Position numbers and translations under genes: made by a program. Below are positions 1 to 64,000 of a DNA stretch of 64,000 nt, one piece after another. The stretch's first letter is position 1, and every line of letters starts with the position of its first letter. Below the pieces are notes generated by a model that saw only the letters and a list, made by a program, of their open reading frames with translations, did no database searches and had not been told where the DNA came from. The stretch comes from Rhodobiaceae bacterium (lineage in GTDB: Bacteria > Pseudomonadota > Alphaproteobacteria > Parvibaculales > Parvibaculaceae): positions 1,550,001 through 1,614,000 of the forward strand of contig CP030277.1 of assembly GCA_003330885.1 (NCBI GenBank). The letters run 5' to 3'.

Positions 1-54
1 AAGCACTTCCGGTTGGGTGGCCACGCTGATATGACGACAGCAACAACCAATTAG
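1..54 (+). CDS. Possible 3' end of an upstream gene (partial)
   Basis: The frame starting at base 1 is open until TAG at 52-54 and encodes 17 residues (start KHFRLGG, end TTATTN). It ends 12 bases before the next ATG, and the AGGAGG of that next gene (53-58) overlaps its stop codon, a typical operon junction. No domain can be recognised in so short a piece, and it could simply be non-coding. Confidence 0.35.
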   Translation, partial: KHFRLGGHADMTTATTN

Positions 55-66
55 GAGGTTTTAGGA

Positions 67-354
67 ATGACCATCGCCCATTTGATCACCTACGTAACAA
101 GCTCGGTCGACACGGTGGTCGCACAGACGGTCGCCTACAAAGAACGTGAACTGGATCGCTCCCCGCCCGAAGGGTTCTTGGGTGTCCACATCTATGCAAA
201 CAAAGACGCAGACGCAGTGATTTTCCTCACCGAGTGGGAAAGTGCTGAGCATCTCGCAGAAACGGCAGACCAGGCCCCATGGGAAGCAGCCCAGGACCTG
301 AATGAAACCTTCTCGGACAAAGTGACCGCTACCACGTTTAAAATCATAAGCTGA
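67..354 (+). CDS. Small ABM-like (dimeric alpha/beta barrel) protein
   Basis: A 95-residue cytoplasmic protein with no signal peptide. Its pattern (beta strand with LITYV, helix, then a GFLGVHIY strand, then FLTEWESAEHL and a short C-terminal strand) resembles the antibiotic-biosynthesis-monooxygenase (ABM) ferredoxin-like fold, whose members are small cofactor-free monooxygenases or heme/quinol-binding proteins. A perfect AGGAGG at 53-58, 8 bases before ATG, fixes the start. It lies 51 bases before an FAD-dependent amine oxidase-like gene on the same strand, so the two may be co-transcribed. The fold assignment is by motif impression only and the reaction is unknown. Confidence 0.6.
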   Translation: MTIAHLITYVTSSVDTVVAQTVAYKERELDRSPPEGFLGVHIYANKDADAVIFLTEWESAEHLAETADQAPWEAAQDLNETFSDKVTATTFKIIS

Positions 355-405
355 GCTCACCGGTCCGGCTGGCGCTAAATCCGCACACCTGCGTATGATA
401 GTGCC

Positions 406-1722
406 ATGACACGCGACGCATTTGCAGGAACAGACCACCCGCCATCCTACTACGCAGCAACCGCCAATGGCGCGCCTGCGCTCGGTGCACTTGATGCGGA
501 TATCACCTGTGACGTTTGTATCGTGGGCGCAGGCTATACCGGTCTCTCCGCTGCGATCCATCTTGCAGAACGCGGCTATGACGTTGTCGTTCTCGAAGCC
601 GCCCAGGTCGGTTGGGGCGCCTCTGGACGCAATGGCGGACAGCTTGGCACGACACTGCGCAAAAGCCAGCCGGAACTCGAAGAAATGCTTGGGCGCGATC
701 AAGGTCGCGCCTTATGGGACCTTGCTCAGGACTCAATTGCGACGGCCAAGTCTCTGATTAAACGGTTCGAGATTGAGTGCGACCTCACGCCCGGCATCAT
801 GCATACAGCCTGGAAGAAAGGCGACATGTCCTGGCTTCGCGAAGAAGCTGATCACATGGCTGAGCACTATGGGTATGACAAGCTGCGCGTTGTAGAGAAG
901 GACGAAATCGGCGACATGGTCGCCACCGATCGCTATTGGGGCGGTGTTCTGGACGAAGAAGCCGCGCATCTCCACCCTCTCAATTATGCGCTCGGGCTCG
1001 CCCGCGGGGCAATCAGCCTTGGCGCCAAGATCTTTGAACGAACGCGGGTCACCAGCATCTCAGATGGAACACCCGCGGCAGTCACCACCGACAATGGAAC
1101 CGTTACCGCCAAGCAGGTAATCCTGGCATGCAATGGCTACCTGGGTGGTTTAGAGCGCAAGGTGAACGGCTATATTATGCCGATCAACAACTTTATCATC
1201 GCCACAGAACCACTTGGCGACGAAGGTGCAAAAGCCCTTATTCGCGACAATGTCGCCATCGCCGACTCCAAGTTTGTCATCGACTATTACCGGCTCTCAG
1301 CTGACGGACGTTTGCTCTTTGGTGGCGGTGAGAACTATTCAAGCACCTTCCCCAAAGACATTGCTGCGTTTGTGAGCAAGCCAATGTTGCGGGTCTTCCC
1401 GCAACTCAAAGACAAGCGTATCGACTATGCATGGGGTGGAACGCTGGCCATCACTCTAAAGCGCATGCCGCATTTTGGCCGCATCGGCCCCAATCGTTTC
1501 TTCGGTCATGGGTACTCTGGCCAGGGCATCAATGTTGCGACGCTTGGCGGCAAACTGCTCGCCGAAGCGGTCGCCGCCGAGGCAGAAGGCAAAGGATCAC
1601 CCGAACGGTTTGATCTGATGGCAGACATCAAGGCAACGAAGTTCCCTGGCGGCACGCTGCTGCGCTATCCTGGCCTGGTCGCCGGCATGCTGTTCTATGC
1701 CATGAAGGACCGACTGCCTTAA
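406..1722 (+). CDS. FAD-dependent oxidoreductase, DAO / gamma-glutamylputrescine oxidase-like
   Basis: A 438-residue flavoenzyme of the D-amino-acid oxidase superfamily. The Rossmann dinucleotide motif GAGYTG is at residues 41-46 after a strand (DVCIV), with the acidic end of strand 2 (VVVLEA) about 20 residues on. The family's GASGRNGGQ loop is at 71-79, and a C-terminal GHGYSGQG motif closes the FAD site. This architecture and length match PuuB-type gamma-glutamylputrescine oxidases and related enzymes that oxidise secondary amines or N-methylated amino acids to imines, aldehydes and H2O2. No signal peptide, so cytoplasmic. It is convergent with cysE (18 bases between the stops). The exact amine substrate cannot be told from sequence; no puuA, puuC or puuD neighbour is present. 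Confidence 0.85.
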   Translation: MTRDAFAGTDHPPSYYAATANGAPALGALDADITCDVCIVGAGYTGLSAAIHLAERGYDVVVLEAAQVGWGASGRNGGQLGTTLRKSQPELEEMLGRDQGRALWDLAQDSIATAKSLIKRFEIECDLTPGIMHTAWKKGDMSWLREEADHMAEHYGYDKLRVVEKDEIGDMVATDRYWGGVLDEEAAHLHPLNYALGLARGAISLGAKIFERTRVTSISDGTPAAVTTDNGTVTAKQVILACNGYLGGLERKVNGYIMPINNFIIATEPLGDEGAKALIRDNVAIADSKFVIDYYRLSADGRLLFGGGENYSSTFPKDIAAFVSKPMLRVFPQLKDKRIDYAWGGTLAITLKRMPHFGRIGPNRFFGHGYSGQGINVATLGGKLLAEAVAAEAEGKGSPERFDLMADIKATKFPGGTLLRYPGLVAGMLFYAMKDRLP

Positions 1723-1740
1723 CAGTCCATTCAAAGCAGG

Positions 1741-2568
1741 CTAGATGCCCTCGCCGTCCTTGCCATTCTCTTCGATGATCTGGTTCATCGCGCGAGAAGG
1801 CTCGTCACATCCCGCGCACCCAACGACCTTGGCAGGCACACCGGCAACGGTGCAATTCGCAGGCACATCCGCAAGCACCACACTCCCAGCACCAACGCGC
1901 GCGCAGTCCCCAATCGTGAGATTGCCCAGGACCTTACAATCAGCACCGAGCAGAACACCGCGCCCGACTTTCGGATGACGATCTCCGGTCTCTTTACCGG
2001 TCCCGCCCAGATTGACACCATGAAGCATGGAAACATCGTCGCCCACGACGGCCGTCTCACCCACGACAACACCGGTCGCATGGTCCATCATGATTGCCTT
2101 GCCGAACTTGGCAGCAGGATGAATATCAACTGCGAAGAGTTCGGAGACCCGGCTCTGAATGAAGTGCGCCATCGGCTTGCGGCCTTCTTGCCAAAGCCAA
2201 TGTGCAATTCGGTAGGCCTGAAGGCTGATAAAGCCCTTAAAGAACAAGAGCGGCTGAAGATAGGAGTCGCACGCTGGATCGCGATCAAACACAGCCACTG
2301 TATCCGCGCGGAACGCCTCGATAATCGTGGGGTCTGCCTCATAAGCGTCTTCGAACACTTCGCGAAGCACCATCGCACTTACTTCTGCATTGGCAAGTTT
2401 ACGCGCGAGGTGAAAGCTCAGCACTTCCGGCAGTGCATCGTGATTGAGAACCGTCGCAAAAATGAAACTCGCGAGTACCGGCTCGGCGGCCGCCATATCG
2501 CGCGCTTCATTGCGCATGCGGTCCCAAACAGGGTCCATAAGTTGTATATTCTCGATGGGCTTGGACAT
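1741..2568 (-). CDS. cysE: Serine O-acetyltransferase
   Basis: Transfers acetyl from acetyl-CoA to L-serine to give O-acetylserine, the acceptor for sulfide in cysteine synthesis. The 275-residue protein has the helical SATase N-terminal domain (about 10-140), then the left-handed beta-helix of hexapeptide repeats with the diagnostic stretch DHATGVVVGETAVVGDD, a histidine in MLHGVNLGGTGK, and a DRHPKVGRGVLLG run. The start has a strong GGAGGAGG-type ribosome binding site just upstream. The C-terminal tail past the hexapeptides (GCDEPSRAMNQIIEEN) is of the kind that lets CysE bind CysK. It is transcribed alone, converging on the FAD oxidoreductase. Confidence 0.95.
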   Translation of the reverse strand: MSKPIENIQLMDPVWDRMRNEARDMAAAEPVLASFIFATVLNHDALPEVLSFHLARKLANAEVSAMVLREVFEDAYEADPTIIEAFRADTVAVFDRDPACDSYLQPLLFFKGFISLQAYRIAHWLWQEGRKPMAHFIQSRVSELFAVDIHPAAKFGKAIMMDHATGVVVGETAVVGDDVSMLHGVNLGGTGKETGDRHPKVGRGVLLGADCKVLGNLTIGDCARVGAGSVVLADVPANCTVAGVPAKVVGCAGCDEPSRAMNQIIEENGKDGEGI

Positions 2569-2762
2569 CGGTCCTCCTCCTCGGGTTCAGTAACACCCGG
2601 ACAGCGTTTCCAGCGAGCCTAGCACATAGGCGCCGGAGACGGCGAGTTCAACAGCATTTTCTCAGTTCTGCCCCATTATCCCGACCTGCGGGTGACGGAA
2701 AGAGAACCAATTGCTAGGCTCCAAACATTGCAATTCAGAACTGTTCAAATGTGAGTCGTGCG

Positions 2763-3569
2763 ATGCCCCATATTCAGACCGCGAGGTTGAAAATCTATTA
2801 TGAAATCAAAGGATCGGGCGACCCTCTGCTTTTCATAAGCGGCACCGGCGCTGATTTGAGGAACAAACCCAATTTTCTGGATGGTCCGGCACCCTCTCGA
2901 TTTGAAACACTCGCCTATGATCAGCGCGGCCTTGGCCAAACTGATAAGCCTGACCAGCCTTACACGATGGCTGAGTATGCAGACGACGCGGCCGCGCTCT
3001 TGGATGAGCTGGGTTGGCAGCAACCCAACGTGATTGGAGTGTCCTTTGGCGGCATGGTTGCCCAGGAATTAGCACTCAGACATCCGGACAGGATTAACCG
3101 TCTGGTTCTCGCCTGCACATCGCCTGGTGGAAACGGCGGCGCCTCTTATCCGCTTCACGACGTTCAAGACATGGGCGCTGTCGAGCGGGCGAAATTCATG
3201 ATCCCCATTTCCGACACAAGACGCGACGACGCCTGGGCAGCTGCCAACCCAAAAGAATATGAGTTCTTTGTCGACTTCGCCTCAACCGATGCATTTGCAG
3301 GTGAGCCAGGCCGCGCCATGGGTGCCGGTCGACAATTGGAAGCCCGCAAACATCACGACACATGGGATCGCCTTCCGGACCTCGCCTGTCCCACCCTGAT
3401 CTGCGGCGGCATCTATGACGGCATTGCACTGCCAACAACGCAGGAAAAACTGGCGGCTCAAATTCCAGATGCGGACCTTGCCATGTTTGACGGCGGGCAC
3501 CTCTTCATGATCCAGGACAAAACGGCTGTGCCCGCAATGCTGGACTTTCTGAATGCCGACAAGAGCTAG
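2763..3569 (+). CDS. Alpha/beta hydrolase (first gene of sulfatase-crotonase-SDR operon)
   Basis: A 268-residue alpha/beta-hydrolase-fold enzyme. The nucleophile elbow is GVSFGG with Ser94, the oxyanion region is near ISGTGAD (25-31), the catalytic acid is probably the Asp in GGIYDG, and the His is in DGGHLFM near the C-terminus. The sequence resembles 3-oxoadipate enol-lactonase and related esterase families. An in-frame GTG at 2751 would add four residues; ATG 2763 (MPHIQTARLK) is preferred because it fits the usual family N-terminus. The stop is 8 bases from the sulfatase ATG, so it is the first gene of a tight four-gene operon. Substrate unknown; an ester or lactone is likely. Confidence 0.85.
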   Translation: MPHIQTARLKIYYEIKGSGDPLLFISGTGADLRNKPNFLDGPAPSRFETLAYDQRGLGQTDKPDQPYTMAEYADDAAALLDELGWQQPNVIGVSFGGMVAQELALRHPDRINRLVLACTSPGGNGGASYPLHDVQDMGAVERAKFMIPISDTRRDDAWAAANPKEYEFFVDFASTDAFAGEPGRAMGAGRQLEARKHHDTWDRLPDLACPTLICGGIYDGIALPTTQEKLAAQIPDADLAMFDGGHLFMIQDKTAVPAMLDFLNADKS

Positions 3570-3577
3570 GAAAACTC

Positions 3578-5116
3578 ATGGGTAGAAAAATACTCTTCAT
3601 CACCACGGACCAGATGCGGTTCGACGCGCTGGGCTGCAATGGCGGCAAGGTCGCGCGCACCCCAGCGATCGACGCACTTGCCCGCAATGGCATCAACTAC
3701 ACCCGCGCCCACGCGCAAAGCGTCGTCTGCATGCCCGCCCGCTCCACCATGCTGACGGGGCAATATGTGAGTACCCACGGCGTCTGGATGAATGGCGTTC
3801 CGCTCCCCGAAGACGCACCGAGTGTCGCCGCTTATCTGCAGGAAAAAGCAGGCTACAAAACAGCCCTCATCGGTAAGGCACACTTTGAGCCCTTCCTCGA
3901 CCCAGAGCTTAAATTCTATGAAAACCGCATGGCACGCATTGATGAAAATGGCCCCCATCGCGGTTTCGACCATATGGAGCTCTCAAGCCACACGCCCCTC
4001 ATCCTCCACTACAACAAATGGATGCGAGAGAATGCCAAAGACGAAATTCGTGGCTTCTATCAAAACATGACCGCCGAGTTTGAGGTGAACGCAGCAGGCG
4101 GCGGAGATACCGGGGCCTGTCAGGTTCACAAAAATCCCGTGGCAAAGGAGCACTACCACACAGATTGGGTGGCAGACCGCACGATCGCCTGGCTCGATAG
4201 CCTGGAGGAAGATTCAGACTGGTTTTGCTGGATGAGCTTTCCTGATCCCCACCACCCGTGGGACCCACCGGAAAGCGAGACCCACCGTGTCGATTGGCGC
4301 GACATAGACCTGCCGGAGGCTTATCCCGACGGCACCGAAAAGAACAGAGAGATTCTCGAAGGCAAGCCCAAGCATTGGATGTGGTATTGGACCGGCGATC
4401 GCACGATCAATATCGAAGCCCCACCAGCTTTCGTCCCAAAAGACATGACCCCCGATCAGGTCCGCGAAGTAAACGCCATGACCCATATCGAAAACGAACT
4501 GATCGACGAGGCATGTGCAAAAGTATTCCAACGGATCAAGGAGCTGGGATGGGAAGATGACACAGACATTATCTTCACCACCGACCATGGCGAATTCCAG
4601 GGGGACTTCGGCCTTTTGTTTAAAGGCCCCTACCATGTCGAAAGTCTGATGAAACTTCCCTTCATCTGGCGCCCCGCACCAAATGCAAAGACAACACCGA
4701 CAACTGTCTCCGCACCCGTTGGGCAGGTCGATCTCGCCCCAACCTTCTGCGAGATCGCAGGCGTCGACACTCCCGGCTGGATGCAGGGACAAGCCCTCCC
4801 CCTGGATGAGACAACAGCCTCAGCGCAAGAGCGCGACAGTGTCTTCACAGAATGGGACTCTGTTTATACAGACGGCACAGAAGTGAGCCTGCGCACACTC
4901 TATAAAGACGGATACATCATCACAGCCTACAACAAGTCGAACATCTATGATGGAACGGAAGGCGAGCTTTACAATTTGGCGGAAGATCCGAACCAATGGG
5001 TGAACCTTTGGGATGATCCCGCCGCCGCCTCATTGAAACAGGAATTATTATCGGCACTCGCCGACGCCCACCCCCCTGCCCGCGAGCCAAAGCTCGACTG
5101 GGTCGCTATCGTTTAA
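3578..5116 (+). CDS. Cys-type sulfatase / phosphonate monoester hydrolase family enzyme
   Basis: A 512-residue member of the alkaline-phosphatase superfamily. The N-terminal metal motif TTDQMRFD comes first, then the sulfatase signature C-x-P-x-R with Cys51 (CMPARSTMLTGQ), the residue converted to formylglycine. Later metal and substrate residues are in GKAHFEP, PDPHHPWDPP and TTDHGEFQGD. There is no signal peptide, so the enzyme is cytoplasmic, like choline sulfatases and phosphonate monoester hydrolases and unlike periplasmic arylsulfatases. AGGAAAAC precedes the ATG. It lies 8 bases after a hydrolase gene and 11 before a crotonase gene. Sulfate ester versus phosphonate/phosphodiester specificity cannot be decided. 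A formylglycine-generating enzyme is required but none is encoded in this window. Confidence 0.88.
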   Translation: MGRKILFITTDQMRFDALGCNGGKVARTPAIDALARNGINYTRAHAQSVVCMPARSTMLTGQYVSTHGVWMNGVPLPEDAPSVAAYLQEKAGYKTALIGKAHFEPFLDPELKFYENRMARIDENGPHRGFDHMELSSHTPLILHYNKWMRENAKDEIRGFYQNMTAEFEVNAAGGGDTGACQVHKNPVAKEHYHTDWVADRTIAWLDSLEEDSDWFCWMSFPDPHHPWDPPESETHRVDWRDIDLPEAYPDGTEKNREILEGKPKHWMWYWTGDRTINIEAPPAFVPKDMTPDQVREVNAMTHIENELIDEACAKVFQRIKELGWEDDTDIIFTTDHGEFQGDFGLLFKGPYHVESLMKLPFIWRPAPNAKTTPTTVSAPVGQVDLAPTFCEIAGVDTPGWMQGQALPLDETTASAQERDSVFTEWDSVYTDGTEVSLRTLYKDGYIITAYNKSNIYDGTEGELYNLAEDPNQWVNLWDDPAAASLKQELLSALADAHPPAREPKLDWVAIV

Positions 5117-5127
5117 GGAAAGACAGA

Positions 5128-5922
5128 ATGCCTTCACCAACTGACAAAATGATCGCCCGCAAAGAAGGCGCTATTGGATGGATGATTTTCAACAATCCAG
5201 AAAAACACAATTCTGTCAGCCTCGACATGTGGCAAGCGGTGCCAGACATCCTGGATGAGTTTGAAGCAGACCCGGAGATTCTCTCCATCGTGCTTACCGG
5301 AGCTGGCGAAAAAGCTTTCGTAGCGGGCGCGGATATTTCTCAATTTGAACAGGCACGCTCAAACCCGGAAAGTGTCCAGAACTATGAGGACACCTCCACC
5401 GTGGCCTTTGAGAGGATTGCAAGCTCCTCTAGACCCACCATTGCGATGATCGATGGCTACTGCATTGGCGGTGGCTTAGGCATCGCCCTTGCCTGTGATC
5501 TGCGCTTTGCCGCCAAAGGCTCCACCTTTGGCATTCCCGCCGGGAAACTTGGCCTCGCCTACCCCCTCGTCTCCACCAAACGATTGGTGGATGTGGTGGG
5601 CCCGTCATCCGCAAAAGAAATCTTCTTTACTGCACGGCGTTTCAATCATGACGAAGCCCTGCAAATGGGCCTGATCAATCGGATCCTCGACAAAGGCGAA
5701 CTGGAAACATTTACACGGGCCACCTGTGAGCAGATTGATGACAATGCGCCGCTCACTGTTCGCAATGAAAAGAAAATCATTGATGAGCTTGTCCGGGAAG
5801 CTGACAGTTTCGACGCGAAAGCCTGCCTGCGTCTGATCGGCGAATGCTTTGGCAGCGAAGACTACGCAGAAGGCCGCGCCGCTTTCATGGAAAAAAGAAA
5901 ACCGAACTTCAAAGGCAAATAA
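5128..5922 (+). CDS. Crotonase-fold enoyl-CoA hydratase/isomerase family protein lacking both classical Glu residues
   Basis: A 264-residue crotonase. The CoA/oxyanion-hole segments AFVAGADIS (64-71) and GYCIGGGLGIALACDLR (110-126) are clear. The two glutamates used as acid/base in rat mitochondrial enoyl-CoA hydratase (Glu144 in GGGCE and Glu164 in QPE) are replaced by Gly118 (GGGLG) and Ala138 (IPAGKLG). It therefore probably does not perform standard enoyl-CoA hydration; isomerase, thioesterase, C-C lyase or other crotonase chemistry is possible. It is the third gene of the hydrolase-sulfatase-crotonase-SDR operon, with an AAGGAAAG ribosome binding site and 12 bases to the SDR. Cytoplasmic. 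A CoA thioester substrate is inferred from the fold. Confidence 0.85.
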   Translation: MPSPTDKMIARKEGAIGWMIFNNPEKHNSVSLDMWQAVPDILDEFEADPEILSIVLTGAGEKAFVAGADISQFEQARSNPESVQNYEDTSTVAFERIASSSRPTIAMIDGYCIGGGLGIALACDLRFAAKGSTFGIPAGKLGLAYPLVSTKRLVDVVGPSSAKEIFFTARRFNHDEALQMGLINRILDKGELETFTRATCEQIDDNAPLTVRNEKKIIDELVREADSFDAKACLRLIGECFGSEDYAEGRAAFMEKRKPNFKGK

Positions 5923-5934
5923 GAAAGAGAACTC

Positions 5935-6786
5935 ATGGGAGAACGTCTGAAAGACAAAGTCGCCATCATCACTGGCGGTACCAGCGGGATCGGCCGCGGC
6001 ACGGTCGATCTGTTTTTGGCTGAAGGGGCCAAGGTCGTGGTCGGTGATGTCCAGGAACACCGCGGCGAAGAGATGACACTGACTTTGGGAGACGATTTCT
6101 CCTATTGCCAAACCGATGTCTCACAGGAAGCCGACGTCAAAAGCCTCGTCGACCATACCGTTGAGAAATTTGGCCGCGTCGACTGCATCTTTAACAATGC
6201 GGGTTTTGGTGGCGTCGGCGGGCAGCTCGACGAGATCGACATGGATGGCTTCGACACATCCGTCGGTGTGCTCCTGAAGGGCGTCTTTCTCGGCTACAAA
6301 TACGCTGTGCCGGTGATGAAAAAACAGGGGTCGGGTTCCATCATCTCAACTGCAAGCGTTGCCGGTCTTCAGGCGGGCTTTGGACCGCAGGTCTATTCCG
6401 CCTGCAAGGCCGCTGTTGCACATCTCGCAAAGACAGCAGCACTGGAGCTCGGTGAGTTTAACATCCGCTCAAATGCCATCTGTCCAGGCGGCATAGCGAC
6501 ACCCATATTTGCAAGCGCGTTGGAACTGGGCGCAAACGCCGCAGATGAATTTGCCGAATTCATGAAGCCGCGCCTTGCGAAGCTTCAGCCCGTCGCGCGC
6601 TCCGGCGTGCCCAATGACATTGCGGAGATGGCCCTCTTCCTCGCGTCAGACGCTTCCACCTTCGTGACAGGGCAAATCATCGCTGTCGACGGTGGCCTTA
6701 CCGCAGGACGCATGCGCGGCCTTTCGGACGCTGTCAATTTCGAAGAAACCATCAACGAGTTTTTGGCAACGCATAAGTCAGGCTAA
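5935..6786 (+). CDS. Short-chain dehydrogenase/reductase
   Basis: A 283-residue classical SDR that oxidises or reduces a hydroxyl/keto group with NAD(P). The cofactor motif TGGTSGIG spans 13-20, NNAG is at 87-90, and the catalytic set is Ser141, Tyr154 and Lys158 (YSACK). The acidic VVVGD at the end of strand 2 favours NAD(H) over NADP(H). The C-terminal DGGLTAG is typical. The protein is about 30 residues longer than the usual 250, the extra being a C-terminal tail (FEETINEFLATH). It is the last gene of the four-gene operon and overlaps the end of the convergent secreted-protein gene by 4 bases. Its place after a crotonase suggests oxidation of a beta-hydroxyacyl or similar intermediate; this is inference. 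Confidence 0.9.
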   Translation: MGERLKDKVAIITGGTSGIGRGTVDLFLAEGAKVVVGDVQEHRGEEMTLTLGDDFSYCQTDVSQEADVKSLVDHTVEKFGRVDCIFNNAGFGGVGGQLDEIDMDGFDTSVGVLLKGVFLGYKYAVPVMKKQGSGSIISTASVAGLQAGFGPQVYSACKAAVAHLAKTAALELGEFNIRSNAICPGGIATPIFASALELGANAADEFAEFMKPRLAKLQPVARSGVPNDIAEMALFLASDASTFVTGQIIAVDGGLTAGRMRGLSDAVNFEETINEFLATHKSG

Positions 6787-7514
6787 AAGCGGAATTCATC
6801 GCCGCCACGGCCGAGCACTGGCACCGCGCCATCGGGGCACGCGCCGCCGGTGGCGTATTTATCTGCAACCTCCCGCGCCATCACATTGGCGTTGGCATTT
6901 GCCAGAGCGTCTATATAGGCCACATGGCAGCTCTCGCCGCTGCGAAACCGAGATACAACCAGAACCTGCCCATTTGAGTAGGAACCATCCTCGGCCATCT
7001 GCTGATAGGTATAGCGGACGATTGTGGCAAAAGGTTCTGCACCAGCTCGGTTCGGAGCCCGCCATTCAAGCTTAGGCCCAAGATTGTTAAATGGGGGAAT
7101 TGTCTCACCAAGCGGACGCACACCCACCGGCACAAAAACATCAACCGGTTCTTCCGGTTCGATCTCGACCACATCAACGATGACGTCCGTTTCTTCCACG
7201 GCGGCTTCCAGCGGGTCCAAAACCAGCTCAGCTATTTCCTCGACCTCCGCAGGTGCTTCCTCAATGATCAGCGGCTCGCCTGGTTTCCGATAGGCAAGGT
7301 AGAGACGCAGGTCACCTTCTGTCGCATACACATCATAACCGTGCTGCCCAGTACATTTGACTTGGACAAATCCAATTTCGGACTCTTCTTCAATGAGAGC
7401 ACATTTTCCGAGATCAAGGTCCGAATAGGAACTCGTGTAGGAGGCAGCACTCGCTGCAGTCGCCCACAAGAGACCTCCGGCAGCGCCAGCTATACCAATG
7501 TAATGCTTCTTCAT
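6783..7514 (-). CDS. Secreted acidic protein of unknown function
   Basis: 243 residues, not recognised. A Sec signal peptide (MKKHYIGIAG..., hydrophobic to about residue 20) ends in ATAASA-AS, so it should be periplasmic or exported. Residues about 85-128 form a low-complexity acidic linker rich in Glu, Val and Pro (EEAPAEVEEIAELV, then EIEPEEPVDVFVPVG). The C-terminal half has two cysteines (GESCHVAY and GGACPDG) in a region that looks folded. The start ATG at 7514 lies one base after the stop of the upstream GST gene, with the ribosome binding site GGAGGGG inside the last GST codons, so translation is coupled. An in-frame start 15 bases upstream is unlikely because it would sit inside the GST gene. 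Confidence 0.7.
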   Translation of the reverse strand: MKKHYIGIAGAAGGLLWATAASAASYTSSYSDLDLGKCALIEEESEIGFVQVKCTGQHGYDVYATEGDLRLYLAYRKPGEPLIIEEAPAEVEEIAELVLDPLEAAVEETDVIVDVVEIEPEEPVDVFVPVGVRPLGETIPPFNNLGPKLEWRAPNRAGAEPFATIVRYTYQQMAEDGSYSNGQVLVVSRFRSGESCHVAYIDALANANANVMAREVADKYATGGACPDGAVPVLGRGGDEFRF

Positions 7515-7515
7515 C

Positions 7516-8622
7516 TCACCCCTCCACAACCAACTGGTTCTTCACCCGCGCAACACGATAACGCAGGTCGAATTGCATCGCGTCCTTACCCCCAACTTCG
7601 TCGAGCAATGTGTCCACACTTTGGCGATCATCACCCTGTAAAGGCTGGTAGAAATCCAGCACACGCTGCAGCATCCACTGCTCAAAGGTGAACATGCCCC
7701 GTTCGCCCGTCACGGGCGTGCCATCAGCTTCCTTCAACACAAAGCTTTGCTTACCGATAGCGCGGGGAATATCCACGCCAGGACTCTGATCAATCCAGTC
7801 CGCGAAGGACGCGACCATGTTGTGGAGCGGCGGAAACTGCTCTTCAAAGATGCGGCGGAGCACGGGATAGAGCGATTCCGGAACTTCGTCATCTGGCAAA
7901 AACGCACCTGCCTTGGGCTCAGGGTCCATCATCCGTTCAACCCATTTCGCCACGTTTGGCGCGATCCTCTTCATGATTTCGCCAGAGGCCGGATCGCGAT
8001 ATTGATGCGCATAAAGCGGGCCGATCATGCCAAAATCGCCAATGCTCGGGCGGGTTCCCAGAAGATAGGGATAGATCGCAAAATGTGCATCCAGGTCTCG
8101 AAGCAACTGTTCATAAGATGCCTCCACGGCTTTCTCAGTCGCCGACGTCACACCAAGGATTGGAAGCGACCCCTGGAAGGGTTTGCAGGTCTCTTTGCCC
8201 ACCGCGATCTGTTCGGCATCGCTCAGCTCAGGCTGCGAAACTTTACCAAACTCCAGATACATAGCCTCTGCATTGTAGTTCCACCGATAATGCATGGCGG
8301 GGATTTTCATCCACTCGTCGCCATAGAGTTCGAACAGACGCGCAATGGTTCCCTGCCGCGGCGTCGCGGGATAGACAGACGGGTCAGGAAAACGATCTTC
8401 GAGAAAATCGATAATGTCGCTCGTGTCCTGAACGGCAATATCATCCGGCGAAATCAGAACCGGCATCATGGCGACACCCGTCCGCGGCAGAATGACGTTC
8501 AAGTAGACATCGCGATCCGCCTTGATTTCTTCAAACGGGATATCCTTAAACCGCAGATAGGATCTAATCTTGCCCGTGAAGTAGGAAATTTCCGCGCCCA
8601 GCAGTTGATACGTATCTGTCAT
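7516..8622 (-). CDS. Glutathione S-transferase family protein (long form)
   Basis: A 368-residue protein with a thioredoxin-like GST N-terminal domain at about 5-85 (LLGAEISYFTGKIRSYLRF, cis-Pro in MMPVLIS, and QDTSDIIDFLE in place of the glutathione-contacting E-S motif). A helical C-terminal domain with ATEKAVEASYEQ and TRPSIGDFGMIGPLYAH follows. It is 130-150 residues longer than a normal GST, with an extra C-terminal helical extension. GSTs of this length occur in proteobacteria with unassigned substrates. Cytoplasmic. It is the first gene of a two-gene transcript with the secreted acidic protein. Whether it really binds glutathione is open, as the usual Ser/Tyr/Cys catalytic position is not obvious. 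Confidence 0.8.
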   Translation of the reverse strand: MTDTYQLLGAEISYFTGKIRSYLRFKDIPFEEIKADRDVYLNVILPRTGVAMMPVLISPDDIAVQDTSDIIDFLEDRFPDPSVYPATPRQGTIARLFELYGDEWMKIPAMHYRWNYNAEAMYLEFGKVSQPELSDAEQIAVGKETCKPFQGSLPILGVTSATEKAVEASYEQLLRDLDAHFAIYPYLLGTRPSIGDFGMIGPLYAHQYRDPASGEIMKRIAPNVAKWVERMMDPEPKAGAFLPDDEVPESLYPVLRRIFEEQFPPLHNMVASFADWIDQSPGVDIPRAIGKQSFVLKEADGTPVTGERGMFTFEQWMLQRVLDFYQPLQGDDRQSVDTLLDEVGGKDAMQFDLRYRVARVKNQLVVEG

Positions 8623-8771
8623 GCCTATCCCGATGGTTCAAATTGGTTATGGCATGCTTCATGCCGTTTTGCTGCAATTTAGCCTTTGTTTTCAATTCCG
8701 CCAAGCTGTTCAACTTATTGTCAATACTGACTGGACTAGCCTGCGCATCCACGGAAAAGACCAGGTAAGAC

Positions 8772-9104
8772 GTGACGACAAAAGTCAAAATTGATCGCCG
8801 ACGCAGACGCCGAATCGCCACCGCCATATCAGGTCGGATTGTCTATCCAGGCATTGATGCCGAATGCTGGATCAACCAGATGTCAGCGACAAGCGCCTTG
8901 GTTGAAGTTGTTCCCCTCCCCGCGCTCGAGACTCCTGTCGCCCTTGATGTACCCGGCATTGGATTTTCCCGAGGCATCACAGTCCGACATACAGGCCAAC
9001 ATGTTTGTGTCCGATTGGACCCCTCGCTTCGCAAAGAACAAGCAATGGATGACCGCTTAAGTGACCTCGCGAAGACCCAAACAAATCCATCTCTAACCGA
9101 CTAA
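8772..9104 (+). CDS. PilZ-like small protein, degenerate motif
   Basis: 110 residues starting with GTG. A basic run KIDRRRRRRIATAISGRI leads into a beta-rich domain with CWINQMSATSALVEVVPLP and later FSRGITVRHTGQHVCVRL. The order of a basic RxxxR-type N-terminus followed by a (D/N)xSxxG-like turn matches PilZ cyclic-di-GMP receptors. Here the second motif is NQMSATSA, so the Gly is replaced by Ala and c-di-GMP binding may be weak or lost. It stands alone, 149 bases from the divergent GST gene and 65 from an SDR gene. The assignment is moderate and rests on motif order only. Confidence 0.55.
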   Translation: MTTKVKIDRRRRRRIATAISGRIVYPGIDAECWINQMSATSALVEVVPLPALETPVALDVPGIGFSRGITVRHTGQHVCVRLDPSLRKEQAMDDRLSDLAKTQTNPSLTD

Positions 9105-9169
9105 ATCCATCGCGACTCCGTGCAGCGGCCCCGCTACACTCCCTGCAAAACACCATGAGGGAGAAACCA

Positions 9170-9958
9170 ATGAAACTTGACGGCGCAGTAGCCATTGTCA
9201 CCGGATCAGCAGCAGGCTTGGGCGCCGCCACAGCCCTCCGCCTCGCAAAATCCGGATCAAAAGTCGCAATCAACTACACAAAATCAGAAGACGAAGCCAA
9301 AGCAGTCGTCTCTGAGATCGAAGCGGCCGGTGGCGAAGCGATCCTTGCCCAAGGCGATGTGTCAGACGACGCTGCCTGCAAAAAAATTGTTCAGACGACA
9401 ATCGACAAATGGGGACGGGTCGACATTCTGGTCAATAATGCAGGGACCACACAGTTCGCAGACCATGACGATCTCGATGCCCTTCAGGCAGAGGATTTCC
9501 ACCGTATCTATGGGGTGAACGTCATCGGGGCCTATCAGATGGTCCGAGCGTGTCAGCCTCACATGAAAAGCCAGGGCGAAGGCTCAGTTGTAAACATCTC
9601 GTCCATAGCAGGTGTAACCGGCGTTGGGTCCTCGGTGGCCTATGCGGCATCCAAAGGCGCAATGAACACAATGACACTCTCGCTTGCCCGCGCGCTCGCG
9701 CCGGAGATCCGTGTGAATGCGGTTTGCCCAGGCTTTATCGGCACCCGCTGGTTCCGCGACAAGTTCGGCGAAACGACATTTCAGAAGATCGTCAAAAACC
9801 AGGAAGATACCATGCCGCTCAAACGCGCAGGTACGCCGGAAGACATTGCAGCCACAGTCTGTTTTTTCGCTGGTGAAGGGTCTGACCATATTACCGGTGA
9901 AACCCTCATCACCGACGCAGGCATGCATTTGCATTTCGCGCCACTCTCGGCACGCTGA
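9170..9958 (+). CDS. Short-chain dehydrogenase/reductase
   Basis: A 262-residue classical SDR, distinct from the one at 5935. The cofactor motif TGSAAGLG is at 11-18, NNAG at 89-92, Ser144/145, and the catalytic Tyr158 and Lys162 in YAASK. AINYTKSEDEA after strand 2, with no acidic residue at its tip, suggests NADP(H). The start is placed at ATG 9170 because GAGGGAG lies 8 bases upstream; an in-frame ATG at 9155 overlaps that site. FabG-like in appearance, but isolated from fatty-acid genes. It is convergent with an alpha/beta hydrolase, and a hairpin lies between the stops. Confidence 0.88.
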   Translation: MKLDGAVAIVTGSAAGLGAATALRLAKSGSKVAINYTKSEDEAKAVVSEIEAAGGEAILAQGDVSDDAACKKIVQTTIDKWGRVDILVNNAGTTQFADHDDLDALQAEDFHRIYGVNVIGAYQMVRACQPHMKSQGEGSVVNISSIAGVTGVGSSVAYAASKGAMNTMTLSLARALAPEIRVNAVCPGFIGTRWFRDKFGETTFQKIVKNQEDTMPLKRAGTPEDIAATVCFFAGEGSDHITGETLITDAGMHLHFAPLSAR

Positions 9959-9967
9959 ACCACTCAA

Positions 9968-9995
9968 GCAGAAGGCTTGGCTTCAGGCCTTCTGC
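9968..9995. terminator. Hairpin between convergent genes
   Basis: Inverted repeat GCAGAAGGC (9968-9976) and GCCTTCTGC (9987-9995). It covers the last codons and stop of the minus-strand hydrolase. Neither side has a strong T-run (minus side continues TTGAG), so it is a weak bidirectional terminator candidate. Confidence 0.4.
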
Positions 9996-10732
9996 AAAAA
10001 CGTAAGCACCGCCTGTTTATAAGCTGGGTCTCCAACAGTCCGCATATGATCACGCCGGGGGATCGTTACTGCCTCTCCTTTTGGAAAGGGCTCTGCAAGC
10101 CTCTCTGCCGACCCGGCAATTTCATCACGGTCTCCAGCAACCACTAGGACTGGAACCTCAACCTGCGCCAGGTCTGCATCCGTGAGCTTATCGCGCGGCA
10201 CTTGATAGCAGGCGGCGAGCGCCTCTCTGTCCTGCCCATTCTTATCCGCAAACGCCCGAAAGGCGCGGCCTACAGGTGTCTTGGCATCATGCAGACTGTC
10301 TGCGAGCAAAGCCTCAACCACCGGCTCAATCTGCCCTGATGGCGCGAAGAGCCGATCGCCAACCCCGGCCAGGACAACAGATCGACAGCGATCTGGATGA
10401 TCCATTGCAAACCGGAGGCTCAGCATGGCCCCAAGCGAGTAGCCCATGACGTCTGCATCAGTGACCCCCAGATGATCCAGAAGTGCGAGAATGTCAGACG
10501 CCATCACCCCCCGATCATAATCCGACGCATCGTACAAATCATCGCTGTCGCCATGGCCTCGAAGGTCAAACATCACGACCTGCCGCCCGGCATTCACAAG
10601 CGTGTCGACCCACCCAGGCTCTATCCAGTTGACCGCGTGGGTCGAGGCAAATCCATGCACCAGCACGATAGGGTCCCCCGTACCTTCAACCCGGTACGCC
10701 AGTTGCACATCGCCTGATTGAAAATAGTCCAC
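9983..10732 (-). CDS. Alpha/beta hydrolase (paralogue of the 13487-14239 hydrolase)
   Basis: A 249-residue alpha/beta hydrolase: HGFAST oxyanion segment at 26-31, GYSLGA elbow with Ser99, acid in GDRDEIAG and His in RRDHMRT near the C-terminus. The start is taken as GTG 10732 because a GGAGG sits 5 bases upstream; a longer frame to 10804 would run into the divergent gene. It shares with the hydrolase at 13487-14239 the layout HGFAST-x3-NW, RGHG(D/E)S, LLDHLG and (G)x-DHM, with the nucleophile at the same residue number, so the two are clear paralogues. It is divergent from an M20 amidohydrolase, with about 60 bases between the starts. Substrate unknown. Confidence 0.85.
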   Translation of the reverse strand: MDYFQSGDVQLAYRVEGTGDPIVLVHGFASTHAVNWIEPGWVDTLVNAGRQVVMFDLRGHGDSDDLYDASDYDRGVMASDILALLDHLGVTDADVMGYSLGAMLSLRFAMDHPDRCRSVVLAGVGDRLFAPSGQIEPVVEALLADSLHDAKTPVGRAFRAFADKNGQDREALAACYQVPRDKLTDADLAQVEVPVLVVAGDRDEIAGSAERLAEPFPKGEAVTIPRRDHMRTVGDPAYKQAVLTFLQKA

Positions 10733-10793
10733 AAATACCTCCGTTATGACTGGACACCTGGCACCTAGAGCGCGCCTGCGAAGAGTGTATAGT

Positions 10794-12077
10794 ATGACGA
10801 TCACTCAGACGGGGACTAAAATGACTGATGCTGCTGCTCTGAAACGCCAAGCCTGTGACGCCATCGATTCAATGAGCGATGAGCTCATTTCGATTTCGCA
10901 CGAGATTCATGCAAACCCGGAACTGGCATTCCATGAGCATAAAGCCGCAGCCCTTTTGGCCAACCGCGTGGAGAAGGAAGGCCTAGCTGTTACCCGGGAA
11001 GCTTACGGCCTGGAAACAGCCTATGCCACTGAGTTCGGCGACAAGGGCCCCACCGTCGGCATTCTGTCGGAGTATGACGCGCTGCCCGGCATCGGCCATT
11101 CCTGCGGCCACAACATCATCGCCACAACAGGTTTGGGTGCCAGCCTTGCGCTTGCAAAACTCAATGGTGCCCTTCCCGGCCGTGTCCGCTATCTCGGCAC
11201 ACCCGCAGAAGAACAAGGCGGCGGCAAGGAACTGATGGCGCAGGAAGGTGCTTTCGACGGCCTGGATGCCGCAATGATGGTTCACCCTGCCGGCGTTGAC
11301 CTCGCAACCATGCCATGCATCTGCGTGTCAGAAGTTGAAGTGATCTACACCGGCAAAAGCGCCCATGCCTCAGCCATGCCCCATGCGGGCTTAAATGCGC
11401 TGGACGCGCTGGTGACAGCCTACCAATCCATCGCACAGCTGAGACAACACATCAAACCGACCGAGCGCATCCACGGCATCATCAACGAAGGGGGCGTTGC
11501 TCCCAACATTGTGCCCGACCGGGCAAGTGGCGTCTTCTACGTCCGTGCCGCAGAAGCTATCTCGCTCGCAGCCCTGAAATCCCGTGTCCAGGCCTGCTTC
11601 GAAGCCGGCGCTCTGGCGACCGGCTGTACTGCAGACATCCGTTGGGCGAAGGCTGACTATCTGGACATGAAAACAAGTTGGCCGATTGCAGAAGCCTATG
11701 AGGAAAACGCGCGCTCTCTAGGGCGCGACTTCTTCCCGCTTGATAAAATGCCATCGGGATCTGCAGGCAGCACGGACATGGGCAATGTGAGCCACCGTGT
11801 GCCATCCATTCACCCCATGATCGCCTCAGCGCCCCCAAGTGTCGTCATTCACAATCCTGAATTCGCCCGTTGGGCTGGGAGCGAGATGGGTGACAAAGCT
11901 TGCATCGACGGCGCCAAATCCCTGGCAATGACAGCAATTGATTTCATGACCAACCCCGCCATGCAGGAAGCCGCTAAAGCTGGCTTCGCTGAAACGGCGG
12001 AAAATTCAGCACGCTCGGTCGGCGCAGCTTTTAATCCAGAAGGATCAATTGCCCTTGGCGGGTGCGGCTGCTGCTAG
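10794..12077 (+). CDS. M20D-family amidohydrolase/peptidase with Cys-rich C-terminus
   Basis: A 427-residue metal-dependent amidohydrolase of the M20 family (AbgB/HipO/p-aminobenzoyl-glutamate hydrolase type). Metal-site features are SEYDALPGIGHSCGHN (CGHN at about 104-107), PAEEQGGGK (Glu139/140), MMVHPAG and a late TDMGNVSH. The middle dimerisation domain holds GKSAHASAMPHAGLNALDA. It should hydrolyse an N-acyl or amide bond of an amino-acid conjugate. Start choice is uncertain: ATG 10794 or ATG 10821 (MTDAAALK), the latter with GGGGAC upstream. The last residues are GGCGCC, three cysteines in six, unusual for the family. It ends 4 bases inside the end of a convergent GPH transporter. Confidence 0.88.
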   Translation: MTITQTGTKMTDAAALKRQACDAIDSMSDELISISHEIHANPELAFHEHKAAALLANRVEKEGLAVTREAYGLETAYATEFGDKGPTVGILSEYDALPGIGHSCGHNIIATTGLGASLALAKLNGALPGRVRYLGTPAEEQGGGKELMAQEGAFDGLDAAMMVHPAGVDLATMPCICVSEVEVIYTGKSAHASAMPHAGLNALDALVTAYQSIAQLRQHIKPTERIHGIINEGGVAPNIVPDRASGVFYVRAAEAISLAALKSRVQACFEAGALATGCTADIRWAKADYLDMKTSWPIAEAYEENARSLGRDFFPLDKMPSGSAGSTDMGNVSHRVPSIHPMIASAPPSVVIHNPEFARWAGSEMGDKACIDGAKSLAMTAIDFMTNPAMQEAAKAGFAETAENSARSVGAAFNPEGSIALGGCGCC

Positions 12078-13429
12078 TCTGAAGCCGTTGCCGCTTCCTC
12101 AGTCTTTGCCCGCTCTTCCAGCTGTCGCCGGACGTCTTCCTGCATGTCCTTGTCGAGCGGGAAGCCCCACATGATCGCTGCGACCCCGAAATTGCAGATC
12201 ATCGGCGTCGCAACAAAGACGATGGATAGACCACGAATGGCAGCTTCGGTGTTTTCTGCACCCGGGACAAAACCGATCAGGCTCAATGTCCAGAAAACAA
12301 CACCCACGGCGATCGCTCCACCGGTCTTGGACGTAAGTGTCATCAGCGCGTAGAACAATCCGGTACGCCGGTGCCCGGTCTCCAGCTCATCAATGTCAGC
12401 GACATCGGCCAGAATGGAGCGATAGAGGATCGTCACACTGCCAACGTTGACACCAAGAAACGTGAAAACGGCCGCTGCAGCGTAAAAATTTCCGGGCGGG
12501 ATGAGAAACAATGTCGGCACCATAAGTGCATTGAATAGTGCAGCTGCAATGAGCGCCTGATGCTTACCAAGCTTATAGCTGAGCTTCACCACCACCGGTA
12601 CGAAGCCAAGCCCCGCAAAGAAGTAAATCAGCAGTAAAACACTCGGCACGCCGATTTGGAGCACATAGGTCGCCTGGAACAAAAACATTGAGCCAAGTGC
12701 CGCGCCAGAAAATCCGCTGAGAAAATCAGAAGCGATCACACGCTGAAGCGGCCGGTTGTTCAGCAATGGGCGGACAGCCTCTCGAAGGGGAAGCTCTTGT
12801 TTCTGCGACAGCTCACCGAACTCCGGGACCTTCCATACCGCGATAGCGACGGTGATCGGCAAGAGTACAATAATGAACCAGCCCATCGCTGCCACACGGT
12901 CTGCCTCGACGTTCGCACCCCCCAATTGTTCAATTGCAACAGGGATCAGCAGCACCACGGGGACGCCAAGTATGACGAACCCCTCTCGAAATCCCATGAT
13001 CCGGGACCGCTGGTCATAGTCCTCGTGGAGCTCCGCCCCCCAGGCCATGTGATTGAGACTGGCCATGGTGAAGCCGATATAGAGAACAAACATCCATGCG
13101 AAGAGATAGAGGCTACTGGACGGTGCACTCGGCATAAAAAGCATCCACGCCGAGAGAAGAACGATCGGGACAGATCCTGCTATCCAGTGCCGCCTGCGTC
13201 CCCACCGAGAAGGAAAGCGGTCGGAGATCACGCCCATCATAGGGTCCGTCACAACGTCCCACAGACGTGCGATCATGAAAACAGTACCAACGGCAGCAAG
13301 CCCTAGCCCCATTTGCTCAGCATAGAACTGAGGTAGGTAAACGGAGATAGGCAGACCCATGGCAGCCATGGGTACGGCGGGTCCGGCGAAGGCGGCCAGT
13401 TGCCACGTCGGTATCCTGTCTTGTGCCAT
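12074..13429 (-). CDS. GPH-type MFS symporter
   Basis: A 451-residue membrane protein of the glycoside-pentoside-hexuronide:cation symporter family (MelB-like), about 12 transmembrane helices. Family marks are RLWDVVTDPMMGVISDRFPSRWGRRR (loop 2-3), NHMAWGAEL, a helix-4/5 loop with RSRIMGFREG, and a second-half ADVADIDELETGHRRTGLFYAL. It should carry a glycoside-like or other organic solute with Na+ or H+. The start at ATG 13429 has GGAGG 10 bases upstream; the in-frame TTG at 13447 lies in that GGAGG itself. It is the last gene of a minus-strand run (GPH transporter, hydrolase, GPH transporter) and is a paralogue of the one at 14249-15688. Substrate not readable. Confidence 0.87.
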   Translation of the reverse strand: MAQDRIPTWQLAAFAGPAVPMAAMGLPISVYLPQFYAEQMGLGLAAVGTVFMIARLWDVVTDPMMGVISDRFPSRWGRRRHWIAGSVPIVLLSAWMLFMPSAPSSSLYLFAWMFVLYIGFTMASLNHMAWGAELHEDYDQRSRIMGFREGFVILGVPVVLLIPVAIEQLGGANVEADRVAAMGWFIIVLLPITVAIAVWKVPEFGELSQKQELPLREAVRPLLNNRPLQRVIASDFLSGFSGAALGSMFLFQATYVLQIGVPSVLLLIYFFAGLGFVPVVVKLSYKLGKHQALIAAALFNALMVPTLFLIPPGNFYAAAAVFTFLGVNVGSVTILYRSILADVADIDELETGHRRTGLFYALMTLTSKTGGAIAVGVVFWTLSLIGFVPGAENTEAAIRGLSIVFVATPMICNFGVAAIMWGFPLDKDMQEDVRRQLEERAKTEEAATASD

Positions 13430-13486
13430 GTAGAAGCGTTCCTCCAACTAAATCAGTAAGATAGATAGGGGTTTGTTGCCGACTGA

Positions 13487-14239
13487 CTAGAGCCAACCAG
13501 TAAGAAAATCGATCACGGTGCCTTTAAAAGCCCCATTGGTCAGCAAATACATGTGATCAGCGCCGGGAATGAGCTCACCCTTAGCGCCAGGTATCGCCTC
13601 CGCCAATGAGATAGGGTCACCTGCAAGATCATCTCTCTGTCCTGCCACAACCAATGTCTGAGCCCGCACAGCAAACAGGTCATCTGCAGTGGGTGACGTT
13701 CTGCCTGCCCCCGCACAAGCCGCGAGGGCTTTGAGGTCCTGCCCGAGCTGATCAGCATAAAGCCGAAACCCCTTAGCCGTGGGATCAGAAATCTCGTCCG
13801 CAGATGCCGCATCGAAAATATTCTCGGTAAAACGCGGCGCACGGTTTGGATCCAGCATATTTCCGCCAATGCCGGCAAGCACGAGATGATCGATCCTCTT
13901 GCCTTCCCGCAGGGCGAGTTCAAGGGCCAGCCCAGCCCCCATCGAAAACCCGAACACATCGGTCTTTTCAATGCCCAGATGATCCAAGAGCGCTCTGACG
14001 TCTCCCATTAGGAGATCCGTGGTGTAGTCAGCAACGGAATGACTAGCAGTGCTCTCCCCATGTCCACGCCAATCCATGGCGATCACCCGGCGGCCTGTTT
14101 TTTCAAGAGTGCCGTACCAGCCGGTGCGGGACCAATTGTCGGTCCGGGTCGACGCAAACCCATGCAGCAGCAAAATTGGTGTGCCCTCACCGACATCGTC
14201 ATAGGCAATATCGATCCCGCCATTCGAGAGAACTGTCAT
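13487..14239 (-). CDS. Alpha/beta hydrolase between two transporter genes
   Basis: A 250-residue alpha/beta hydrolase. HGFAST at 26-31, GFSMGAG elbow with Ser99, RGHGES, acid near GQRDDLAGD, and His in GADHMYL. Closely similar in layout to the hydrolase at 9983-10732. The gene starts 9 bases after the upstream GPH transporter stops and ends 57 before the next transporter starts, so the three form one operon. That context implies the imported solute is an ester, lactone or similar bond-containing compound cleaved in the cytoplasm. No signal peptide. Confidence 0.86.
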   Translation of the reverse strand: MTVLSNGGIDIAYDDVGEGTPILLLHGFASTRTDNWSRTGWYGTLEKTGRRVIAMDWRGHGESTASHSVADYTTDLLMGDVRALLDHLGIEKTDVFGFSMGAGLALELALREGKRIDHLVLAGIGGNMLDPNRAPRFTENIFDAASADEISDPTAKGFRLYADQLGQDLKALAACAGAGRTSPTADDLFAVRAQTLVVAGQRDDLAGDPISLAEAIPGAKGELIPGADHMYLLTNGAFKGTVIDFLTGWL

Positions 14240-14248
14240 TCGTTACCC

Positions 14249-15688
14249 CTAGTTGCCGCCAGCGCCAGAAGGTTGCGGGCCCGAAGATTGCGCGTCTGAC
14301 GGCTCTCCAGTCACATCGATGATCGCTGCCGCCGCAGCATCGATAGCGCGCTGCTCAAGAACCTTCCGGTTTGCCACTTGTGTTTTCTCATCCAATGGAA
14401 AGCGCCAGATGATGACGGCAACAGCGAAACTCACAATGACGGCAGGCACGACATAGATGAACCGCAATTGGTCGAGAACTTCCTGGGAATTCTCACCCTT
14501 GGCGACAAAACCTGCCTGATCCAAAAGAAAGAAGCCGATGAAAATAGCAAACGCCGCACCAATCTTGTTGGTGCTGGTCAGGAGAGAATAAAAAAGCCCC
14601 GTCCGCTGGAGGCCTGAGTCAACGGAGTCATGATCTGCAACATCTGCCATGATTGATCGGTAAAGAAATGGTCCCGCTGCCATGTTGAAACCGAAGACGA
14701 CCCAACAAATGAGCGCGATCAGCGCATTACCTTCTGGAATAAAGAAGATCAGCGGTATGGTGACACCGCTAAAAATCGCTGAGTAGGCCGTAGCTTTGTG
14801 TTTCCCAACACGCTCAGACAGCTTGATCCAAATAGGTATGCAAAAAACACCTGCAAGGAAATACGCAAGCAGCAATATCCCAGAAAGAGCCGCGAGCTTC
14901 AGAGTGTCCTCAACCAGGAAGATAAAGAGGCTTGCAACAAGACCGCCACCAATGCCCCCCAGCAAGTCGCATATCAGCACGATCCGCAAAGGACGGTTGC
15001 GACTTAACACACGGATGGTTTCGGCAACCGGCACATGCTCAGGACGTGGTGTCTCTCTTTCCCCAACAAACCTCGTCGCAACAAACACCATGATGGGCAG
15101 CAGGATAATAACAAACCACCCCATCGCAGCCACACGAGCATGATCAAGATCATCCGGCTGCATCTGTTCAATGACGATGGGCAGGCTGAGAACTGCAACC
15201 ATGCCAAGAATGAGAGCAATCTCGCGCGCGCCCTGCACCCTCGACCGCTCATTGTAAGACGGGGTCAATTCAGCGCCCCAGGACATGTGCGAAATGGTGA
15301 GAAGCGTCCACCCGATGTAGAGCACAACCATCCAGCCCAGTAGGTAGGCAGCGCCAACAACCTCAAAGGGTGGAATGAAAATCATGTAGACCGAGACCAT
15401 GACGATCGGAACAGACGCGACAATCCAATGTCGCCGCCGCCCCCACTTGGTCTCAAAGCGGTCTGACAACACGCCCAAAACCGGGTCTGTGAACACATCC
15501 CAGAAACGAATAAGCAAAAACAAGACGCCAATGAAGGTGAGTTCAAGGCCTGTAATTTTCGCGTAAAATGGTGGGATGTGAACCGCAAGCGGGAGCCCAA
15601 GCGCAGCGATCGGTGCTGCCGGCAGTGCAAACGCAAACAACGTTGACCTTTTAAGCACGTCATCGCGCTGAGTGGCCTCGTCTGCCAT
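14249..15688 (-). CDS. GPH-type MFS symporter (paralogue)
   Basis: A 479-residue GPH-family symporter, about 12 helices, with LIRFWDVFTDPVLGVLSDRF (loop 2-3), ISHMSWGAEL, NERSRVQGAREI, and MADVADHDSVDSGLQRTGLFYSL in the second half. A GGGAGGAG ribosome binding site precedes ATG 15688. The C-terminus has an extra polar tail of about 25 residues (DVTGEPSDAQSSGPQPSGAG). It is first in the operon transporter-hydrolase-transporter. The two transporters share every signature above but differ in tail and loops, suggesting an old duplication with different specificities. Confidence 0.87.
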   Translation of the reverse strand: MADEATQRDDVLKRSTLFAFALPAAPIAALGLPLAVHIPPFYAKITGLELTFIGVLFLLIRFWDVFTDPVLGVLSDRFETKWGRRRHWIVASVPIVMVSVYMIFIPPFEVVGAAYLLGWMVVLYIGWTLLTISHMSWGAELTPSYNERSRVQGAREIALILGMVAVLSLPIVIEQMQPDDLDHARVAAMGWFVIILLPIMVFVATRFVGERETPRPEHVPVAETIRVLSRNRPLRIVLICDLLGGIGGGLVASLFIFLVEDTLKLAALSGILLLAYFLAGVFCIPIWIKLSERVGKHKATAYSAIFSGVTIPLIFFIPEGNALIALICWVVFGFNMAAGPFLYRSIMADVADHDSVDSGLQRTGLFYSLLTSTNKIGAAFAIFIGFFLLDQAGFVAKGENSQEVLDQLRFIYVVPAVIVSFAVAVIIWRFPLDEKTQVANRKVLEQRAIDAAAAAIIDVTGEPSDAQSSGPQPSGAGGN

Positions 15689-15929
15689 CCAGTCTCCTCC
15701 CTGAATTTTGTGGCCGGCTCTTCTGGCCGACTGAATATCTTTGACTTAACTATATGCGCAACCGGCTGCGTCGCGCCAGCAAATGCGGACAACACTGTCG
15801 TGATACCTAGTGAGGCTTGTCACAGGCGCTGAAAGCACGCCAAAAGGCTGGAATTTGTCCCCTTCTGAGGCTAGGGTACGGCCAAATTTGACACTGGCGG
15901 AATCGCACCGCCACAACAGAGTGGGTCTC

Positions 15930-16175
15930 ATGGCGAGCGGCACAAATATCCCCAAATTTCGTAATGATACAGGCGTAAGCGAAATCCGCATTGGCGCAAG
16001 AGAGTTCAAATGTGTGGGCGCGACACCTCCAAATGATCATCCCCATGTCTTCCTCGACATGGGTGACGAGGTAGAAATCATCTGTCCCTATTGCTCTACT
16101 CTCTACAAACATGATGCGTCATTGAAGATCGACGAGGCGTCACCAGCAGAAGCCGCCTGGCAGGAAGCGTCCTAA
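15930..16175 (+). CDS. CHCC zinc-finger protein (NDUFS6-like)
   Basis: An 81-residue protein with the zf-CHCC layout: Cys in FKCVG, His in DHPHVFLDM, then CPYC. This family is homologous to the complex I accessory subunit NDUFS6 and is widespread in alphaproteobacteria, where it binds one zinc. The start ATG 15930 (MASGTNIPKF) is chosen over an upstream in-frame ATG at 15810, which would add 40 residues with no family similarity. Divergent from the GPH operon. A complex I role is known for the eukaryotic relative and inferred here. Confidence 0.8.
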   Translation: MASGTNIPKFRNDTGVSEIRIGAREFKCVGATPPNDHPHVFLDMGDEVEIICPYCSTLYKHDASLKIDEASPAEAAWQEAS

Positions 16176-16323
16176 CCCCACAGAAAGACAAAAGTCTTTC
16201 AACATCCATCAAACGCCTGCGCGGTGATCCGAATTCACTGCTAGCCGTCATCTTACAACCTCTGTTGCAAGCAATAAACTTTACAGACTTTGGATTTAAA
16301 GTTTTGTGCTTGTGAGGTGAAAG

Positions 16324-18471
16324 GTGAAGTTTGAGAAGCCTCAACACCTTCCAATTGGACAGGTTTTAAAGGCTGACATGATGTCGCGGGAAAACTCCAC
16401 CACCAACCTCCTTGGGTACAACCTGCTCGCGACAACAATTTTGATTGCCGTATTAGTGGTAGGATCATTTTTCGTCAGCAAAAGTGCGATCCATTCCCAG
16501 CATACGTTTGCAAATTACGCCAATGCAATTAGCGCGTTGCTTGAATCATTGCAGCATACAGAACTCAACCTGCTTACTGAAAGCCTCGACATTGCCGGGA
16601 AAGACGAACATTCCCCAAAGGCCCACTTTCACGAGAGCTTGAAAATATTTGCCACAATTCGCGCGCGTGATCCCGATGGCGAAGCACAGGAAGGCACCTC
16701 TTCAGGGAAAGAAACCAAACACGTGCCGCAAATTCACGACACGTTGAGTGTTCAAGAATCCGACATCCAGTCCATTATCGAGAAATTTGGACTTACAGAC
16801 GAAATGCCGGACGCACTAGCGGCTCTATGGGAGTCAGAGGTAAACCCGCTAAGCCAGACGAATACGGGAAACAACACAGACATCGCCAATGCAACTACCG
16901 AGCCACTCGAAGCACTCATTGGCCGAGCCATCATGGTCGCCGCACCAATTTTTTTGGACAAAACCTCGCCGGAAGAACGAGCAGATCGGGTTTTGCAATT
17001 CGAGACGCTCATGCATGCGCGCGTTGAACCACAGGCAAGAGAGATACTGGCCCAGTTACGTACGCTTACGAGAGAGAGCCAGGCTTGGTCCGAATCCGTC
17101 CTCCTTACGGTAGCTATAGTTGGCGTCGCTATAGTGGGTTTCATACTTTTTGGAATATTCCGACCACTTGAAAAACAAGTCGCTAGGGATAGAGAAAAAA
17201 TTCAAGCTGCAAGAAGAAAAGCTGAAGCAGCTGATCATGCAAAGTCAGAATTTCTCGCCAACATGAGCCACGAAATACGAACACCGATGAACGGTGTCTT
17301 AGGCATGGCTGAGCTGCTGCTCATGACCGAGGTGAATGCTGTTAAAAAAAATTATGCGCAAACCATATTGCAATCCGGCAACGCCCTACTAACAATCATC
17401 AATGACATTCTAGACTTCTCCAAAATCAACGACGGCAAGCTCGAACTTGACAGCGCTCCATTCAGCCTACGCTCTCTGGTTGCCGATGTGACGGCACTCG
17501 TACAACCAACGACCGACGCAAAAGATCTGGAATTCACATCTCGCATACATCCAAAATTGCCCGAACAATTCGTCGGTGACGCTGGACGCCTGAGACAGAT
17601 TCTTGTGAATTTCGTAGGCAACGCCGTGAAGTTCACCGACGAGGGGCATGTCACAATAAACATAACCGGGACAACCGACAGCGACCTTTCGCAGATAAGG
17701 ATAGAAGTTGAAGACACAGGTATTGGCATCCCCGAAGATCGCCTCAGTGCCATTTTCGAAAAATTCAACCAAGTAGACAATACAGGTTCGCGCGAGTTTG
17801 AAGGAACCGGGCTAGGCCTCACAATCTGTCGCATGTTAGTCGAAAAAATGGGGGGGTCTATTCAGGTCGAAAGTACGCTTGGGCACGGGTCAAGTTTCGC
17901 ATTTGAAATCGAGTTACCCGTTTACACTGGTGCGGGCACAGATTGCACCAGTGTCACCAAGACTTCTGACACCAAACTGGGAGCCTCTGAAAAGGCCATA
18001 CCAAGCGCATTTGAGACAGAACGCGAGTTTCCCCGTTTAGGTAATAGCCTCGAGGGAGACCACAGCGGTCACCGTGTCCTGGTGGTGGAAGACAATACCG
18101 TCAATCAGAAAGTCATCGGCGCGTTTCTTGAAAGCCTCAATATTAGCTTCACAATTGTAGAGAACGGCCATCAGGCATTGGTATTTTTGGACGAACATCA
18201 GCCCGATCTCGTATTCATGGACATGTCAATGCCAGTGATGAATGGAATAGACGCCACAGCTGAAATACGTCGCTGTGAAGAGACGACCGGGAGGCACACA
18301 ATTGTTGTCGGCCTTACAGCAAATGCAATCAAAGGCGATCGCGAGAAATGCATTGCAGCAGGTATGGACGACTATCTCTCCAAACCAATTGATCTGGCAA
18401 AACTAGACGCCTGTCTGCAAACCTGGCTGCAGCCACAGGAAGCATTATTGGACGAGCAAGCTGCAGGCTAA
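16324..18471 (+). CDS. Hybrid sensor histidine kinase with C-terminal receiver
   Basis: 715 residues: membrane helix at about 33-52, a roughly 200-residue periplasmic sensor region with no recognised domain, a second helix at about 259-280, then HisKA with [15 protein letters not shown] (phospho-acceptor His316) and an HATPase domain (N box [11 protein letters not shown]1 EDTGIGIP, G2 EFEGTGLGL). A receiver with VVEDN, Asp633 and the Lys of SKPID completes it. It should autophosphorylate and pass phosphate to its own receiver, then to an HPt protein. GTG 16324 has GAGG 6 bases upstream; ATG 16378 is the alternative. No partner regulator is adjacent. Codons are visibly more A/T-rich than in the genes on either side, which may mean later acquisition. 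Confidence 0.9.
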
Positions 18472-18491
18472 TGCACAAAGCACCTGCAACC

Positions 18492-19313
18492 TCACACAGT
18501 CTCCAAACCAAACACCCGCCGAGCATTGCCACTGAGAAAGAGCTCCCTGCCCTCATCTGACAGGCCAAGCGCATCCAGATGTTTAAGACACCGGCTTGGG
18601 GAAAGCATCGGCCAGTTTGTGCCAAACATAACGCGTGACTGTCCAGGCCCCTTCATGAACTTCACAAAATCTTCCGGCAATCGGTGCACCGCATAAGCCG
18701 ATGTGTCTGCGTACAGGTTGGGATATTTGAGGCTGAGGGAGACCAGCTCATCAATCCACGGGAACCCGACATGTCCGCCGACTACTTTCAGATCAGGGAA
18801 GTCCAGCAGCACATCGTCCAGATAGGGAATGAGGCGGCCTGGTTCTGAACGGCAAAGCGGTCCCGTATGTCCAATCTGCGTACAAAAGGGCACACCTGCT
18901 TCAACGCACGCCACATAGATTGGATAAAACCGCCGATCATTTGGCGGCAGGTCCAACAGCCACGGAACGAGACGCACGCCGACAAAGCGCTCGCCATCCA
19001 CCCAACGGCGGATCTCACGGACGGCTTCGACGGGATTGTTGATATCAACGGTCGCCAATCCGCGAAACCTGTCTGGCGCCGCATCAATCGATTCCGCAAC
19101 CTCTTCATTGCTGATCAAAGACCCTTCCGGTCCCTGCCAAGCAGATAGGAACATAATATCTACATCTGCCGCATCCATCGCGGCGAGGGTTCCGGCAACA
19201 TCTGGCGTCGACCGATCACCAGGCCGTCCTGTCCACCGCAACAGCGTGTCCATCCACGGTCGGTCCGCCATGCGTTGAGTCGTTATCTGAGACCAAACAT
19301 CTATCGCACCCAT
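18492..19313 (-). CDS. Amidohydrolase-2 family metal-dependent hydrolase
   Basis: A 273-residue TIM-barrel hydrolase of the amidohydrolase-related group (ACMSD / gamma-resorcylate decarboxylase relatives). Visible pieces: AIDVWSQ at the N-terminus where family members have a D-x-H or H-x-H, QIGHTGPL (His), GGHVGFPWIDE (His), and MFGTNWPML, where the metal-binding Asp expected as GTDxP is Asn. The missing N-terminal HxH and the Asn raise doubt about a normal metal site. ATG 19313 is preferred over 19319 because GGAG lies 7 bases upstream. Divergent from a marR-MFS pair across a 79-base region with a perfect palindrome, so probably under the same regulator. Confidence 0.8.
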   Translation of the reverse strand: MGAIDVWSQITTQRMADRPWMDTLLRWTGRPGDRSTPDVAGTLAAMDAADVDIMFLSAWQGPEGSLISNEEVAESIDAAPDRFRGLATVDINNPVEAVREIRRWVDGERFVGVRLVPWLLDLPPNDRRFYPIYVACVEAGVPFCTQIGHTGPLCRSEPGRLIPYLDDVLLDFPDLKVVGGHVGFPWIDELVSLSLKYPNLYADTSAYAVHRLPEDFVKFMKGPGQSRVMFGTNWPMLSPSRCLKHLDALGLSDEGRELFLSGNARRVFGLETV

Positions 19314-19328
19314 TTGCATTCTCCATTT

Positions 19329-19344
19329 ACTTCACTAGTGAAGT
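19329..19344. promoter_or_regulatory. Perfect 16-bp palindrome, candidate MarR operator
   Basis: ACTTCACTAGTGAAGT is its own reverse complement. It lies in the only space between the divergent amidohydrolase and marR genes, 16 bases from the amidohydrolase ATG and 48 from the marR ATG. Dyads of this length are typical MarR-dimer sites; the assignment is by position. Confidence 0.75.
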
Positions 19345-19392
19345 TTATATAGGAAAGTTGGGCGATCCTGACAAGGGGTTTATGATAGCGGC

Positions 19393-19827
19393 ATGTCAGC
19401 ACATGAAGAACGACTCTATTTCCTGCTACAGGTCGCAGCTCACCGCCTAAAAACCGAAGCAGACAATGTATTGATGGATGTCGCCGGCCTCACCACCGCG
19501 CAGGTCGCAGTCCTCAACCTCATCGCCTCATCTACACAAGTGAGGCAAAGGGATCTCGCTCGACGCCTTAAACAAAACGAGTCAGCCATCACCGCTATGA
19601 TAACGCGGTTGACCAAAGCTGACCTTGTTGCCCGCCGCCGCAGCGACACCGACGCGCGCACCTGGTTACTGGAACTGACAGACAATGGAAAGAAAACGCT
19701 GAAACGCGCAGAAAAACCTTTTAGGGACATCAATGCGCGTTTGGACGAAGCATTGGGAACAAAAGCCACCGCAGACATGGCCAAACACCTCGCTGCGATC
19801 ACTGAGGAATTCTCAAAAGGCGACTAA
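19393..19827 (+). CDS. MarR-family transcriptional regulator
   Basis: 144 residues with the MarR winged helix: helix-turn-helix in QVRQRDLARRLKQNESAITAMITRLTKADLVARR (about 53-87) and a wing RRRSDTDARTWLLELTDNG. MarR dimers usually repress nearby genes and release DNA on binding small phenolic or lipophilic ligands. It is followed 35 bases later by an MFS transporter on the same strand and is divergent from an amidohydrolase. The palindrome at 19329-19344 lies between them and could control both directions. Confidence 0.92.
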   Translation: MSAHEERLYFLLQVAAHRLKTEADNVLMDVAGLTTAQVAVLNLIASSTQVRQRDLARRLKQNESAITAMITRLTKADLVARRRSDTDARTWLLELTDNGKKTLKRAEKPFRDINARLDEALGTKATADMAKHLAAITEEFSKGD

Positions 19828-19862
19828 CGTCCTTCCCCCCTCCAAAATCAAAAAGGTTGAGT

Positions 19863-21089
19863 ATGTCAACGGCTACCCCTGAGCCTAATGAGTCCAATAA
19901 AGACACGGCCAAACATCTGAGCAAAGCAAAGCTATACATGCTGGCGCTCGCCAGCGCGGTGGTTACTGCCAACGCCTACTACATTCACCCAATCATCGCC
20001 CGTGTCGCAGAGGACTTCAGTGTAAGCGCTGCCATGATTGGAGCGGTGCCTGCTCTCAACCAAATCGCTCTGGCGCTCGGCATACTTCTTCTGTTGCCGC
20101 TCGGCGATCGGGTAAGCAATAGACGGCTCACTTCAATATTCGTCGCCGGACAATTCTGCGGCATCCTCGCCATGGCCCTAGTGCAGGATTTCAGGCTGTT
20201 CATCGCAGGCTCAACAATCCTCGGATTTTTCACCATCGCGCCCTATCTGCTTCCAGCCTACGTGTCGAAGCGCGTCAAACCGTCTGAGCTCGGCCATGCT
20301 ACTGGCATTCTGACCGCAGGTATTATCGGCGGCATCCTCCTGGCGCGGGCAGGCGCCGGGTTTCTAGGTGAGAACTTTGGCTGGCGCACAATTTATTTTG
20401 TCGCTGCAACGCTGATGTTGATCGTCTCCATCGCCCTCCCTTTCATCATGGAAGAACGCGAACATCAAACATCGGCGCGTCAGTCCTACGGAAAATTGAT
20501 CTTTTCCATCCTCCCGATCATCAAGGCGCACCCGGACATTATTCGCGCCGGCGCCATCCAGGCGTTGAGTTTCGGCATTTTTCTAGCTGTCTGGTTAGGA
20601 CTGGGGCTTCACCTAACCAGCCCCGAAATGGGCTATGGCGTCGACACGGTGGGGTTTCTCGCCGCAATTTCAGCTCTCAATCTAGTGACCACGCCGCGCA
20701 TGGGGGCATGGGCTGACAAGGTCGGTGCCTATAAAGCCCGTACCATCCTCGCAGCAATACAGCTGGCGGGCGTAGCCTCGCTTTTTGTATTTGGCAACAA
20801 CCTCTGGCTTCTCATGATCCCACTGATCACGATGAATCTTGTAGGCCCCGTCATCGACATTACCGGACGCATGACTTTCCTCAACCAGGACGCAGCGGTA
20901 AGAACCCGACTGATGACCGTCTACATTTTTCTGATGTTCCTGGGCGGCGGCATGGCCAGCTGGGCAGGCACCGTCGCCTATGACTGGGCCGGTTGGACCG
21001 GCAATGTCACCTTCGCGTTCGTTATGTCCGTCCTAGTGCTCTCTCTATCAGCGTGGAGCTATAGAAAGAAAGACGGACATTCAAAATAG
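19863..21089 (+). CDS. MFS transporter, drug/aromatic efflux type
   Basis: A 408-residue, 12-helix major facilitator. The loop 2-3 motif is LGDRVSNRRLT, helix 4/5 carries GILTAGIIGGILLARAGAGFLG, resembling motif C of drug antiporters, and FGWRTIYFVAA follows. The 14-helix group is excluded by length. The start is ATG 19863 (MSTATPEP); an in-frame TTG two codons upstream is less likely. Co-directional with marR, which suggests ligand-induced efflux or uptake of the compound that the divergent amidohydrolase handles. Confidence 0.88.
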   Translation: MSTATPEPNESNKDTAKHLSKAKLYMLALASAVVTANAYYIHPIIARVAEDFSVSAAMIGAVPALNQIALALGILLLLPLGDRVSNRRLTSIFVAGQFCGILAMALVQDFRLFIAGSTILGFFTIAPYLLPAYVSKRVKPSELGHATGILTAGIIGGILLARAGAGFLGENFGWRTIYFVAATLMLIVSIALPFIMEEREHQTSARQSYGKLIFSILPIIKAHPDIIRAGAIQALSFGIFLAVWLGLGLHLTSPEMGYGVDTVGFLAAISALNLVTTPRMGAWADKVGAYKARTILAAIQLAGVASLFVFGNNLWLLMIPLITMNLVGPVIDITGRMTFLNQDAAVRTRLMTVYIFLMFLGGGMASWAGTVAYDWAGWTGNVTFAFVMSVLVLSLSAWSYRKKDGHSK

Positions 21090-21118
21090 AGGGCCGAATT
21101 GGGTAGGCCACCTCTATT
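21085..21118. terminator. Hairpin holding the stop codons of two convergent genes
   Basis: AATAGAGG (21085-21092) pairs with CCTCTATT (21111-21118), with GCC/GGC inside. The MFS TAG and the DUF3604 stop both lie in the stem. The minus transcript continues with TTTTG, so it can serve as a terminator for the DUF3604 gene. Confidence 0.5.
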
Positions 21119-23033
21119 GACCGCCCACCCAGATAGGAGAAGACCAGGCCATTTCCGTGCTCGTGCTCGGCAGGTCTTCAGGCGGCGTTTCACCCAACCG
21201 CAACGCATCATAGGTAGACCAACGACAGGTCGGGTTCTGAATCACACGGGCGTAGTAAAACGCGCGCTGACCCGCATCATAATCAGGGTCTTGCCAAACA
21301 GTTTGTAGAAGCTGCGCGCCATTATCCGCGTCGAAAGCACAATTTGTGAGATCAACGGCCGCATCGGTGGCAGGACATCGTCCAGTCGTTTCATCGACAA
21401 CGCGTCCATTGCTGCACGCAACGTCAAAGACCACCTCATTCACATCCCCATCTTCTACCCAGCCTTTGATGATCTGCACGCGATCTAACGGCGCATTTAA
21501 AGGATCCTGCAAAGCATGCACGTAAAATGCAGGCGTCTCGCCTTCAGTTGGCCGCAGCATGCCACCCATTGGCACGCCCTGCTGGTAGGCAATCTCAACC
21601 GGGTTCTCCGCTACGAGTAAACTGTCTTCATAAGCGGGTCCGCCGAAGAAACGCAGACGAATACGTGTACCACTGGTGGCATAAACTTCCTTACGCTCCA
21701 TTGCATCAAACAGAGCATCACGGGTGTTCTCGCGCGCCCAAACCACAGCAAGTCCACCAGGGTTTTGGACCGTGGCTGCAGCACCACCCCGCAGGCCGCG
21801 AAGACGCAGGTTCGCAGTCCCCGTAAACAGTGCTGCAGAACCCCGAAAATCATACTCCTCGGCATTACCGGGATTGGAATTATGCGTGTCCGTGCTGCCG
21901 ATCATCCCAAAGTCGAGCGGGTTAAATCCCAACTCTTCTTCAAGTTTCAGTCCTAGCTTGAGGCCATCTCTCGCCATAGACGTCGGGTGAATACATTGCG
22001 TCTTCTGACCTTCTGCACAGGGAGGCAAAAACTGCTCAAAGCCGCATTCTTCGTCGGTGGCACCAAAACCCAGACTGCATTCCGAGTTACCCTTGATCTG
22101 AAAAATCTCTACCAGCGGCTCGACCTCATCCCGCAACTTCCAATCATCCGCAGTGTACGCATCACCATCAATCGTGTGGCTCGCAAAGGCCAACCCCCAG
22201 GACTTGTTCGGATTGTGCGGAATTGTGATGAAATCACATGGTGCTTCACAGTCTGCAGAGATCATGTTCCAAAGATTGATCTCTGTTAGCGCATCAAACG
22301 CAGAAATCGCGCGTGTCGGCACCGTATCGTTTCGGAAGATGACATTTCGGTGGATCTTGCCCCTATCAGGCAAAGGCGGTGAATATTCATAAGCGGCAAA
22401 GGTCGTAAAACGACCCGGCTCATTGTGGCGCTCCGCAGCGGCCACGATCTGAGCCCAGGTCGAACGAGCTTGCTCATCCCCGATCGCATTATCGGCACCT
22501 CCTAGGTTCTCAGGTGGCCGTTTTTCACCAGATTCCCTAAGATCAAGAAAGAAATTGGGGTTAGGTGATTCAAAGCGCCGACACAGATTCATAAAATCAT
22601 CCGAGACCGCTTCCCCTGCACATGTTTCAAACAGACCAAAACCCTCTGCATGGTCCGTGACTGCCGCAAAGTCGAGAGGCATCGAGAGTTGAATTCGCTC
22701 ACCAGAGGCGGTTTCGAAAGCATTACCCTTAGCAATCCGATAGGCGTCGTCGACAGACAGCCGGTTGCCAAAAATGTAAGAGTCAAACGACAAAGCTGAA
22801 TGGGAATGCAGATCCCCGAAATACGCATTGTTCAAAGGATTGGAAGGAGGATATGTCGCAGGTTGCGGCGCTGGGCGCGTAAACGCCTCTTCATTCTGAG
22901 CCGCTACCTCTGCCTCGATTTGCTGTTGCCGCTCTTCGGTAAAGAGCGGCGCGTTCAGTTGATGTTGAACATAGAAATAGGCAGAAAAACCTGCCACAAC
23001 CACCAGCACTCCGGCCCCATAAATCCAGCGCAT
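21114..23033 (-). CDS. DUF3604 family protein, membrane-anchored
   Basis: 639 residues. A single N-terminal hydrophobic helix (WIYGAGVLVVVAGFSAYFYV) anchors or exports it. The rest is a DUF3604 (PHP-like) domain starting at AYFGDLHSHSALSFDSY, where the HxH pair resembles PHP/metallophosphoesterase metal ligands. Further candidate ligands are in AVTDHAEGFG, TIPHNPNKSWG and GSTDTHNSNPG. About eight cysteines in the second half (for example CAPPC-like clusters CGFEQFLPPC, CSNGR, NPTCRW) suggest periplasmic disulfides. ATG 23033 follows GGGGGA; GTG 23048 is the alternative. The reaction of this family is not established; a hydrolase using metal is inferred. Confidence 0.8.
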   Translation of the reverse strand: MRWIYGAGVLVVVAGFSAYFYVQHQLNAPLFTEERQQQIEAEVAAQNEEAFTRPAPQPATYPPSNPLNNAYFGDLHSHSALSFDSYIFGNRLSVDDAYRIAKGNAFETASGERIQLSMPLDFAAVTDHAEGFGLFETCAGEAVSDDFMNLCRRFESPNPNFFLDLRESGEKRPPENLGGADNAIGDEQARSTWAQIVAAAERHNEPGRFTTFAAYEYSPPLPDRGKIHRNVIFRNDTVPTRAISAFDALTEINLWNMISADCEAPCDFITIPHNPNKSWGLAFASHTIDGDAYTADDWKLRDEVEPLVEIFQIKGNSECSLGFGATDEECGFEQFLPPCAEGQKTQCIHPTSMARDGLKLGLKLEEELGFNPLDFGMIGSTDTHNSNPGNAEEYDFRGSAALFTGTANLRLRGLRGGAAATVQNPGGLAVVWARENTRDALFDAMERKEVYATSGTRIRLRFFGGPAYEDSLLVAENPVEIAYQQGVPMGGMLRPTEGETPAFYVHALQDPLNAPLDRVQIIKGWVEDGDVNEVVFDVACSNGRVVDETTGRCPATDAAVDLTNCAFDADNGAQLLQTVWQDPDYDAGQRAFYYARVIQNPTCRWSTYDALRLGETPPEDLPSTSTEMAWSSPIWVGGQ

Positions 23034-23123
23034 CGCGTTCCCCCGCACATTCCATAGGTTTGAGGAGCACTATACACAAAAATCACTCAGGAACTGCACC
23101 CGAGCGTCAGGCCGCAGAGTGAC

Positions 23124-23153
23124 AGCCTCTGATTTGGTCAAAAATCAGAGGCT
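23124..23153 (-). terminator. 12-bp perfect hairpin overlapping the kinase stop codon
   Basis: AGCCTCTGATTT (23124-23135) and AAATCAGAGGCT (23142-23153) form a perfect stem with a 6-base loop. The TGA of the histidine kinase gene (23145-23147) is in the stem. No T-run follows on either strand, so it may act as a processing or stability structure, not as an intrinsic terminator. Confidence 0.5.
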
Positions 23154-24950
23154 GGAAACTTCCTGAGCGTCGGCGTCCGCTGCAACGGCAGTCGACGGGC
23201 TATCGTTCCAGAAATCAAAGCCGGTCACCCGCATGATCTCTTGCAACAACAGCTCGAGATCGACAGGTTTGGAGACGTACCCATCCATCCCTGCCTCAAT
23301 ATAGGTTTCTCGGTCACCTTGCATTGCATTCGCAGTAAGCGCAATCACCGGTGTGTTTGACCAGGTTTCTGCAGAATCTCGGATCTTTTTCGTCGCTTGA
23401 ACACCATCAAGGACAGGCATTTGAACGTCCATGAGAACAGCGTCAAAGCTTTCCTCGCTGAGCATGCGAACAGCTTCCTCACCGTTTTCCACGCAGATCA
23501 AATCAACCTCAAACGGCAACAGACAAGCCCGGATAACCTGCTGGTTCACATGACTGTCCTCTGCCAGCAGAATAGATAGGTGGGTCGTCGAAGGAAGTTC
23601 AGTACAAACCTCGCCTCGTCCTCGGGAACCAGCGCCCGTCTTCCCTGATCCGCAGACGTTTTTTGCGACCGTCCTTTGCAGAGGAATTTCAAACCAAAAC
23701 AGGCTTCCCGTCGCACCATCGCTGACCACACCGATGCGACCAGCCATCAGTTCAGTCAACTGTTTGCAGATTGAAAGGCCCAGACCCGTCCCGCCAAACT
23801 GGCGTGTTGTGGTCGCCTGTGCCTGAGTGAATCGTTCAAAAATATGTTGCTGAAGATGGTCTGGAACACCAATGCCATCATCCTCGACCTCAAACCGAAG
23901 CACTTCGCGACCGCCCTTGGTGCGCTTTTTGACGGATACATGGACATGCCCTCCCCCGCCAACAAACTTCACCGCGTTTCCGACCAGGTTTATCAAAATC
24001 TGTTTCAAACGCGTGGGGTCGCCAATGATCTCCGTCGGCAAGTCTTCTTCCAGATGAACCTTGATCTCTGTGTCTTTTTCCTCGGCAGCGCCTGTGAAGG
24101 TCTCCGCCGACATGGTCACAAGTTCTGTAAGATCGATATTGATCGTTTCCAACGTCAGCTGGCCAGCTTCCAGTTTCGACATGTCCAGAGTGTCATTGAG
24201 CAAAACCATCAGATGCTCTGCAGAAGACAGGGCAAGTTTCGCTTGATGTCGTTGCTCCTCACTAAGCGGCGACTTAAGGAGCAATTGCAACATGCCGGTC
24301 ACCCCATTCATGGGTGTACGGATCTCATGTGACATGTTGGCCAGAAAGTCAGACTTCGCCCTCGCCGCCTCCTCCGCTTTGCGGAGGCTCTTTTGGGTTT
24401 CCAACGCATGATTTGCTACCTGGCGGGCAAACACAACAGATAGAAACAGGGCGGCGCTGATGAGAAACACCAGCATCACCGTGTGCGCGACACGAACATT
24501 GTGAGGGTCTAATGGGTTATCTGGGATGAAGCCCATCTCATCGATGGTGTAGAGACCGACGACTGAGAAAATACTTACCGCACCAAAAAAGAGAGATGAT
24601 CTTGTTCCAAGGAAATAGGCCGCTCCCAACGGGGCGATAATAAAGAGCGCCGCAATACTGCCGTCAACGCCACCTGTTGCAAAGGAGGCAAGAGCGCTGA
24701 GCACGATCAACGTCGACATCAAAATCCAAGCAGGCAGGCGAACATCTGCGCGGAACATTGACCAGACACCGAGCGCAATCAGGACACATCCCGATACCGA
24801 CGCAGCAATGATGCCAAGCCGTATCTGACCATGAACGAGATAGGCGAGTATCGTCTGCGCAAAAATCAACGCCGCAAGACCGAAAGCCACCGTCCGAAAA
24901 ACGCCGTTTAGGGTGGTCTGGTCGAGATTACCCATTTCGTCTGATTGCAT
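23145..24950 (-). CDS. Hybrid sensor histidine kinase with multi-helix membrane domain
   Basis: 601 residues from ATG 24950 (MQSDEMGN). About six membrane helices fill residues 17-178 with almost no periplasmic loop, a MASE-like integral sensor. A short linker leads to HisKA with [15 protein letters not shown] (His208), HATPase ([28 protein letters not shown]) and a receiver with [10 protein letters not shown], Asp508 (DVQMP) and SKPVD. A longer frame to 25025 exists but gives a polar, unlikely N-terminus. Similar in kinase and receiver part to the kinase at 16324 but with a different sensor. No cognate regulator adjacent. Confidence 0.9.
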
Positions 24951-25068
24951 CGGGGCCTCGCACTCACGAGAGGGTCCGACGAGACCCTCGGCATGGAAGA
25001 ATGATGCCCATGCCGGTCTAAACATTTGGTTATATAAACTGTTTATTTTATCAAAAAGAAGCAGGAAA

Positions 25069-25155
25069 TGGTGGCCCCACCCGGACTTGAACCGGGAAGC
25101 CCTTACGGGCGACAGATTTTAAGTCTGCTGCGTATACCAATTTCGCCATGGGGCC
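25069..25155 (-). tRNA. tRNA-Leu (anticodon UAA)
   Basis: On the minus strand a complete class II tRNA of 87 bases including an encoded CCA (25069-25071). Acceptor GGCCCCA pairs with TGGGGCC. The anticodon loop is CTTAAAA with anticodon TAA. The long variable arm has stem TCGCCC/GGGCTT-like pairing, and the T-arm GGTTCAAGTCC is normal. Reads UUA (and UUG) codons. Confidence 0.96.
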
Positions 25156-25305
25156 ACATGGAGATATCCGTGCCAGGGCACAGGCGACTCAAAAGTCATC
25201 TAGGCGGCGCCACCTTAATGCGGCCAGGACGGTTTGGGAACACTCCTGGTGAATGGTCCTATTCCGCCGAAATGGCGACAAACTGGCCCGGCGGTCGGGG
25301 CAAAA

Positions 25306-25335
25306 GGTTGACATAATCAACAATCGGGGAATATT
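25306..25335 (+). promoter_or_regulatory. Promoter of marR with overlapping GTTG-N7-CAAC operator
   Basis: TTGACA at 25308-25313 and AATATT at 25330-25335 (16-base spacing) look like a housekeeping promoter. The dyad GGTTG-ACATAAT-CAACA at 25306-25322 covers the -35 box and matches the two sites before the MAPEG gene, suggesting autorepression. Confidence 0.6.
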
Positions 25336-25393
25336 GGGTTTGAGCTCTCCGCGCTTAAGATCCCTCAGCGTTGGCAGTCTCTCAAAGGAGCAA

Positions 25394-25864
25394 TTGGGCA
25401 ATCAGTGCCTTGCAGATCAAATGATAAAACGCCCCCAAATTAATGCCGAAAAGACGATCGGCGTCGCATTGCATCAGGCGAGCTACCTTTTCAAAACCGC
25501 CATGCGGTCTGCCTTTCAAGCCGAAGGCCATGATGCAACACCGGAAGAATTCGTAACTCTGATGCTCCTGCCGGAAACAGGCATTGACCATGGCGACCTT
25601 GTTATAAAACTCAAAAAAGAGAAGACAAACGTCGCCAGGCTCCTTGCGCGCATGGAGGGCAAGGGATGGATAAAGCGCGCCGTCCACGCGCAAAGCGGGC
25701 GACAGCTAACTATTTCCATAACACCGCTAGGCGCCAAGACCCGGCAGCACCTTCTCCCAATTGTTCAAAAAGTGGCAACCAGAGCCTTGGACGGCACCAA
25801 AGACGCGGACGTTGAGACGACGCGCCGCACACTCACAAGATTTGCCAACAATCTGATGACCTAG
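25394..25864 (+). CDS. MarR-family transcriptional regulator
   Basis: A winged-helix MarR protein, 156 residues from TTG 25394 or 147 from ATG 25421 (MIKRPQINAE). TTG is preferred because AAAGGAG lies just upstream of it, while the ATG has no ribosome binding site. The HTH is around ETGIDHGDLVIKLKKEKTNVARLLARMEGKGWIKR, with a wing VHAQSGRQLTISITPLG. It is followed after 127 bases by a MAPEG gene and an RND exporter gene. Its own promoter and the MAPEG leader carry the same TGTTG-N7-CAACA dyad, so it is the obvious regulator of both. Confidence 0.88.
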   Translation: MGNQCLADQMIKRPQINAEKTIGVALHQASYLFKTAMRSAFQAEGHDATPEEFVTLMLLPETGIDHGDLVIKLKKEKTNVARLLARMEGKGWIKRAVHAQSGRQLTISITPLGAKTRQHLLPIVQKVATRALDGTKDADVETTRRTLTRFANNLMT

Positions 25865-25908
25865 ATCAGCCCACGTCAAAGACGCTGCAAAACCCGACCA
25901 AATTTAAT

Positions 25909-25959
25909 TGTTGATAAAGACAACAGTTGATCATATTTATATTGTTGTATTTATCAACA
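25909..25959. promoter_or_regulatory. Tandem TGTTG-N7-CAACA operator sites
   Basis: Two 17-bp dyads, TGTTG-ATAAAGA-CAACA (25909-25925) and TGTTG-TATTTAT-CAACA (25943-25959), with centres 34 bp apart. They are also inverted relative to each other, so the whole region can form a long stem (16 of 17 pairs). They lie 33 bases before the MAPEG ATG. Confidence 0.75.
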
Positions 25960-25991
25960 TTCTGAACAGTAAACGAAAAGGAACATCCAAA

Positions 25992-26384
25992 ATGCAGGAA
26001 GCCATCGTCTTCGCATGCCTGATCACAGTGGTGATGTGGTTGCCCTACTTGGCAGCATCCGCCGTCGTACAAGGTGTGGGTTCGGTTCTGGGCGGCGATC
26101 CAAAATCTGACCTGACCCCACTCCCGGCCTGGGCAACCCGGCTTCGTCAGGCACACGCCAACGCAGCTGAAAACCTGGCGGCTTTTGTCGGTGTCTGTTT
26201 TGCAGCGTCGCTGACGGAAAATGGCGAGACGACGGTCGTCGCTGTTGCCTTCATTTACACCTACGCGCGGATTGCCCACTACCTCTGCTACGGATTCGGC
26301 GTTCCCTTTTTCCGCACCCTCAGCTTCATCGTGAGCTGGCTCTCCATCGTCTATATCGGCATCTCAAGCCTCGGCCTGATTTGA
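25992..26384 (+). CDS. MAPEG family membrane protein
   Basis: 130 residues with four predicted membrane helices: helix 1 at about 3-25, then a polar loop WATRLRQAHANAAENLAAF where MAPEG proteins (microsomal glutathione transferase / FLAP family) carry their conserved Arg-x-x-(A/N)-x-x-N-x-x-E residues. RIAHYLCYGFGVPFFRTLSF follows, then the last helix. AAAAGGAAC lies before ATG 25992. It is 52 bases from the RND exporter on the same strand, with two MarR operator candidates upstream, so it is probably an inducible detoxification operon. Glutathione-dependent activity is possible but not certain. Confidence 0.85.
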   Translation: MQEAIVFACLITVVMWLPYLAASAVVQGVGSVLGGDPKSDLTPLPAWATRLRQAHANAAENLAAFVGVCFAASLTENGETTVVAVAFIYTYARIAHYLCYGFGVPFFRTLSFIVSWLSIVYIGISSLGLI

Positions 26385-26436
26385 TCAAAACTGGTCGCCG
26401 GAAAATGGTCCGCGCACCTGACAATAGGAAAAATCA

Positions 26437-28761
26437 ATGATCGTCAAATATGCAGAACTTCTCATCAGATGGCGCTGGCTTGTTATTATCACAGCGATAA
26501 TCGCAGTCGGAGGCGTAGCCAGCGGCGGAAGATTCCTGGGATTTACAACGGACTACCGCGCGTTCTTTTCCCCCGACAATCCGGAGCTTCGCGCGTTTGA
26601 AGCACTGCAAGCAAGCTACGACCGCGCAGACAATGTCGTCTTCTTGATCACGCCCGCCGACGGGCATGTCTTCACAAATCAAACACTGACCAGCATAAAA
26701 TGGCTCACTGAAAAGGCCTGGCAGGTGCCCTATTCTACGCGTGTGGATTCAATCACCAATTATCAACATTCGCAGGCGTTTGGAGATGATCTGGTGGTCG
26801 GTGATCTGGTTCAAGACCCAAGCGCAGCCAGTAGCGCTGACCTCTCTCAAATAGAGAAAATTGCGTTGAATGAGCCCCTCATTGTGAAAAGGATCATCAA
26901 CGAGGACGCGTCCGTTACAGGTATCAATGTCACGATACACCTTCCCGGAAAATCGATGACTGAGGTGCCGGAGGTTGCAGCCTACGTCAGAAACTTAGCC
27001 AGAGAGCTCGAGGCTAGAGACCCAAATTTACAGGTAGGCCTCACTGGGATGGTCATGTTCAACAACGCCTTTGGCGAAAATGCTCGACAAGACATGACGA
27101 CACTCGTCCCGCTTATGTTCCTGGCCATTATCATCCTGCTCGGTTTGTTTTTTCGTAGCGTCAGCGCAACAATCGCAACGACCCTAATGTTGTTTATGTC
27201 AATACTCGCTGGCATGGGTGCTTTTGGTTGGACAGGCTACAAGCTGACGCCGCCATCAGCATCAGCACCGAACATCATCCTGACAATCGCCGTAGCACAC
27301 ACGGTACACTTCCTGATTACTTTCCTAGCAACCATGAGGGCTGGTGGTGACAAAGAATCTTCCATCGTTGAGAGTCTTCGCGTCAATTTTCAGCCAATCT
27401 TTCTAACCTCGCTCACCACAGTTATAGGATTTCTGGCGCTAAATACGTCGGACGTCCCACCGATAGTACATCTGGGAAACATCGTCGCCGCAGGCGTCAC
27501 CGCAGCCTTTGTCCTGAGCGTCACGTTTCTCCCGGCATTTATCGCTGTTATGCCTGTCCGCGTGAAGGCACGGCCCGACAAGACACATACGATCTTTGAT
27601 ATTGTTAGCCGCACTGTTAGCGACAATTATCGACTTGTGCTGTTTGGTACGTTAGCCCTCACCCTGGTCTTTGTGGCGTTCATCCCAAACAACGAGATCA
27701 ACGACGATTTCGTGACCTATTTTGATGAGAGCACGGAGTTCCGTCAGGACACCGACTACGCCATTGAAAACCTTATCGGGCCCAACAACATTCAATATGC
27801 ATTGCAAGCAGATGAATCCGGCGGTGTGAACGAGCCGGCATTCCTGGCAGATGTTCAGAAGTTTGTGGACTATCTGCACACGCAGAAGGAAGTCCACCAC
27901 GTCTATGCAATCACTCAGACGATGAAACGTCTGAACCGGAACATGCACGGTGATTCACCAGCGTGGCACCGGCTTCCCGACGAAAGAGAGATCGCTGCGC
28001 AATATCTTTTGCTCTACGAAATGTCGCTACCTTATGGCCTAAACCTGAACAATCAGGTCAATCTCGATAAATCCGCGACACGCGTGACCATTGCCTTTGA
28101 CGCAATGACCACCAAGCAGATGTTGGGCGTCGAACATCGGTTTGATTTGTGGCTCAAGGAGAACCTGCCTCATATTCGGTTCGAAGCATCCAGTTCCAAT
28201 TTGATGTTTTCTCACATCGGGCAGCGGAGCACGCGAAGCATGATCAGTGGTGCGCTCATTGCGATCATACTGATCTCTACCATTCTCGTGATCGTCCTAA
28301 GGTCGTTCAAAATCGGCTTCATAAGCCTGATCCCAAATCTCATCCCTATTGGCATAGCCTTCGGCATCTGGGGATTGATGATCGGAGAAGTAGGCTTATC
28401 CCTTGCGCCCGTTGTAAGCATGACGCTTGGCATCGTCGTTGACGACACAATCCACTTCCTCAGCAAATACTTAAGAGGGAGGCGGGAGCAGAACTTGGAC
28501 GCAGGTGCGGCTATCCAGTACGCCTTCAGGCAAGTGGGATCGGCGTTAACCGTCACGACGTTTGTTTTGGTCGCAGGATTCATGGTCCTGACCTTGTCGC
28601 CATTCAGATTAAATTCCGACATGGGGCTGCTTACTGCCATCACGATTGCTGTGGCCCTAGTCGTTGATTTCCTTCTCCTGCCATCTCTGCTTATGGCAGT
28701 AGACAAGGATCGGCCGTCCAATCAACCCAGCGGTCTGCCCGCTAGCTCCGCGGCCGATTAA
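26437..28761 (+). CDS. RND superfamily exporter (MMPL/COG1033 type)
   Basis: 774 residues with two-fold RND architecture: helix 1 (WRWLVIITAIIAVGGVA), a periplasmic domain to about 215, five helices to about 380, then helix 7 at about 395, a second periplasmic domain to about 590 and five more helices. The proton-relay-like motif GIVVDDTIHFLSKY is present in the second half. The equivalent position in the first half reads IAVAHTVHFLITF, so Asp is lacking there. There is no partner adaptor or outer-membrane gene, as is normal for this single-component class. Probably exports a hydrophobic compound or lipid. It is the second gene after MAPEG, likely under the MarR regulator at 25394. Confidence 0.88.
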   Translation: MIVKYAELLIRWRWLVIITAIIAVGGVASGGRFLGFTTDYRAFFSPDNPELRAFEALQASYDRADNVVFLITPADGHVFTNQTLTSIKWLTEKAWQVPYSTRVDSITNYQHSQAFGDDLVVGDLVQDPSAASSADLSQIEKIALNEPLIVKRIINEDASVTGINVTIHLPGKSMTEVPEVAAYVRNLARELEARDPNLQVGLTGMVMFNNAFGENARQDMTTLVPLMFLAIIILLGLFFRSVSATIATTLMLFMSILAGMGAFGWTGYKLTPPSASAPNIILTIAVAHTVHFLITFLATMRAGGDKESSIVESLRVNFQPIFLTSLTTVIGFLALNTSDVPPIVHLGNIVAAGVTAAFVLSVTFLPAFIAVMPVRVKARPDKTHTIFDIVSRTVSDNYRLVLFGTLALTLVFVAFIPNNEINDDFVTYFDESTEFRQDTDYAIENLIGPNNIQYALQADESGGVNEPAFLADVQKFVDYLHTQKEVHHVYAITQTMKRLNRNMHGDSPAWHRLPDEREIAAQYLLLYEMSLPYGLNLNNQVNLDKSATRVTIAFDAMTTKQMLGVEHRFDLWLKENLPHIRFEASSSNLMFSHIGQRSTRSMISGALIAIILISTILVIVLRSFKIGFISLIPNLIPIGIAFGIWGLMIGEVGLSLAPVVSMTLGIVVDDTIHFLSKYLRGRREQNLDAGAAIQYAFRQVGSALTVTTFVLVAGFMVLTLSPFRLNSDMGLLTAITIAVALVVDFLLLPSLLMAVDKDRPSNQPSGLPASSAAD

Positions 28762-28892
28762 TCTGGCCAATGGCCGGCTGTTTTGGACACCCATGATGCA
28801 CAGCGTTGGACTCAAGGGCCGGCGTTGTGCATCGACGTATCTACCCGTCGACTTAAAATCTCGATTTTGTTGGATGTGTGCCACGTCACGCA

Positions 28893-28924
28893 CAAAAGAA
28901 AACGGCGGCCCAATGGACCGCCGT
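28893..28924 (-). terminator. Rho-independent terminator of the small secreted protein gene
   Basis: On the minus transcript ACGGCGGUCC pairs with GGGCCGCCGU (one G-U pair) around a 3-base loop, followed by TTTTCTTTTG. The wobble pairs only on the minus strand, which gives the direction. Confidence 0.85.
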
Positions 28925-28947
28925 CTCAAAACTCAATGTCAGCAGGC

Positions 28948-29196
28948 TTAGTTGACCATGCCCTGCCAGACAGGCCAGCAAGTGTTGCCAGCTGATGCAG
29001 CGATCTTGGACTGGGCGTCCTTCGCGTCAGAACCATCAGCAGCTTCGACATAGTCATCTTTACCGGTGCACCAAACATAGAACTGGTGCTTGCCAGCTTT
29101 AGACATGCTGTCGAAGTTTGAATCCAGCGCCATCGCACCAGTGCTCATCATCGACATGCCTGCAGCGATCCCCACAATGGCAGCAAACTTCTTCAT
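28948..29196 (-). CDS. Small secreted protein with two cysteines, unknown function
   Basis: 82 residues. Signal peptide MKKFAAIVGIAAG... with cleavage after GAMA leaves about 58 mature residues starting LDSNFD. The mature part has exactly two cysteines (VWCTGK and NTCWPVW), probably one disulfide, and aromatic residues next to both. A strong GAGGGAGAA ribosome binding site and its own strong terminator mark it as a real single gene, possibly well expressed. No family is recognised. Confidence 0.75.
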   Translation of the reverse strand: MKKFAAIVGIAAGMSMMSTGAMALDSNFDSMSKAGKHQFYVWCTGKDDYVEAADGSDAKDAQSKIAASAGNTCWPVWQGMVN

Positions 29197-29549
29197 TTCG
29201 CGTTCTCCCTCAGGGTTTTAGTACCCACAATTAGTTCGTCTTCGTTGCCCGAGCCTTCAGTCTACTCGAGAGCCCCTCCACTGGAACCCCTTTGCACGAA
29301 ACAGGACCAAAACAGATCCCCCTCCATGGCCCCTGACAAAACAAATCAGGCGCCAGCTCCGTTCAAATGAACCTCCACTTACGAGCATTTCAGTGAGGCA
29401 CAGTAACGAGTTATGCCAAACAGTGTACCGAAAATAACCCGGCGTACAGCTGAAAACTTCGTAATGTTGAGGTTAATGTTGCAAAAAAACGACGTCAAAT
29501 GACCTGACTCCCGCTCTTTGTCTGGGATTCAAGGTTAAGACAGCCGAGA
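29197..29549. other. 353-base region without a gene
   Basis: Lies between the secreted protein start and the cinA stop. It holds the leader and presumably the promoter of the secreted protein. The part at 29420-29530 is AT-rich with several TTAA words but no complete CtrA site. No conserved RNA or ORF was recognised. Confidence 0.5.
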
Positions 29550-30320
29550 TTAGCTTCCCCGCTCGACCGGTTTCCCTCCAACCCTTGCCGCAAGGTCAAA
29601 TGTCGCTTTTAGGGCTTCCTCCAGCTGATCCGATTCGACCGACCGCAAAACCAGCGAGGTCCCATATTGTTTGTCCCGAAAAAACGGGTAGCTGCCGATA
29701 CCAACGCTTGGATACCGCTCCTGGATCGCACCTAACTCATCTGCGACAGCGCTTTCGCCGACAAAGCAGTCAATGGTTTTGCTGATCATGCGGGCACCAC
29801 CCTCAAGGCGGTCCGCTAAAGCATCCATCATTACCTGGACGATGATGGGAATACCGGCCATGACAAAGACATTCTCCAACTGAAAGCCAGGCGCCTTACT
29901 GACAGAATTGGGAATCAGTGTTGCGCCGTCGGGAATACGGGCCATGCGTTGGCGCGCCTCAGTAAAGTCGCCCCCCGTCTCCTCATAGTGGCGGGTCAGA
30001 ATACCCATCGCGTCTGGATGCTTGTCGATGGAGACTCCAAAGGCATGCGCCACCGAATCCGCAGTAATATCGTCATGAGTGGGCCCGATACCACCAGTGG
30101 TGAACACATAATCGTACGATGCGCGCAGGGCATTCACGGCCTCCGCGATTTTGTCCCTGTCATCAATCACGATCCGGGCCTCACGCACCTGAATGCCAAT
30201 ATCGCCTAGGTAGCGAGCGATAAAGTTCAGGTTCGCGTCCTTTGTGCGTCCGCTCAGGATCTCGTCTCCAATAAGCAGAACAGCGGCAGTGACCAGGCGG
30301 GGTGAGCCGGTTTCAGACAT
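29550..30320 (-). CDS. cinA: CinA-like competence/damage-inducible protein A (MoCF domain only)
   Basis: 256 residues from ATG 30320 (MSETGSPRL), with GGAG 6 bases upstream. The MoaB/Mog-type domain carries LLIGDEILSGRTKDANLNFIAR and the nucleotide loop TTGGIGPTHDDITADSVA. Second-half motifs are APGFQLENVFVMAGIP. The C-terminal nicotinamide-nucleotide amidase domain of full CinA is absent, as in the common alphaproteobacterial short form. The family's MoCF domain in CinA has been linked to ADP-ribose pyrophosphatase activity. Divergent from sfsA. Confidence 0.88.
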   Translation of the reverse strand: MSETGSPRLVTAAVLLIGDEILSGRTKDANLNFIARYLGDIGIQVREARIVIDDRDKIAEAVNALRASYDYVFTTGGIGPTHDDITADSVAHAFGVSIDKHPDAMGILTRHYEETGGDFTEARQRMARIPDGATLIPNSVSKAPGFQLENVFVMAGIPIIVQVMMDALADRLEGGARMISKTIDCFVGESAVADELGAIQERYPSVGIGSYPFFRDKQYGTSLVLRSVESDQLEEALKATFDLAARVGGKPVERGS

Positions 30321-30421
30321 CAGGAACTCCAGACAAATAGACAATAGCCAAGCATATAGCGCCGACAGCGCCGGGACCAAGAGCTTGTCGGACTGCCCTC
30401 GCAAACCTTATGGTGCGGCCC

Positions 30422-31123
30422 ATGAAATTTGACCCTCCCCTCATCTCCGCAACGCTCCTTAAGAGGTACAAGCGGTTCCTCGCGGACGTCCGGTTTGACG
30501 ACGGAACTGAAACAACAGCGCATTGCGCCAATCCTGGGTCCATGATGGGCCTTGCAGAACCTGGCTCGATGGTCTGGCTTTCTAAAAGCGACAATCCGAA
30601 ACGTAAGCTCGCCTGGTCCTGGGAGCTGGTAGATGACGGAACCTCATTGGTGGGGGTTCATACCGGCAAAGCCAACGCCCTCGTTGAAGGTGCAATCAAT
30701 GCCGGACACATTCCGGAGCTGACCGGCTACAAGTCACTCCGTCGCGAAGTCAAATACGGCGAAAACAGCCGCATAGACCTTTTGTTGGAAGACCCAGCAC
30801 GACCCACTACCTATGTGGAGGTGAAAAGCGTAACGCTCTCGCGAACAAAGGGCTTGGCCGAGTTTCCAGACTCAAAGACCGCACGCGGGGCCAAACACAT
30901 GGCCGAACTTGCAGAAATGGCTAAACAAGGCCACAGAGCCGTCGTCTTTTTCCTGGTTCAGCGCTCAGATTGCAAGTCGATGCAGCCTGCGGCAGATATT
31001 GACCCAAAATACGCAGAAAGCCTCGCGACGGCGCTTACCGCAGGCGTTGAGGTCCTCTGTTATTCCTGTAGACTCACCCCAGACGAAATCACGCTTGATC
31101 ACCGTCTGGAAGTTGCTATCTAA
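30422..31123 (+). CDS. sfsA: SfsA, sugar fermentation stimulation protein homologue
   Basis: 233 residues, the usual SfsA length. The family N-terminus MKFDPPLISATLLKRYKRFL fits ATG 30422; in-frame ATG 30410 would add four residues. Further marks are CANPGSMMGL, EYGENSRIDLLL-like KYGENSRIDLLL, and a nuclease-like E-x-K in YVEVKSVTL followed by FPDSKTARGAKHM. E. coli SfsA influences maltose metabolism and binds DNA; the fold resembles endonucleases. It is first in the sfsA-map-radC operon, an arrangement common in alphaproteobacteria. Confidence 0.95.
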   Translation: MKFDPPLISATLLKRYKRFLADVRFDDGTETTAHCANPGSMMGLAEPGSMVWLSKSDNPKRKLAWSWELVDDGTSLVGVHTGKANALVEGAINAGHIPELTGYKSLRREVKYGENSRIDLLLEDPARPTTYVEVKSVTLSRTKGLAEFPDSKTARGAKHMAELAEMAKQGHRAVVFFLVQRSDCKSMQPAADIDPKYAESLATALTAGVEVLCYSCRLTPDEITLDHRLEVAI

Positions 31124-31160
31124 ATACCAAAACAGACGTTCTAAGAAAGACTGACCGGCC

Positions 31161-31979
31161 ATGATGACCGACCTCGCCGACCACGACATACAGCCGATGG
31201 GCCAATTGAAGATCCACGGGCCCGAAGCATTTGAGAAAATGCGCATCGTGGGCAAGTTGGCGGCAGGCGCTCTCGACATGCTCACCGACAGAATTGTTCC
31301 TGGCATCACCACCGACCAGATCGATCAATGGGTCTTTGATTATGCGATGGAGCATGAATGCGTGCCCGCCCCCCTGCACTATCGTGGCTTTCGCAAATCC
31401 TGCTGTACATCAGTCAACCACGTCGTCTGTCACGGCATTCCAGGAGACCGGGTCTTGCGTGACGGCGACGCCGTGAATGTCGACGTAACCCTTATCAAGG
31501 ATGGGTGGCACGGCGATACCAACCGCATGTACTACGTTGGCAAGGTCAATCGCAAAGTCGAACGTCTCTGCGACATCACCTATGAAGCCATGATGCGTGG
31601 TATTGCGGCTGCAAAACCTGGCGCGACACTTGGTGACATTGGCGCTGCGATCCAAACCTATGCGGAAGGCGAACGCTGCTCTGTTGTGCGTGAATTTTGC
31701 GGACACGGCATTGGTCGCGTCTTCCACGACATCCCAAACGTTCTCCACTATGGCCGCGGCGGCGAAGGCATGGCGCTTCATGAAGGAATGTTTTTCACCG
31801 TCGAGCCGATGATCAACTCCGGCAAGGCCGCAGTCAAAATGCTGAACGATGGATGGACTGCTGTGACACGCGATAGGTCTCTCTCAGCGCAGTTTGAGCA
31901 CACGATCGGCATCACCGCCGATGGGGCAGAGATCTTCACGAAATCGCCTGCCGGACTTGATCACCCGCCCTATGGCTGA
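31161..31979 (+). CDS. map: Type I methionine aminopeptidase
   Basis: 272 residues. Removes the initiator Met from nascent proteins. Pita-bread fold with metal ligands Asp in [14 protein letters not shown] (two Asp), His in [14 protein letters not shown], Glu in FTVEPMIN and Glu in [31 protein letters not shown] is the substrate-pocket stretch. It lies 37 bases after sfsA and its last codons overlap the radC start by 8 bases, so translation is coupled. Confidence 0.97.
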
Positions 31980-32682
31980 CGATCCAAAGCCCGACATCGA
32001 ACAAGAGCCAAAACCGCATTATGCCGGCCACCGGCAACGGTTGCGGGAGCGTTTTGCAAAAGCAGGCGCTGACGGCATCGCGGATTATGAGCTACTCGAA
32101 TTGGTGTTGTTTCGCGCCATTCCCAGACGCGATGTGAAGCCTCTGGCAAAAACGCTTATCGATCAGTATGGGAGTTTTGGGGCGGTCATCGCCGCCGATC
32201 CGGCCCGCCTGGCCGAGACAGAGGGTGTCAGCGAAAACGTCATCAGCGAATTCAAAATCGTGCAAGCAGCGGCACTAAAACTCTCTCAAGCTAAAATCAT
32301 GGACCGCCCTGCTCTTTCGTCCTGGGCTGCTCTCATCGACTATTGCAACGCATCCATGGCCTATAACGATACAGAGCAATTCCGTATCCTGTTCCTGGAC
32401 CGGAAGAATGTTCTGATTGCTGATGAGGTCCAGCAAAAAGGAACCATCGACCACACCCCGGTCTATCCCCGTGAGGTCGTCAAACGGGCGCTGGAACTGA
32501 GCGCTTCCTCCTTCATTCTGGTTCACAATCACCCGTCAGGTGACCCAACACCGAGCCAGGCGGACATAGATATGACCCGCCAGATTGTAGAGAGTGCGAA
32601 GCCGCTCGGCATCTCGGTGCACGATCACCTTGTGATCGGCAAAGGGTCCCACGTGAGTTTCAAAACTCTGGGTCTGATCTGA
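31972..32682 (+). CDS. radC: RadC family JAB/JAMM domain protein
   Basis: 236 residues from ATG 31972, inside the last codons of map. An N-terminal helix-hairpin-helix-like region ([10 protein letters not shown], then [14 protein letters not shown]) is followed by the JAMM metalloprotease-like motif [15 protein letters not shown] catalytic Glu is expected upstream in the [10 protein letters not shown] segment. Despite the name, a role in DNA repair is doubtful for the family. Third gene of the sfsA-map-radC operon. Confidence 0.93.
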
Positions 32683-32966
32683 CCCACCTCATGCGACAAG
32701 CCAGCCTTGACGCCTCCCTCTGCCAGCATTATCTCTGAGACAAGCTATGGAGGCTTGATGCTAATTGTGAGTGCCCTTCGGTAACCCAGGGTCTAAGCAT
32801 TTCCAGGAAAAGTGCCAAAAGGAACTTGGCGGTTTTCCGTCCGGAAATGCGACAAATAGATTCCTGAGAGGTTACCCCGAGTTCCCTGCGCCGCGGCTCG
32901 CCGCGCGGGCGTGTTGCTTTGCGCAACAGCTAGATACTCCCCAATACACTCCAGGGCACAATTCCA

Positions 32967-33224
32967 GTGGATATTTCAAGACCGGAGCAGAAAGTGCTCC
33001 ATGTTATGGCTCAAGGGGGCCGGATCGTTCTCGAGCGCGATGAACAGGGTAAGATTGTCGAAGCAATCTGTTTGACCCGCGACGGCTGGGTCCTCACAGG
33101 CTTCACTGTCGAGCTTTTCAAAAAACTCAAACGCCGACGCTACATCAAATCCGTCAATTCAAACCCATACAGGATCACGGAGCGGGGTATCAAATCCGTC
33201 CGCGGTCAGGTTGATAACAGATAG
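32967..33224 (+). CDS. yjhX: YjhX-family putative toxin
   Basis: 85 residues from GTG 32967. Matches the YjhX family along its whole length: SRPEQKVLHVMAQGGRI, CLTRDGWVLTGFTVELFKKLK, and the C-terminal RYIKSVNSNPYRIT ... VRGQVDNR. E. coli YjhX is described as a toxin paired with the acetyltransferase-like YjhQ. No GNAT or other antitoxin gene is adjacent here, so it may be an orphan or a housekeeping DNA-binding-like protein. The 284 bases upstream hold no gene but several short inverted repeats (for example TGTTGC/GCAACA near 32911). Confidence 0.85.
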   Translation: MDISRPEQKVLHVMAQGGRIVLERDEQGKIVEAICLTRDGWVLTGFTVELFKKLKRRRYIKSVNSNPYRITERGIKSVRGQVDNR

Positions 33225-33261
33225 TCAGCGGGGGCGCTGGCAACAGCGCCCCCAGTCGCCA

Positions 33262-34776
33262 CTAGAGATTGACAGCTGATGTCGGTGCCCAGCGATCCGC
33301 CCACGGAAGCGCAGCCTCGAGCTCATAGGCAAGCTCGAGTAGCGTTCGCTCTCCTCCGCGCTTGGTTGCAAACTGGCTCCCAATCGGAAGTCCGTCAGCG
33401 CTCGTAAAGAGAGGCAAGGACATGGCAGGCGTGCCCGCAACATTGTGCTGCGGCGTGTAGGAGACATAATCGATGGTCCGCTCATACAATTGGTCAAATG
33501 CCACGTCTGGCGCTTGTTCGCCCAAAAGCACAGGCGGTGTTCGCAGCACCGGTGTGAGCTCTACATCCAGCGTCTCAAAGTAAGCATCATATTCGCGGAC
33601 GATCCGATCGAAATAGACCTGCGCCCGTTCAACAACGCCTGGATTTGCAGCTTCTTTCTTCTCAAACAGGTCCGCCAATCCGCGCGTCCAGGGCTCCAAA
33701 CCTTCCTCTGCACTCGTCCACCGGAATTGAGTGAGGCCAATCAGCCAGGCATTGTCGACAAGGAAAGCAGGCGACGACGCCCAGATTCCCATGAAGTGAT
33801 CGAGGAACTCCTCCGCATCAAGGAAGGGTTTGGTCTCTACGATCTCATGCCCAAGATCAGCACAGAGTTTGGCGGTTGCATCAAGGGCCGCTTTGACATC
33901 GGGCGATGCTTCATTGCCAGCATAGTTGGTCGTACTGAAACCAATTTTGAGACGTCGTGAATTGGGACCTTGGACAAACCCCGTCGGCTCAAAAACCGCA
34001 TCTGCCCCTTTGCGTTCACTCACATTCAGTATCTGTGCGGTATCACGCACTGACCGGCTAACGGCCAGTCGCACGCCAATATCACCTGGGAGCGGTTCTT
34101 CGTTGGCGGTAAACAGGCGCGCCCGGCTTGGTTTCAGCCCCACCAGACCGCATATCGACGCGGGAATGCGGATCGATCCACCGCCATCGCTGGCGTGAGC
34201 AAAAGGCACCATGCCCGCTGCAACCGCCGCGCCAGCCCCGCCGCTTGACCCACCGGTGTGGTAATCAAGGTTCCATGGATTGCGGCAGTCGCCCAACAAC
34301 TCAGATTCCGTCGTTCCCAACAGACCGAACTCCGGCGCATTCGTTTTGCCGAGGATCACAAGGCCTGCTTGTTTTGCTCGTTGAACACTCGAATGGTCGT
34401 GATCGGCAATTTGACCCGCAAACAACCGGGAGCCCATGGTGAGCGGTTCGCCTTCCAGGTCAGCAAGATCCTTGATCAGATAAGGAACCCCTGTGAAGGG
34501 GCCGTCGGGAATATCGGGTGAGTTCGCCAGAGAACGGGCTTTATCGAAGCGTGTACTGATGACCGCGTTGATTTTCGGGTTGAGTTTCTCAATCCGCGCA
34601 ATCGCGGCATCGACCAGTTCCAAGGAAGAAACCTCGCCTCTACGTACCAGATCTGCCTGCGCCATGCCGTCCAATCGGACAAATGGGTCGCTATCCGCCC
34701 ATGCCACAGTTGGCTTTGTGACTGTGGCAAGCGCTCCAACAGCGGCTGAGCCGCGCAAAAAATCCCGACGATCCAT
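33262..34776 (-). CDS. Amidase-signature family hydrolase with Tat signal
   Basis: 504 residues from ATG 34776 ([15 protein letters not shown]), with GGGAG upstream. The twin-arginine motif RRDFLRG followed by a hydrophobic stretch and AWA-DS implies folded export to the periplasm. The amidase signature is complete: Lys in [12 protein letters not shown], cis-Ser and nucleophilic Ser in [19 protein letters not shown], and [11 protein letters not shown]. It hydrolyses an amide or ester of unknown substrate. Divergent from a LysR gene, which is the likely regulator. Confidence 0.9.
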
Positions 34777-34828
34777 TGTTTTCTCCCAGTTTCCAACTCG
34801 GACCACCTCCCGAGCCTGCGCAATCTGG

Positions 34829-34854
34829 CCGATTCAAACATCAAAGAAAATCGG
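34829..34854. promoter_or_regulatory. Inverted repeat in the amidase/lysR divergent region
   Basis: CCGATT (34829-34834) and AATCGG (34849-34854) with a 14-base spacer, in the 117 bases between the divergent starts. Position and A/T-rich spacer suit a LysR-type binding site, but the arms are short. Confidence 0.4.
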
Positions 34855-34893
34855 ATATATTAGGACAACAATGTCAAAATATTTGGATAGGCT

Positions 34894-35820
34894 ATGCATC
34901 CCAATCTCCTGGATCAGTTGACGGTTTTTGAAACCATCGCAGATGTCGGCACTTTTTCTGCAGCCGCCAAACAACTCAACCGAACAGTCTCAGCCGTGGG
35001 CTACACCATCGGACAACTTGAAGAGCATCTTGGCCTGAAACTGTTCGATCGCTCTGGCTACCGCCCTCAACTGACGGAGGAAGGGAAAGCCATCCTGAGA
35101 GATGCCAATATGATCGCGCGCCGGATCGAGCGGCTGTCTGCCCGTGCTGATGCCCTGAAGAAAAACACGGTGGTCAATGCCACCATTCTGATCGACTCAG
35201 TTTTTCCTCGTGATCCCCTGGCTGAGGCACTTGCTCTCTTTTCACGCAAGCACCCTGAAATCCAGCTGACCATCCACGAAACACAAGTCGACAAAATCGC
35301 CGAACGTCTGGAAGCCGGAGAAGCTAATATCGGGCTGCTGGCGTTGAATGACATGTTGCCCATGCGCCATTTTGACGGCCGCCAAATTGCGCTACGCGGC
35401 GCCTTCGCCGTCGTGGCACCAGACCATCCCCTGGCCCACATCGAAGCCCCCTTCTCCCTTTCCGAATTCGACAATCACCGTCAGATTATCCTGTCATCAG
35501 AAGCCGTGGATGAAGGCCGCTACAATTACCACGTGCATGTCACCGACTTATGGGCCGTCAATACGGCTTCACTCGCGCTGGATCTGGTACGCCAAGGTGT
35601 GGGGTGGTGCTTTATGACCCGCGACTCAGTGGCAGAAGATCTCGAAACAGGGCGCCTCGTTGCGCTTGAGTGCGCCGACATCCATGATTGGGCAGCGATG
35701 CGCTTCACCGCCTTCTGGAAAACCAATCAACCACCGGATGCTCCCCTCACCTATCTCATTGATATGATTGAGAAAGCTTGCGAGGAAAGCCCGGGCGCGA
35801 CACGTCTCATCGTGGGGTGA
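34894..35820 (+). CDS. LysR-family transcriptional regulator
   Basis: 308 residues. The N-terminal HTH (about 5-62) reads LLDQLTVFETIADVGTFSAAAKQLNRTVSAVGYTIGQLEEHLGLKLFDRSG, and a PBP-like effector domain runs from about 92. The usual QPAVS-type recognition segment is VSAVGYTI. It starts 117 bases from the divergent Tat-exported amidase, the classic LysR arrangement, and probably activates that gene when a small ligand, perhaps an amidase product, is present. Confidence 0.93.
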   Translation: MHPNLLDQLTVFETIADVGTFSAAAKQLNRTVSAVGYTIGQLEEHLGLKLFDRSGYRPQLTEEGKAILRDANMIARRIERLSARADALKKNTVVNATILIDSVFPRDPLAEALALFSRKHPEIQLTIHETQVDKIAERLEAGEANIGLLALNDMLPMRHFDGRQIALRGAFAVVAPDHPLAHIEAPFSLSEFDNHRQIILSSEAVDEGRYNYHVHVTDLWAVNTASLALDLVRQGVGWCFMTRDSVAEDLETGRLVALECADIHDWAAMRFTAFWKTNQPPDAPLTYLIDMIEKACEESPGATRLIVG

Positions 35821-35891
35821 GGCCTGTGTTGAGACTGGGGCTTTGATCTGCTACATCCTGCGCTCTTCTTACATCTAAGACTGAGAGCAAC

Positions 35892-37220
35892 ATGATCCCG
35901 CGCTACTCCCGGCAGGAAATGGCCGATATTTGGTCCCCCGAAACCAAGTTCCGTATCTGGTTCGAAATCGAGGCCCACGCCTGCACCGCGCTTGCTGAGC
36001 TCGGTGTGATCCCGAAGGAAGCGGCGGAAACAATCTGGGAACGCGGCGGTAAGGCCGAATTTGACGTGGCCCGGATCGACGAAATCGAGCGCGAAGTAAA
36101 GCACGACGTCATCGCCTTCCTCACGCACCTGGGCGAGTTCATCGGCGAAGACAGCCGCTTTGTCCACCAGGGCATGACCTCTTCTGATGTTCTCGACACT
36201 TGCCTCAACGTCCAGCTTGTCCGCGCCGCTGATCTTCTCCTCGAAGACATGGACAAGCTTTTGGCTGCTCTGAAGCGCCGAGCATTTGAGCACAAAGACA
36301 CCATCACCATTGGCCGGTCTCACGGCATCCACGCCGAACCCACCACCTTTGGTGTGAAGCTTGCCCAGGCCTATGTGGAATTTGAACGTTGCCGCGAGCG
36401 TCTCGTCATGGCCCGCAAAGAAGTCGCGACCTGCGCGATTTCCGGAGCGGTTGGAACATTTGCCAACATCGACCCCCACGTTGAAGAACATGTCGCCAAG
36501 TCTCTGGGCCTCGTCCCAGAGCCTGTATCAACACAGGTAATCCCCCGTGACCGTCACGCCATGTTCTTTGCGGTCCTGGGTGTTGTCGCCAGCTCCATTG
36601 AGCGTCTGGCAACAGAAATCCGTCACCTACAGCGGACAGAAGTGCTCGAAGCAGAAGAGTTCTTCTCCAAAGGCCAAAAGGGTTCCTCTGCAATGCCGCA
36701 TAAGCGGAACCCGATCCTGACAGAAAACCTCACCGGCCTCGCCCGCATCGTGCGCATGGCGGTGAACCCTGCCATGGAAAATGTGGCCCTCTGGCATGAG
36801 CGGGACATCTCCCATTCATCCGTTGAACGCATGATCGGACCAGACGCAACTGTTACGCTCGACTTTGCGCTGGTGCGTCTCACCAATGTTGTCGACAATC
36901 TATTGGTTTATCCAGAGCGCATGCTCGGTAACATGAACCGTCTCGGCGGGCTGGTGCACTCACAGCGCATTCTGTTGGCACTTACCCAGGCGGGTAGCTC
37001 TCGCGAAGACGCTTATCGTCTCGTTCAACGCAACGCCATGAAGGTATGGGACAGCTATCAGGTTGCAGGCAGCGCAACCGTCGATTTTCTGGAAGAGCTT
37101 CTCGGTGATGCTGACGTTCGCAAGTTTCTTTCGGAAGAAGAAATCCGCGAGCGCTTTGACCTCGGCTACCACACCAAGCACGCGGACACGATCTTCAAGC
37201 GCGTCTTTGGCGAAAGCTAA
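35892..37220 (+). CDS. purB: Adenylosuccinate lyase
   Basis: 442 residues. Cleaves SAICAR to AICAR and adenylosuccinate to AMP, each releasing fumarate. The fumarase/aspartase superfamily signature is GSSAMPHKRNP in the C3 loop. TSSDVLDTCLNVQL, GRSHGIHAEPTTFG and HERDISHSSVERM give the other active-site segments with the catalytic His. The C-terminus FDLGYHTKHADTIFKRVF is typical of the short bacterial form. A terminator hairpin starts 32 bases after the stop. Confidence 0.97.
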   Translation: MIPRYSRQEMADIWSPETKFRIWFEIEAHACTALAELGVIPKEAAETIWERGGKAEFDVARIDEIEREVKHDVIAFLTHLGEFIGEDSRFVHQGMTSSDVLDTCLNVQLVRAADLLLEDMDKLLAALKRRAFEHKDTITIGRSHGIHAEPTTFGVKLAQAYVEFERCRERLVMARKEVATCAISGAVGTFANIDPHVEEHVAKSLGLVPEPVSTQVIPRDRHAMFFAVLGVVASSIERLATEIRHLQRTEVLEAEEFFSKGQKGSSAMPHKRNPILTENLTGLARIVRMAVNPAMENVALWHERDISHSSVERMIGPDATVTLDFALVRLTNVVDNLLVYPERMLGNMNRLGGLVHSQRILLALTQAGSSREDAYRLVQRNAMKVWDSYQVAGSATVDFLEELLGDADVRKFLSEEEIRERFDLGYHTKHADTIFKRVFGES

Positions 37221-37252
37221 ATACCCGTCACACAATAGAAGTAGAAATGCCT

Positions 37253-37286
37253 ATACTCTCGGGATCAACATTCCGGGAGTATTTTT
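37253..37286 (+). terminator. purB terminator whose 3' arm holds the next gene's ribosome binding site
   Basis: ATACTCTCGG (37253-37262) pairs with CCGGGAGTAT (37273-37282) with one G-U pair, followed by TTTTT to 37286. The next ATG is at 37287. GGGAG (37275-37279), the only Shine-Dalgarno candidate, 7 bases before that ATG, is inside the stem. Confidence 0.8.
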
Positions 37287-38018
37287 ATGCGCCAAGCTTT
37301 TGATGGCTCGCACCGCCGCCGTATCCACCTGTTCCGACACGGAGACGTCTCTTATGTCGACGATCAGGGCAACCGCGTCGCAGACAGCCGAGTCGTACCT
37401 CTGACCGATTGGGGACGCGAACAGGCAGCGGGCATGCGCGCCTTCATGGAAGGTATTGAGGTCGACAGGATCATCTGCTCAGGCCTTCCGCGCACAATCG
37501 AGACCGCCAACGGCATCTTCGGTGATCGCGACATTAAAATCGAAGTCGACCCCGACTTCGAAGAAGTGCGCTCCGATCCAAATCGATACAAGCAACAAAT
37601 CGATCTCCATGACGTTGCCTATGCCTTTGCCACCGCCCATGAGCCCGGCGCTTCCTATGGCGGTGGGGAGGTCTTCGCCGACGTGGAAGCGCGAATTGTC
37701 GGCGCGATCAACAAGGTGATTACCGATCCCAATTGGAAATCTCTGGCACTTGTCGCTCACGGCGGCGTCAACCGCACGCTCCTTGGTTGGGCAAGTGGCG
37801 CTGGCCTCAAAGGCTTCTCTACATTCGAACAGAACACCTGTTGCGTGAACATCATTGATGTAGACACACACCCGGAGTCAGGCGATCACCACCGAACGCT
37901 TATCCGTGGCGTGAACATCACATCCTACGATCCTGCCAAACGCGATGTTCACCTGACAGCGCTGGAAACCATCGCCGAACGCATGTCGAGAAAGGACGGC
38001 ACCAAACCTCACCTTTGA
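37287..38018 (+). CDS. Histidine phosphatase superfamily protein
   Basis: 243 residues with the phosphoglycerate-mutase-like fold. The catalytic motif is HLFRHGDVSY (RHG with nucleophilic His), a second Arg in CSGLPRTIETA, an acidic residue in DPDFEEVRSD, and the second His in LVAHGGVNRTLLG. The branch includes phosphatases for sugar phosphates and nucleotides and mutases; an unusual inserted region follows RSDPNRY. Its ATG abuts the T-run of the purB terminator and its ribosome binding site is in that hairpin. Substrate unknown. Confidence 0.87.
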   Translation: MRQAFDGSHRRRIHLFRHGDVSYVDDQGNRVADSRVVPLTDWGREQAAGMRAFMEGIEVDRIICSGLPRTIETANGIFGDRDIKIEVDPDFEEVRSDPNRYKQQIDLHDVAYAFATAHEPGASYGGGEVFADVEARIVGAINKVITDPNWKSLALVAHGGVNRTLLGWASGAGLKGFSTFEQNTCCVNIIDVDTHPESGDHHRTLIRGVNITSYDPAKRDVHLTALETIAERMSRKDGTKPHL

Positions 38019-38065
38019 GCAGATTTGAACGGAGGTCTGCCCCTGAGGGCAGAGCCACAACGCCG

Positions 38066-39997
38066 CTACTCAGGCAACGCAAAAGCGATCACCTGATCAC
38101 TCATTTCAACACTTGTTCGGCCAAAACCGCCCGCGGCAATCAACACATATTGCCGGCCATCCCACTCATATGTCATTGGAATGGCGGCACCGCTTGATGG
38201 CAAATCTGCCTGCCAAAGCTCTTCGCCGGTCAGTGTGTTGAAAGCCCGAAACTTGTCGTCAGACGTCGCGGCGATAAATGCCAGGCCGGTGCGGGTATTG
38301 ATTGACCCACCCATTGTCGGCGCCCCCCATTTGAAGGGCAGCGGAACCGGTGCAATCTTCTCAATCGTGCCCAATGGAACAGTCCAGGCAATCGTGCCAT
38401 CGCTTAGATCGATGCCGGTCAAGGAGCTCCAAGGAGGCGGCGAACAAGGCACACCGAGCGGCGAAAGCATGACACCGCGGGTCATCGCATAGTCTGCCCC
38501 AACCTGCGGCGCACGTTCGCCTGCATCATTTGTGATATTCCCACCATCATACGCATCGCGTTCGATCAACCGAACTTCCATGGCAATACTCAGCGTATGA
38601 ACAACTGCAATCTGTCGCTCCGGATCAAATGACATGCCGCCCCAATTAGCGCCACCGCCCGTGAATGGGTAGAGGACGGTTCCCCCCAGGGTTGGTGGTG
38701 TGAAGAGACCTTCAGAGCGAAGTTCTGCTAGGCGGCTTTCGCATGACCATTCATCAAACAGAAGCATGCCCCACCCTTCTTCAGGCGTAATTTTCTGTGG
38801 CGTAAATGGTGGGGGCGCAACGGGAAACGGTTGAGTTGGAGACAGATGTTCTCCAGGCGCGCCATCTTGCGGCACAGCACGTTCTTCGACCCCAAAGAAT
38901 GGCTCGCCAGTATCGCGTTCAAGCACGAACATGAAACCCGTCTTCGTGACTTGTGCGACAACGTCTACCGGCTCCCCATCCCGCTGCAAGGTTATGAGAC
39001 TGGGTTGGGCTGGCAAGTCGTAATCCCAGACATCATGATGGACTGTCTGAAAATGCCAGACGACGTCGCCCGTCGCCGCATTAAGCGCAACGACTGAGTT
39101 TGCATAGCGATTGTCGCCTGGTCGTGTACCGCCAAAATGATCGGGGCTTGGGCTCGATGTCGGAAGGAACACCAATCCTCGATCCTCATCCACCGACATA
39201 GGCGCCCAGACATTTGCATGTCCTGTTATCGCGCGACCATCTTCGCTCCAGCTGTCTGCCACGGGGCTCGACGCATCTCGCGGGACAGGATCAAAGGTCC
39301 ACTCAAACTCGCCAGTACGCACATCATAAGCGCGCACGGTGCCGCGTGGTGCTTCCGCCCGTGCATTGTCGCTGATAGCAGAACCAATTATCAGTTTCCC
39401 TGCCGCAATGACCGGGGCCGACGTGATCTGAAATTCGCCCGGCCACCAAAGATCAATCTCAGGTTTGATGGCAACGATTCCCTCTGCGCCAAATCCTGTA
39501 CAAGGCTCACCCGTGCGTGCATCAAGCGAGATCACCCGCGAGTCGACCGTCCCTGTGAAAATACGCGAAGCACAGCGCGCAGTCGGCTCTGCGTCTGGGT
39601 CGACCCAATAGGTGACGCCCCGGCAGGTGTACTGGTTACCCGGACGCCGGTCTGTCGCCACTTCTGGGTCAAACCGCCAGATCTGCTCGCCGGTTCCAGG
39701 GTGAAGCGCGATGACCTCATTAAATGCAGAGCACATATAGAGCCGCCCATCTGCCAGAATGGGCGTGACCTCCAATGCGCTGCTCCTCATTTCGTCAGAG
39801 GTTCGCTCTTCTACATCCCCTGTCGAGAAGGTCCATGCTTGCTCAAGACTTCTCACATTTTCTGGTGTGATCTGCGCAAGCGGGGAATATTTGGAGCCAC
39901 CTGCATCACCACCATAATGCGCCCAATCGCCTGCCTGCGCTGACCCTAAAACCCCGAAAAAGCCCAATAAAAGAGCCAAAAAAAGCTGGATTTTCAT
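38066..39997 (-). CDS. PQQ-dependent dehydrogenase (glucose dehydrogenase-like, soluble periplasmic)
   Basis: 643 residues. A Sec signal peptide is cleaved after AQA (about 22), then an eight-bladed quinoprotein propeller begins GDWAHYGGDAGGSKYSPL. CRGVTYW, RIFTGTVDSRVISLDARTG, HDVWDYDLPAQPSL and VTKTGFMFVLERDTGEP are hallmarks of the membrane-type glucose dehydrogenase group. The five N-terminal membrane helices of mGDH are absent and there is no cytochrome c domain, so electrons must go to a separate acceptor. It oxidises an alcohol or aldose. No pqq biosynthesis genes are in the window. Divergent from a TetR gene across a clear dyad. Confidence 0.9.
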   Translation of the reverse strand: MKIQLFLALLLGFFGVLGSAQAGDWAHYGGDAGGSKYSPLAQITPENVRSLEQAWTFSTGDVEERTSDEMRSSALEVTPILADGRLYMCSAFNEVIALHPGTGEQIWRFDPEVATDRRPGNQYTCRGVTYWVDPDAEPTARCASRIFTGTVDSRVISLDARTGEPCTGFGAEGIVAIKPEIDLWWPGEFQITSAPVIAAGKLIIGSAISDNARAEAPRGTVRAYDVRTGEFEWTFDPVPRDASSPVADSWSEDGRAITGHANVWAPMSVDEDRGLVFLPTSSPSPDHFGGTRPGDNRYANSVVALNAATGDVVWHFQTVHHDVWDYDLPAQPSLITLQRDGEPVDVVAQVTKTGFMFVLERDTGEPFFGVEERAVPQDGAPGEHLSPTQPFPVAPPPFTPQKITPEEGWGMLLFDEWSCESRLAELRSEGLFTPPTLGGTVLYPFTGGGANWGGMSFDPERQIAVVHTLSIAMEVRLIERDAYDGGNITNDAGERAPQVGADYAMTRGVMLSPLGVPCSPPPWSSLTGIDLSDGTIAWTVPLGTIEKIAPVPLPFKWGAPTMGGSINTRTGLAFIAATSDDKFRAFNTLTGEELWQADLPSSGAAIPMTYEWDGRQYVLIAAGGFGRTSVEMSDQVIAFALPE

Positions 39998-40018
39998 GAG
40001 AGTATCCGCATATAATAA

Positions 40019-40035
40019 ATGAATGGTTCATTCAT
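40019..40035. promoter_or_regulatory. Candidate TetR operator
   Basis: ATGAATG-GTT-CATTCAT, a 7-bp dyad with 3-base spacer, between the divergent PQQ dehydrogenase and tetR genes. A TATAAT word at 40011-40016 lies next to it, so binding would block both directions. Confidence 0.7.
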
Positions 40036-40104
40036 ATATGATTTTGTAGACAGAATTCAAGATGCTTGATCAGCGTCGCTCGCAACAGCCCCTTTTGAGA
40101 ACAA

Positions 40105-40815
40105 ATGGCCCGCAAACAAGCCACTACCCTCACCGAGATTGCTGAAGCCGCCCTGGTGCACATCTCCGCGCATGGTTTCAAACAATCCCAAATGTCGGAC
40201 ATCGCAAAGCGGATCGGCATATCCGCCGGAACGCTCTACCTTTACGTGGAAAACAAAGAGGCTCTATTGGGCTTAGCCAGTACATATCTGCTGGACAGGG
40301 CAATGCTAGAAACCGCCCCACTCCCGCTCAAAGCTGTGCCACGAGAAAAATTGGTAGTACTCTTCACAACCACTGCTCAAGACCGTCAAAAATGGCCTGC
40401 GCTCAAGCAAGCGATAGCAATGAAGGCGAGTGACGCTGAGAGTTTCAAGGCAGTTGGATATGACTTGTACGACCTCATTTCTGACAACAGACGTGCAATA
40501 TGGTTCTTCGACAGACTAGCATTCGAACTCCCTGAATTTGCGGCAATTCAGCTAAATGCAATGCGCGGTCGCACACTCAAACTCTTAACGGAACTGCTGG
40601 CTGCAAACGGACAATCATCGATTGCACCAGACGCCCTTGCCATCATCGCCCGCTCTGCACTTGAAATCCTTGCGTGGTCGGCCATGCATCGACATGCCGA
40701 CGGATTGGGCGCTCAACCAACGGATAGCCTTTCAGAAGAGACCATCAGGGACCTTGCGGTCCTAGCATTCAATGGCGCGCTCCAGGCCGCATTCAAAGAA
40801 AAGCCCGCTACCTGA
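40105..40815 (+). CDS. TetR/AcrR-family regulator
   Basis: 236 residues. The N-terminal HTH includes FKQSQMSDIAKRIGISAGTLYLYVENKEAL (about 27-56), typical of TetR. The ligand domain is not assignable. Divergent from the PQQ dehydrogenase, with the dyad at 40019-40035 between, so probably represses it and itself. Its TGA (40813-40815) lies in the loop of a terminator used by the convergent zeta-subunit gene. Confidence 0.9.
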   Translation: MARKQATTLTEIAEAALVHISAHGFKQSQMSDIAKRIGISAGTLYLYVENKEALLGLASTYLLDRAMLETAPLPLKAVPREKLVVLFTTTAQDRQKWPALKQAIAMKASDAESFKAVGYDLYDLISDNRRAIWFFDRLAFELPEFAAIQLNAMRGRTLKLLTELLAANGQSSIAPDALAIIARSALEILAWSAMHRHADGLGAQPTDSLSEETIRDLAVLAFNGALQAAFKEKPAT

Positions 40816-40827
40816 CGATAGCGGGCT
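40795..40827 (-). terminator. Rho-independent terminator of the ATPase zeta gene, inside the tetR 3' end
   Basis: AGCCCGCTA (40802-40810) and TAGCGGGCT (40819-40827) form a perfect 9-bp stem. The minus transcript continues TTTTCTTTG. The last tetR codons and stop are in the same bases. Confidence 0.8.
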
Positions 40828-40849
40828 GCAATTCTCAATGCCACGAACC

Positions 40850-41173
40850 TCAGCCCTGGGTTTGAATTTCCTCAACCGCTTTGGCGAGCATTTCGTCCAT
40901 TGTGCGGCGAATCTGGTGATCAGACTGCTCAATGCCCTTGGCATCAAAATCCGCACGGAGCTTGCGAAAAACATCGTCGTCGCCCGCTTCCTTCAGATCT
41001 TCTTTCACAAGCTCTTTGCCATAGGCTTCCGCGGCATCGCCAGTAAGGCCCATAAGCTCTGCGGCCCAGGCGCCAACCAGCTTGTTCCGGCGTGCCTCGG
41101 CCTTAAACCGAAGGTCCGCGTCATGGGCAAATTTGCTTTCAAAACCTTCTTCACGCTTGTCGAAACCGGACAT
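40850..41173 (-). CDS. F1-ATPase inhibitor zeta subunit (DUF1476)
   Basis: 107 residues, the exact family length, from ATG 41173 (MSGFDKREEGFESKFAHD). The N-terminal inhibitory segment and the helical body with RRNKLVGAWAAELMGL and ERKLxxDF-like FRKLRADFDAKG are all present. The alphaproteobacterial zeta subunit blocks rotation of the F1FO ATP synthase in the hydrolysis direction, acting like mitochondrial IF1. Placed next to purC as in many alphaproteobacteria. Confidence 0.9.
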   Translation of the reverse strand: MSGFDKREEGFESKFAHDADLRFKAEARRNKLVGAWAAELMGLTGDAAEAYGKELVKEDLKEAGDDDVFRKLRADFDAKGIEQSDHQIRRTMDEMLAKAVEEIQTQG

Positions 41174-41523
41174 GGGAGAACCGCTCCTAAATAACTGTGG
41201 TGAGGCACAAACGGCGCCCCAATGATGTGTTGCTTGGGCTAGGCATAGCGGGCTCATTTTACGAAATCAACACGCACGTGGTCGCACAGCAGCCCGCAGA
41301 CCCGATTTTATCCAGATATGCCACTTTTTCCAGCATTTCTGGGGTATTTTGGTGTCGTGAATCTGGGGCCCGCTGGATTGTATCTGCGGGGCGCTTGGGA
41401 TAGGTTCCGACCGAAAGTTAAGGGCGAATCCAACGCTCAAATACGCCGCTCCAGCCCAATGCCATCCACGGGGTCACCCATTGGCAAAAGCCACAAAGCG
41501 GCCCAACCGATGGACATACCGAA
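41174..41523. other. 350-base divergent region between zeta and purC genes
   Basis: Must hold the promoters of both genes. It is unusually long and more A/T-rich in the middle (41300-41345). Only short out-of-context frames are open and none has a ribosome binding site and family match. No riboswitch fold was recognised. Confidence 0.5.
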
Positions 41524-42291
41524 ATGAGCCGCCGCAGACGGGTTTACGAAGGCAAAGCCAAAGTCCTCTATGAAGGCCCGGAGCCTGGAACGCTGATTCA
41601 GCATTTCAAAGACGACGCCACCGCCTTTGACGGTACCAAGCACGAGCTGATTGACGGCAAGGGTGTCCTGAACAATCGGATTTCCGAATTCATCTTCACG
41701 CGTCTGAACGAGATTGGTGTTCCAACCCATTTCATCAAATCGCTCAACATGCGCGAGCAGCTGATCCGTGAAGTCGAGATCGTGCCCATTGAAGTGATTG
41801 TTCGGAATGTCGCCGCGGGTTCCATTTCCAAACGCTTAGGGATCGAAGAAGGCACGCCCCTTCCCCGCTCGATTATTGAGTTCTGCTACAAGAATGATGC
41901 GTTGGGCGATCCAATGGTGTCGGAAGAACACATCACAGCCTTTGGGTGGGCAAGCCCGCAGGAAATCGATGACATGATGGCGCTCGCACTGCGCATCAAT
42001 GATTTCCTCACCGGCCTCTTCCTCGGCATTGGCATCAAAGTAGTCGACTTCAAGATTGAATTCGGCCGCCTGTTTGAGGGCGAAATGATGCGCATTGTCC
42101 TGGCTGATGAAATCAGCCCGGACAGTTGCCGTCTCTGGGATATCAACACAAACGAAAAGCTCGACAAGGACCGCTTTCGCCGGGACATGGGCGGGCTGGT
42201 TGATGCCTATCAGGAAGTCGCACGGCGCCTGGGCATCCTCTTTGAAAACGATACCGGAAAACCTACAGGCCCCACGCTTGTAAAGTCCTGA
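41524..42291 (+). CDS. purC: SAICAR synthetase
   Basis: 255 residues. ATP-dependent ligation of aspartate to CAIR. The N-terminus [19 protein letters not shown] is the nucleotide-loop equivalent, followed by [17 protein letters not shown], then DFKIEFGR and [12 protein letters not shown], all standard. First gene of purC-purS-purQ-purL, with 29 bases to purS. Confidence 0.97.
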
Positions 42292-42320
42292 GTTCCTCCT
42301 GCTGAAAGTCAAAAGGCAAT

Positions 42321-42566
42321 ATGAAGGCCCGCATTAAAATCACTTTGAAAAACGGTGTGCTTGACCCTCAGGGAAAAGCCATCTCACACGCGCTAGACCA
42401 ACTGGGCTTCGACGGCATCGGTGATGTTCGCCAAGGCAAGTATATTGAGGTTGATCTGACCGAGACTGATCCCGCCAAAGCCCGCGCAGCACTGGAAGAC
42501 ATGTGCGAACGGGTTCTCGCGAACACGGTCATTGAAAACTACGCCATAGAGCTCGACGGAGCGTAA
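42321..42566 (+). CDS. purS: FGAM synthase subunit PurS
   Basis: 81 residues. A small structural subunit that bridges PurQ and small-type PurL. Family marks: [32 protein letters not shown] and [17 protein letters not shown]. It lies 5 bases before purQ, so the three FGAM synthase subunits are co-translated. Confidence 0.96.
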
Positions 42567-42571
42567 GTGTC

Positions 42572-43240
42572 ATGAAATCGGCAGTCATTGTCTTTCCCGG
42601 GTCAAACCGAGAGCGCGATATGCTTTACGCGCTTGAGCAAATTGGCGGACAGAAACCCCTCACGGTCTGGCATCAGGAAACCACGCTTCCAGATGTTGAC
42701 CTAATTGTACTGCCCGGCGGCTTTTCCTACGGCGACTACCTTCGCACCGGCGCCATTGCTGGCCTCTCTCCCATCATGAAAGCGGTGAAGGAACAAGCAG
42801 ACAAAGGCGTCCGCGTTCTTGGTGTCTGCAACGGATTTCAGATCCTGACTGAGACCGGCATCCTTCCTGGCGCACTCCTTCGCAATGCGCACCTTAAGTT
42901 CGTCTGTAAAGAAGTTGAGCTCGAAGTGGCAACGAACAAGAGCGTCTTCACCAGCGCCTATAGTGAGAAACAGGTGATCCGCTGTCCGGTCGCTCACCAT
43001 GACGGCAATTATTTCGCCGACGAAGACACGCTGAACCGCCTTGAAGCTGAGGACAGAGTGGCGTTTCGCTACAGCCAAGCCACGAACCCAAATGGGTCCA
43101 TCCGCAACATCGCTGGCATCATGAACGAACAAAAAAACGTGCTGGGCATGATGCCCCACCCGGAAAACCTGATTGAAGCAGCCCAGGGCGGCACGGACGG
43201 TCGCGGTATTTTCGAAAGTGCGCTGGAGACGATCGCGTGA
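42572..43240 (+). CDS. purQ: FGAM synthase glutaminase subunit PurQ
   Basis: 222 residues. Class I glutamine amidotransferase: nucleophile Cys in GVCNGFQ, the triad His and Glu in [26 protein letters not shown] forms the oxyanion side. It supplies ammonia to PurL. Its TGA overlaps the purL GTG (GTGA), a translational coupling. Confidence 0.97.
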
Positions 43241-45450
43241 TCAAGAACGACGTAGACATCACCCCGGAGCTGATCGCCGAGCATGGCCTGAAGCCGGACG
43301 AGTATCAGCGCATCCTCGATCTGATTGGGCGGGAGCCGACACTCACAGAGCTCGGCATTTTCTCCGCCATGTGGAACGAGCACTGCTCCTACAAGTCATC
43401 AAAAAAATGGCTGCGCACACTGCCGACAGAAGGTCCACGTGTTATCGAAGGACCCGGCGAAAACGCTGGCGTTGTCGACATTGACGATGGCGACGTTGTC
43501 GTCTTCAAGATGGAAAGCCACAACCACCCCTCTTTTATTTCGCCTTACGAAGGTGCAGCGACCGGTGTTGGCGGCATTTTGCGTGATGTCTTCACCATGG
43601 GCGCACGTCCCGTCGCGGCGATGAATGCGCTGCGTTTCGGCTCACCGGAAAACGACCGCACCCGGCATATTGTGTCTGGCGTCGTGGAAGGCATTGGCGG
43701 CTATGGCAACTGTTTCGGCGTCCCCACCATTGGCGGCGAGGTCAACTTCGATGCCCGCTACAATGACAATTGCCTTGTGAACGCATTTGCCGCGGGTCTC
43801 GCCAAAGCAGACGGCATCTTCCTGTCAGAAGCCAAAGGTGTGGGGCTCCCCATCGTTTATCTCGGCTCCAAGACCGGCCGTGATGGCATCCACGGTGCCA
43901 CAATGGCATCTGCCGAATTTGACGATGACTCTGAAGAAAAGCGCCCGACCGTTCAGATAGGCGACCCCTTCTCTGAAAAGCTACTGCTGGAAGCCACTCT
44001 GGAACTCATGAAGACCGGCGCTGTCATTGCCATTCAGGACATGGGCGCTGCAGGCCTTACCTGCTCTGCCGTTGAGATGGGTGCCAAAGGCAATCTTGGC
44101 GTCAATCTCGATCTCGACAAGGTCCCCTGCCGCGAAGAAGGCATGACGGCTTATGAAATGATGTTGTCGGAAAGCCAGGAGCGCATGCTCATGGTCCTGG
44201 ACCCCAATAAAGAAGACGAAGCCGCAGCCGTCTTCAAAAAGTGGGATCTCGACTTCGCAATCGTCGGGGAAACGACCGATGACCAGCGGTTCAAAGTCTA
44301 TCGCCACGGTGACTTGATGGCGGACTTGCCAATCAACGACCTTGGCGACGAAGCTCCGGAATATGACCGGCCATGGGTCGAAAGCCCCAAGCTGGAACCA
44401 GTGGCTGCAGCAGACGTGCCTGCGCCCGATGATCTGGGCAAAGCCCTCATCCAACTGGTGAGCCTGCCGGACATGTGCTCACGCCGCTGGGTCTGGGAAC
44501 AATATGACAATCTCATTCAGGGCAACACAATGGCAGGCCCTGGCGGCGACGCCGCTGTAATCCGCGTTGGCGATCAAGGTAAGGGTCTTGCCTTCGCCGT
44601 CGATGTCACCCCGCGTTATTGCGAAGCCGACCCTGTTGAGGGGGGCAAGCAGGCCGTAGCTGAATGCTGGCGCAACATAACGGCCGTGGGCGCAGAACCA
44701 CTGGCCGCGACTGACAATCTTAATTTCGGCAATCCGGAAAAGCCTGAAATCATGGGCCAGTTTGTCGGCTGCATTCAGGGCATTGGCGAAGCCTGTTTGG
44801 CACTCGACATGCCCATCGTCTCTGGAAATGTGTCCCTCTACAACGAAACCAATGGCCAGGCCATTCTACCAACGCCTGCTATTGGCGGTGTCGGATTGCT
44901 GCCGGATGTCACAAAACGCGTTGGCAAGAGCTTCGTAGCGGCAGGAGAAATCATTCTCCTGATTGGCGCTCATGAAGGACATCTCGGCCAGAGCATCTAT
45001 CAGCGCGACATTGTGGGTGAGGCCACAGGCGCACCCCCAAAGGTCGATCTCGCAGCTGAGAAAAAGCACGGCACTTTTGTCCGGACCGCAATTCGCGACG
45101 GACGCGTTACAGCAGTGCATGACATTTCTGATGGTGGTCTGCTGGTGGCAGTCGCAGAAATGGGTATGAGCAGCAAAATCGGGGCTTCCCTTACACCGAG
45201 TAAGGACACTCCGCTGCACGCCTGGGCGTTCGGTGAAGATCAGGCCTGTTATGTTGTGACTGTGCCTGCAACAAGCGCTGAAACCTTCGTAAAAGACGCA
45301 CTTTCAGACGGGATTCCGACACAAGCGATCGGAACCACAGGCGGCAATGAATTGACAGTTGAGGGGTCTCATCCCATATCATTGGCAGACCTCGACGCGG
45401 CCTATGAAGGATGGTTGCCAAAATATATGAGCGCACCCGACACGCACTAG
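43237..45450 (+). CDS. purL: FGAM synthase large subunit (small-type PurL)
   Basis: 737 residues from GTG 43237, the small PurL that needs PurS and PurQ. Converts FGAR to FGAM using ATP and ammonia. [38 protein letters not shown] and [15 protein letters not shown] mark the two AIRS-like halves. It closes the pur operon; bolA starts 40 bases later and may be read through. Confidence 0.97.
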
Positions 45451-45490
45451 ATGTTACCCTTAAGGCCTGAACGAGACTGGAGCTTAAAAG

Positions 45491-45727
45491 ATGGCGATGA
45501 ATGCCAGCGACATAGAACGGCTGATCAAAGAAGGTCTGCCTGACGCCAAGGTTGAGATCCGCGACCTTGCGGGCGACGGTGATCACTATGCCGCGACTGT
45601 CATCTCTGCCTCTTTTGCGGGAAAGTCCCGCGTGCAACAACATCAGATGGTATACAAAGCCCTGAAGGGCAGCATGGACGCCGACCTCCATGCCCTCGCG
45701 CTGCAGACATCAGCGCCCGAGGCTTAA
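45491..45727 (+). CDS. BolA family protein
   Basis: 78 residues. Compact BolA fold: IERLIKEGLPDAKVEIRDLAGDGDHYAATVISASFAGKSRVQQHQMVYKAL with the conserved His in HYAA and RVQQHQ. BolA proteins pair with monothiol glutaredoxins to bind a [2Fe-2S] cluster, and a CGFS glutaredoxin gene follows 18 bases later. GGAG lies 8 bases upstream of ATG 45491. Confidence 0.94.
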   Translation: MAMNASDIERLIKEGLPDAKVEIRDLAGDGDHYAATVISASFAGKSRVQQHQMVYKALKGSMDADLHALALQTSAPEA

Positions 45728-45745
45728 GGTTTTAGGAGAGCAAAA

Positions 45746-46081
45746 ATGAGCGAAGCAATAGCAGACCGTATCCGCAGCGAAGTGGAAAGCAACGACGTTG
45801 TGCTCTTCATGAAAGGCACGCCTGTCTTTCCGCAATGCGGCTTCTCCAATACCGTTGTGCAGGTGCTCACCTATCTCGGTGTTCAGTTCAAGGGCGTGAA
45901 CGTTCTTGAAGACGATGACATTCGTCATGGCATCAAAGAATTCTCAGACTGGCCGACCATCCCTCAGCTCTACGTGAAAGGTGAGTTTGTTGGCGGCTGC
46001 GACATTATCCGAGAAATGTTTGAGAGCGGCGAACTGCGCGAATATTTTGGCTCCAAGGATATTGCGCTCGAGACGGCCTAA
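45746..46081 (+). CDS. grxD: Monothiol CGFS glutaredoxin
   Basis: 111 residues. The CGFS active site is in FPQCGFSNTVVQ, preceded by VVLFMKGTPVF. TIPQLYVKGEFVGGCDIIREM is the glutathione-binding part. It carries [2Fe-2S] clusters for delivery to iron-sulfur proteins and senses iron with BolA. It forms an operon with bolA. Convergent with a cold-shock protein gene, 11 bases between stops. Confidence 0.96.
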   Translation: MSEAIADRIRSEVESNDVVLFMKGTPVFPQCGFSNTVVQVLTYLGVQFKGVNVLEDDDIRHGIKEFSDWPTIPQLYVKGEFVGGCDIIREMFESGELREYFGSKDIALETA

Positions 46082-46092
46082 AAAGGCAGTCT

Positions 46093-46305
46093 CTATTCAC
46101 CAAGCATGATCGCATCTACCGTGATTTTTCCGGTAACAGCGTTTTCAGTTGTACTGAACTGAACGCTCTGCCCCTGCTCGAGCATTCTTATGCCGGCGAC
46201 ACGCAGGACTTCAAACTCAACCCGAACGTCAGGGTCGCCGCCTTTGGGTCGAATATAGCCAAAGCCTCTTTCAGCATTGTAGAAGTCAACGATTCCAGCA
46301 TCCAT
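46093..46305 (-). CDS. Cold-shock-domain protein, divergent
   Basis: 70 residues from ATG 46305 (MDAGIVDFYNAERGFGYIRPKGG). RNP1 is RGFGYI, close to the consensus. RNP2 is VRVEFEV, where the usual aromatic/His pattern (VFVHF) is lost, so single-stranded nucleic-acid binding may be altered. The C-terminus VQFSTTENAVTGKITVDAIML is CSD-like. Another in-frame ATG lies 18 bases upstream. Confidence 0.75.
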   Translation of the reverse strand: MDAGIVDFYNAERGFGYIRPKGGDPDVRVEFEVLRVAGIRMLEQGQSVQFSTTENAVTGKITVDAIMLGE

Positions 46306-46505
46306 GGCATGCATCCCAATCAAACGCGTGGAAAATCCCGCCGCGTTGGCAACACAGTCAAATCAGTAGTTTGTCGTGTAGAAGAGAGCTTCCGTCCAAA
46401 CACCAGATTCAGCCCAAGGGCACAGGTTTACTCGACGGTTTAGTAGACAGACACTAGGCGCGCCCGGGTAGGAACACAAGCACACAGCCCCTTTATGGGG
46501 GACGG

Positions 46506-46946
46506 CTAAATTTCTTTCCGGAAAAACACCCGTTCAAAACCATCTTGCGTGCCTCGCCCGGTTTCAGTGAAACCAGAACGGGAATACCACGCGATATTCT
46601 CTGTCATATGCACATTCGTATACAGCGTGTAGGCACTGAACCCTTGTTCATTTAAATGCGCCTCGACGTGGCACAAAAGTTTTGATCCCAACCTCTGTCC
46701 TTGAGTCCTTGGATCAACTGCGATGTTGTCGAGAAGAGGCTCACCCTCGCCTGTGACAATGACGGCATAGGCCCGTACTCCACCATCATCCCAGACAAAG
46801 ACAATATCGTTGGTGAGATGACGCATGAAGTTTGGCCGCATGGGTGCAGGCTCTTGTCCCATCCGAGCGACATAGGGTTCATAAGCCCGAACGGCAATTT
46901 CCTGAATTTCAGGAATGTCATCAGGTCTGGCCAGCCGAACTGTCAT
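46506..46946 (-). CDS. GNAT-family N-acetyltransferase
   Basis: 146 residues. GNAT fold: N-terminal VRLARPDDIPEIQEIAVRAY, acetyl-CoA-binding motif A as LLDNIAVDPRTQGQRLGSKLLCHVEAHL, and C-terminal YTLYTNVHMTENIAWYSRSGFTETGR. Substrate unknown. It lies downstream of rpsD with a terminator between them, so it is separately transcribed. Confidence 0.9.
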   Translation of the reverse strand: MTVRLARPDDIPEIQEIAVRAYEPYVARMGQEPAPMRPNFMRHLTNDIVFVWDDGGVRAYAVIVTGEGEPLLDNIAVDPRTQGQRLGSKLLCHVEAHLNEQGFSAYTLYTNVHMTENIAWYSRSGFTETGRGTQDGFERVFFRKEI

Positions 46947-46960
46947 GACAACAACCTAAC

Positions 46961-46990
46961 AAAAAAAGGGGCCCGAAACCGGACCCCTTT
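46961..46990 (-). terminator. rpsD terminator
   Basis: On the minus transcript AAAGGGGUCCG pairs with CGGGCCCCUUU around a 4-base loop, all pairs formed if the one G-U is counted, followed by TTTT. Lies 35 bases after the rpsD stop. Confidence 0.9.
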
Positions 46991-47024
46991 GAAACTCTGT
47001 TTTCGGCGCTCTGCCAATAAGCAA

Positions 47025-47642
47025 TTAGCGCGAATAGAACTCAATCACGAGATTTGGTTCCATCTGAACTGGATAAGGAATATCCGCCAGAACCGGTGTA
47101 CGAACGAAAGTCGCTTTGAACTTCTCGAGATCAACGTCGAGATAATCCGGCGTGTCACGCTCTGGGCTGCCAGCAGCTTCGAGCATCTTGCCGTTTGTCC
47201 GCATTTTCTCTTTAACTTCGATCACATCGCCTTCCTTCACCCGGTAGGATGGGATGTTAACGCGCTTGCCATTGACCAGAATGTGGCCATGGCCCACTGC
47301 CTGACGCGCAGAGAAGACGGTAGGAACGAATTTCGCGCGGTAAACCACGGCGTCGAGACGGCGCTCAAGAAGACCCACCAGGTTTTCACCCGTGTCGCCT
47401 TTGATCCGTGACGCTTCATGATATGTGCGCTTGAACTGCTTTTCGGTGATGTTGCCGTAGTGGCCTTTCAGCTTCTGCTTCGCGCGAAGCTGCAGACCGA
47501 AATCCGAGAGCTTGCCGCGGCGACGCTGGCCATGTTCACCTGGACCATATTCCCGGCGGTTCACTGGGCTCTTTGGGCGACCCCAGATGTTTTCGCCAAG
47601 ACGGCGGTCAATTTTGTATTTCGCTTGGATGCGCTTTGTCAT
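47025..47642 (-). CDS. rpsD: 30S ribosomal protein S4
   Basis: 205 residues from ATG 47642 ([21 protein letters not shown]), with AAGGAAAC upstream. The S4/HNS-like N-terminus and the S4 RNA-binding domain ([42 protein letters not shown]) are complete. It nucleates 30S assembly by binding 16S rRNA. Here it is outside the alpha operon, a single gene with its own terminator, as usual in alphaproteobacteria. The 277 bases upstream hold its promoter and the trmJ terminator. Confidence 0.98.
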
Positions 47643-47758
47643 CGCTGTTTCCTTGATCAAAATGTAGGAAACGCGCCCTCCTCTGCGAAGCCCGAAATCC
47701 GGACCCCACCGACAGGAAAGAGACCAATGCGCTTGGATCTTCCCACGGGTGCGTCGTC

Positions 47759-47787
47759 AAAAAGGTAGCGGGCCCGAAAGGACCCGC
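47759..47787 (-). terminator. trmJ terminator
   Basis: Minus transcript GCGGGUCC-UUUC-GGGCCCGC (one G-U pair), followed by TACC and TTTTT. Lies 133 bases after the trmJ stop and before rpsD. Confidence 0.65.
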
Positions 47788-47919
47788 GAACTGGGCGCAC
47801 TATACTTACGCTTGTGTCAAAGTCAAACCCGCTATTGGCCGGAATCAACCCCTCAACCAAAGCCGCTAAATGGTTGATTCCCTGACGAAAATCAGACCCA
47901 CCTCAGAATCAGGTTCAAC

Positions 47920-48723
47920 TCACTTATCGCCCTTCATCTTCTCCATCGCGCGCCGCTGCGCATGCTTTGTGAGAGCCGAAACGATGCCTCTGAGTGTCCG
48001 TATCTCCTGCTCTGTGAGCGCGGCACGCTGGAACATGTTCCGCAGGTTCCGGACCATGGCAGGGCGTTTGTCTAAAGGCAGCAGAAAACCGGTATCATCG
48101 AGCTCCACCTCGAGATGGTCAAAGAAGCCCTGAAGCTCCTGCTTGTTGGCTGGCCGGGTGCCGTTCATGGGCATATCTTCAGACGGTGTCTCGTCGCCGA
48201 GCTGGCTCCACTCATAGGCAAGCAACAGCACCGCCTGACCGAGATTGAGCGAGGAAAAGCCTGGATTAAGGGCAGCTGTGATCACCGCGTCAGCCAGAGC
48301 CACGTCATCATTGTGAAGTCCGGCGCGCTCCGCCCCGAACATGACCCCCGGCCGTCCACCAGCCAGCATTGCCCTCTTGAGGCGTCCAGCCCCTTCTTCC
48401 GGTGTATAGACCTCCTTGACCATGTCCCTCGGGCGGGCTGTCGTCGCAAGCACATAGTCAAGGTCAGCGATCGCCTCGGGCACCGTGTCGAACAATTGGG
48501 CATGCTCGATAAGCTCTACGGCACCCGAGGCCGATTTGAGCGCGTGCTCATTCGGCCAACCGTCGCGTGGCGCAACCAATCGGAGTTCCGTAATGCCAAA
48601 ATTCAGCATTGCGCGCGCTGACGCGCCGATGTTGGCGCCCAATTGCGGGCGCACCAGAATAATTGCCGGCGCCGGGGGAAGCCCTGCCGTAGCGTTTGCC
48701 TTGGAACGGTCGGTTCCTGCCAT
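47920..48723 (-). CDS. trmJ: tRNA (cytidine/uridine-2'-O-)-methyltransferase TrmJ
   Basis: 267 residues of the SPOUT class. Motif 1 is IILVRPQLGANIGASARAMLNFG, motif 2 is GVMFGAERAGLHNDDVALADAVI, and motif 3 (the knot) is NPGFSSLNLGQAVLLLAYEW. It methylates the ribose of residue 32 in the anticodon loop using SAM. A C-terminal helical extension with LTEQEIRTLRGIVSALTKHAQRRAME is typical. Divergent from icd. Confidence 0.94.
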   Translation of the reverse strand: MAGTDRSKANATAGLPPAPAIILVRPQLGANIGASARAMLNFGITELRLVAPRDGWPNEHALKSASGAVELIEHAQLFDTVPEAIADLDYVLATTARPRDMVKEVYTPEEGAGRLKRAMLAGGRPGVMFGAERAGLHNDDVALADAVITAALNPGFSSLNLGQAVLLLAYEWSQLGDETPSEDMPMNGTRPANKQELQGFFDHLEVELDDTGFLLPLDKRPAMVRNLRNMFQRAALTEQEIRTLRGIVSALTKHAQRRAMEKMKGDK

Positions 48724-48958
48724 GTCACATCACCTTCATCTCCCCCAGAATTGAGGGATATTAAGGGGTGATAAGAGATTGGCGTGCTTTTATCAACGTG
48801 GCTCAGATGTTATACGAGGGTTCGAGGCGAGACGCCCTTTTGCCCCCGATTCTGCGAGTGTCGGCGTCTCCCATCCCGTTCATCAGGAACGGAAAGCAGT
48901 GCCCGTGCAGCCATTCGGGCGTCTGCTGCGATCGAAATGGCTTAAGAGGTCCGTACGC

Positions 48959-50182
48959 ATGTCCAAAATCAAGGTGGAAAACCCCGTCGTTGAACTCGAC
49001 GGTGATGAAATGACCAGAATCATCTGGACCTTCATCAAAGAAAAGCTGATCCACCCCTATCTGGACATTGACCTCAAATATTACGACTTGGGCATGGAAT
49101 ATCGAGATGAGACCGATGATCAGGTCACCATCGATTCTGCTGAAGCCATCAAGAAATACGGTGTAGGCGTCAAATGCGCGACCATCACGCCAGACGAAGC
49201 TCGAGTCGAAGAGTTTGGCCTGAAGAAAATGTGGAAATCGCCAAACGGGACCATCCGGAATATTCTGGGCGGCACTGTTTTCCGCGAGCCCATCATTTGC
49301 CGCAACATCCCCCGCCTGGTGCCCGGTTGGACTGAACCTATCGTCATCGGTCGTCACGCGTTCGGTGACCAATATCGCGCAACAGATTTCCGTGTGCCTG
49401 GTGCCGGCAAGCTCACCATCAAATGGGAAGCCTCGGATGGCTCAGACTCATTTGAGCACGAAATTTTCGACTACCCGTCATCTGGCGTCGGCATGGCCAT
49501 GTACAATCTGGATGACAGCATCCGGGACTTTGCCCGCGCCTGCATGAAGTATGGTTTCGATCGCAATTACCCAGTCTATCTGTCCACCAAGAACACGATC
49601 ATGAAAGCCTATGACGGGCAGTTTAAAGACCTGTTCCAGGAAGTCTTCGAGAAAGAATTCAAAAAGGAATTCGACAAGAAAAACCTCACATACGAGCACC
49701 GCCTGATCGACGACATGGTGGCATCTGCCATGAAGTGGAGCGGCGGCTATGTCTGGGCTTGCAAAAACTATGACGGCGACGTGCAGTCAGACACCGTAGC
49801 CCAAGGCTTTGGCTCCCTCGGTCTGATGACAAGCGTACTGATGACCCCAGACGGCAAGACAATGGAAGCCGAAGCCGCCCACGGCACAGTGACCCGCCAC
49901 TACAGAAATCACCAAAAGGGCGAAGAAACCTCGACCAATTCGATTGCGTCGATCTTTGCCTGGAGCCGAGGCCTGAAGCACCGCGCGAAGCTTGATGGCA
50001 ATGAGAAACTGGCGAAATTCGCCACTCTCATCGAAACTGTCTGCGTGTCGACGGTCGAAAGCGGCTACATGACCAAAGATCTGGCACTACTTGTTGGCGC
50101 TGAGCAGAACTGGCTCTCCACAACAGGTTTCCTCGACAAGATTGCGGAAAACCTCGACAAGGCCATGTCTAAGGGAATTTAG
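48959..50182 (+). CDS. icd: NADP-dependent isocitrate dehydrogenase (eukaryote-like type)
   Basis: 407 residues from ATG 48959 ([21 protein letters not shown]), with AGAGG upstream; upstream in-frame codons add a non-conserved segment. Oxidises isocitrate to 2-oxoglutarate with NADP+. [19 protein letters not shown] holds the substrate-binding Ser/Asn/Arg, and the C-terminal [27 protein letters not shown] gives the NADP-type cofactor loop. This homodimeric form is shared with mitochondria and common in alphaproteobacteria. Its stop is inside a hairpin shared with the convergent channel gene. Confidence 0.97.
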
Positions 50183-50215
50183 GGCTGAAGAAATGGCGCC
50201 CTAAAGGTCCTTTTT
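50178..50215 (+). terminator. Shared hairpin at the icd/channel convergent stops
   Basis: TTTAGGGC (50178-50185) pairs with GCCCTAAA (50198-50205). The icd TAG and the channel TAG both lie in the stem. On the plus side GGTCC then TTTTT follows, giving a suboptimal icd terminator. Confidence 0.6.
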
Positions 50216-51460
50216 CTCTTCATCTATTTCGCGTTCTAGCTCATCAGTAGCACCCAGCGTGAGATCGCGCGCATGAATGGCCTCAAGCAAGCGGACCCGG
50301 GCGTCAGGATGTCGCCCGATAAACTCGCGGAAGCTGCGCGCATCAAGTTTTAGGACGTGCGCCTGGCTCAGCGTAACAATGTCTGCAGAACGTCGCCGGT
50401 CATCCAACAGAGCCATCTCGCCAAAATATTCGCCCTCCCCGATCTCGACTGATCGTCCTTCAAAATCGAGACGGACACGCCCAATAACGATGAAATACAT
50501 CGCGTCTGCGACATCACCCTTATGCGCAATGACCGCATCCGGATCGATCACCTGAGCTTCAAGCAACTCAACAAGGTCCACCAGCAGCGCTGGTTTGAGT
50601 TCCTGGAAGAGCGGCACCCGAGCCACCATCCCCCAGGACACAACAAAGTCCCGTCGGTGAATTTCCCGGGCGAAGCCACTTGAGACAATGGCAATCGGCA
50701 TCGCAAACATGCCCAACCCAAAAATCATCACCAGCCCGCCGAAGAAACGACCTAACGTTGTCAGCGGCACGACATCGCCATACCCGACTGTGGTCAGAGT
50801 TGCGAGTGCCCACCACATGGACATGGGGATCGAACCAAATGCCTCTGGTTGTACTTCGTGCTCCAGCCAATAAATGCCAGTGGCTGAAAAAATCAGCATG
50901 CCAGACATCACAATGAGAGCCGCGAGCATTGCCCGGCGCTCAGACTTGAAAACCCGTCCGATTGTGTAGAGCGCTGGGGAATAGCGGGCGAGCATCAGGA
51001 AGCGAAACAACCTAAACACACGTAAGATTCGAAGGTCAACGGCGAACATGAAGCTCAAATAGAAGGGCAAAATCACGATGAGATCGATGAGCATCTGTAA
51101 GGTCATTGAATAGCCCAGACGCACGCGCCATTTGGGCAGGCCTCTAAATGCCGGGTGATCCACGCAAACCCAGAGCCGGATCAGATATTCAACGGTAAAA
51201 ATCGCAATAGAGAAAGCGTTGAAGAGGCGGAGTTGTTCACCATAGGCCGTCGCGATACGCACATCAGTCTCTGCCGCAAACGCAACAACGTTCGCCAGAA
51301 TGAGCGTAACCATGAACACATCGAAAATCGCGCTGGGCTTGTCACCGGTCTTGCCAGCTTCAAGAAGAATGTAAAGCCAGCGGCGAACCCCGGAAACTGT
51401 GGTTTCCGATGCACTGCTATCGGCGGGTGCCGGTTTGTCAGACTGCTCCAGCAAGACCAC
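50201..51460 (-). CDS. Six-helix potassium channel with cyclic-nucleotide-binding domain
   Basis: 419 residues. Helices S1-S6 lie at about 40-270 and include an S4-like segment ([18 protein letters not shown]) with regularly spaced Arg. The pore has the selectivity filter [10 protein letters not shown]. The C-terminal CNBD (about 300-400) has the phosphate-binding cassette [19 protein letters not shown]. Members open on cAMP binding and/or voltage. The start is uncertain: GTG 51460 or TTG 51454, both inside the last alaS codons, so alaS and the channel overlap by about 23 bases and are probably translationally coupled. Confidence 0.88.
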
Positions 51461-54113
51461 CTACAGTTTCTTTAATTGCGGCCAAGGCAGCATCTGCCTT
51501 GCTGCCATCAGGTCCACCGGCCTGCGCCATGTCAGGCCGGCCACCGCCCCCTTTGCCGCCAAGTGCTTCCGCACCCGTGCGTACAAGATCAACGGCAGAT
51601 AGACGGTCTGTCAGATCATCGGTCACACCAACAGCGATCCCGGCTTTTCCATCATCCCCAAGCGCAATCAGGGCAACAATGCCTGAACCGACGCTCTTTT
51701 TCGCGTCATCCACCATGCCGCGCAGGTCCTTAGGGCTGATCCCTGCCATGGCGCGCGCGATAACTTTGACTCCGCCAAGCTCTTCAATTTCAGAGGCGCC
51801 GCCACCGGTTGACGTTCCCCCCCCCATGGCAAGTTTCTTTTTGGCTTCGGCGAGCTCGCGCTCAAGACGTTTGCGATCATCGACCAACATCGCGACCCGG
51901 TCGCTCAATTGATCCGGCGTGACTTTCAATACAGCAGAGGCGTTGAGCGTAATCCGTTCCTGATCATTAAGGTAAGCTCGTGCTCCCTCAGCCGTCAGTG
52001 CTTCGATCCGCCGAATACCAGACCCAACAGCTCCCTCGCTCACAATTTTGAAGATGGCGATGTCGCCGACACGCCCAACATGGGTCCCACCACAAAGCTC
52101 GACTGAGAATTTATTGCCATCTTCGCGCGGAGAACCCATAGAGAGGACACGCACTTCGTCTCCATATTTTTCGCCAAAGAGCGCAAGCGCACCTGCTTCA
52201 ATCGCGTCATCAGGTGTCATCACCCGCGTGACGACCTCATTGTTGCGCTGAATCTCTTCATTGACGATTTTCTCCACCTGCGCAACCTGCTCGGACGTCA
52301 TCGCCTTCGGATGGGAGAAATCAAAGCGCAATCTGTCTGGCCCGACCTGCGAACCCTTTTGACTGACATGATCCCCCAACACGCGGCGCAGCGCTTCATG
52401 CGCCAGGTGGGTAGCTGAATGATTGGCACGTGTAGACGTCCGCAAATGACCATCAACGCGGAAATCTGCAACTTCGCCAACCGCAAGCTTACCTTTGGTC
52501 AGCTTACCGATATGCACGATAAGATCACCCAGCTTTTTCTGGGTATCCGTTACGGTGAACTCCGCGCCCTCGCCGGTGAACATTCCCCCGGTATCACCAA
52601 CCTGTCCGCCAGACTCTCCATAGAACGGCGTCTGATTGGCAATCACCACAACCTCGTCACCCGCAGCTACGCTCTCGACGCGTTCCCCATCTTTAACGAG
52701 AGCAACGATCTTCCCCTCAGCCGCTTCCGTCGTGTAGCCAAGAAACTCCGTTGCCCCGACTTCGTCTTTAAGATCAAACCAGAGGGTTTCAGTCGCAGCC
52801 TCGCCAGAACCTGACCAGTTTGCCCGCGCAGCTTCGCGTTGTTTCTCCATGGCGGCGTCAAAGCCAGCCTGATCAACACTCATATTGCGTTCTCGCAGCG
52901 CATCCTCTGTAAGGTCCAATGGAAACCCGTAGGTGTCGTAGAGCTTGAAGGCCACATCGCCCGGAAGCTCACCTGCTCCACCTTGCTCACCGACAGCTTC
53001 ATCAAGCAGTTTCAAGCCGCGCGCCAGGGTTTCCCGGAAGCGGGATTCTTCAAGCTTGAAGGTTTCCGTGATAAGCGCTTCCGCTCGGCGCAATTCCGGA
53101 TAGGCATCCCCCATCTGATGAATAAGCGCTGGCACCAGCCGCCACATCAGCGGTTCAGCAACGCCCAGAAGCTGTGCGTGACGCATGGCCCGCCGCATGA
53201 TCCGGCGCAGAACATAGCCACGCCCCTCGTTGGACGGCATCACGCCATCAGCCAGAAGGAATGAGCAAGAACGGAGGTGATCGGAAATCACACGATGACT
53301 GACACTGTGGGACCCGTCCGGGTCTGTGTTGGATGCATCCGCAGACGCCTCAATCAGCGCACGAAAAAGGTCTGTGTCATAATTATCGTGGCTGCCCTGA
53401 AGGAGTGCTGCAATGCGCTCAAGGCCCATGCCGGTATCGATCGATGGCTTGGGAAGACTGATGCGATCCCCGCCCGCCTGCTGGTCATACTGCATAAAGA
53501 CCAGGTTCCAGATCTCAATGAACCGATCCCCATCTTCATCTGGACTGCCAGGAGGCCCACCGGGTACTTTGTCCCCATGGTCAAAGAAGATCTCGGAACA
53601 CGGACCGCAGGGGCCGGTATCTCCCATCGACCAGAAATTGTCTGACGTGGAAATCCGAATGATCTTATCGTCCGAGAGTCCTGCGACCTTCTTCCAGATG
53701 TCAGCTGCATCCTCGTCTTCCGAATAGACGGTCACCAGAAGTCGGTCTTTGGATATACCGTACTCTTTGGTAATCAAATCCCACGCAAATGCGATTGCGT
53801 CATCCTTGAAATAATCGCCGAAGGAGAAGTTTCCCAACATCTCGAAGAAAGTATGATGCCGTGCAGTGTAGCCGACATTATCGAGGTCATTGTGCTTACC
53901 GCCAGCGCGCACACACTTTTGAGACGATGTCGCGCGGGAATAGTCGCGGGTCTCCACGCCTGTGAAGACATTCTTGAATGGGACCATACCCGCATTGGTG
54001 AAGAGCAGTGTGGGATCGTTCTGCGGCACCAGCGACGCTGACGGCACACGGGCGTGGCCCTGTTTCTCAAAAAAGTCGAGAAAGGTCTCGCGGATCTGAT
54101 TAACGCCGGTCAT
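51438..54113 (-). CDS. alaS: Alanyl-tRNA synthetase
   Basis: 891 residues, full length. Class II catalytic core with [15 protein letters not shown] and [16 protein letters not shown]. The editing domain has the zinc motif [12 protein letters not shown] plus CGGTH, and a C-terminal domain ([12 protein letters not shown]) is present. Charges tRNA-Ala and edits Ser/Gly. Overlapped at its 3' end by a potassium channel gene. Lies between recA and the channel, transcribed in the same direction as recA but after its terminator. Confidence 0.98.
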
Positions 54114-54310
54114 TGCGGTCTCACATTCGTCTTACTACTGGGGCCAGAGCGCCGACAAAATGACGCCAAACCCTTGGAATTCGGTCTCTTTTTCTAACGA
54201 CCCCCAAGGCGTCTGTCTAGCAAAGCAACCGCCGAGAAGCCCCCTGAGCAAATCTTCTGACCCGGTTTGTTAAACGCCCGTCCATAGGGTTCAGCGACCG
54301 GTTACCCACG

Positions 54311-54344
54311 AAAAAGCGGCGCCCACCGAAATGCGCGCCGCTTT
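54311..54344 (-). terminator. recA terminator
   Basis: AAAGCGGCGC (54313-54322) pairs perfectly with GCGCCGCTTT (54335-54344). The minus transcript ends TTTTTCG. It starts 25 bases after the recA stop. Confidence 0.9.
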
Positions 54345-54368
54345 CAGGTCGAATATGGCGTTTCAGAC

Positions 54369-55469
54369 CTAACCTGCAACTTCCTCCGGCATGCCATCAT
54401 CGTCGTCCGCGTCAGGACCAACGTCGAGCGCTTCTGCGAGCCCCGCATCCGCGCGGATCGCTGTTTCGATAGCAAGCGCCATGTCAGGGTTTTCCTTCAG
54501 GAAGGTCTTGGCGTTTTCACGTCCTTGTCCGATCCGCTGGCTGTCATAGGAGTACCAGGAGCCAGATTTCTCAACGACCCCGGCTTTGACCCCCAGATCG
54601 ACGACCTCCCCCATCTTGGAGATCCCTTGCCCATACATGATGTCGAACTCAACCTGTTTGAACGGCGGCGCCACCTTGTTCTTCACCACTTTCACGCGGG
54701 TCTGGTTGCCCACCACTTCGTCCCGGTCCTTAATCGCCCCAATCCGGCGAATATCAAGACGGACAGAGGAGTAGAACTTCAGTGCATTCCCGCCTGTTGT
54801 CGTCTCCGGACTGCCAAACATCACCCCGATCTTCATACGGATCTGGTTGATGAAAATGACCATGCAATTCGATTTGGAAATGGAGCCTGTCAGTTTCCGC
54901 AGCGCCTGGCTCATAAGCCGCGCCTGAAGGCCTGGAAGGCTGTCGCCCATATCGCCATCAAGCTCTGCACGAGGCGTGAGAGCGGCAACAGAGTCCACCA
55001 CGATCACATCCACCGCGCCAGAGCGCACCAACGTATCGACAATTTCCAGTGCCTGCTCACCCGTGTCAGGCTGCGAGATCAAAAGATCATCCAGATTAAC
55101 GCCAAGCTTGCGCGCATAGACCGGGTCCAATGCATGCTCTGCGTCAACAAAGGCGCAAATACCGTCATTCTTCTGGGCTTCAGCGACTGTGTGAAGTGCA
55201 AGGGTGGTTTTACCACTCGATTCAGGACCGTATACCTCAACCACCCGGCCCTTTGGCAGACCGCCAATGCCAAGCGCGATATCAAGGCTCAATGAACCTG
55301 TCGGGATCGCCTCAATCTCGACCACTTGCTCGTTTTTCCCGAGCCGCATGATCGAACCCTTACCAAAAGACCGCTCAATCTGACTGAGTGCGGCATCCAG
55401 AGCTTTCTGCTTATCCATACTGTCCTTGCCAAGCAAGCTGACTACGTTTTCTTTCTGTTCTCGCGCCAT
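54369..55469 (-). CDS. recA: RecA recombinase
   Basis: 366 residues from ATG 55469 ([10 protein letters not shown]), which has GGGGATG upstream. ATG 55478 is possible but sits directly on the ribosome binding site. DNA-dependent ATPase for strand exchange and LexA self-cleavage. Walker [14 protein letters not shown], Walker [11 protein letters not shown], loop 2 region [21 protein letters not shown]. The acidic C-terminus ([11 protein letters not shown]) is typical. An SOS box lies about 50 bases upstream. Confidence 0.98.
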
Positions 55470-55521
55470 AAGCGTCATCCCCTTATTTCATACCGGCTCT
55501 GCGGAAGCAATTGAGGTAAAT

Positions 55522-55536
55522 GTACCTTTTTTGTTC
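55522..55536. promoter_or_regulatory. lexA box: Candidate LexA (SOS) box of recA
   Basis: Plus strand GTAC-CTTTTTT-GTTC, one mismatch from the alphaproteobacterial LexA consensus GTTC-N7-GTTC. It lies 53 bases before the recA ATG, where operator overlap with the promoter is expected. Confidence 0.7.
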
Positions 55537-55664
55537 TCATGGGCAAGAAAAAGTTTAAGTCATTGATTTTATTTATATATTGGGAGTGTGTTCTAAACCT
55601 GTTCCACAGATTTATGCACAGATCAGCGTGAAGAACGACAGAATCGCGCAAACCAAAGGTTCAC

Positions 55665-58283
55665 CTACCCCATCGCCTCTTTCACTGCAGCTGCGAGCTG
55701 CTTCAGGCTGAAAGGCTTCGGCAAAAACCGGAAGTCGACAGATGGATCAAGGCTCTTGGCAAAGGCGTCTTCTGCATAACCCGAAATGAAGATGATCTTG
55801 GTTCCCGGCCGTTTTTCCTGCAGCTGTTTCACCATGGTGGGCCCATCCATATTGGGCATCACCACGTCACTGACGACGAGATCAATCGTGCCCTCGTGAC
55901 TGTCAACAATCTCCAGCGCCACATCCCCGCTCTCAGCTTCAAGGACTGTGTAGCCCCGTGTGCCCAGCGCCCGGACAGCAAAGGTCCGCACGGCGTCTTC
56001 GTCCTCTACAAGCAGGATCGTGCCCTTGCCAGTGAGATCAGGCGCCGCAGTTTCTTCAACTTGAGCCTGGACCTTCGCTGCCGCTTCTTCCTCTGTTTCG
56101 AAATAGCGCGGGAGATAGATGCGGAAGGTCGTTCCCTTATCGACAGTCGAGAAGGCAAAAATATAGCCCCCAGTCTGCTTGACGATCCCGTAGACCGTGG
56201 AGAGGCCGAGGCCCGTGCCCTTGCTCACATCTTTCGTGGTGAAGAACGGCTCGAAGATCTTGCCCAAATGTTCTTTCGGGATACCGCAGCCCGTATCTGT
56301 GACTTCGATAAGCACATACTCGGCCGGTGGCATCAGCGCATGGTCCAGCGCTTTCGCATCCTCAGCGGAGACATTGGCCGTGCGGATGGTGAGGCGCCCA
56401 CCATCTTCCATGGCATCACGCGCATTTACAGCCAGGTTGATCACCACTTGCTCAAGTTGGTTCTGGTCCACCTTTACCAGCCCCAGATCCCGCTCATGGG
56501 TAATCTTAAGCTCCACTGTTTCACCCAGAAGACGGCTCAGCAGATTGGAAAGTTCCGCAAGCTCATCGGTAAGGTTCAGAACCTTCGGGCGCAATGTCTG
56601 GCGGCGGGAGAAGGCAAGCAGCTGCCGCACCAGGTTTGCGGCCCTATTGGCGTTCTGCTTGATCTGCATGACGTCAGCGAAGCTCGGATCGCCCGCCTGA
56701 TGGCGCGCAAGAAGCAGATCACAAAAGCCGATAATCGCGGTGAGCAAATTATTGAAATCGTGCGCCACACCGCCCGCGAGCTGCCCCACCGCCTGCATCT
56801 TCTGTGATTGAGCGAACTGCATCTCTAGCGACTTCTGCTCACTCGTATCAATGAGATAGGCGATGATAGAAGGCTGCCCCCCCGTCTCGTTGGAGTAGCT
56901 CGCAAAAAGCTGGGCGGTCTTCTCAATCTCCTCGCCCTGCTTCTGGAGGAACCGAATATCAATTGGCCCACGAGACCCACCTGACGACACGGCCCCGTCA
57001 AGAAACTCCAAAAGCGCCGCCCGGTCCTCCGGAACAACCAGATCGGCAAATCTGCTGCCTGCGTCGGGTGTCCCGCCAACAAGTGTGACAAAGGCCGCGT
57101 TCGAACTGCCAAGCACACCGTCCTTATCCAGTGTGGCGACGCCGATCGGTGCATTGTTGAAGAAACGCGCAAATCGCATTTCAGCGTCGCGCAAGTGCGC
57201 TTCCGTATCGTCTTCTTCTTCGCGGAACATAACCACAGAACGCGACGCCCCGGGGGCTCCGTCCAACGTCGGCGCAAAATTTTGCACAATGCGCACCTGG
57301 ACCGGGCCATCAGGCCCCGCCAGATCAACATCGATGACCTGGGTACCAGCCTCCCCATCTTTTTCCTGAACAAAGGCGTTCACATCACCCGCCACAAGAT
57401 CGCCAAATCGTGTGCTACCTGACACCAGGTCTTCCGCTGACCGCCCAACCATGGTTGCGAACATCTGGTTCACATAATCAAGCTGTCCGGAATCCTGCGC
57501 AGAGAAAAAGCCAAATGGCGCGTCATCCAGATAGGCCAGATATTTGTCACGCCCCACTTGGGCTTGTGCCGCCGCAAGCCTCTCAGCTGTCATGTCTCTT
57601 AGCAGCCAGATGCTGGCACCAGTCTTGGCTGCTGCCCCGGTGAGCGGCTGAACTGCCGCTTTGAAAACGCGTTCCTGGCCCTGGCCCGCAGGAGGAATAA
57701 AGCGCAGCTCTTCCTCATCTGCCAAGCCCAACCGGGCTGCCTGTGCCAATTGATAAAGTTTTTCATCGACCCCCACCTGACCGGCCAGGAGCCGCTCCAA
57801 CGGCATGGGTCGGTCATGTGCATCAAGACCGAGATGTCTATAAGCCTGGTTCGCAAAAAGGACCGACCCACGTCGATCGGTCACGAGACAAGGGTCAGGC
57901 AAGCTTTCCAATGCGTGTCCAGCAACACCAGTAACTTTCCCTCGGCCCACAATCGGGCTTGAGGGACGACCAGCAATAAGCGCCACGGTTGAGAAAAAAC
58001 CGACCGCGACCAGCCCGCCAATCATCAAATAGCCCAAGGGTCCAGCAGCACTAAGATTGAGAAAAACAAAACCGCCTGCGGCGCCAGCTATAAAAAGCCC
58101 AATCAGACCCGCCAACCCCAGCGAACTGCGCCAACGGTTCTGATCTAGAAACCCAGTCTTGTCCGAAGAAGCGCCTGCGACCTCACTGATTGTCGACTTC
58201 GGATCAGAAGCTGGCTCGCCGTCCCCGGCCGTTTTGCCCTTGGCCTCATCGACACTCGGCCCATCCATCAAGGTATCGCTCAT
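55665..58283 (-). CDS. cckA: Cell-cycle hybrid histidine kinase CckA
   Basis: 872 residues. Two membrane helices at about 55-77 and 83-105, PAS-like regions (about 120-235, 245-355, 365-485), then HisKA with [20 protein letters not shown] (His508), HATPase ([37 protein letters not shown]) and a receiver with [10 protein letters not shown], Asp806 and LPKPF. CckA phosphorylates ChpT, which activates CtrA and CpdR and so controls the cell cycle and flagellation. The long PAS section and the HDFNN box are diagnostic. It sits between recA and flhB, consistent with alphaproteobacterial gene order. Confidence 0.93.
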
Positions 58284-58386
58284 TTGTCCAGATCTTATCT
58301 GCCGATGTCACAATCCTAAGGAACCGGACGGTTTTGCTATGTCCGGTCGCGATCAAAGCCCCAGCGTCCGCGAATCATCGCACACG

Positions 58387-59460
58387 CTAGCTGCGGGACA
58401 TCTTACTCTTAAGACGCATCACGTAGCCAACAACCTCAGCAACCGCTTTATAGTGTTCTGGAGGAATTGATTCTTCCAGTTCCACAGAAGCATAGAGGGC
58501 ACGGGCAAGTGGCGGACTCTCGACAATCGGAACATCATGCTCTGACCCGATTTCCCTGATTTTTAACGCAATGGCATCCATACCCTTGGCCACACAAACC
58601 GGCGCGCCCATGCCCTGTTTATATTCAAGTGCGACGGCATAGTGGGTCGGGTTGGTGATGATGACCGCGGCATCGGGCACACGCGACATCATACGCTGAC
58701 GTCCCCGTTCCATTCTAAGGGCCCGGAGCTTCGCTTTGACCGTTGGGTCCCCTTCCATCTGCTTGTATTCGTCTTTGACCTCTTGAACGGTCATGCGCTG
58801 CTTCTTGTTCCACTGAGCCACTTCAAACACATAGTCAGCAGCTGCGAGCACGGTCATAATTGCGACCACCATCGCCAGGATTTTGATCGCGATTGATTGA
58901 ACAAAAGGAAGTAACATCCCCACATCCATTGTCATCATGATGAGCAGTTGATCCCGCATGGGCCAGACAATGAGAAAGGTCGCCACCGACACCAAGCTCA
59001 GTTTCACCAACCCCTTGGTAAAGTTCATGAGACTTTTAGGTGAAAAAAGCCGCTTCAAACCCGCCATCGGAGAAATCTTGCTGAGCTTCGGCTTCATATT
59101 CTCTGTAGAGAAAACCGGCATGTTCTGCACAAGATTTCCCGCAACCCCTGCCCCCATCAGAAGCATCATCGGTATGGCGAGGATTTTGAGCACCGCAATC
59201 CCAATCTGCTCCCACACGAACATGAGATTGTTTTGGTCAACGGCAATGTCATGAGGGTCAGAGAGAAAAACAGTAAAGGCGCGCGCAAAATCCCCGGAAG
59301 CACCTGTCGACACAATTCCGATCACCAGCGCCGTCGCAATCATGATGAACCAGGTGTTGACCTCCTGGCTCTTGGGCATGTCACCTTTTTTTCGGGCGTC
59401 CTCCAGCTTTTTGGAGGTCGCCTCTTCGGTTTTTTCTGAATCGTCGGCTTGATCCGCCAT
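58387..59460 (-). CDS. flhB: Flagellar export gate protein FlhB
   Basis: 357 residues. Four membrane helices in the first 210 residues, then a cytoplasmic domain with the autocleavage motif NPTH (VIITNPTHYAVALEY). The N-terminus DDSEKTEEATSKKLEDARKKG is standard. FlhB switches export from hook to filament substrates. Last of the flgB-flgC-fliE-fliQ-fliR-flhB run, 29 bases after fliR. Confidence 0.97.
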   Translation of the reverse strand: MADQADDSEKTEEATSKKLEDARKKGDMPKSQEVNTWFIMIATALVIGIVSTGASGDFARAFTVFLSDPHDIAVDQNNLMFVWEQIGIAVLKILAIPMMLLMGAGVAGNLVQNMPVFSTENMKPKLSKISPMAGLKRLFSPKSLMNFTKGLVKLSLVSVATFLIVWPMRDQLLIMMTMDVGMLLPFVQSIAIKILAMVVAIMTVLAAADYVFEVAQWNKKQRMTVQEVKDEYKQMEGDPTVKAKLRALRMERGRQRMMSRVPDAAVIITNPTHYAVALEYKQGMGAPVCVAKGMDAIALKIREIGSEHDVPIVESPPLARALYASVELEESIPPEHYKAVAEVVGYVMRLKSKMSRS

Positions 59461-59489
59461 AGACCCTCTCGCACGAAGCGCCTAACCCA

Positions 59490-60248
59490 TCAGGCCAGGA
59501 ACAAACTCATGCTCTCTTCGAAAAAGGTGAGAAACCACATCATCATCGCGCCCATAAGCACCGCAAATAATGCAAACCCCAACAAGATGTTGGCCGGCAT
59601 TGCCACGAAAAAAATCTGCACCTGCGGCATCAACTTAGAAAGAATGCCAAGCGCCAAATAGAAAATCATCCCAAAGACCACAAAGGGCGCAGCAATTTGG
59701 ACAGCCAGTTTGAATGACCCTGCGACAACACCTGTGGCTGTCTCGACGAAATCCCCAATAGGCACGCCTGCGCCCGGCTCAAAAAGCACATAGCTGTCAC
59801 GCATCGCCGCGATCAGCAGAAAATGCAGGTCCGTTGCAAAGATCATTGTCACCGCGAGCATCGAAAGGAAGGATCCCACGAGCGCACTCTGGATGCCCTG
59901 CGTCGGATCGACATTCTGTGCAAAGGCAAGACCGGTCTGAAAGGCAATAATGGTGCCGGCAACCTGCAGCGCACTCATGATGAGGCGCGCTACCGACCCG
60001 ATAAGAAACCCAACAGCGATTTCTGAGATAACACCCCAGGCAATGCCGGATACCGTCGCTGGTACCGGTCCGTACGCATCCGCTACAAGCGGCATCAAAA
60101 CCATTGAAATCAGGACGGCAAGCGTCAGCCGCACACGACTTGAGACGCTGAACTCACCAAGCGCCGGCATCAACATCACCATGGTGCCAATGCGAGAAAA
60201 AACCAGCATGAACACATAGGCTGTTGTGGGTGCGAGCTCAAAACTCAT
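59490..60248 (-). CDS. fliR: Flagellar export gate protein FliR
   Basis: 252 residues with six membrane helices. Family segments are FSRIGTMVMLMPALGEFSVSSRVRLTLAV and ISEIAVGFLIGSVARLIMSALQVAGTIIAFQTGLAFA. One of three core subunits of the export gate with FliP and FliQ. It lies 42 bases after fliQ. Confidence 0.95.
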   Translation of the reverse strand: MSFELAPTTAYVFMLVFSRIGTMVMLMPALGEFSVSSRVRLTLAVLISMVLMPLVADAYGPVPATVSGIAWGVISEIAVGFLIGSVARLIMSALQVAGTIIAFQTGLAFAQNVDPTQGIQSALVGSFLSMLAVTMIFATDLHFLLIAAMRDSYVLFEPGAGVPIGDFVETATGVVAGSFKLAVQIAAPFVVFGMIFYLALGILSKLMPQVQIFFVAMPANILLGFALFAVLMGAMMMWFLTFFEESMSLFLA

Positions 60249-60290
60249 ATGCGAGCACCATCTGAGCTTTGGAGAAAACGGTGGTGCACA

Positions 60291-60554
60291 TCAACCAGAG
60301 ACAATTCTGTCAGCAATAAAAGTCATGTAAGCGCCCAACGTGCTGCCCATGAAAGGCAGCATCACGATGAGGCCAATGAAGATAGCCAGAATTTTTGGCA
60401 CGAAGACCAGCGTCATTTCTTGGATCTGCGTCAACGCCTGGAAGAGCGCAATGACCAATCCGACACTTAGCCCAACAAGCATAAGCGGGGACGAGACTTT
60501 GAGCAGCACAACAATGCCCTCACGCCCAACATCCAAAACTTCCGGTCCTGTCAT
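60291..60554 (-). CDS. fliQ: Flagellar export gate protein FliQ
   Basis: 87 residues, two membrane helices, with SPLMLVGLSVGLVIALFQALTQIQEMTLVFVPKI spanning them, the usual FliQ core. GGAGAG precedes the ATG. Position between fliE and fliR is normal. Confidence 0.95.
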   Translation of the reverse strand: MTGPEVLDVGREGIVVLLKVSSPLMLVGLSVGLVIALFQALTQIQEMTLVFVPKILAIFIGLIVMLPFMGSTLGAYMTFIADRIVSG

Positions 60555-60578
60555 CCCCTGCTCTCCCTAATAAGTGCC

Positions 60579-60902
60579 TTAGATCGGCATCTTCATGATT
60601 TCCTGGTAGGCCGTAATCACATTGTCGCGGATTGTAACGACGGTCTGTAAGGTCGCTTCGGCTTCAGAAACCGCTGTCACGACATCAACCACATCCGCTG
60701 TTCCAGCAACAGCAGACGCTGTCTGCTGTTCGGCATTGACGCCGGATGCAGCCATGTTTTCCACAACACCTTTGAGCAAGTCACCAAAACCGCCCTGGCC
60801 GGAACCAGCGGTTGCTGCGACATCATTGACACCGCCCAGATCAGTCGCCTGTTTGACAGCATTGGTGTAGGCACTAAGTGCGACAGAAGCAGGAACAGTC
60901 AT
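60579..60902 (-). CDS. fliE: Flagellar hook-basal body protein FliE
   Basis: 107 residues. The C-terminal FliE signature is VVDVVTAVSEAEATLQTVVTIRDNVITAYQEIMKMPI. It joins the MS ring to the proximal rod. The N-terminal half is variable, as usual. GAGGAAAC lies upstream of ATG 60902. Confidence 0.93.
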   Translation of the reverse strand: MTVPASVALSAYTNAVKQATDLGGVNDVAATAGSGQGGFGDLLKGVVENMAASGVNAEQQTASAVAGTADVVDVVTAVSEAEATLQTVVTIRDNVITAYQEIMKMPI

Positions 60903-60930
60903 GACGTGTTTCCTCTAAAAGGTCTTAGGT

Positions 60931-61341
60931 TCAACGACGAAGCAATTCGAGTGTCTGAGACATCATGCGTCGGGAGGCCTGGATCATATTGAGGTTCGCT
61001 TCATATGAGCGCTGCGCCTCTTTCATATCCATGGACTCCACAAGCCCATTGACGTTCGGCATCTGCACATAACCATTCTCGTCGGCTCCGGGGTGGCCAG
61101 GCATGTATTTCAACTCAAAGTCAGACTTATCAGCGATTGGCTTGCCAACCTTCACAACACGAGCATTAAGCTCGCGGTCAAGTTCGCTCTCAAACGTCAC
61201 AATCTGCCGACGGTAAGGCTCTGCTCCCGGAGTCGTCGCAGCTGACTGCGAGTTAGCAATATTCTCCGCCAGCACCCGCATACGTCCACTTTGGGCCCGC
61301 ATGCCGGACGCAGCGATCATCATTGATTTCACGAGATCCAT
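60931..61341 (-). CDS. flgC: Flagellar rod protein FlgC
   Basis: 136 residues. N-terminal rod/hook signature MMIAASGMRAQSGRMRVLAENIANS and C-terminal YEANLNMIQASRRMMSQTLELLR, the two parts that pack as coiled coil in the rod. GAGGAGAG precedes ATG. Exported without a Sec signal. 22 bases after flgB. Confidence 0.96.
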   Translation of the reverse strand: MDLVKSMMIAASGMRAQSGRMRVLAENIANSQSAATTPGAEPYRRQIVTFESELDRELNARVVKVGKPIADKSDFELKYMPGHPGADENGYVQMPNVNGLVESMDMKEAQRSYEANLNMIQASRRMMSQTLELLRR

Positions 61342-61363
61342 AGTCTGCTCTCCTCAAAAACGC

Positions 61364-61774
61364 TCAGCCCTTACCCAGGGCAATTTTCAACATGCCGACG
61401 CTCTTGGCGTAGAGACCTGTCACCGTCTGGTAGTCCATCTGGTTCTGGGCGGCTTTAATCATCTGTTCTTCCAACACCACCGAGTTGCCGGTCGGTGTGG
61501 TTTCAAAATCTGGGCTTCGAACATAGGCAGCCGAGCTGCCACCTGTGCTGCCATTCGCACTCATGTGGTCGCCGTCTGTCCGCGTTGCTGTCAGGACTGG
61601 TCGCGAGCTGCGTGACCGCAGCATTGCACCAAAGTCAGGTTCTGACAGGTCCTTAGCGATATAGTTGGGGGTATCTGCATTCGCGACATTCTCTGCAATC
61701 ACCCGCTGCCGGTCCGACAGCCAATGCATGCGTTCCTTCATCATCGAAAAGATGGGGGAGTCACCAAGAAACAT
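61364..61774 (-). CDS. flgB: Flagellar rod protein FlgB
   Basis: 136 residues. Signature DRQRVIAENVANADTPNYIAKDL near the N-terminus and YQTVTGLYAKSVGMLKIALG at the C-terminus. Proximal rod subunit. First gene of the minus-strand basal-body/export operon (flgB-flgC-fliE-fliQ-fliR-flhB). Confidence 0.96.
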   Translation of the reverse strand: MFLGDSPIFSMMKERMHWLSDRQRVIAENVANADTPNYIAKDLSEPDFGAMLRSRSSRPVLTATRTDGDHMSANGSTGGSSAAYVRSPDFETTPTGNSVVLEEQMIKAAQNQMDYQTVTGLYAKSVGMLKIALGKG

Positions 61775-61792
61775 GTGCGCGCGTCCTGATCA

Positions 61793-61825
61793 TGCACCAC
61801 AAGGTGCGGGTTGCCGCGTGGTGCA
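61793..61825. repeat. Inverted repeat in the flgB leader
   Basis: TGCACCAC (61793-61800) and GTGGTGCA (61818-61825) with a 17-base loop, just upstream of the flgB ATG. A second, nested pairing GCACC-ACAA-GGTGC is possible, so alternative structures exist. Confidence 0.55.
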
Positions 61826-61992
61826 ACCCTTTCTGGGATCACGCGAGTGAGAAATCGCGAACAGATGCAATCCTTGCGTCGTTCGTTAAGAGCAGTTTCG
61901 CGCCACTAGGTAAATTTTGCCTTAATTGGTTTCCCACAGGCTACAGCCCCGCAATCGCGCGACCATTGTATCTACAGGACATTTTGAAGGGC

Positions 61993-62007
61993 TTAACCCG
62001 TTCTTAA
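61993..62007. promoter_or_regulatory. Full CtrA-type site TTAA-N7-TTAA
   Basis: TTAACCCGTTCTTAA matches the CtrA consensus TTAA-N7-TTAA exactly, in the 333-base region between the divergent flgB and fliO genes, 100 bases before the fliO ATG. The rest of the region is A/T-rich with further TTAA words but no second full site. Confidence 0.75.
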
Positions 62008-62107
62008 GCATAAACCCGGCAACATCTGCCCAGTTACGGCACAGAGTCGGCGGATTTGTTAACCAGTTTCGTCACCATCGAGTGCCAAGGTTTATTGGGG
62101 AAAGTTC

Positions 62108-62488
62108 ATGGAACTCAGCGAAATACTCCGCTTCGCATCGGCGCTTATCTTTGTTGTCGGTCTGATTGTTGCCTGCGCCTGGGGCGCAAAGCGCTTTGGC
62201 TTGGTACCAACCGGCCGTCAGACATCTCCGACCAAACGCCTCGCAGTCACAGAAACACTGGCAATCGATCCCAAGCGCAAGCTTGTGATTGTGCGGCATG
62301 ATGATCGCGAGCACCTCCTCCTCCTTGGAGATCAGGACACTATTCTAGAAGCTGGGCTCCCCGCCAAGGCAGAGCCGGAAATCGACCCAACAGCTGAGGT
62401 CAAACCCCTCAACACATCAGCCCTTACCGGCCCCGTAACAGATCAGATGCAAAAGGTTGTCTCCCTCCTGAAGGAGCGCCGCGCGTGA
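62108..62488 (+). CDS. fliO: Flagellar biosynthetic protein FliO
   Basis: 126 residues. One N-terminal membrane helix (FASALIFVVGLIVACAWGA) followed by a cytoplasmic FliO domain with KRLAVTETLAIDPKRKLVIVRHDDREHLLLLG. FliO is an assembly chaperone for the FliP ring. Its TGA overlaps the fliP GTG (GTGA). FliO is poorly conserved, so position strengthens the call. Confidence 0.88.
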   Translation: MELSEILRFASALIFVVGLIVACAWGAKRFGLVPTGRQTSPTKRLAVTETLAIDPKRKLVIVRHDDREHLLLLGDQDTILEAGLPAKAEPEIDPTAEVKPLNTSALTGPVTDQMQKVVSLLKERRA

Positions 62489-63240
62489 TTTTCTCCCCAA
62501 GTCAAAAGCATCTGATATTTGCTGCTCTTACAGGCCTCGTTGTTTTCCTGCTGTCTGCCCTCCCCGCTGCTGCAGAGACCATCAACGTGGACTTCTCGGA
62601 AGGCTTCGGCCTCACCGAACGCGTTGTTCAGATCATTGCTCTCGTCACGGTACTCAGTCTCGCTCCGTCTATCCTGATCATGATCACCTCTTTTGTGCGC
62701 ATTGTGGTGGTTCTGTCACTCCTCAGAACCGCGATGGGCGTACAGCAATCACCCCCAAACTCTGTGATCATCAGTCTCGCCCTCTTCCTCACAGCGTTCA
62801 TCATGGCGCCAGTTTTTGAAACGGCCTACGAGACGGGCATTGAGCCGCTCATCAATGAAGAAATCGAAATGGGCGAAGCCTTGAGTATTTCCTCCAAGCC
62901 GTTTCAGGAGTTCATGCTGACCCAGGTACGGGACAAAGACCTGCAGCTTTTTATGGACCTGTCAAAAACACCCGCTGTCGAAGAACAGCAGGACATTCCA
63001 TTTCAGGTCGTCGTCCCTGCATTCATGATCAGTGAGCTGAAGCGCGCTTTTGAGATCGGGTTTCTTATCTTTGTCCCGTTCATCGTCATTGACATGATTG
63101 TGGCCTCTGTCCTCATGTCCATGGGCATGATGATGCTGCCACCGATCATTATCTCCCTGCCCTTCAAGCTTATCTTCTTTGTGCTTGTTGATGGCTGGCA
63201 CCTGATCACGGGATCATTGGTTCAAAGCTTCGGGACTTAG
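62485..63240 (+). CDS. fliP: Flagellar export gate protein FliP
   Basis: 251 residues from GTG 62485. Sec-type signal (LIFAALTGLVVFLLSALPAAAE) and four membrane helices. The FliP family blocks are ILIMITSFVRIVVVLSLLRTAMGVQQSPPN and FVPFIVIDMIVASVLMSMGMMMLPP. Forms the export pore with FliQ and FliR. Normal length. Confidence 0.97.
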   Translation: MIFSPSQKHLIFAALTGLVVFLLSALPAAAETINVDFSEGFGLTERVVQIIALVTVLSLAPSILIMITSFVRIVVVLSLLRTAMGVQQSPPNSVIISLALFLTAFIMAPVFETAYETGIEPLINEEIEMGEALSISSKPFQEFMLTQVRDKDLQLFMDLSKTPAVEEQQDIPFQVVVPAFMISELKRAFEIGFLIFVPFIVIDMIVASVLMSMGMMMLPPIIISLPFKLIFFVLVDGWHLITGSLVQSFGT

Positions 63241-63248
63241 CTACTCAA

Positions 63249-63291
63249 CCAACAGCGTCTATCGGCGACGTCAAAGGGTGGCCGCTGTTGG
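63249..63291. repeat. Inverted repeat between fliP and a convergent gene
   Basis: CCAACAGCG (63249-63257) and CGCTGTTGG (63283-63291) with a 25-base loop, in the 88 bases between convergent stops. No T-run on either side, so a weak terminator candidate only. Confidence 0.35.
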
Positions 63292-63328
63292 CCATCTGCA
63301 CTTGCCTATTTTTGACAAATCCGTTTCG

Positions 63329-64000
63329 TCAATTGATCGCTGTATCTAAGCCTTCCAAAGGCTCTGAGAAACTGCCTTCCATACTCTGCACGAAACTGTC
63401 CAGCGTATCGATGGACGCGACGCTGCGCGCAAGATCTCTAAAGGCAACACCATTGGTTTGAATGGGGTCTGTGACCACAGCAAAGGCTGAAGCATCGGGG
63501 CTGGCACTCATCAGGTCTCCGAATTTTGCCCGCATGCGCTCCAACCCGATGGCATCATCATCCAGAGAAAAGCTAATGGCAGCTCGCAAGACCTGAAACC
63601 GTTCGTCATCGGTCAGTGGGAGTGGATCGCGCCAGCGTGCACCAAGCGCGGTTTCGAAATTGACGGCAGCGACTGCCCATTGCTGCGCTTCCCAATGAAT
63701 ATTCGCAACCAAATCAGCCACGCCCTCCCCTTCCGTTTCTGAAAGAAGGTCCAAAGCATGGTCATAGAGGCCAAGGTCAGTCAGAGCCCGCGCCTCAAGT
63801 AGTCGGCGTTTGTGTGTCAGGTCTTTGGGCAACCGTACCTGCTTGGTCGAGCGAATAGCCCGAAGCGCCGCATCAGGCTGCCTGTTCATAAGCTCAATCA
63901 GGGCCAGCTTGGCAGCGACCTGCGCCTGCGCTGTGCCGCGGAGGCGATTATCAACCTGATGCCGGAGCAGCGTTGCGGCTTTGTCTAATAGATCAACGTC
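63329..64000 (-). CDS. TPR-like protein, partial (runs off the window)
   Basis: The frame is open from the stop at 63329 to the window edge at 64000 (223 codons) and has no stop upstream in the window, so an internal Met is not taken as the start. Helical, Ala/Leu-rich repeats of about 34 residues (AQVAAKLALIELMNRQPDAALRAI, then RRLLEARALTDLGLYDHALDLL, then WAVAAVNFETALGARW) look like tetratricopeptide repeats. It is convergent with fliP. Long TPR proteins occur near flagellar genes in alphaproteobacteria but no function is recognised here. Confidence 0.65.
   Translation of the reverse strand, partial: DVDLLDKAATLLRHQVDNRLRGTAQAQVAAKLALIELMNRQPDAALRAIRSTKQVRLPKDLTHKRRLLEARALTDLGLYDHALDLLSETEGEGVADLVANIHWEAQQWAVAAVNFETALGARWRDPLPLTDDERFQVLRAAISFSLDDDAIGLERMRAKFGDLMSASPDASAFAVVTDPIQTNGVAFRDLARSVASIDTLDSFVQSMEGSFSEPLEGLDTAIN

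Follow-up and report, generated by a model that had tools for sequence, protein, structure and literature searches.

The MexR regulator of Pseudomonas aeruginosa has two sites, PI and PII, which each contain an inverted GTTGA repeat and overlap the mexR and mexAB-oprM promoters; the PII oligonucleotide holds GTTGACCTTATCAAC, a GTTG-N7-CAAC dyad (PMC9892617). Another member of the MarR family, BhbR2 (Pigmentiphaga kullae), has an A+T-rich palindrome, TTGATT-N5-AATCAA, over a -35 box, and activates a catabolic operon (PMC12016517). The 64-kb stretch of Rhodobiaceae DNA analysed here (the window) contains a marR gene followed by genes for a MAPEG-family membrane protein and an RND transporter, together with three predicted operators, O1 to O3 (Table 1). 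All three dyads are inverted GTTG...CAAC repeats with seven bases between the half-sites, as in the PII oligonucleotide. The layout is also similar: the MexR sites are found at the regulator's promoter and that of the RND operon, and the predicted dyads at marR and at MAPEG-RND. The difference is that the marR, MAPEG, and RND genes run in one direction, the MAPEG gene comes before the transporter gene, and the RND protein is of the MMPL/HAE3 type. BhbR2 and the window MarR share an A+T-rich TTGAT-type palindrome covering a -35 box, whereas the 17-bp length of the dyad, its spacing, and the role of BhbR2 as an activator of a catabolic operon set them apart.

No paper linking MAPEG with the MarR family was found in a literature search that had most subscription journals outside its coverage, and the term "MAPEG domain" was in none of the best 10 of 25 papers from a looser search for MAPEG and MarR. 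We know of no described MAPEG-MMPL pair.

Table 1. Features of the marR-MAPEG-RND region, with coordinates in the window.
Feature	Coordinates	Strand	Description
Segment absent from sister species G003	25224..28892	.	Contains O1-O3, marR, MAPEG, and RND; bounds are blastn match ends
Operator O1 (predicted)	25306..25322	.	GGTTGACATAATCAACA, GTTG-N7-CAAC; overlaps a TTGACA hexamer (25308-25313) that resembles a -35 box in the likely marR promoter
marR, MarR-family winged helix-turn-helix regulator	25421..25864	+	147 aa from ATG; Pfam PF01047
Operator O2 (predicted)	25909..25925	.	TGTTGATAAAGACAACA, exact TGTTG-N7-CAACA
Operator O3 (predicted)	25943..25959	.	TGTTGTATTTATCAACA, exact TGTTG-N7-CAACA
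MAPEG-family membrane protein	25992..26384	+	130 aa; Pfam PF01124
MMPL/HAE3-type RND transporter	26437..28761	+	774 aa; 52 bp after MAPEG

The three dyads are real. As the preliminary description had stated, they share GTTG and CAAC half-sites with a 7-base spacer, and the centres of O2 and O3 lie 34 bp apart before the MAPEG gene. Its reading of all three as TGTTG-N7-CAACA is correct for O2 and O3; O1 has one mismatch to this longer form, and GTTG-N7-CAAC is the core common to the three. The spacers are alike in length, not in sequence. The distance between O2 and O3 corresponds to 3.2 helical turns, so two dimers bound there need not face the same side. None of the dyads is in the list of terminator-like elements from a terminator scan of the region. 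In dinucleotide shuffles, two GTTG-N7-CAAC dyads occurred in the 127-bp marR-MAPEG spacer in 0 of 20,000 trials, and one dyad occurred in the 238-bp tRNA-marR spacer in 73 of 20,000. The core is found at five places in the window (19856, 25307, 25910, 25944, and 32913), against 1.2 expected from the half-site counts. O1 had also been placed over the -35 box of marR. A TTGACA hexamer does overlap it; the promoter scan, with 4 promoter-like sites where shuffles averaged 3.4, predicts no better than chance.

The gene described earlier as a marR starting at 25394 is confirmed as a MarR gene, with 27.1 bits to PF01047 against a cut-off of 24.6 in a Pfam scan from that start. However, the ATG at 25421 makes a more likely start than the in-frame TTG at 25394, because the ATG of the orthologue aligns with it; a possible ribosome site (AAAGGAG) before the TTG leaves some doubt on this choice. 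The MarR fold is clear from Pfam and from 12 PDB sequence matches. The best of these is 8xt8, another MarR-family regulator (1e-9), and the MexR structures 3mex (3.6e-4) and 1lnw (3.9e-4) are the weakest. With this weak match, and with an RND protein that is not of the mexAB-oprM type, the locus does not appear orthologous to that of MexR. Counted from the ATG, neither the window MarR nor the MarR of the orthologue contains a cysteine; the TTG start would give the window protein one near the N-terminus. The predicted cysteine-free protein speaks against a cysteine redox switch in MarR.

The MAPEG domain (PF01124, 9.1e-21, 74.8 bits) covers residues 7-126 of 130, the full length of its protein, which gave no PDB match with phmmer at 0.001. 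The RND protein matches Pfam MMPL (PF03176, 2.3e-34) in two stretches, and NCBIfam HAE3 (TIGR00921, 3.2e-46) with 157.7 bits, under the curated cut-off of 351.9. By these profiles the protein is a member of the HAE3/MMPL superfamily, without assignment to the HAE3 subfamily. In the PDB, it is nearest in sequence to HpnN and MmpL4. The MAPEG and RND genes of the preliminary description are thus borne out by their domains, the transporter being of the MMPL/HAE3 type, with no ORF for an adaptor or outer-membrane partner seen beside it (further neighbouring ORFs were judged by eye). An 82-aa ORF at 28948-29196, on the strand opposite to RND, has no Pfam match. Among 29 further loci with relatives of the RND (L037-L065; flanks up to 1.5 kb), none had a MAPEG match.

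The MarR was matched at 1e-12 in two of the 40 family genomes: the source genome and the Rhodobiaceae MAG NORP32 (NVWR01000001.1; G005), of the same genus. The conservation comparison covers this one orthologue, the only one found. Its MarR and MAPEG proteins share 65% and 68% identity with those of the window, respectively, and the marR, MAPEG, and RND genes are in the same order, adjoining thyA (named by eye). The counterparts of O2 and O3 are GTTGCAATATACAAC and GTTGCATTTAGCAAC, both GTTG-N7-CAAC dyads and 34 bp apart as in the window. The dyad spacers and the DNA between O2 and O3 have diverged, whereas the half-sites and the 34-bp spacing are kept. Conservation of the dyads at the orthologous locus, suggested earlier as a check, therefore holds for the MAPEG promoter and fails at the marR promoter: the thyA-marR spacer has no TTG-N7-CAA, and the best place there for the operator matrix introduced below scores negatively, at rank 23 of 16,418.

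Distant relatives were searched in 398 genomes of the phylum, using a profile from two MarR sequences. The window's own match aside, 33 matches were found in 29 genomes, all in one other family (f188, loci L098-L130); these loci are related to each other, and counts among them are not independent. The MarR proteins share 24-35% identity with the window MarR. Like the window gene, most of these marR genes have TTG-N7-CAA, mostly as TTGA-N5-TCAA, within 250 bp upstream (25/33 loci, 23 of them with the dyad between -75 and -25), while other spacings from 3 to 15 were found in 1 to 12 loci. The longer GTTG-N7-CAAC was found upstream of marR in 11/33 loci, and any other spacing from 3 to 15 in none or one. 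The dyad is absent from 8 of the 33 loci. Since the TTG-N7-CAA pattern had come from the window, a motif-free dyad search was run on the same loci with all four-base half-sites and gaps of 0-16. It gave TTGA-N5-TCAA in 17/33, TCAA-N3-TTGA in 15/33, and GTTG-N7-CAAC in 11/33, whereas the highest count reached in 100 two-base-block shuffles was 4. The TCAA-N3-TTGA form is probably the junction of paired dyads. These promoters often carry two TTG-N7-CAA dyads, at about -52 and -36 from the ATG; their distance of 16 bp differs from the 34 bp in the window. A divergent gene for outer-membrane efflux (OEP) is present in both loci that were scanned, L100 and L107; of the six loci whose ORFs were read, L098 and L109 resemble these by eye, and L127 and L131 do not. 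No MAPEG match was found in 14 of the f188 loci (L098-L111).

A matrix was built from 36 distinct f188 sites, without the window sequence. The sites had been chosen with TTG-N7-CAA, which makes the matrix partly circular; this is met by the motif-free search. Among 63,980 window positions, O1 (25308), O2 (25911), and O3 (25945) took ranks 1, 2, and 3, with scores of 25.6, 23.4, and 22.5, respectively. On the G005 locus, the two MAPEG-promoter dyads took ranks 1 and 2 of 16,418, and a third high-scoring place (L096:15189) lies inside the tmRNA gene. The fourth place in the window, at 27190 inside the RND gene, scored 15.4. As an operator it was rejected as probably due to chance, and in the orthologue a similar coding place (L096:9773) reaches only 5.1.

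These results bear on whether the dyads arose by chance, as palindromes of A+T-rich spacers that no regulator uses. Loose matches are indeed common, with 98 GTTG-N7-CAAC sites in the genome (68 for the reversed control) and 49 two-mismatch matches to TGTTG-N7-CAACA in the window against 32 expected. Chance is nevertheless scarcely credible as the source of all three, since the O2/O3 pair never arose in the spacer shuffles, the pair and its spacing are kept in the orthologue, and the matrix places the window dyads at the top. It is very likely, from these comparisons, that O1 to O3 are operators of the adjacent MarR, which would repress MAPEG-RND through O2 and O3 and marR through O1. This interpretation is preferred because the orthologue keeps O2 and O3, the distant MarR promoters carry the dyad, and the window dyads hold the first three matrix ranks. 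On the same grounds, the proposal in the preliminary description that the dyads are MarR operators, two of them at MAPEG-RND, is well supported.

The position of O1 is less firm. Only the MAPEG-promoter dyads might be functional, and O1 might be a chance resemblance around the TTGACA -35 box, with no autoregulation. The sole orthologue has two dyads at MAPEG and none at marR, the shuffle rate for a single upstream dyad is less extreme than that for the O2/O3 pair, and the TTGACA hexamer alone supplies half of the O1 dyad. However, O1 is the best place in the window for a matrix made without its sequence, and the dyad recurs at the marR promoters of the distant relatives; the marR of the orthologue sits elsewhere, beside thyA, where its promoter may simply have been replaced. 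A chance origin of O1 is thus considered unlikely. Autoregulation by O1, as claimed earlier for this MarR, is likely on the matrix score and the promoters of the distant relatives, but less so than control of MAPEG-RND, because the only orthologue has no dyad at marR and the case rests on the source genome and distant kin.

Other MarR loci were compared for the presence of the dyad. GTTG-N7-CAAC was found in none of 14 other MarR loci, and TTG-N7-CAA was found upstream of marR in none of the 10 alignable ones; the smaller count leaves out L010, L013, L014, and L019, which gave no tblastn match, and the larger one took in all. Among 385 class genomes, the sole other MarR match at 1e-12 was locus L020 (genome G065). 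Its E-value of 5.7e-20 compares with 5.4e-18 for the best f188 sequence, and it is the nearest to the window MarR in the tree after G005; it has no TTG-N7-CAA upstream. L020 is close to the window MarR yet dyad-free, so closeness in sequence is no simple predictor of the dyad. In the recognition-helix region, (K/R)(D/E)K...R is found in the window MarR, in G005, and in 33/33 f188 sequences; L020 has KDR, and the other nine comparison MarRs differ more. The tree grouped the window MarR with the f188 sequences weakly and on long branches, so the operator may or may not be of common descent. Plasmid records gave one MarR match at 1e-8, on a Leptospira plasmid, with 31% identity over 77% of the query.

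The dyad-free L020 would suit a different DNA-binding protein (TetR, LacI, or FNR-like) using the dyads instead of MarR, as would similar dyads elsewhere in the genome, such as GTTGCAATTTGCAAC in L078, which lies between genes for a TetR protein and a hydrolase. FNR sites are TTGAT-N4-ATCAA, 14 bp in length, one base longer than the TTG-N7-CAA core, which argues against an FNR-like protein. A global regulator would require enrichment of GTTGW-N5-WCAAC, and this form is not enriched in the genome (21 against 18 for the reversed control). The dyad is also found at the promoters of related MarR genes in the distant family f188. Use by another regulator is quite improbable, and the adjacent MarR remains the preferred candidate.

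The exact TGTTG-N7-CAACA form occurs 18 times in the 3.86-Mb genome, against 3 for the reversed control. Twelve of these sites fall within ORFs that match Pfam, including DUF1302 (twice), a peptidase, proteins of the glyoxalase superfamily and with a TetR domain (one each), and enzymes of the fatty-acid, isoprenoid, and CoA kinds. Three are in ORFs without an assigned Pfam match (L085, 117 aa, and L090, 188 aa, scanned with no hit; L003, 841 aa, unscanned); the remainder are O2, O3, and a site at 32912 near a YjhX ORF. As most sites are inside ORFs, the excess over the control is mostly coding sequence. For the GTTGW-N5-WCAAC sites, coding and intergenic places could not be told apart by a stop-free-frame measure. 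Whether further hits lie at transport or GST genes had been suggested earlier as a check; no such Pfam match was found among the scanned ORFs holding an exact site, and the one closest to detoxification is the glyoxalase-superfamily ORF, with the site within the gene. When 48 of the 98 GTTG-N7-CAAC sites were scored by the matrix, O1 to O3 were again the top three. Next come a site in the tmRNA gene (18.6) and one in a reading frame that is RuvX-like by eye (L077, 15.1). No wider regulon was seen among these 48.

Several other dyad places were considered individually. The tmRNA is permuted and alphaproteobacterial (L079 765-1136; G000:C1:1879464-1879835), and its tag-coding part contains GTTGCAAATGACAAC. 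This dyad is a false positive as an operator; the 15-mer is found with at most one mismatch in 7/7 genus genomes. In the window, GTTGAGTATGTCAAC overlaps the start of an MFS transporter gene at 19857, which is present in 6/7 genus genomes. It was rejected as a target: the dyad is kept there in 0/5 genus orthologues, the start in G003 and G008 reads GTTGAGTATGTCC, and L145, L146, and L147 have unrelated GTTG-N7-CAAC sites elsewhere in the locus. Directly upstream of this gene is a second MarR-like ORF (19393-19827, 144 aa, named by eye). The exact site at 32912-32928 is about 40 bp upstream of an ORF for a YjhX-family toxin (PF09857, 2.5e-37); it is inside a 90-aa ORF, probably spurious, and outside the top 15 of the window matrix scan. 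The palindrome of L078 (1013-1027; G000:C1:1890012-1890026), between the TetR gene and the alpha/beta-hydrolase gene, is perhaps a TetR operator.

For the sister species G003, the alignment to the window stops after 25223 and resumes at 28893, with 47 bp of G003's own DNA between, so that about 3.7 kb is missing. Genome G008 aligns to 23758, and past that point, in the 15 kb compared, only over 59 bp of the tRNA region. Judging by these alignments, marR-MAPEG-RND behaves as a compact accessory set; gain in the source genome and loss in G003 fit the data equally. The absent segment adjoins tRNA-Leu(taa); on the far side of this tRNA, other DNA of about 2.4 kb is present in G003, and G008 diverges after the tRNA. 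This tRNA may be an insertion hotspot.

Based on the above analyses, a mechanism can be proposed. The MarR dimer would insert one recognition helix into each GTTG/CAAC half-site. MarR bound at O2 and O3, between marR and MAPEG, would block the MAPEG-RND promoter; at O1, which covers the likely marR -35 box, it would reduce synthesis of the regulator itself. Both units would be derepressed once MarR is released, probably through a hydrophobic or electrophilic compound, one that MAPEG modifies or RND moves. We infer the binding, the repression, the promoters, the ligand release, and the substrate. The ligand-inducible detoxification module of the preliminary description would be conjectural, as would drug export. 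Repression is preferred to activation as the direction of the effect, although BhbR2 shows that activation is possible. A more specific picture, possible but rather doubtful, is that of a small mobile module in which MAPEG conjugates or reduces a hydrophobic membrane compound, the MMPL/HAE3-type RND protein moves the product, and a MarR with MexR-type operators senses the same compound.

In summary, the dyad set is very probably an ordinary, well-supported case of the known MarR operator arrangement, which keeps genes for a membrane enzyme and a transporter off until they are needed. The MarR thereby gains a predicted operator, which could be tested in one gel-shift experiment. One switch would tie together two poorly understood families of membrane proteins, MAPEG and MMPL/HAE3. 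The recurrence of the MexR-type GTTG-N7-CAAC at marR promoters of proteins with such low identity might be helpful for the prediction of MarR operators.
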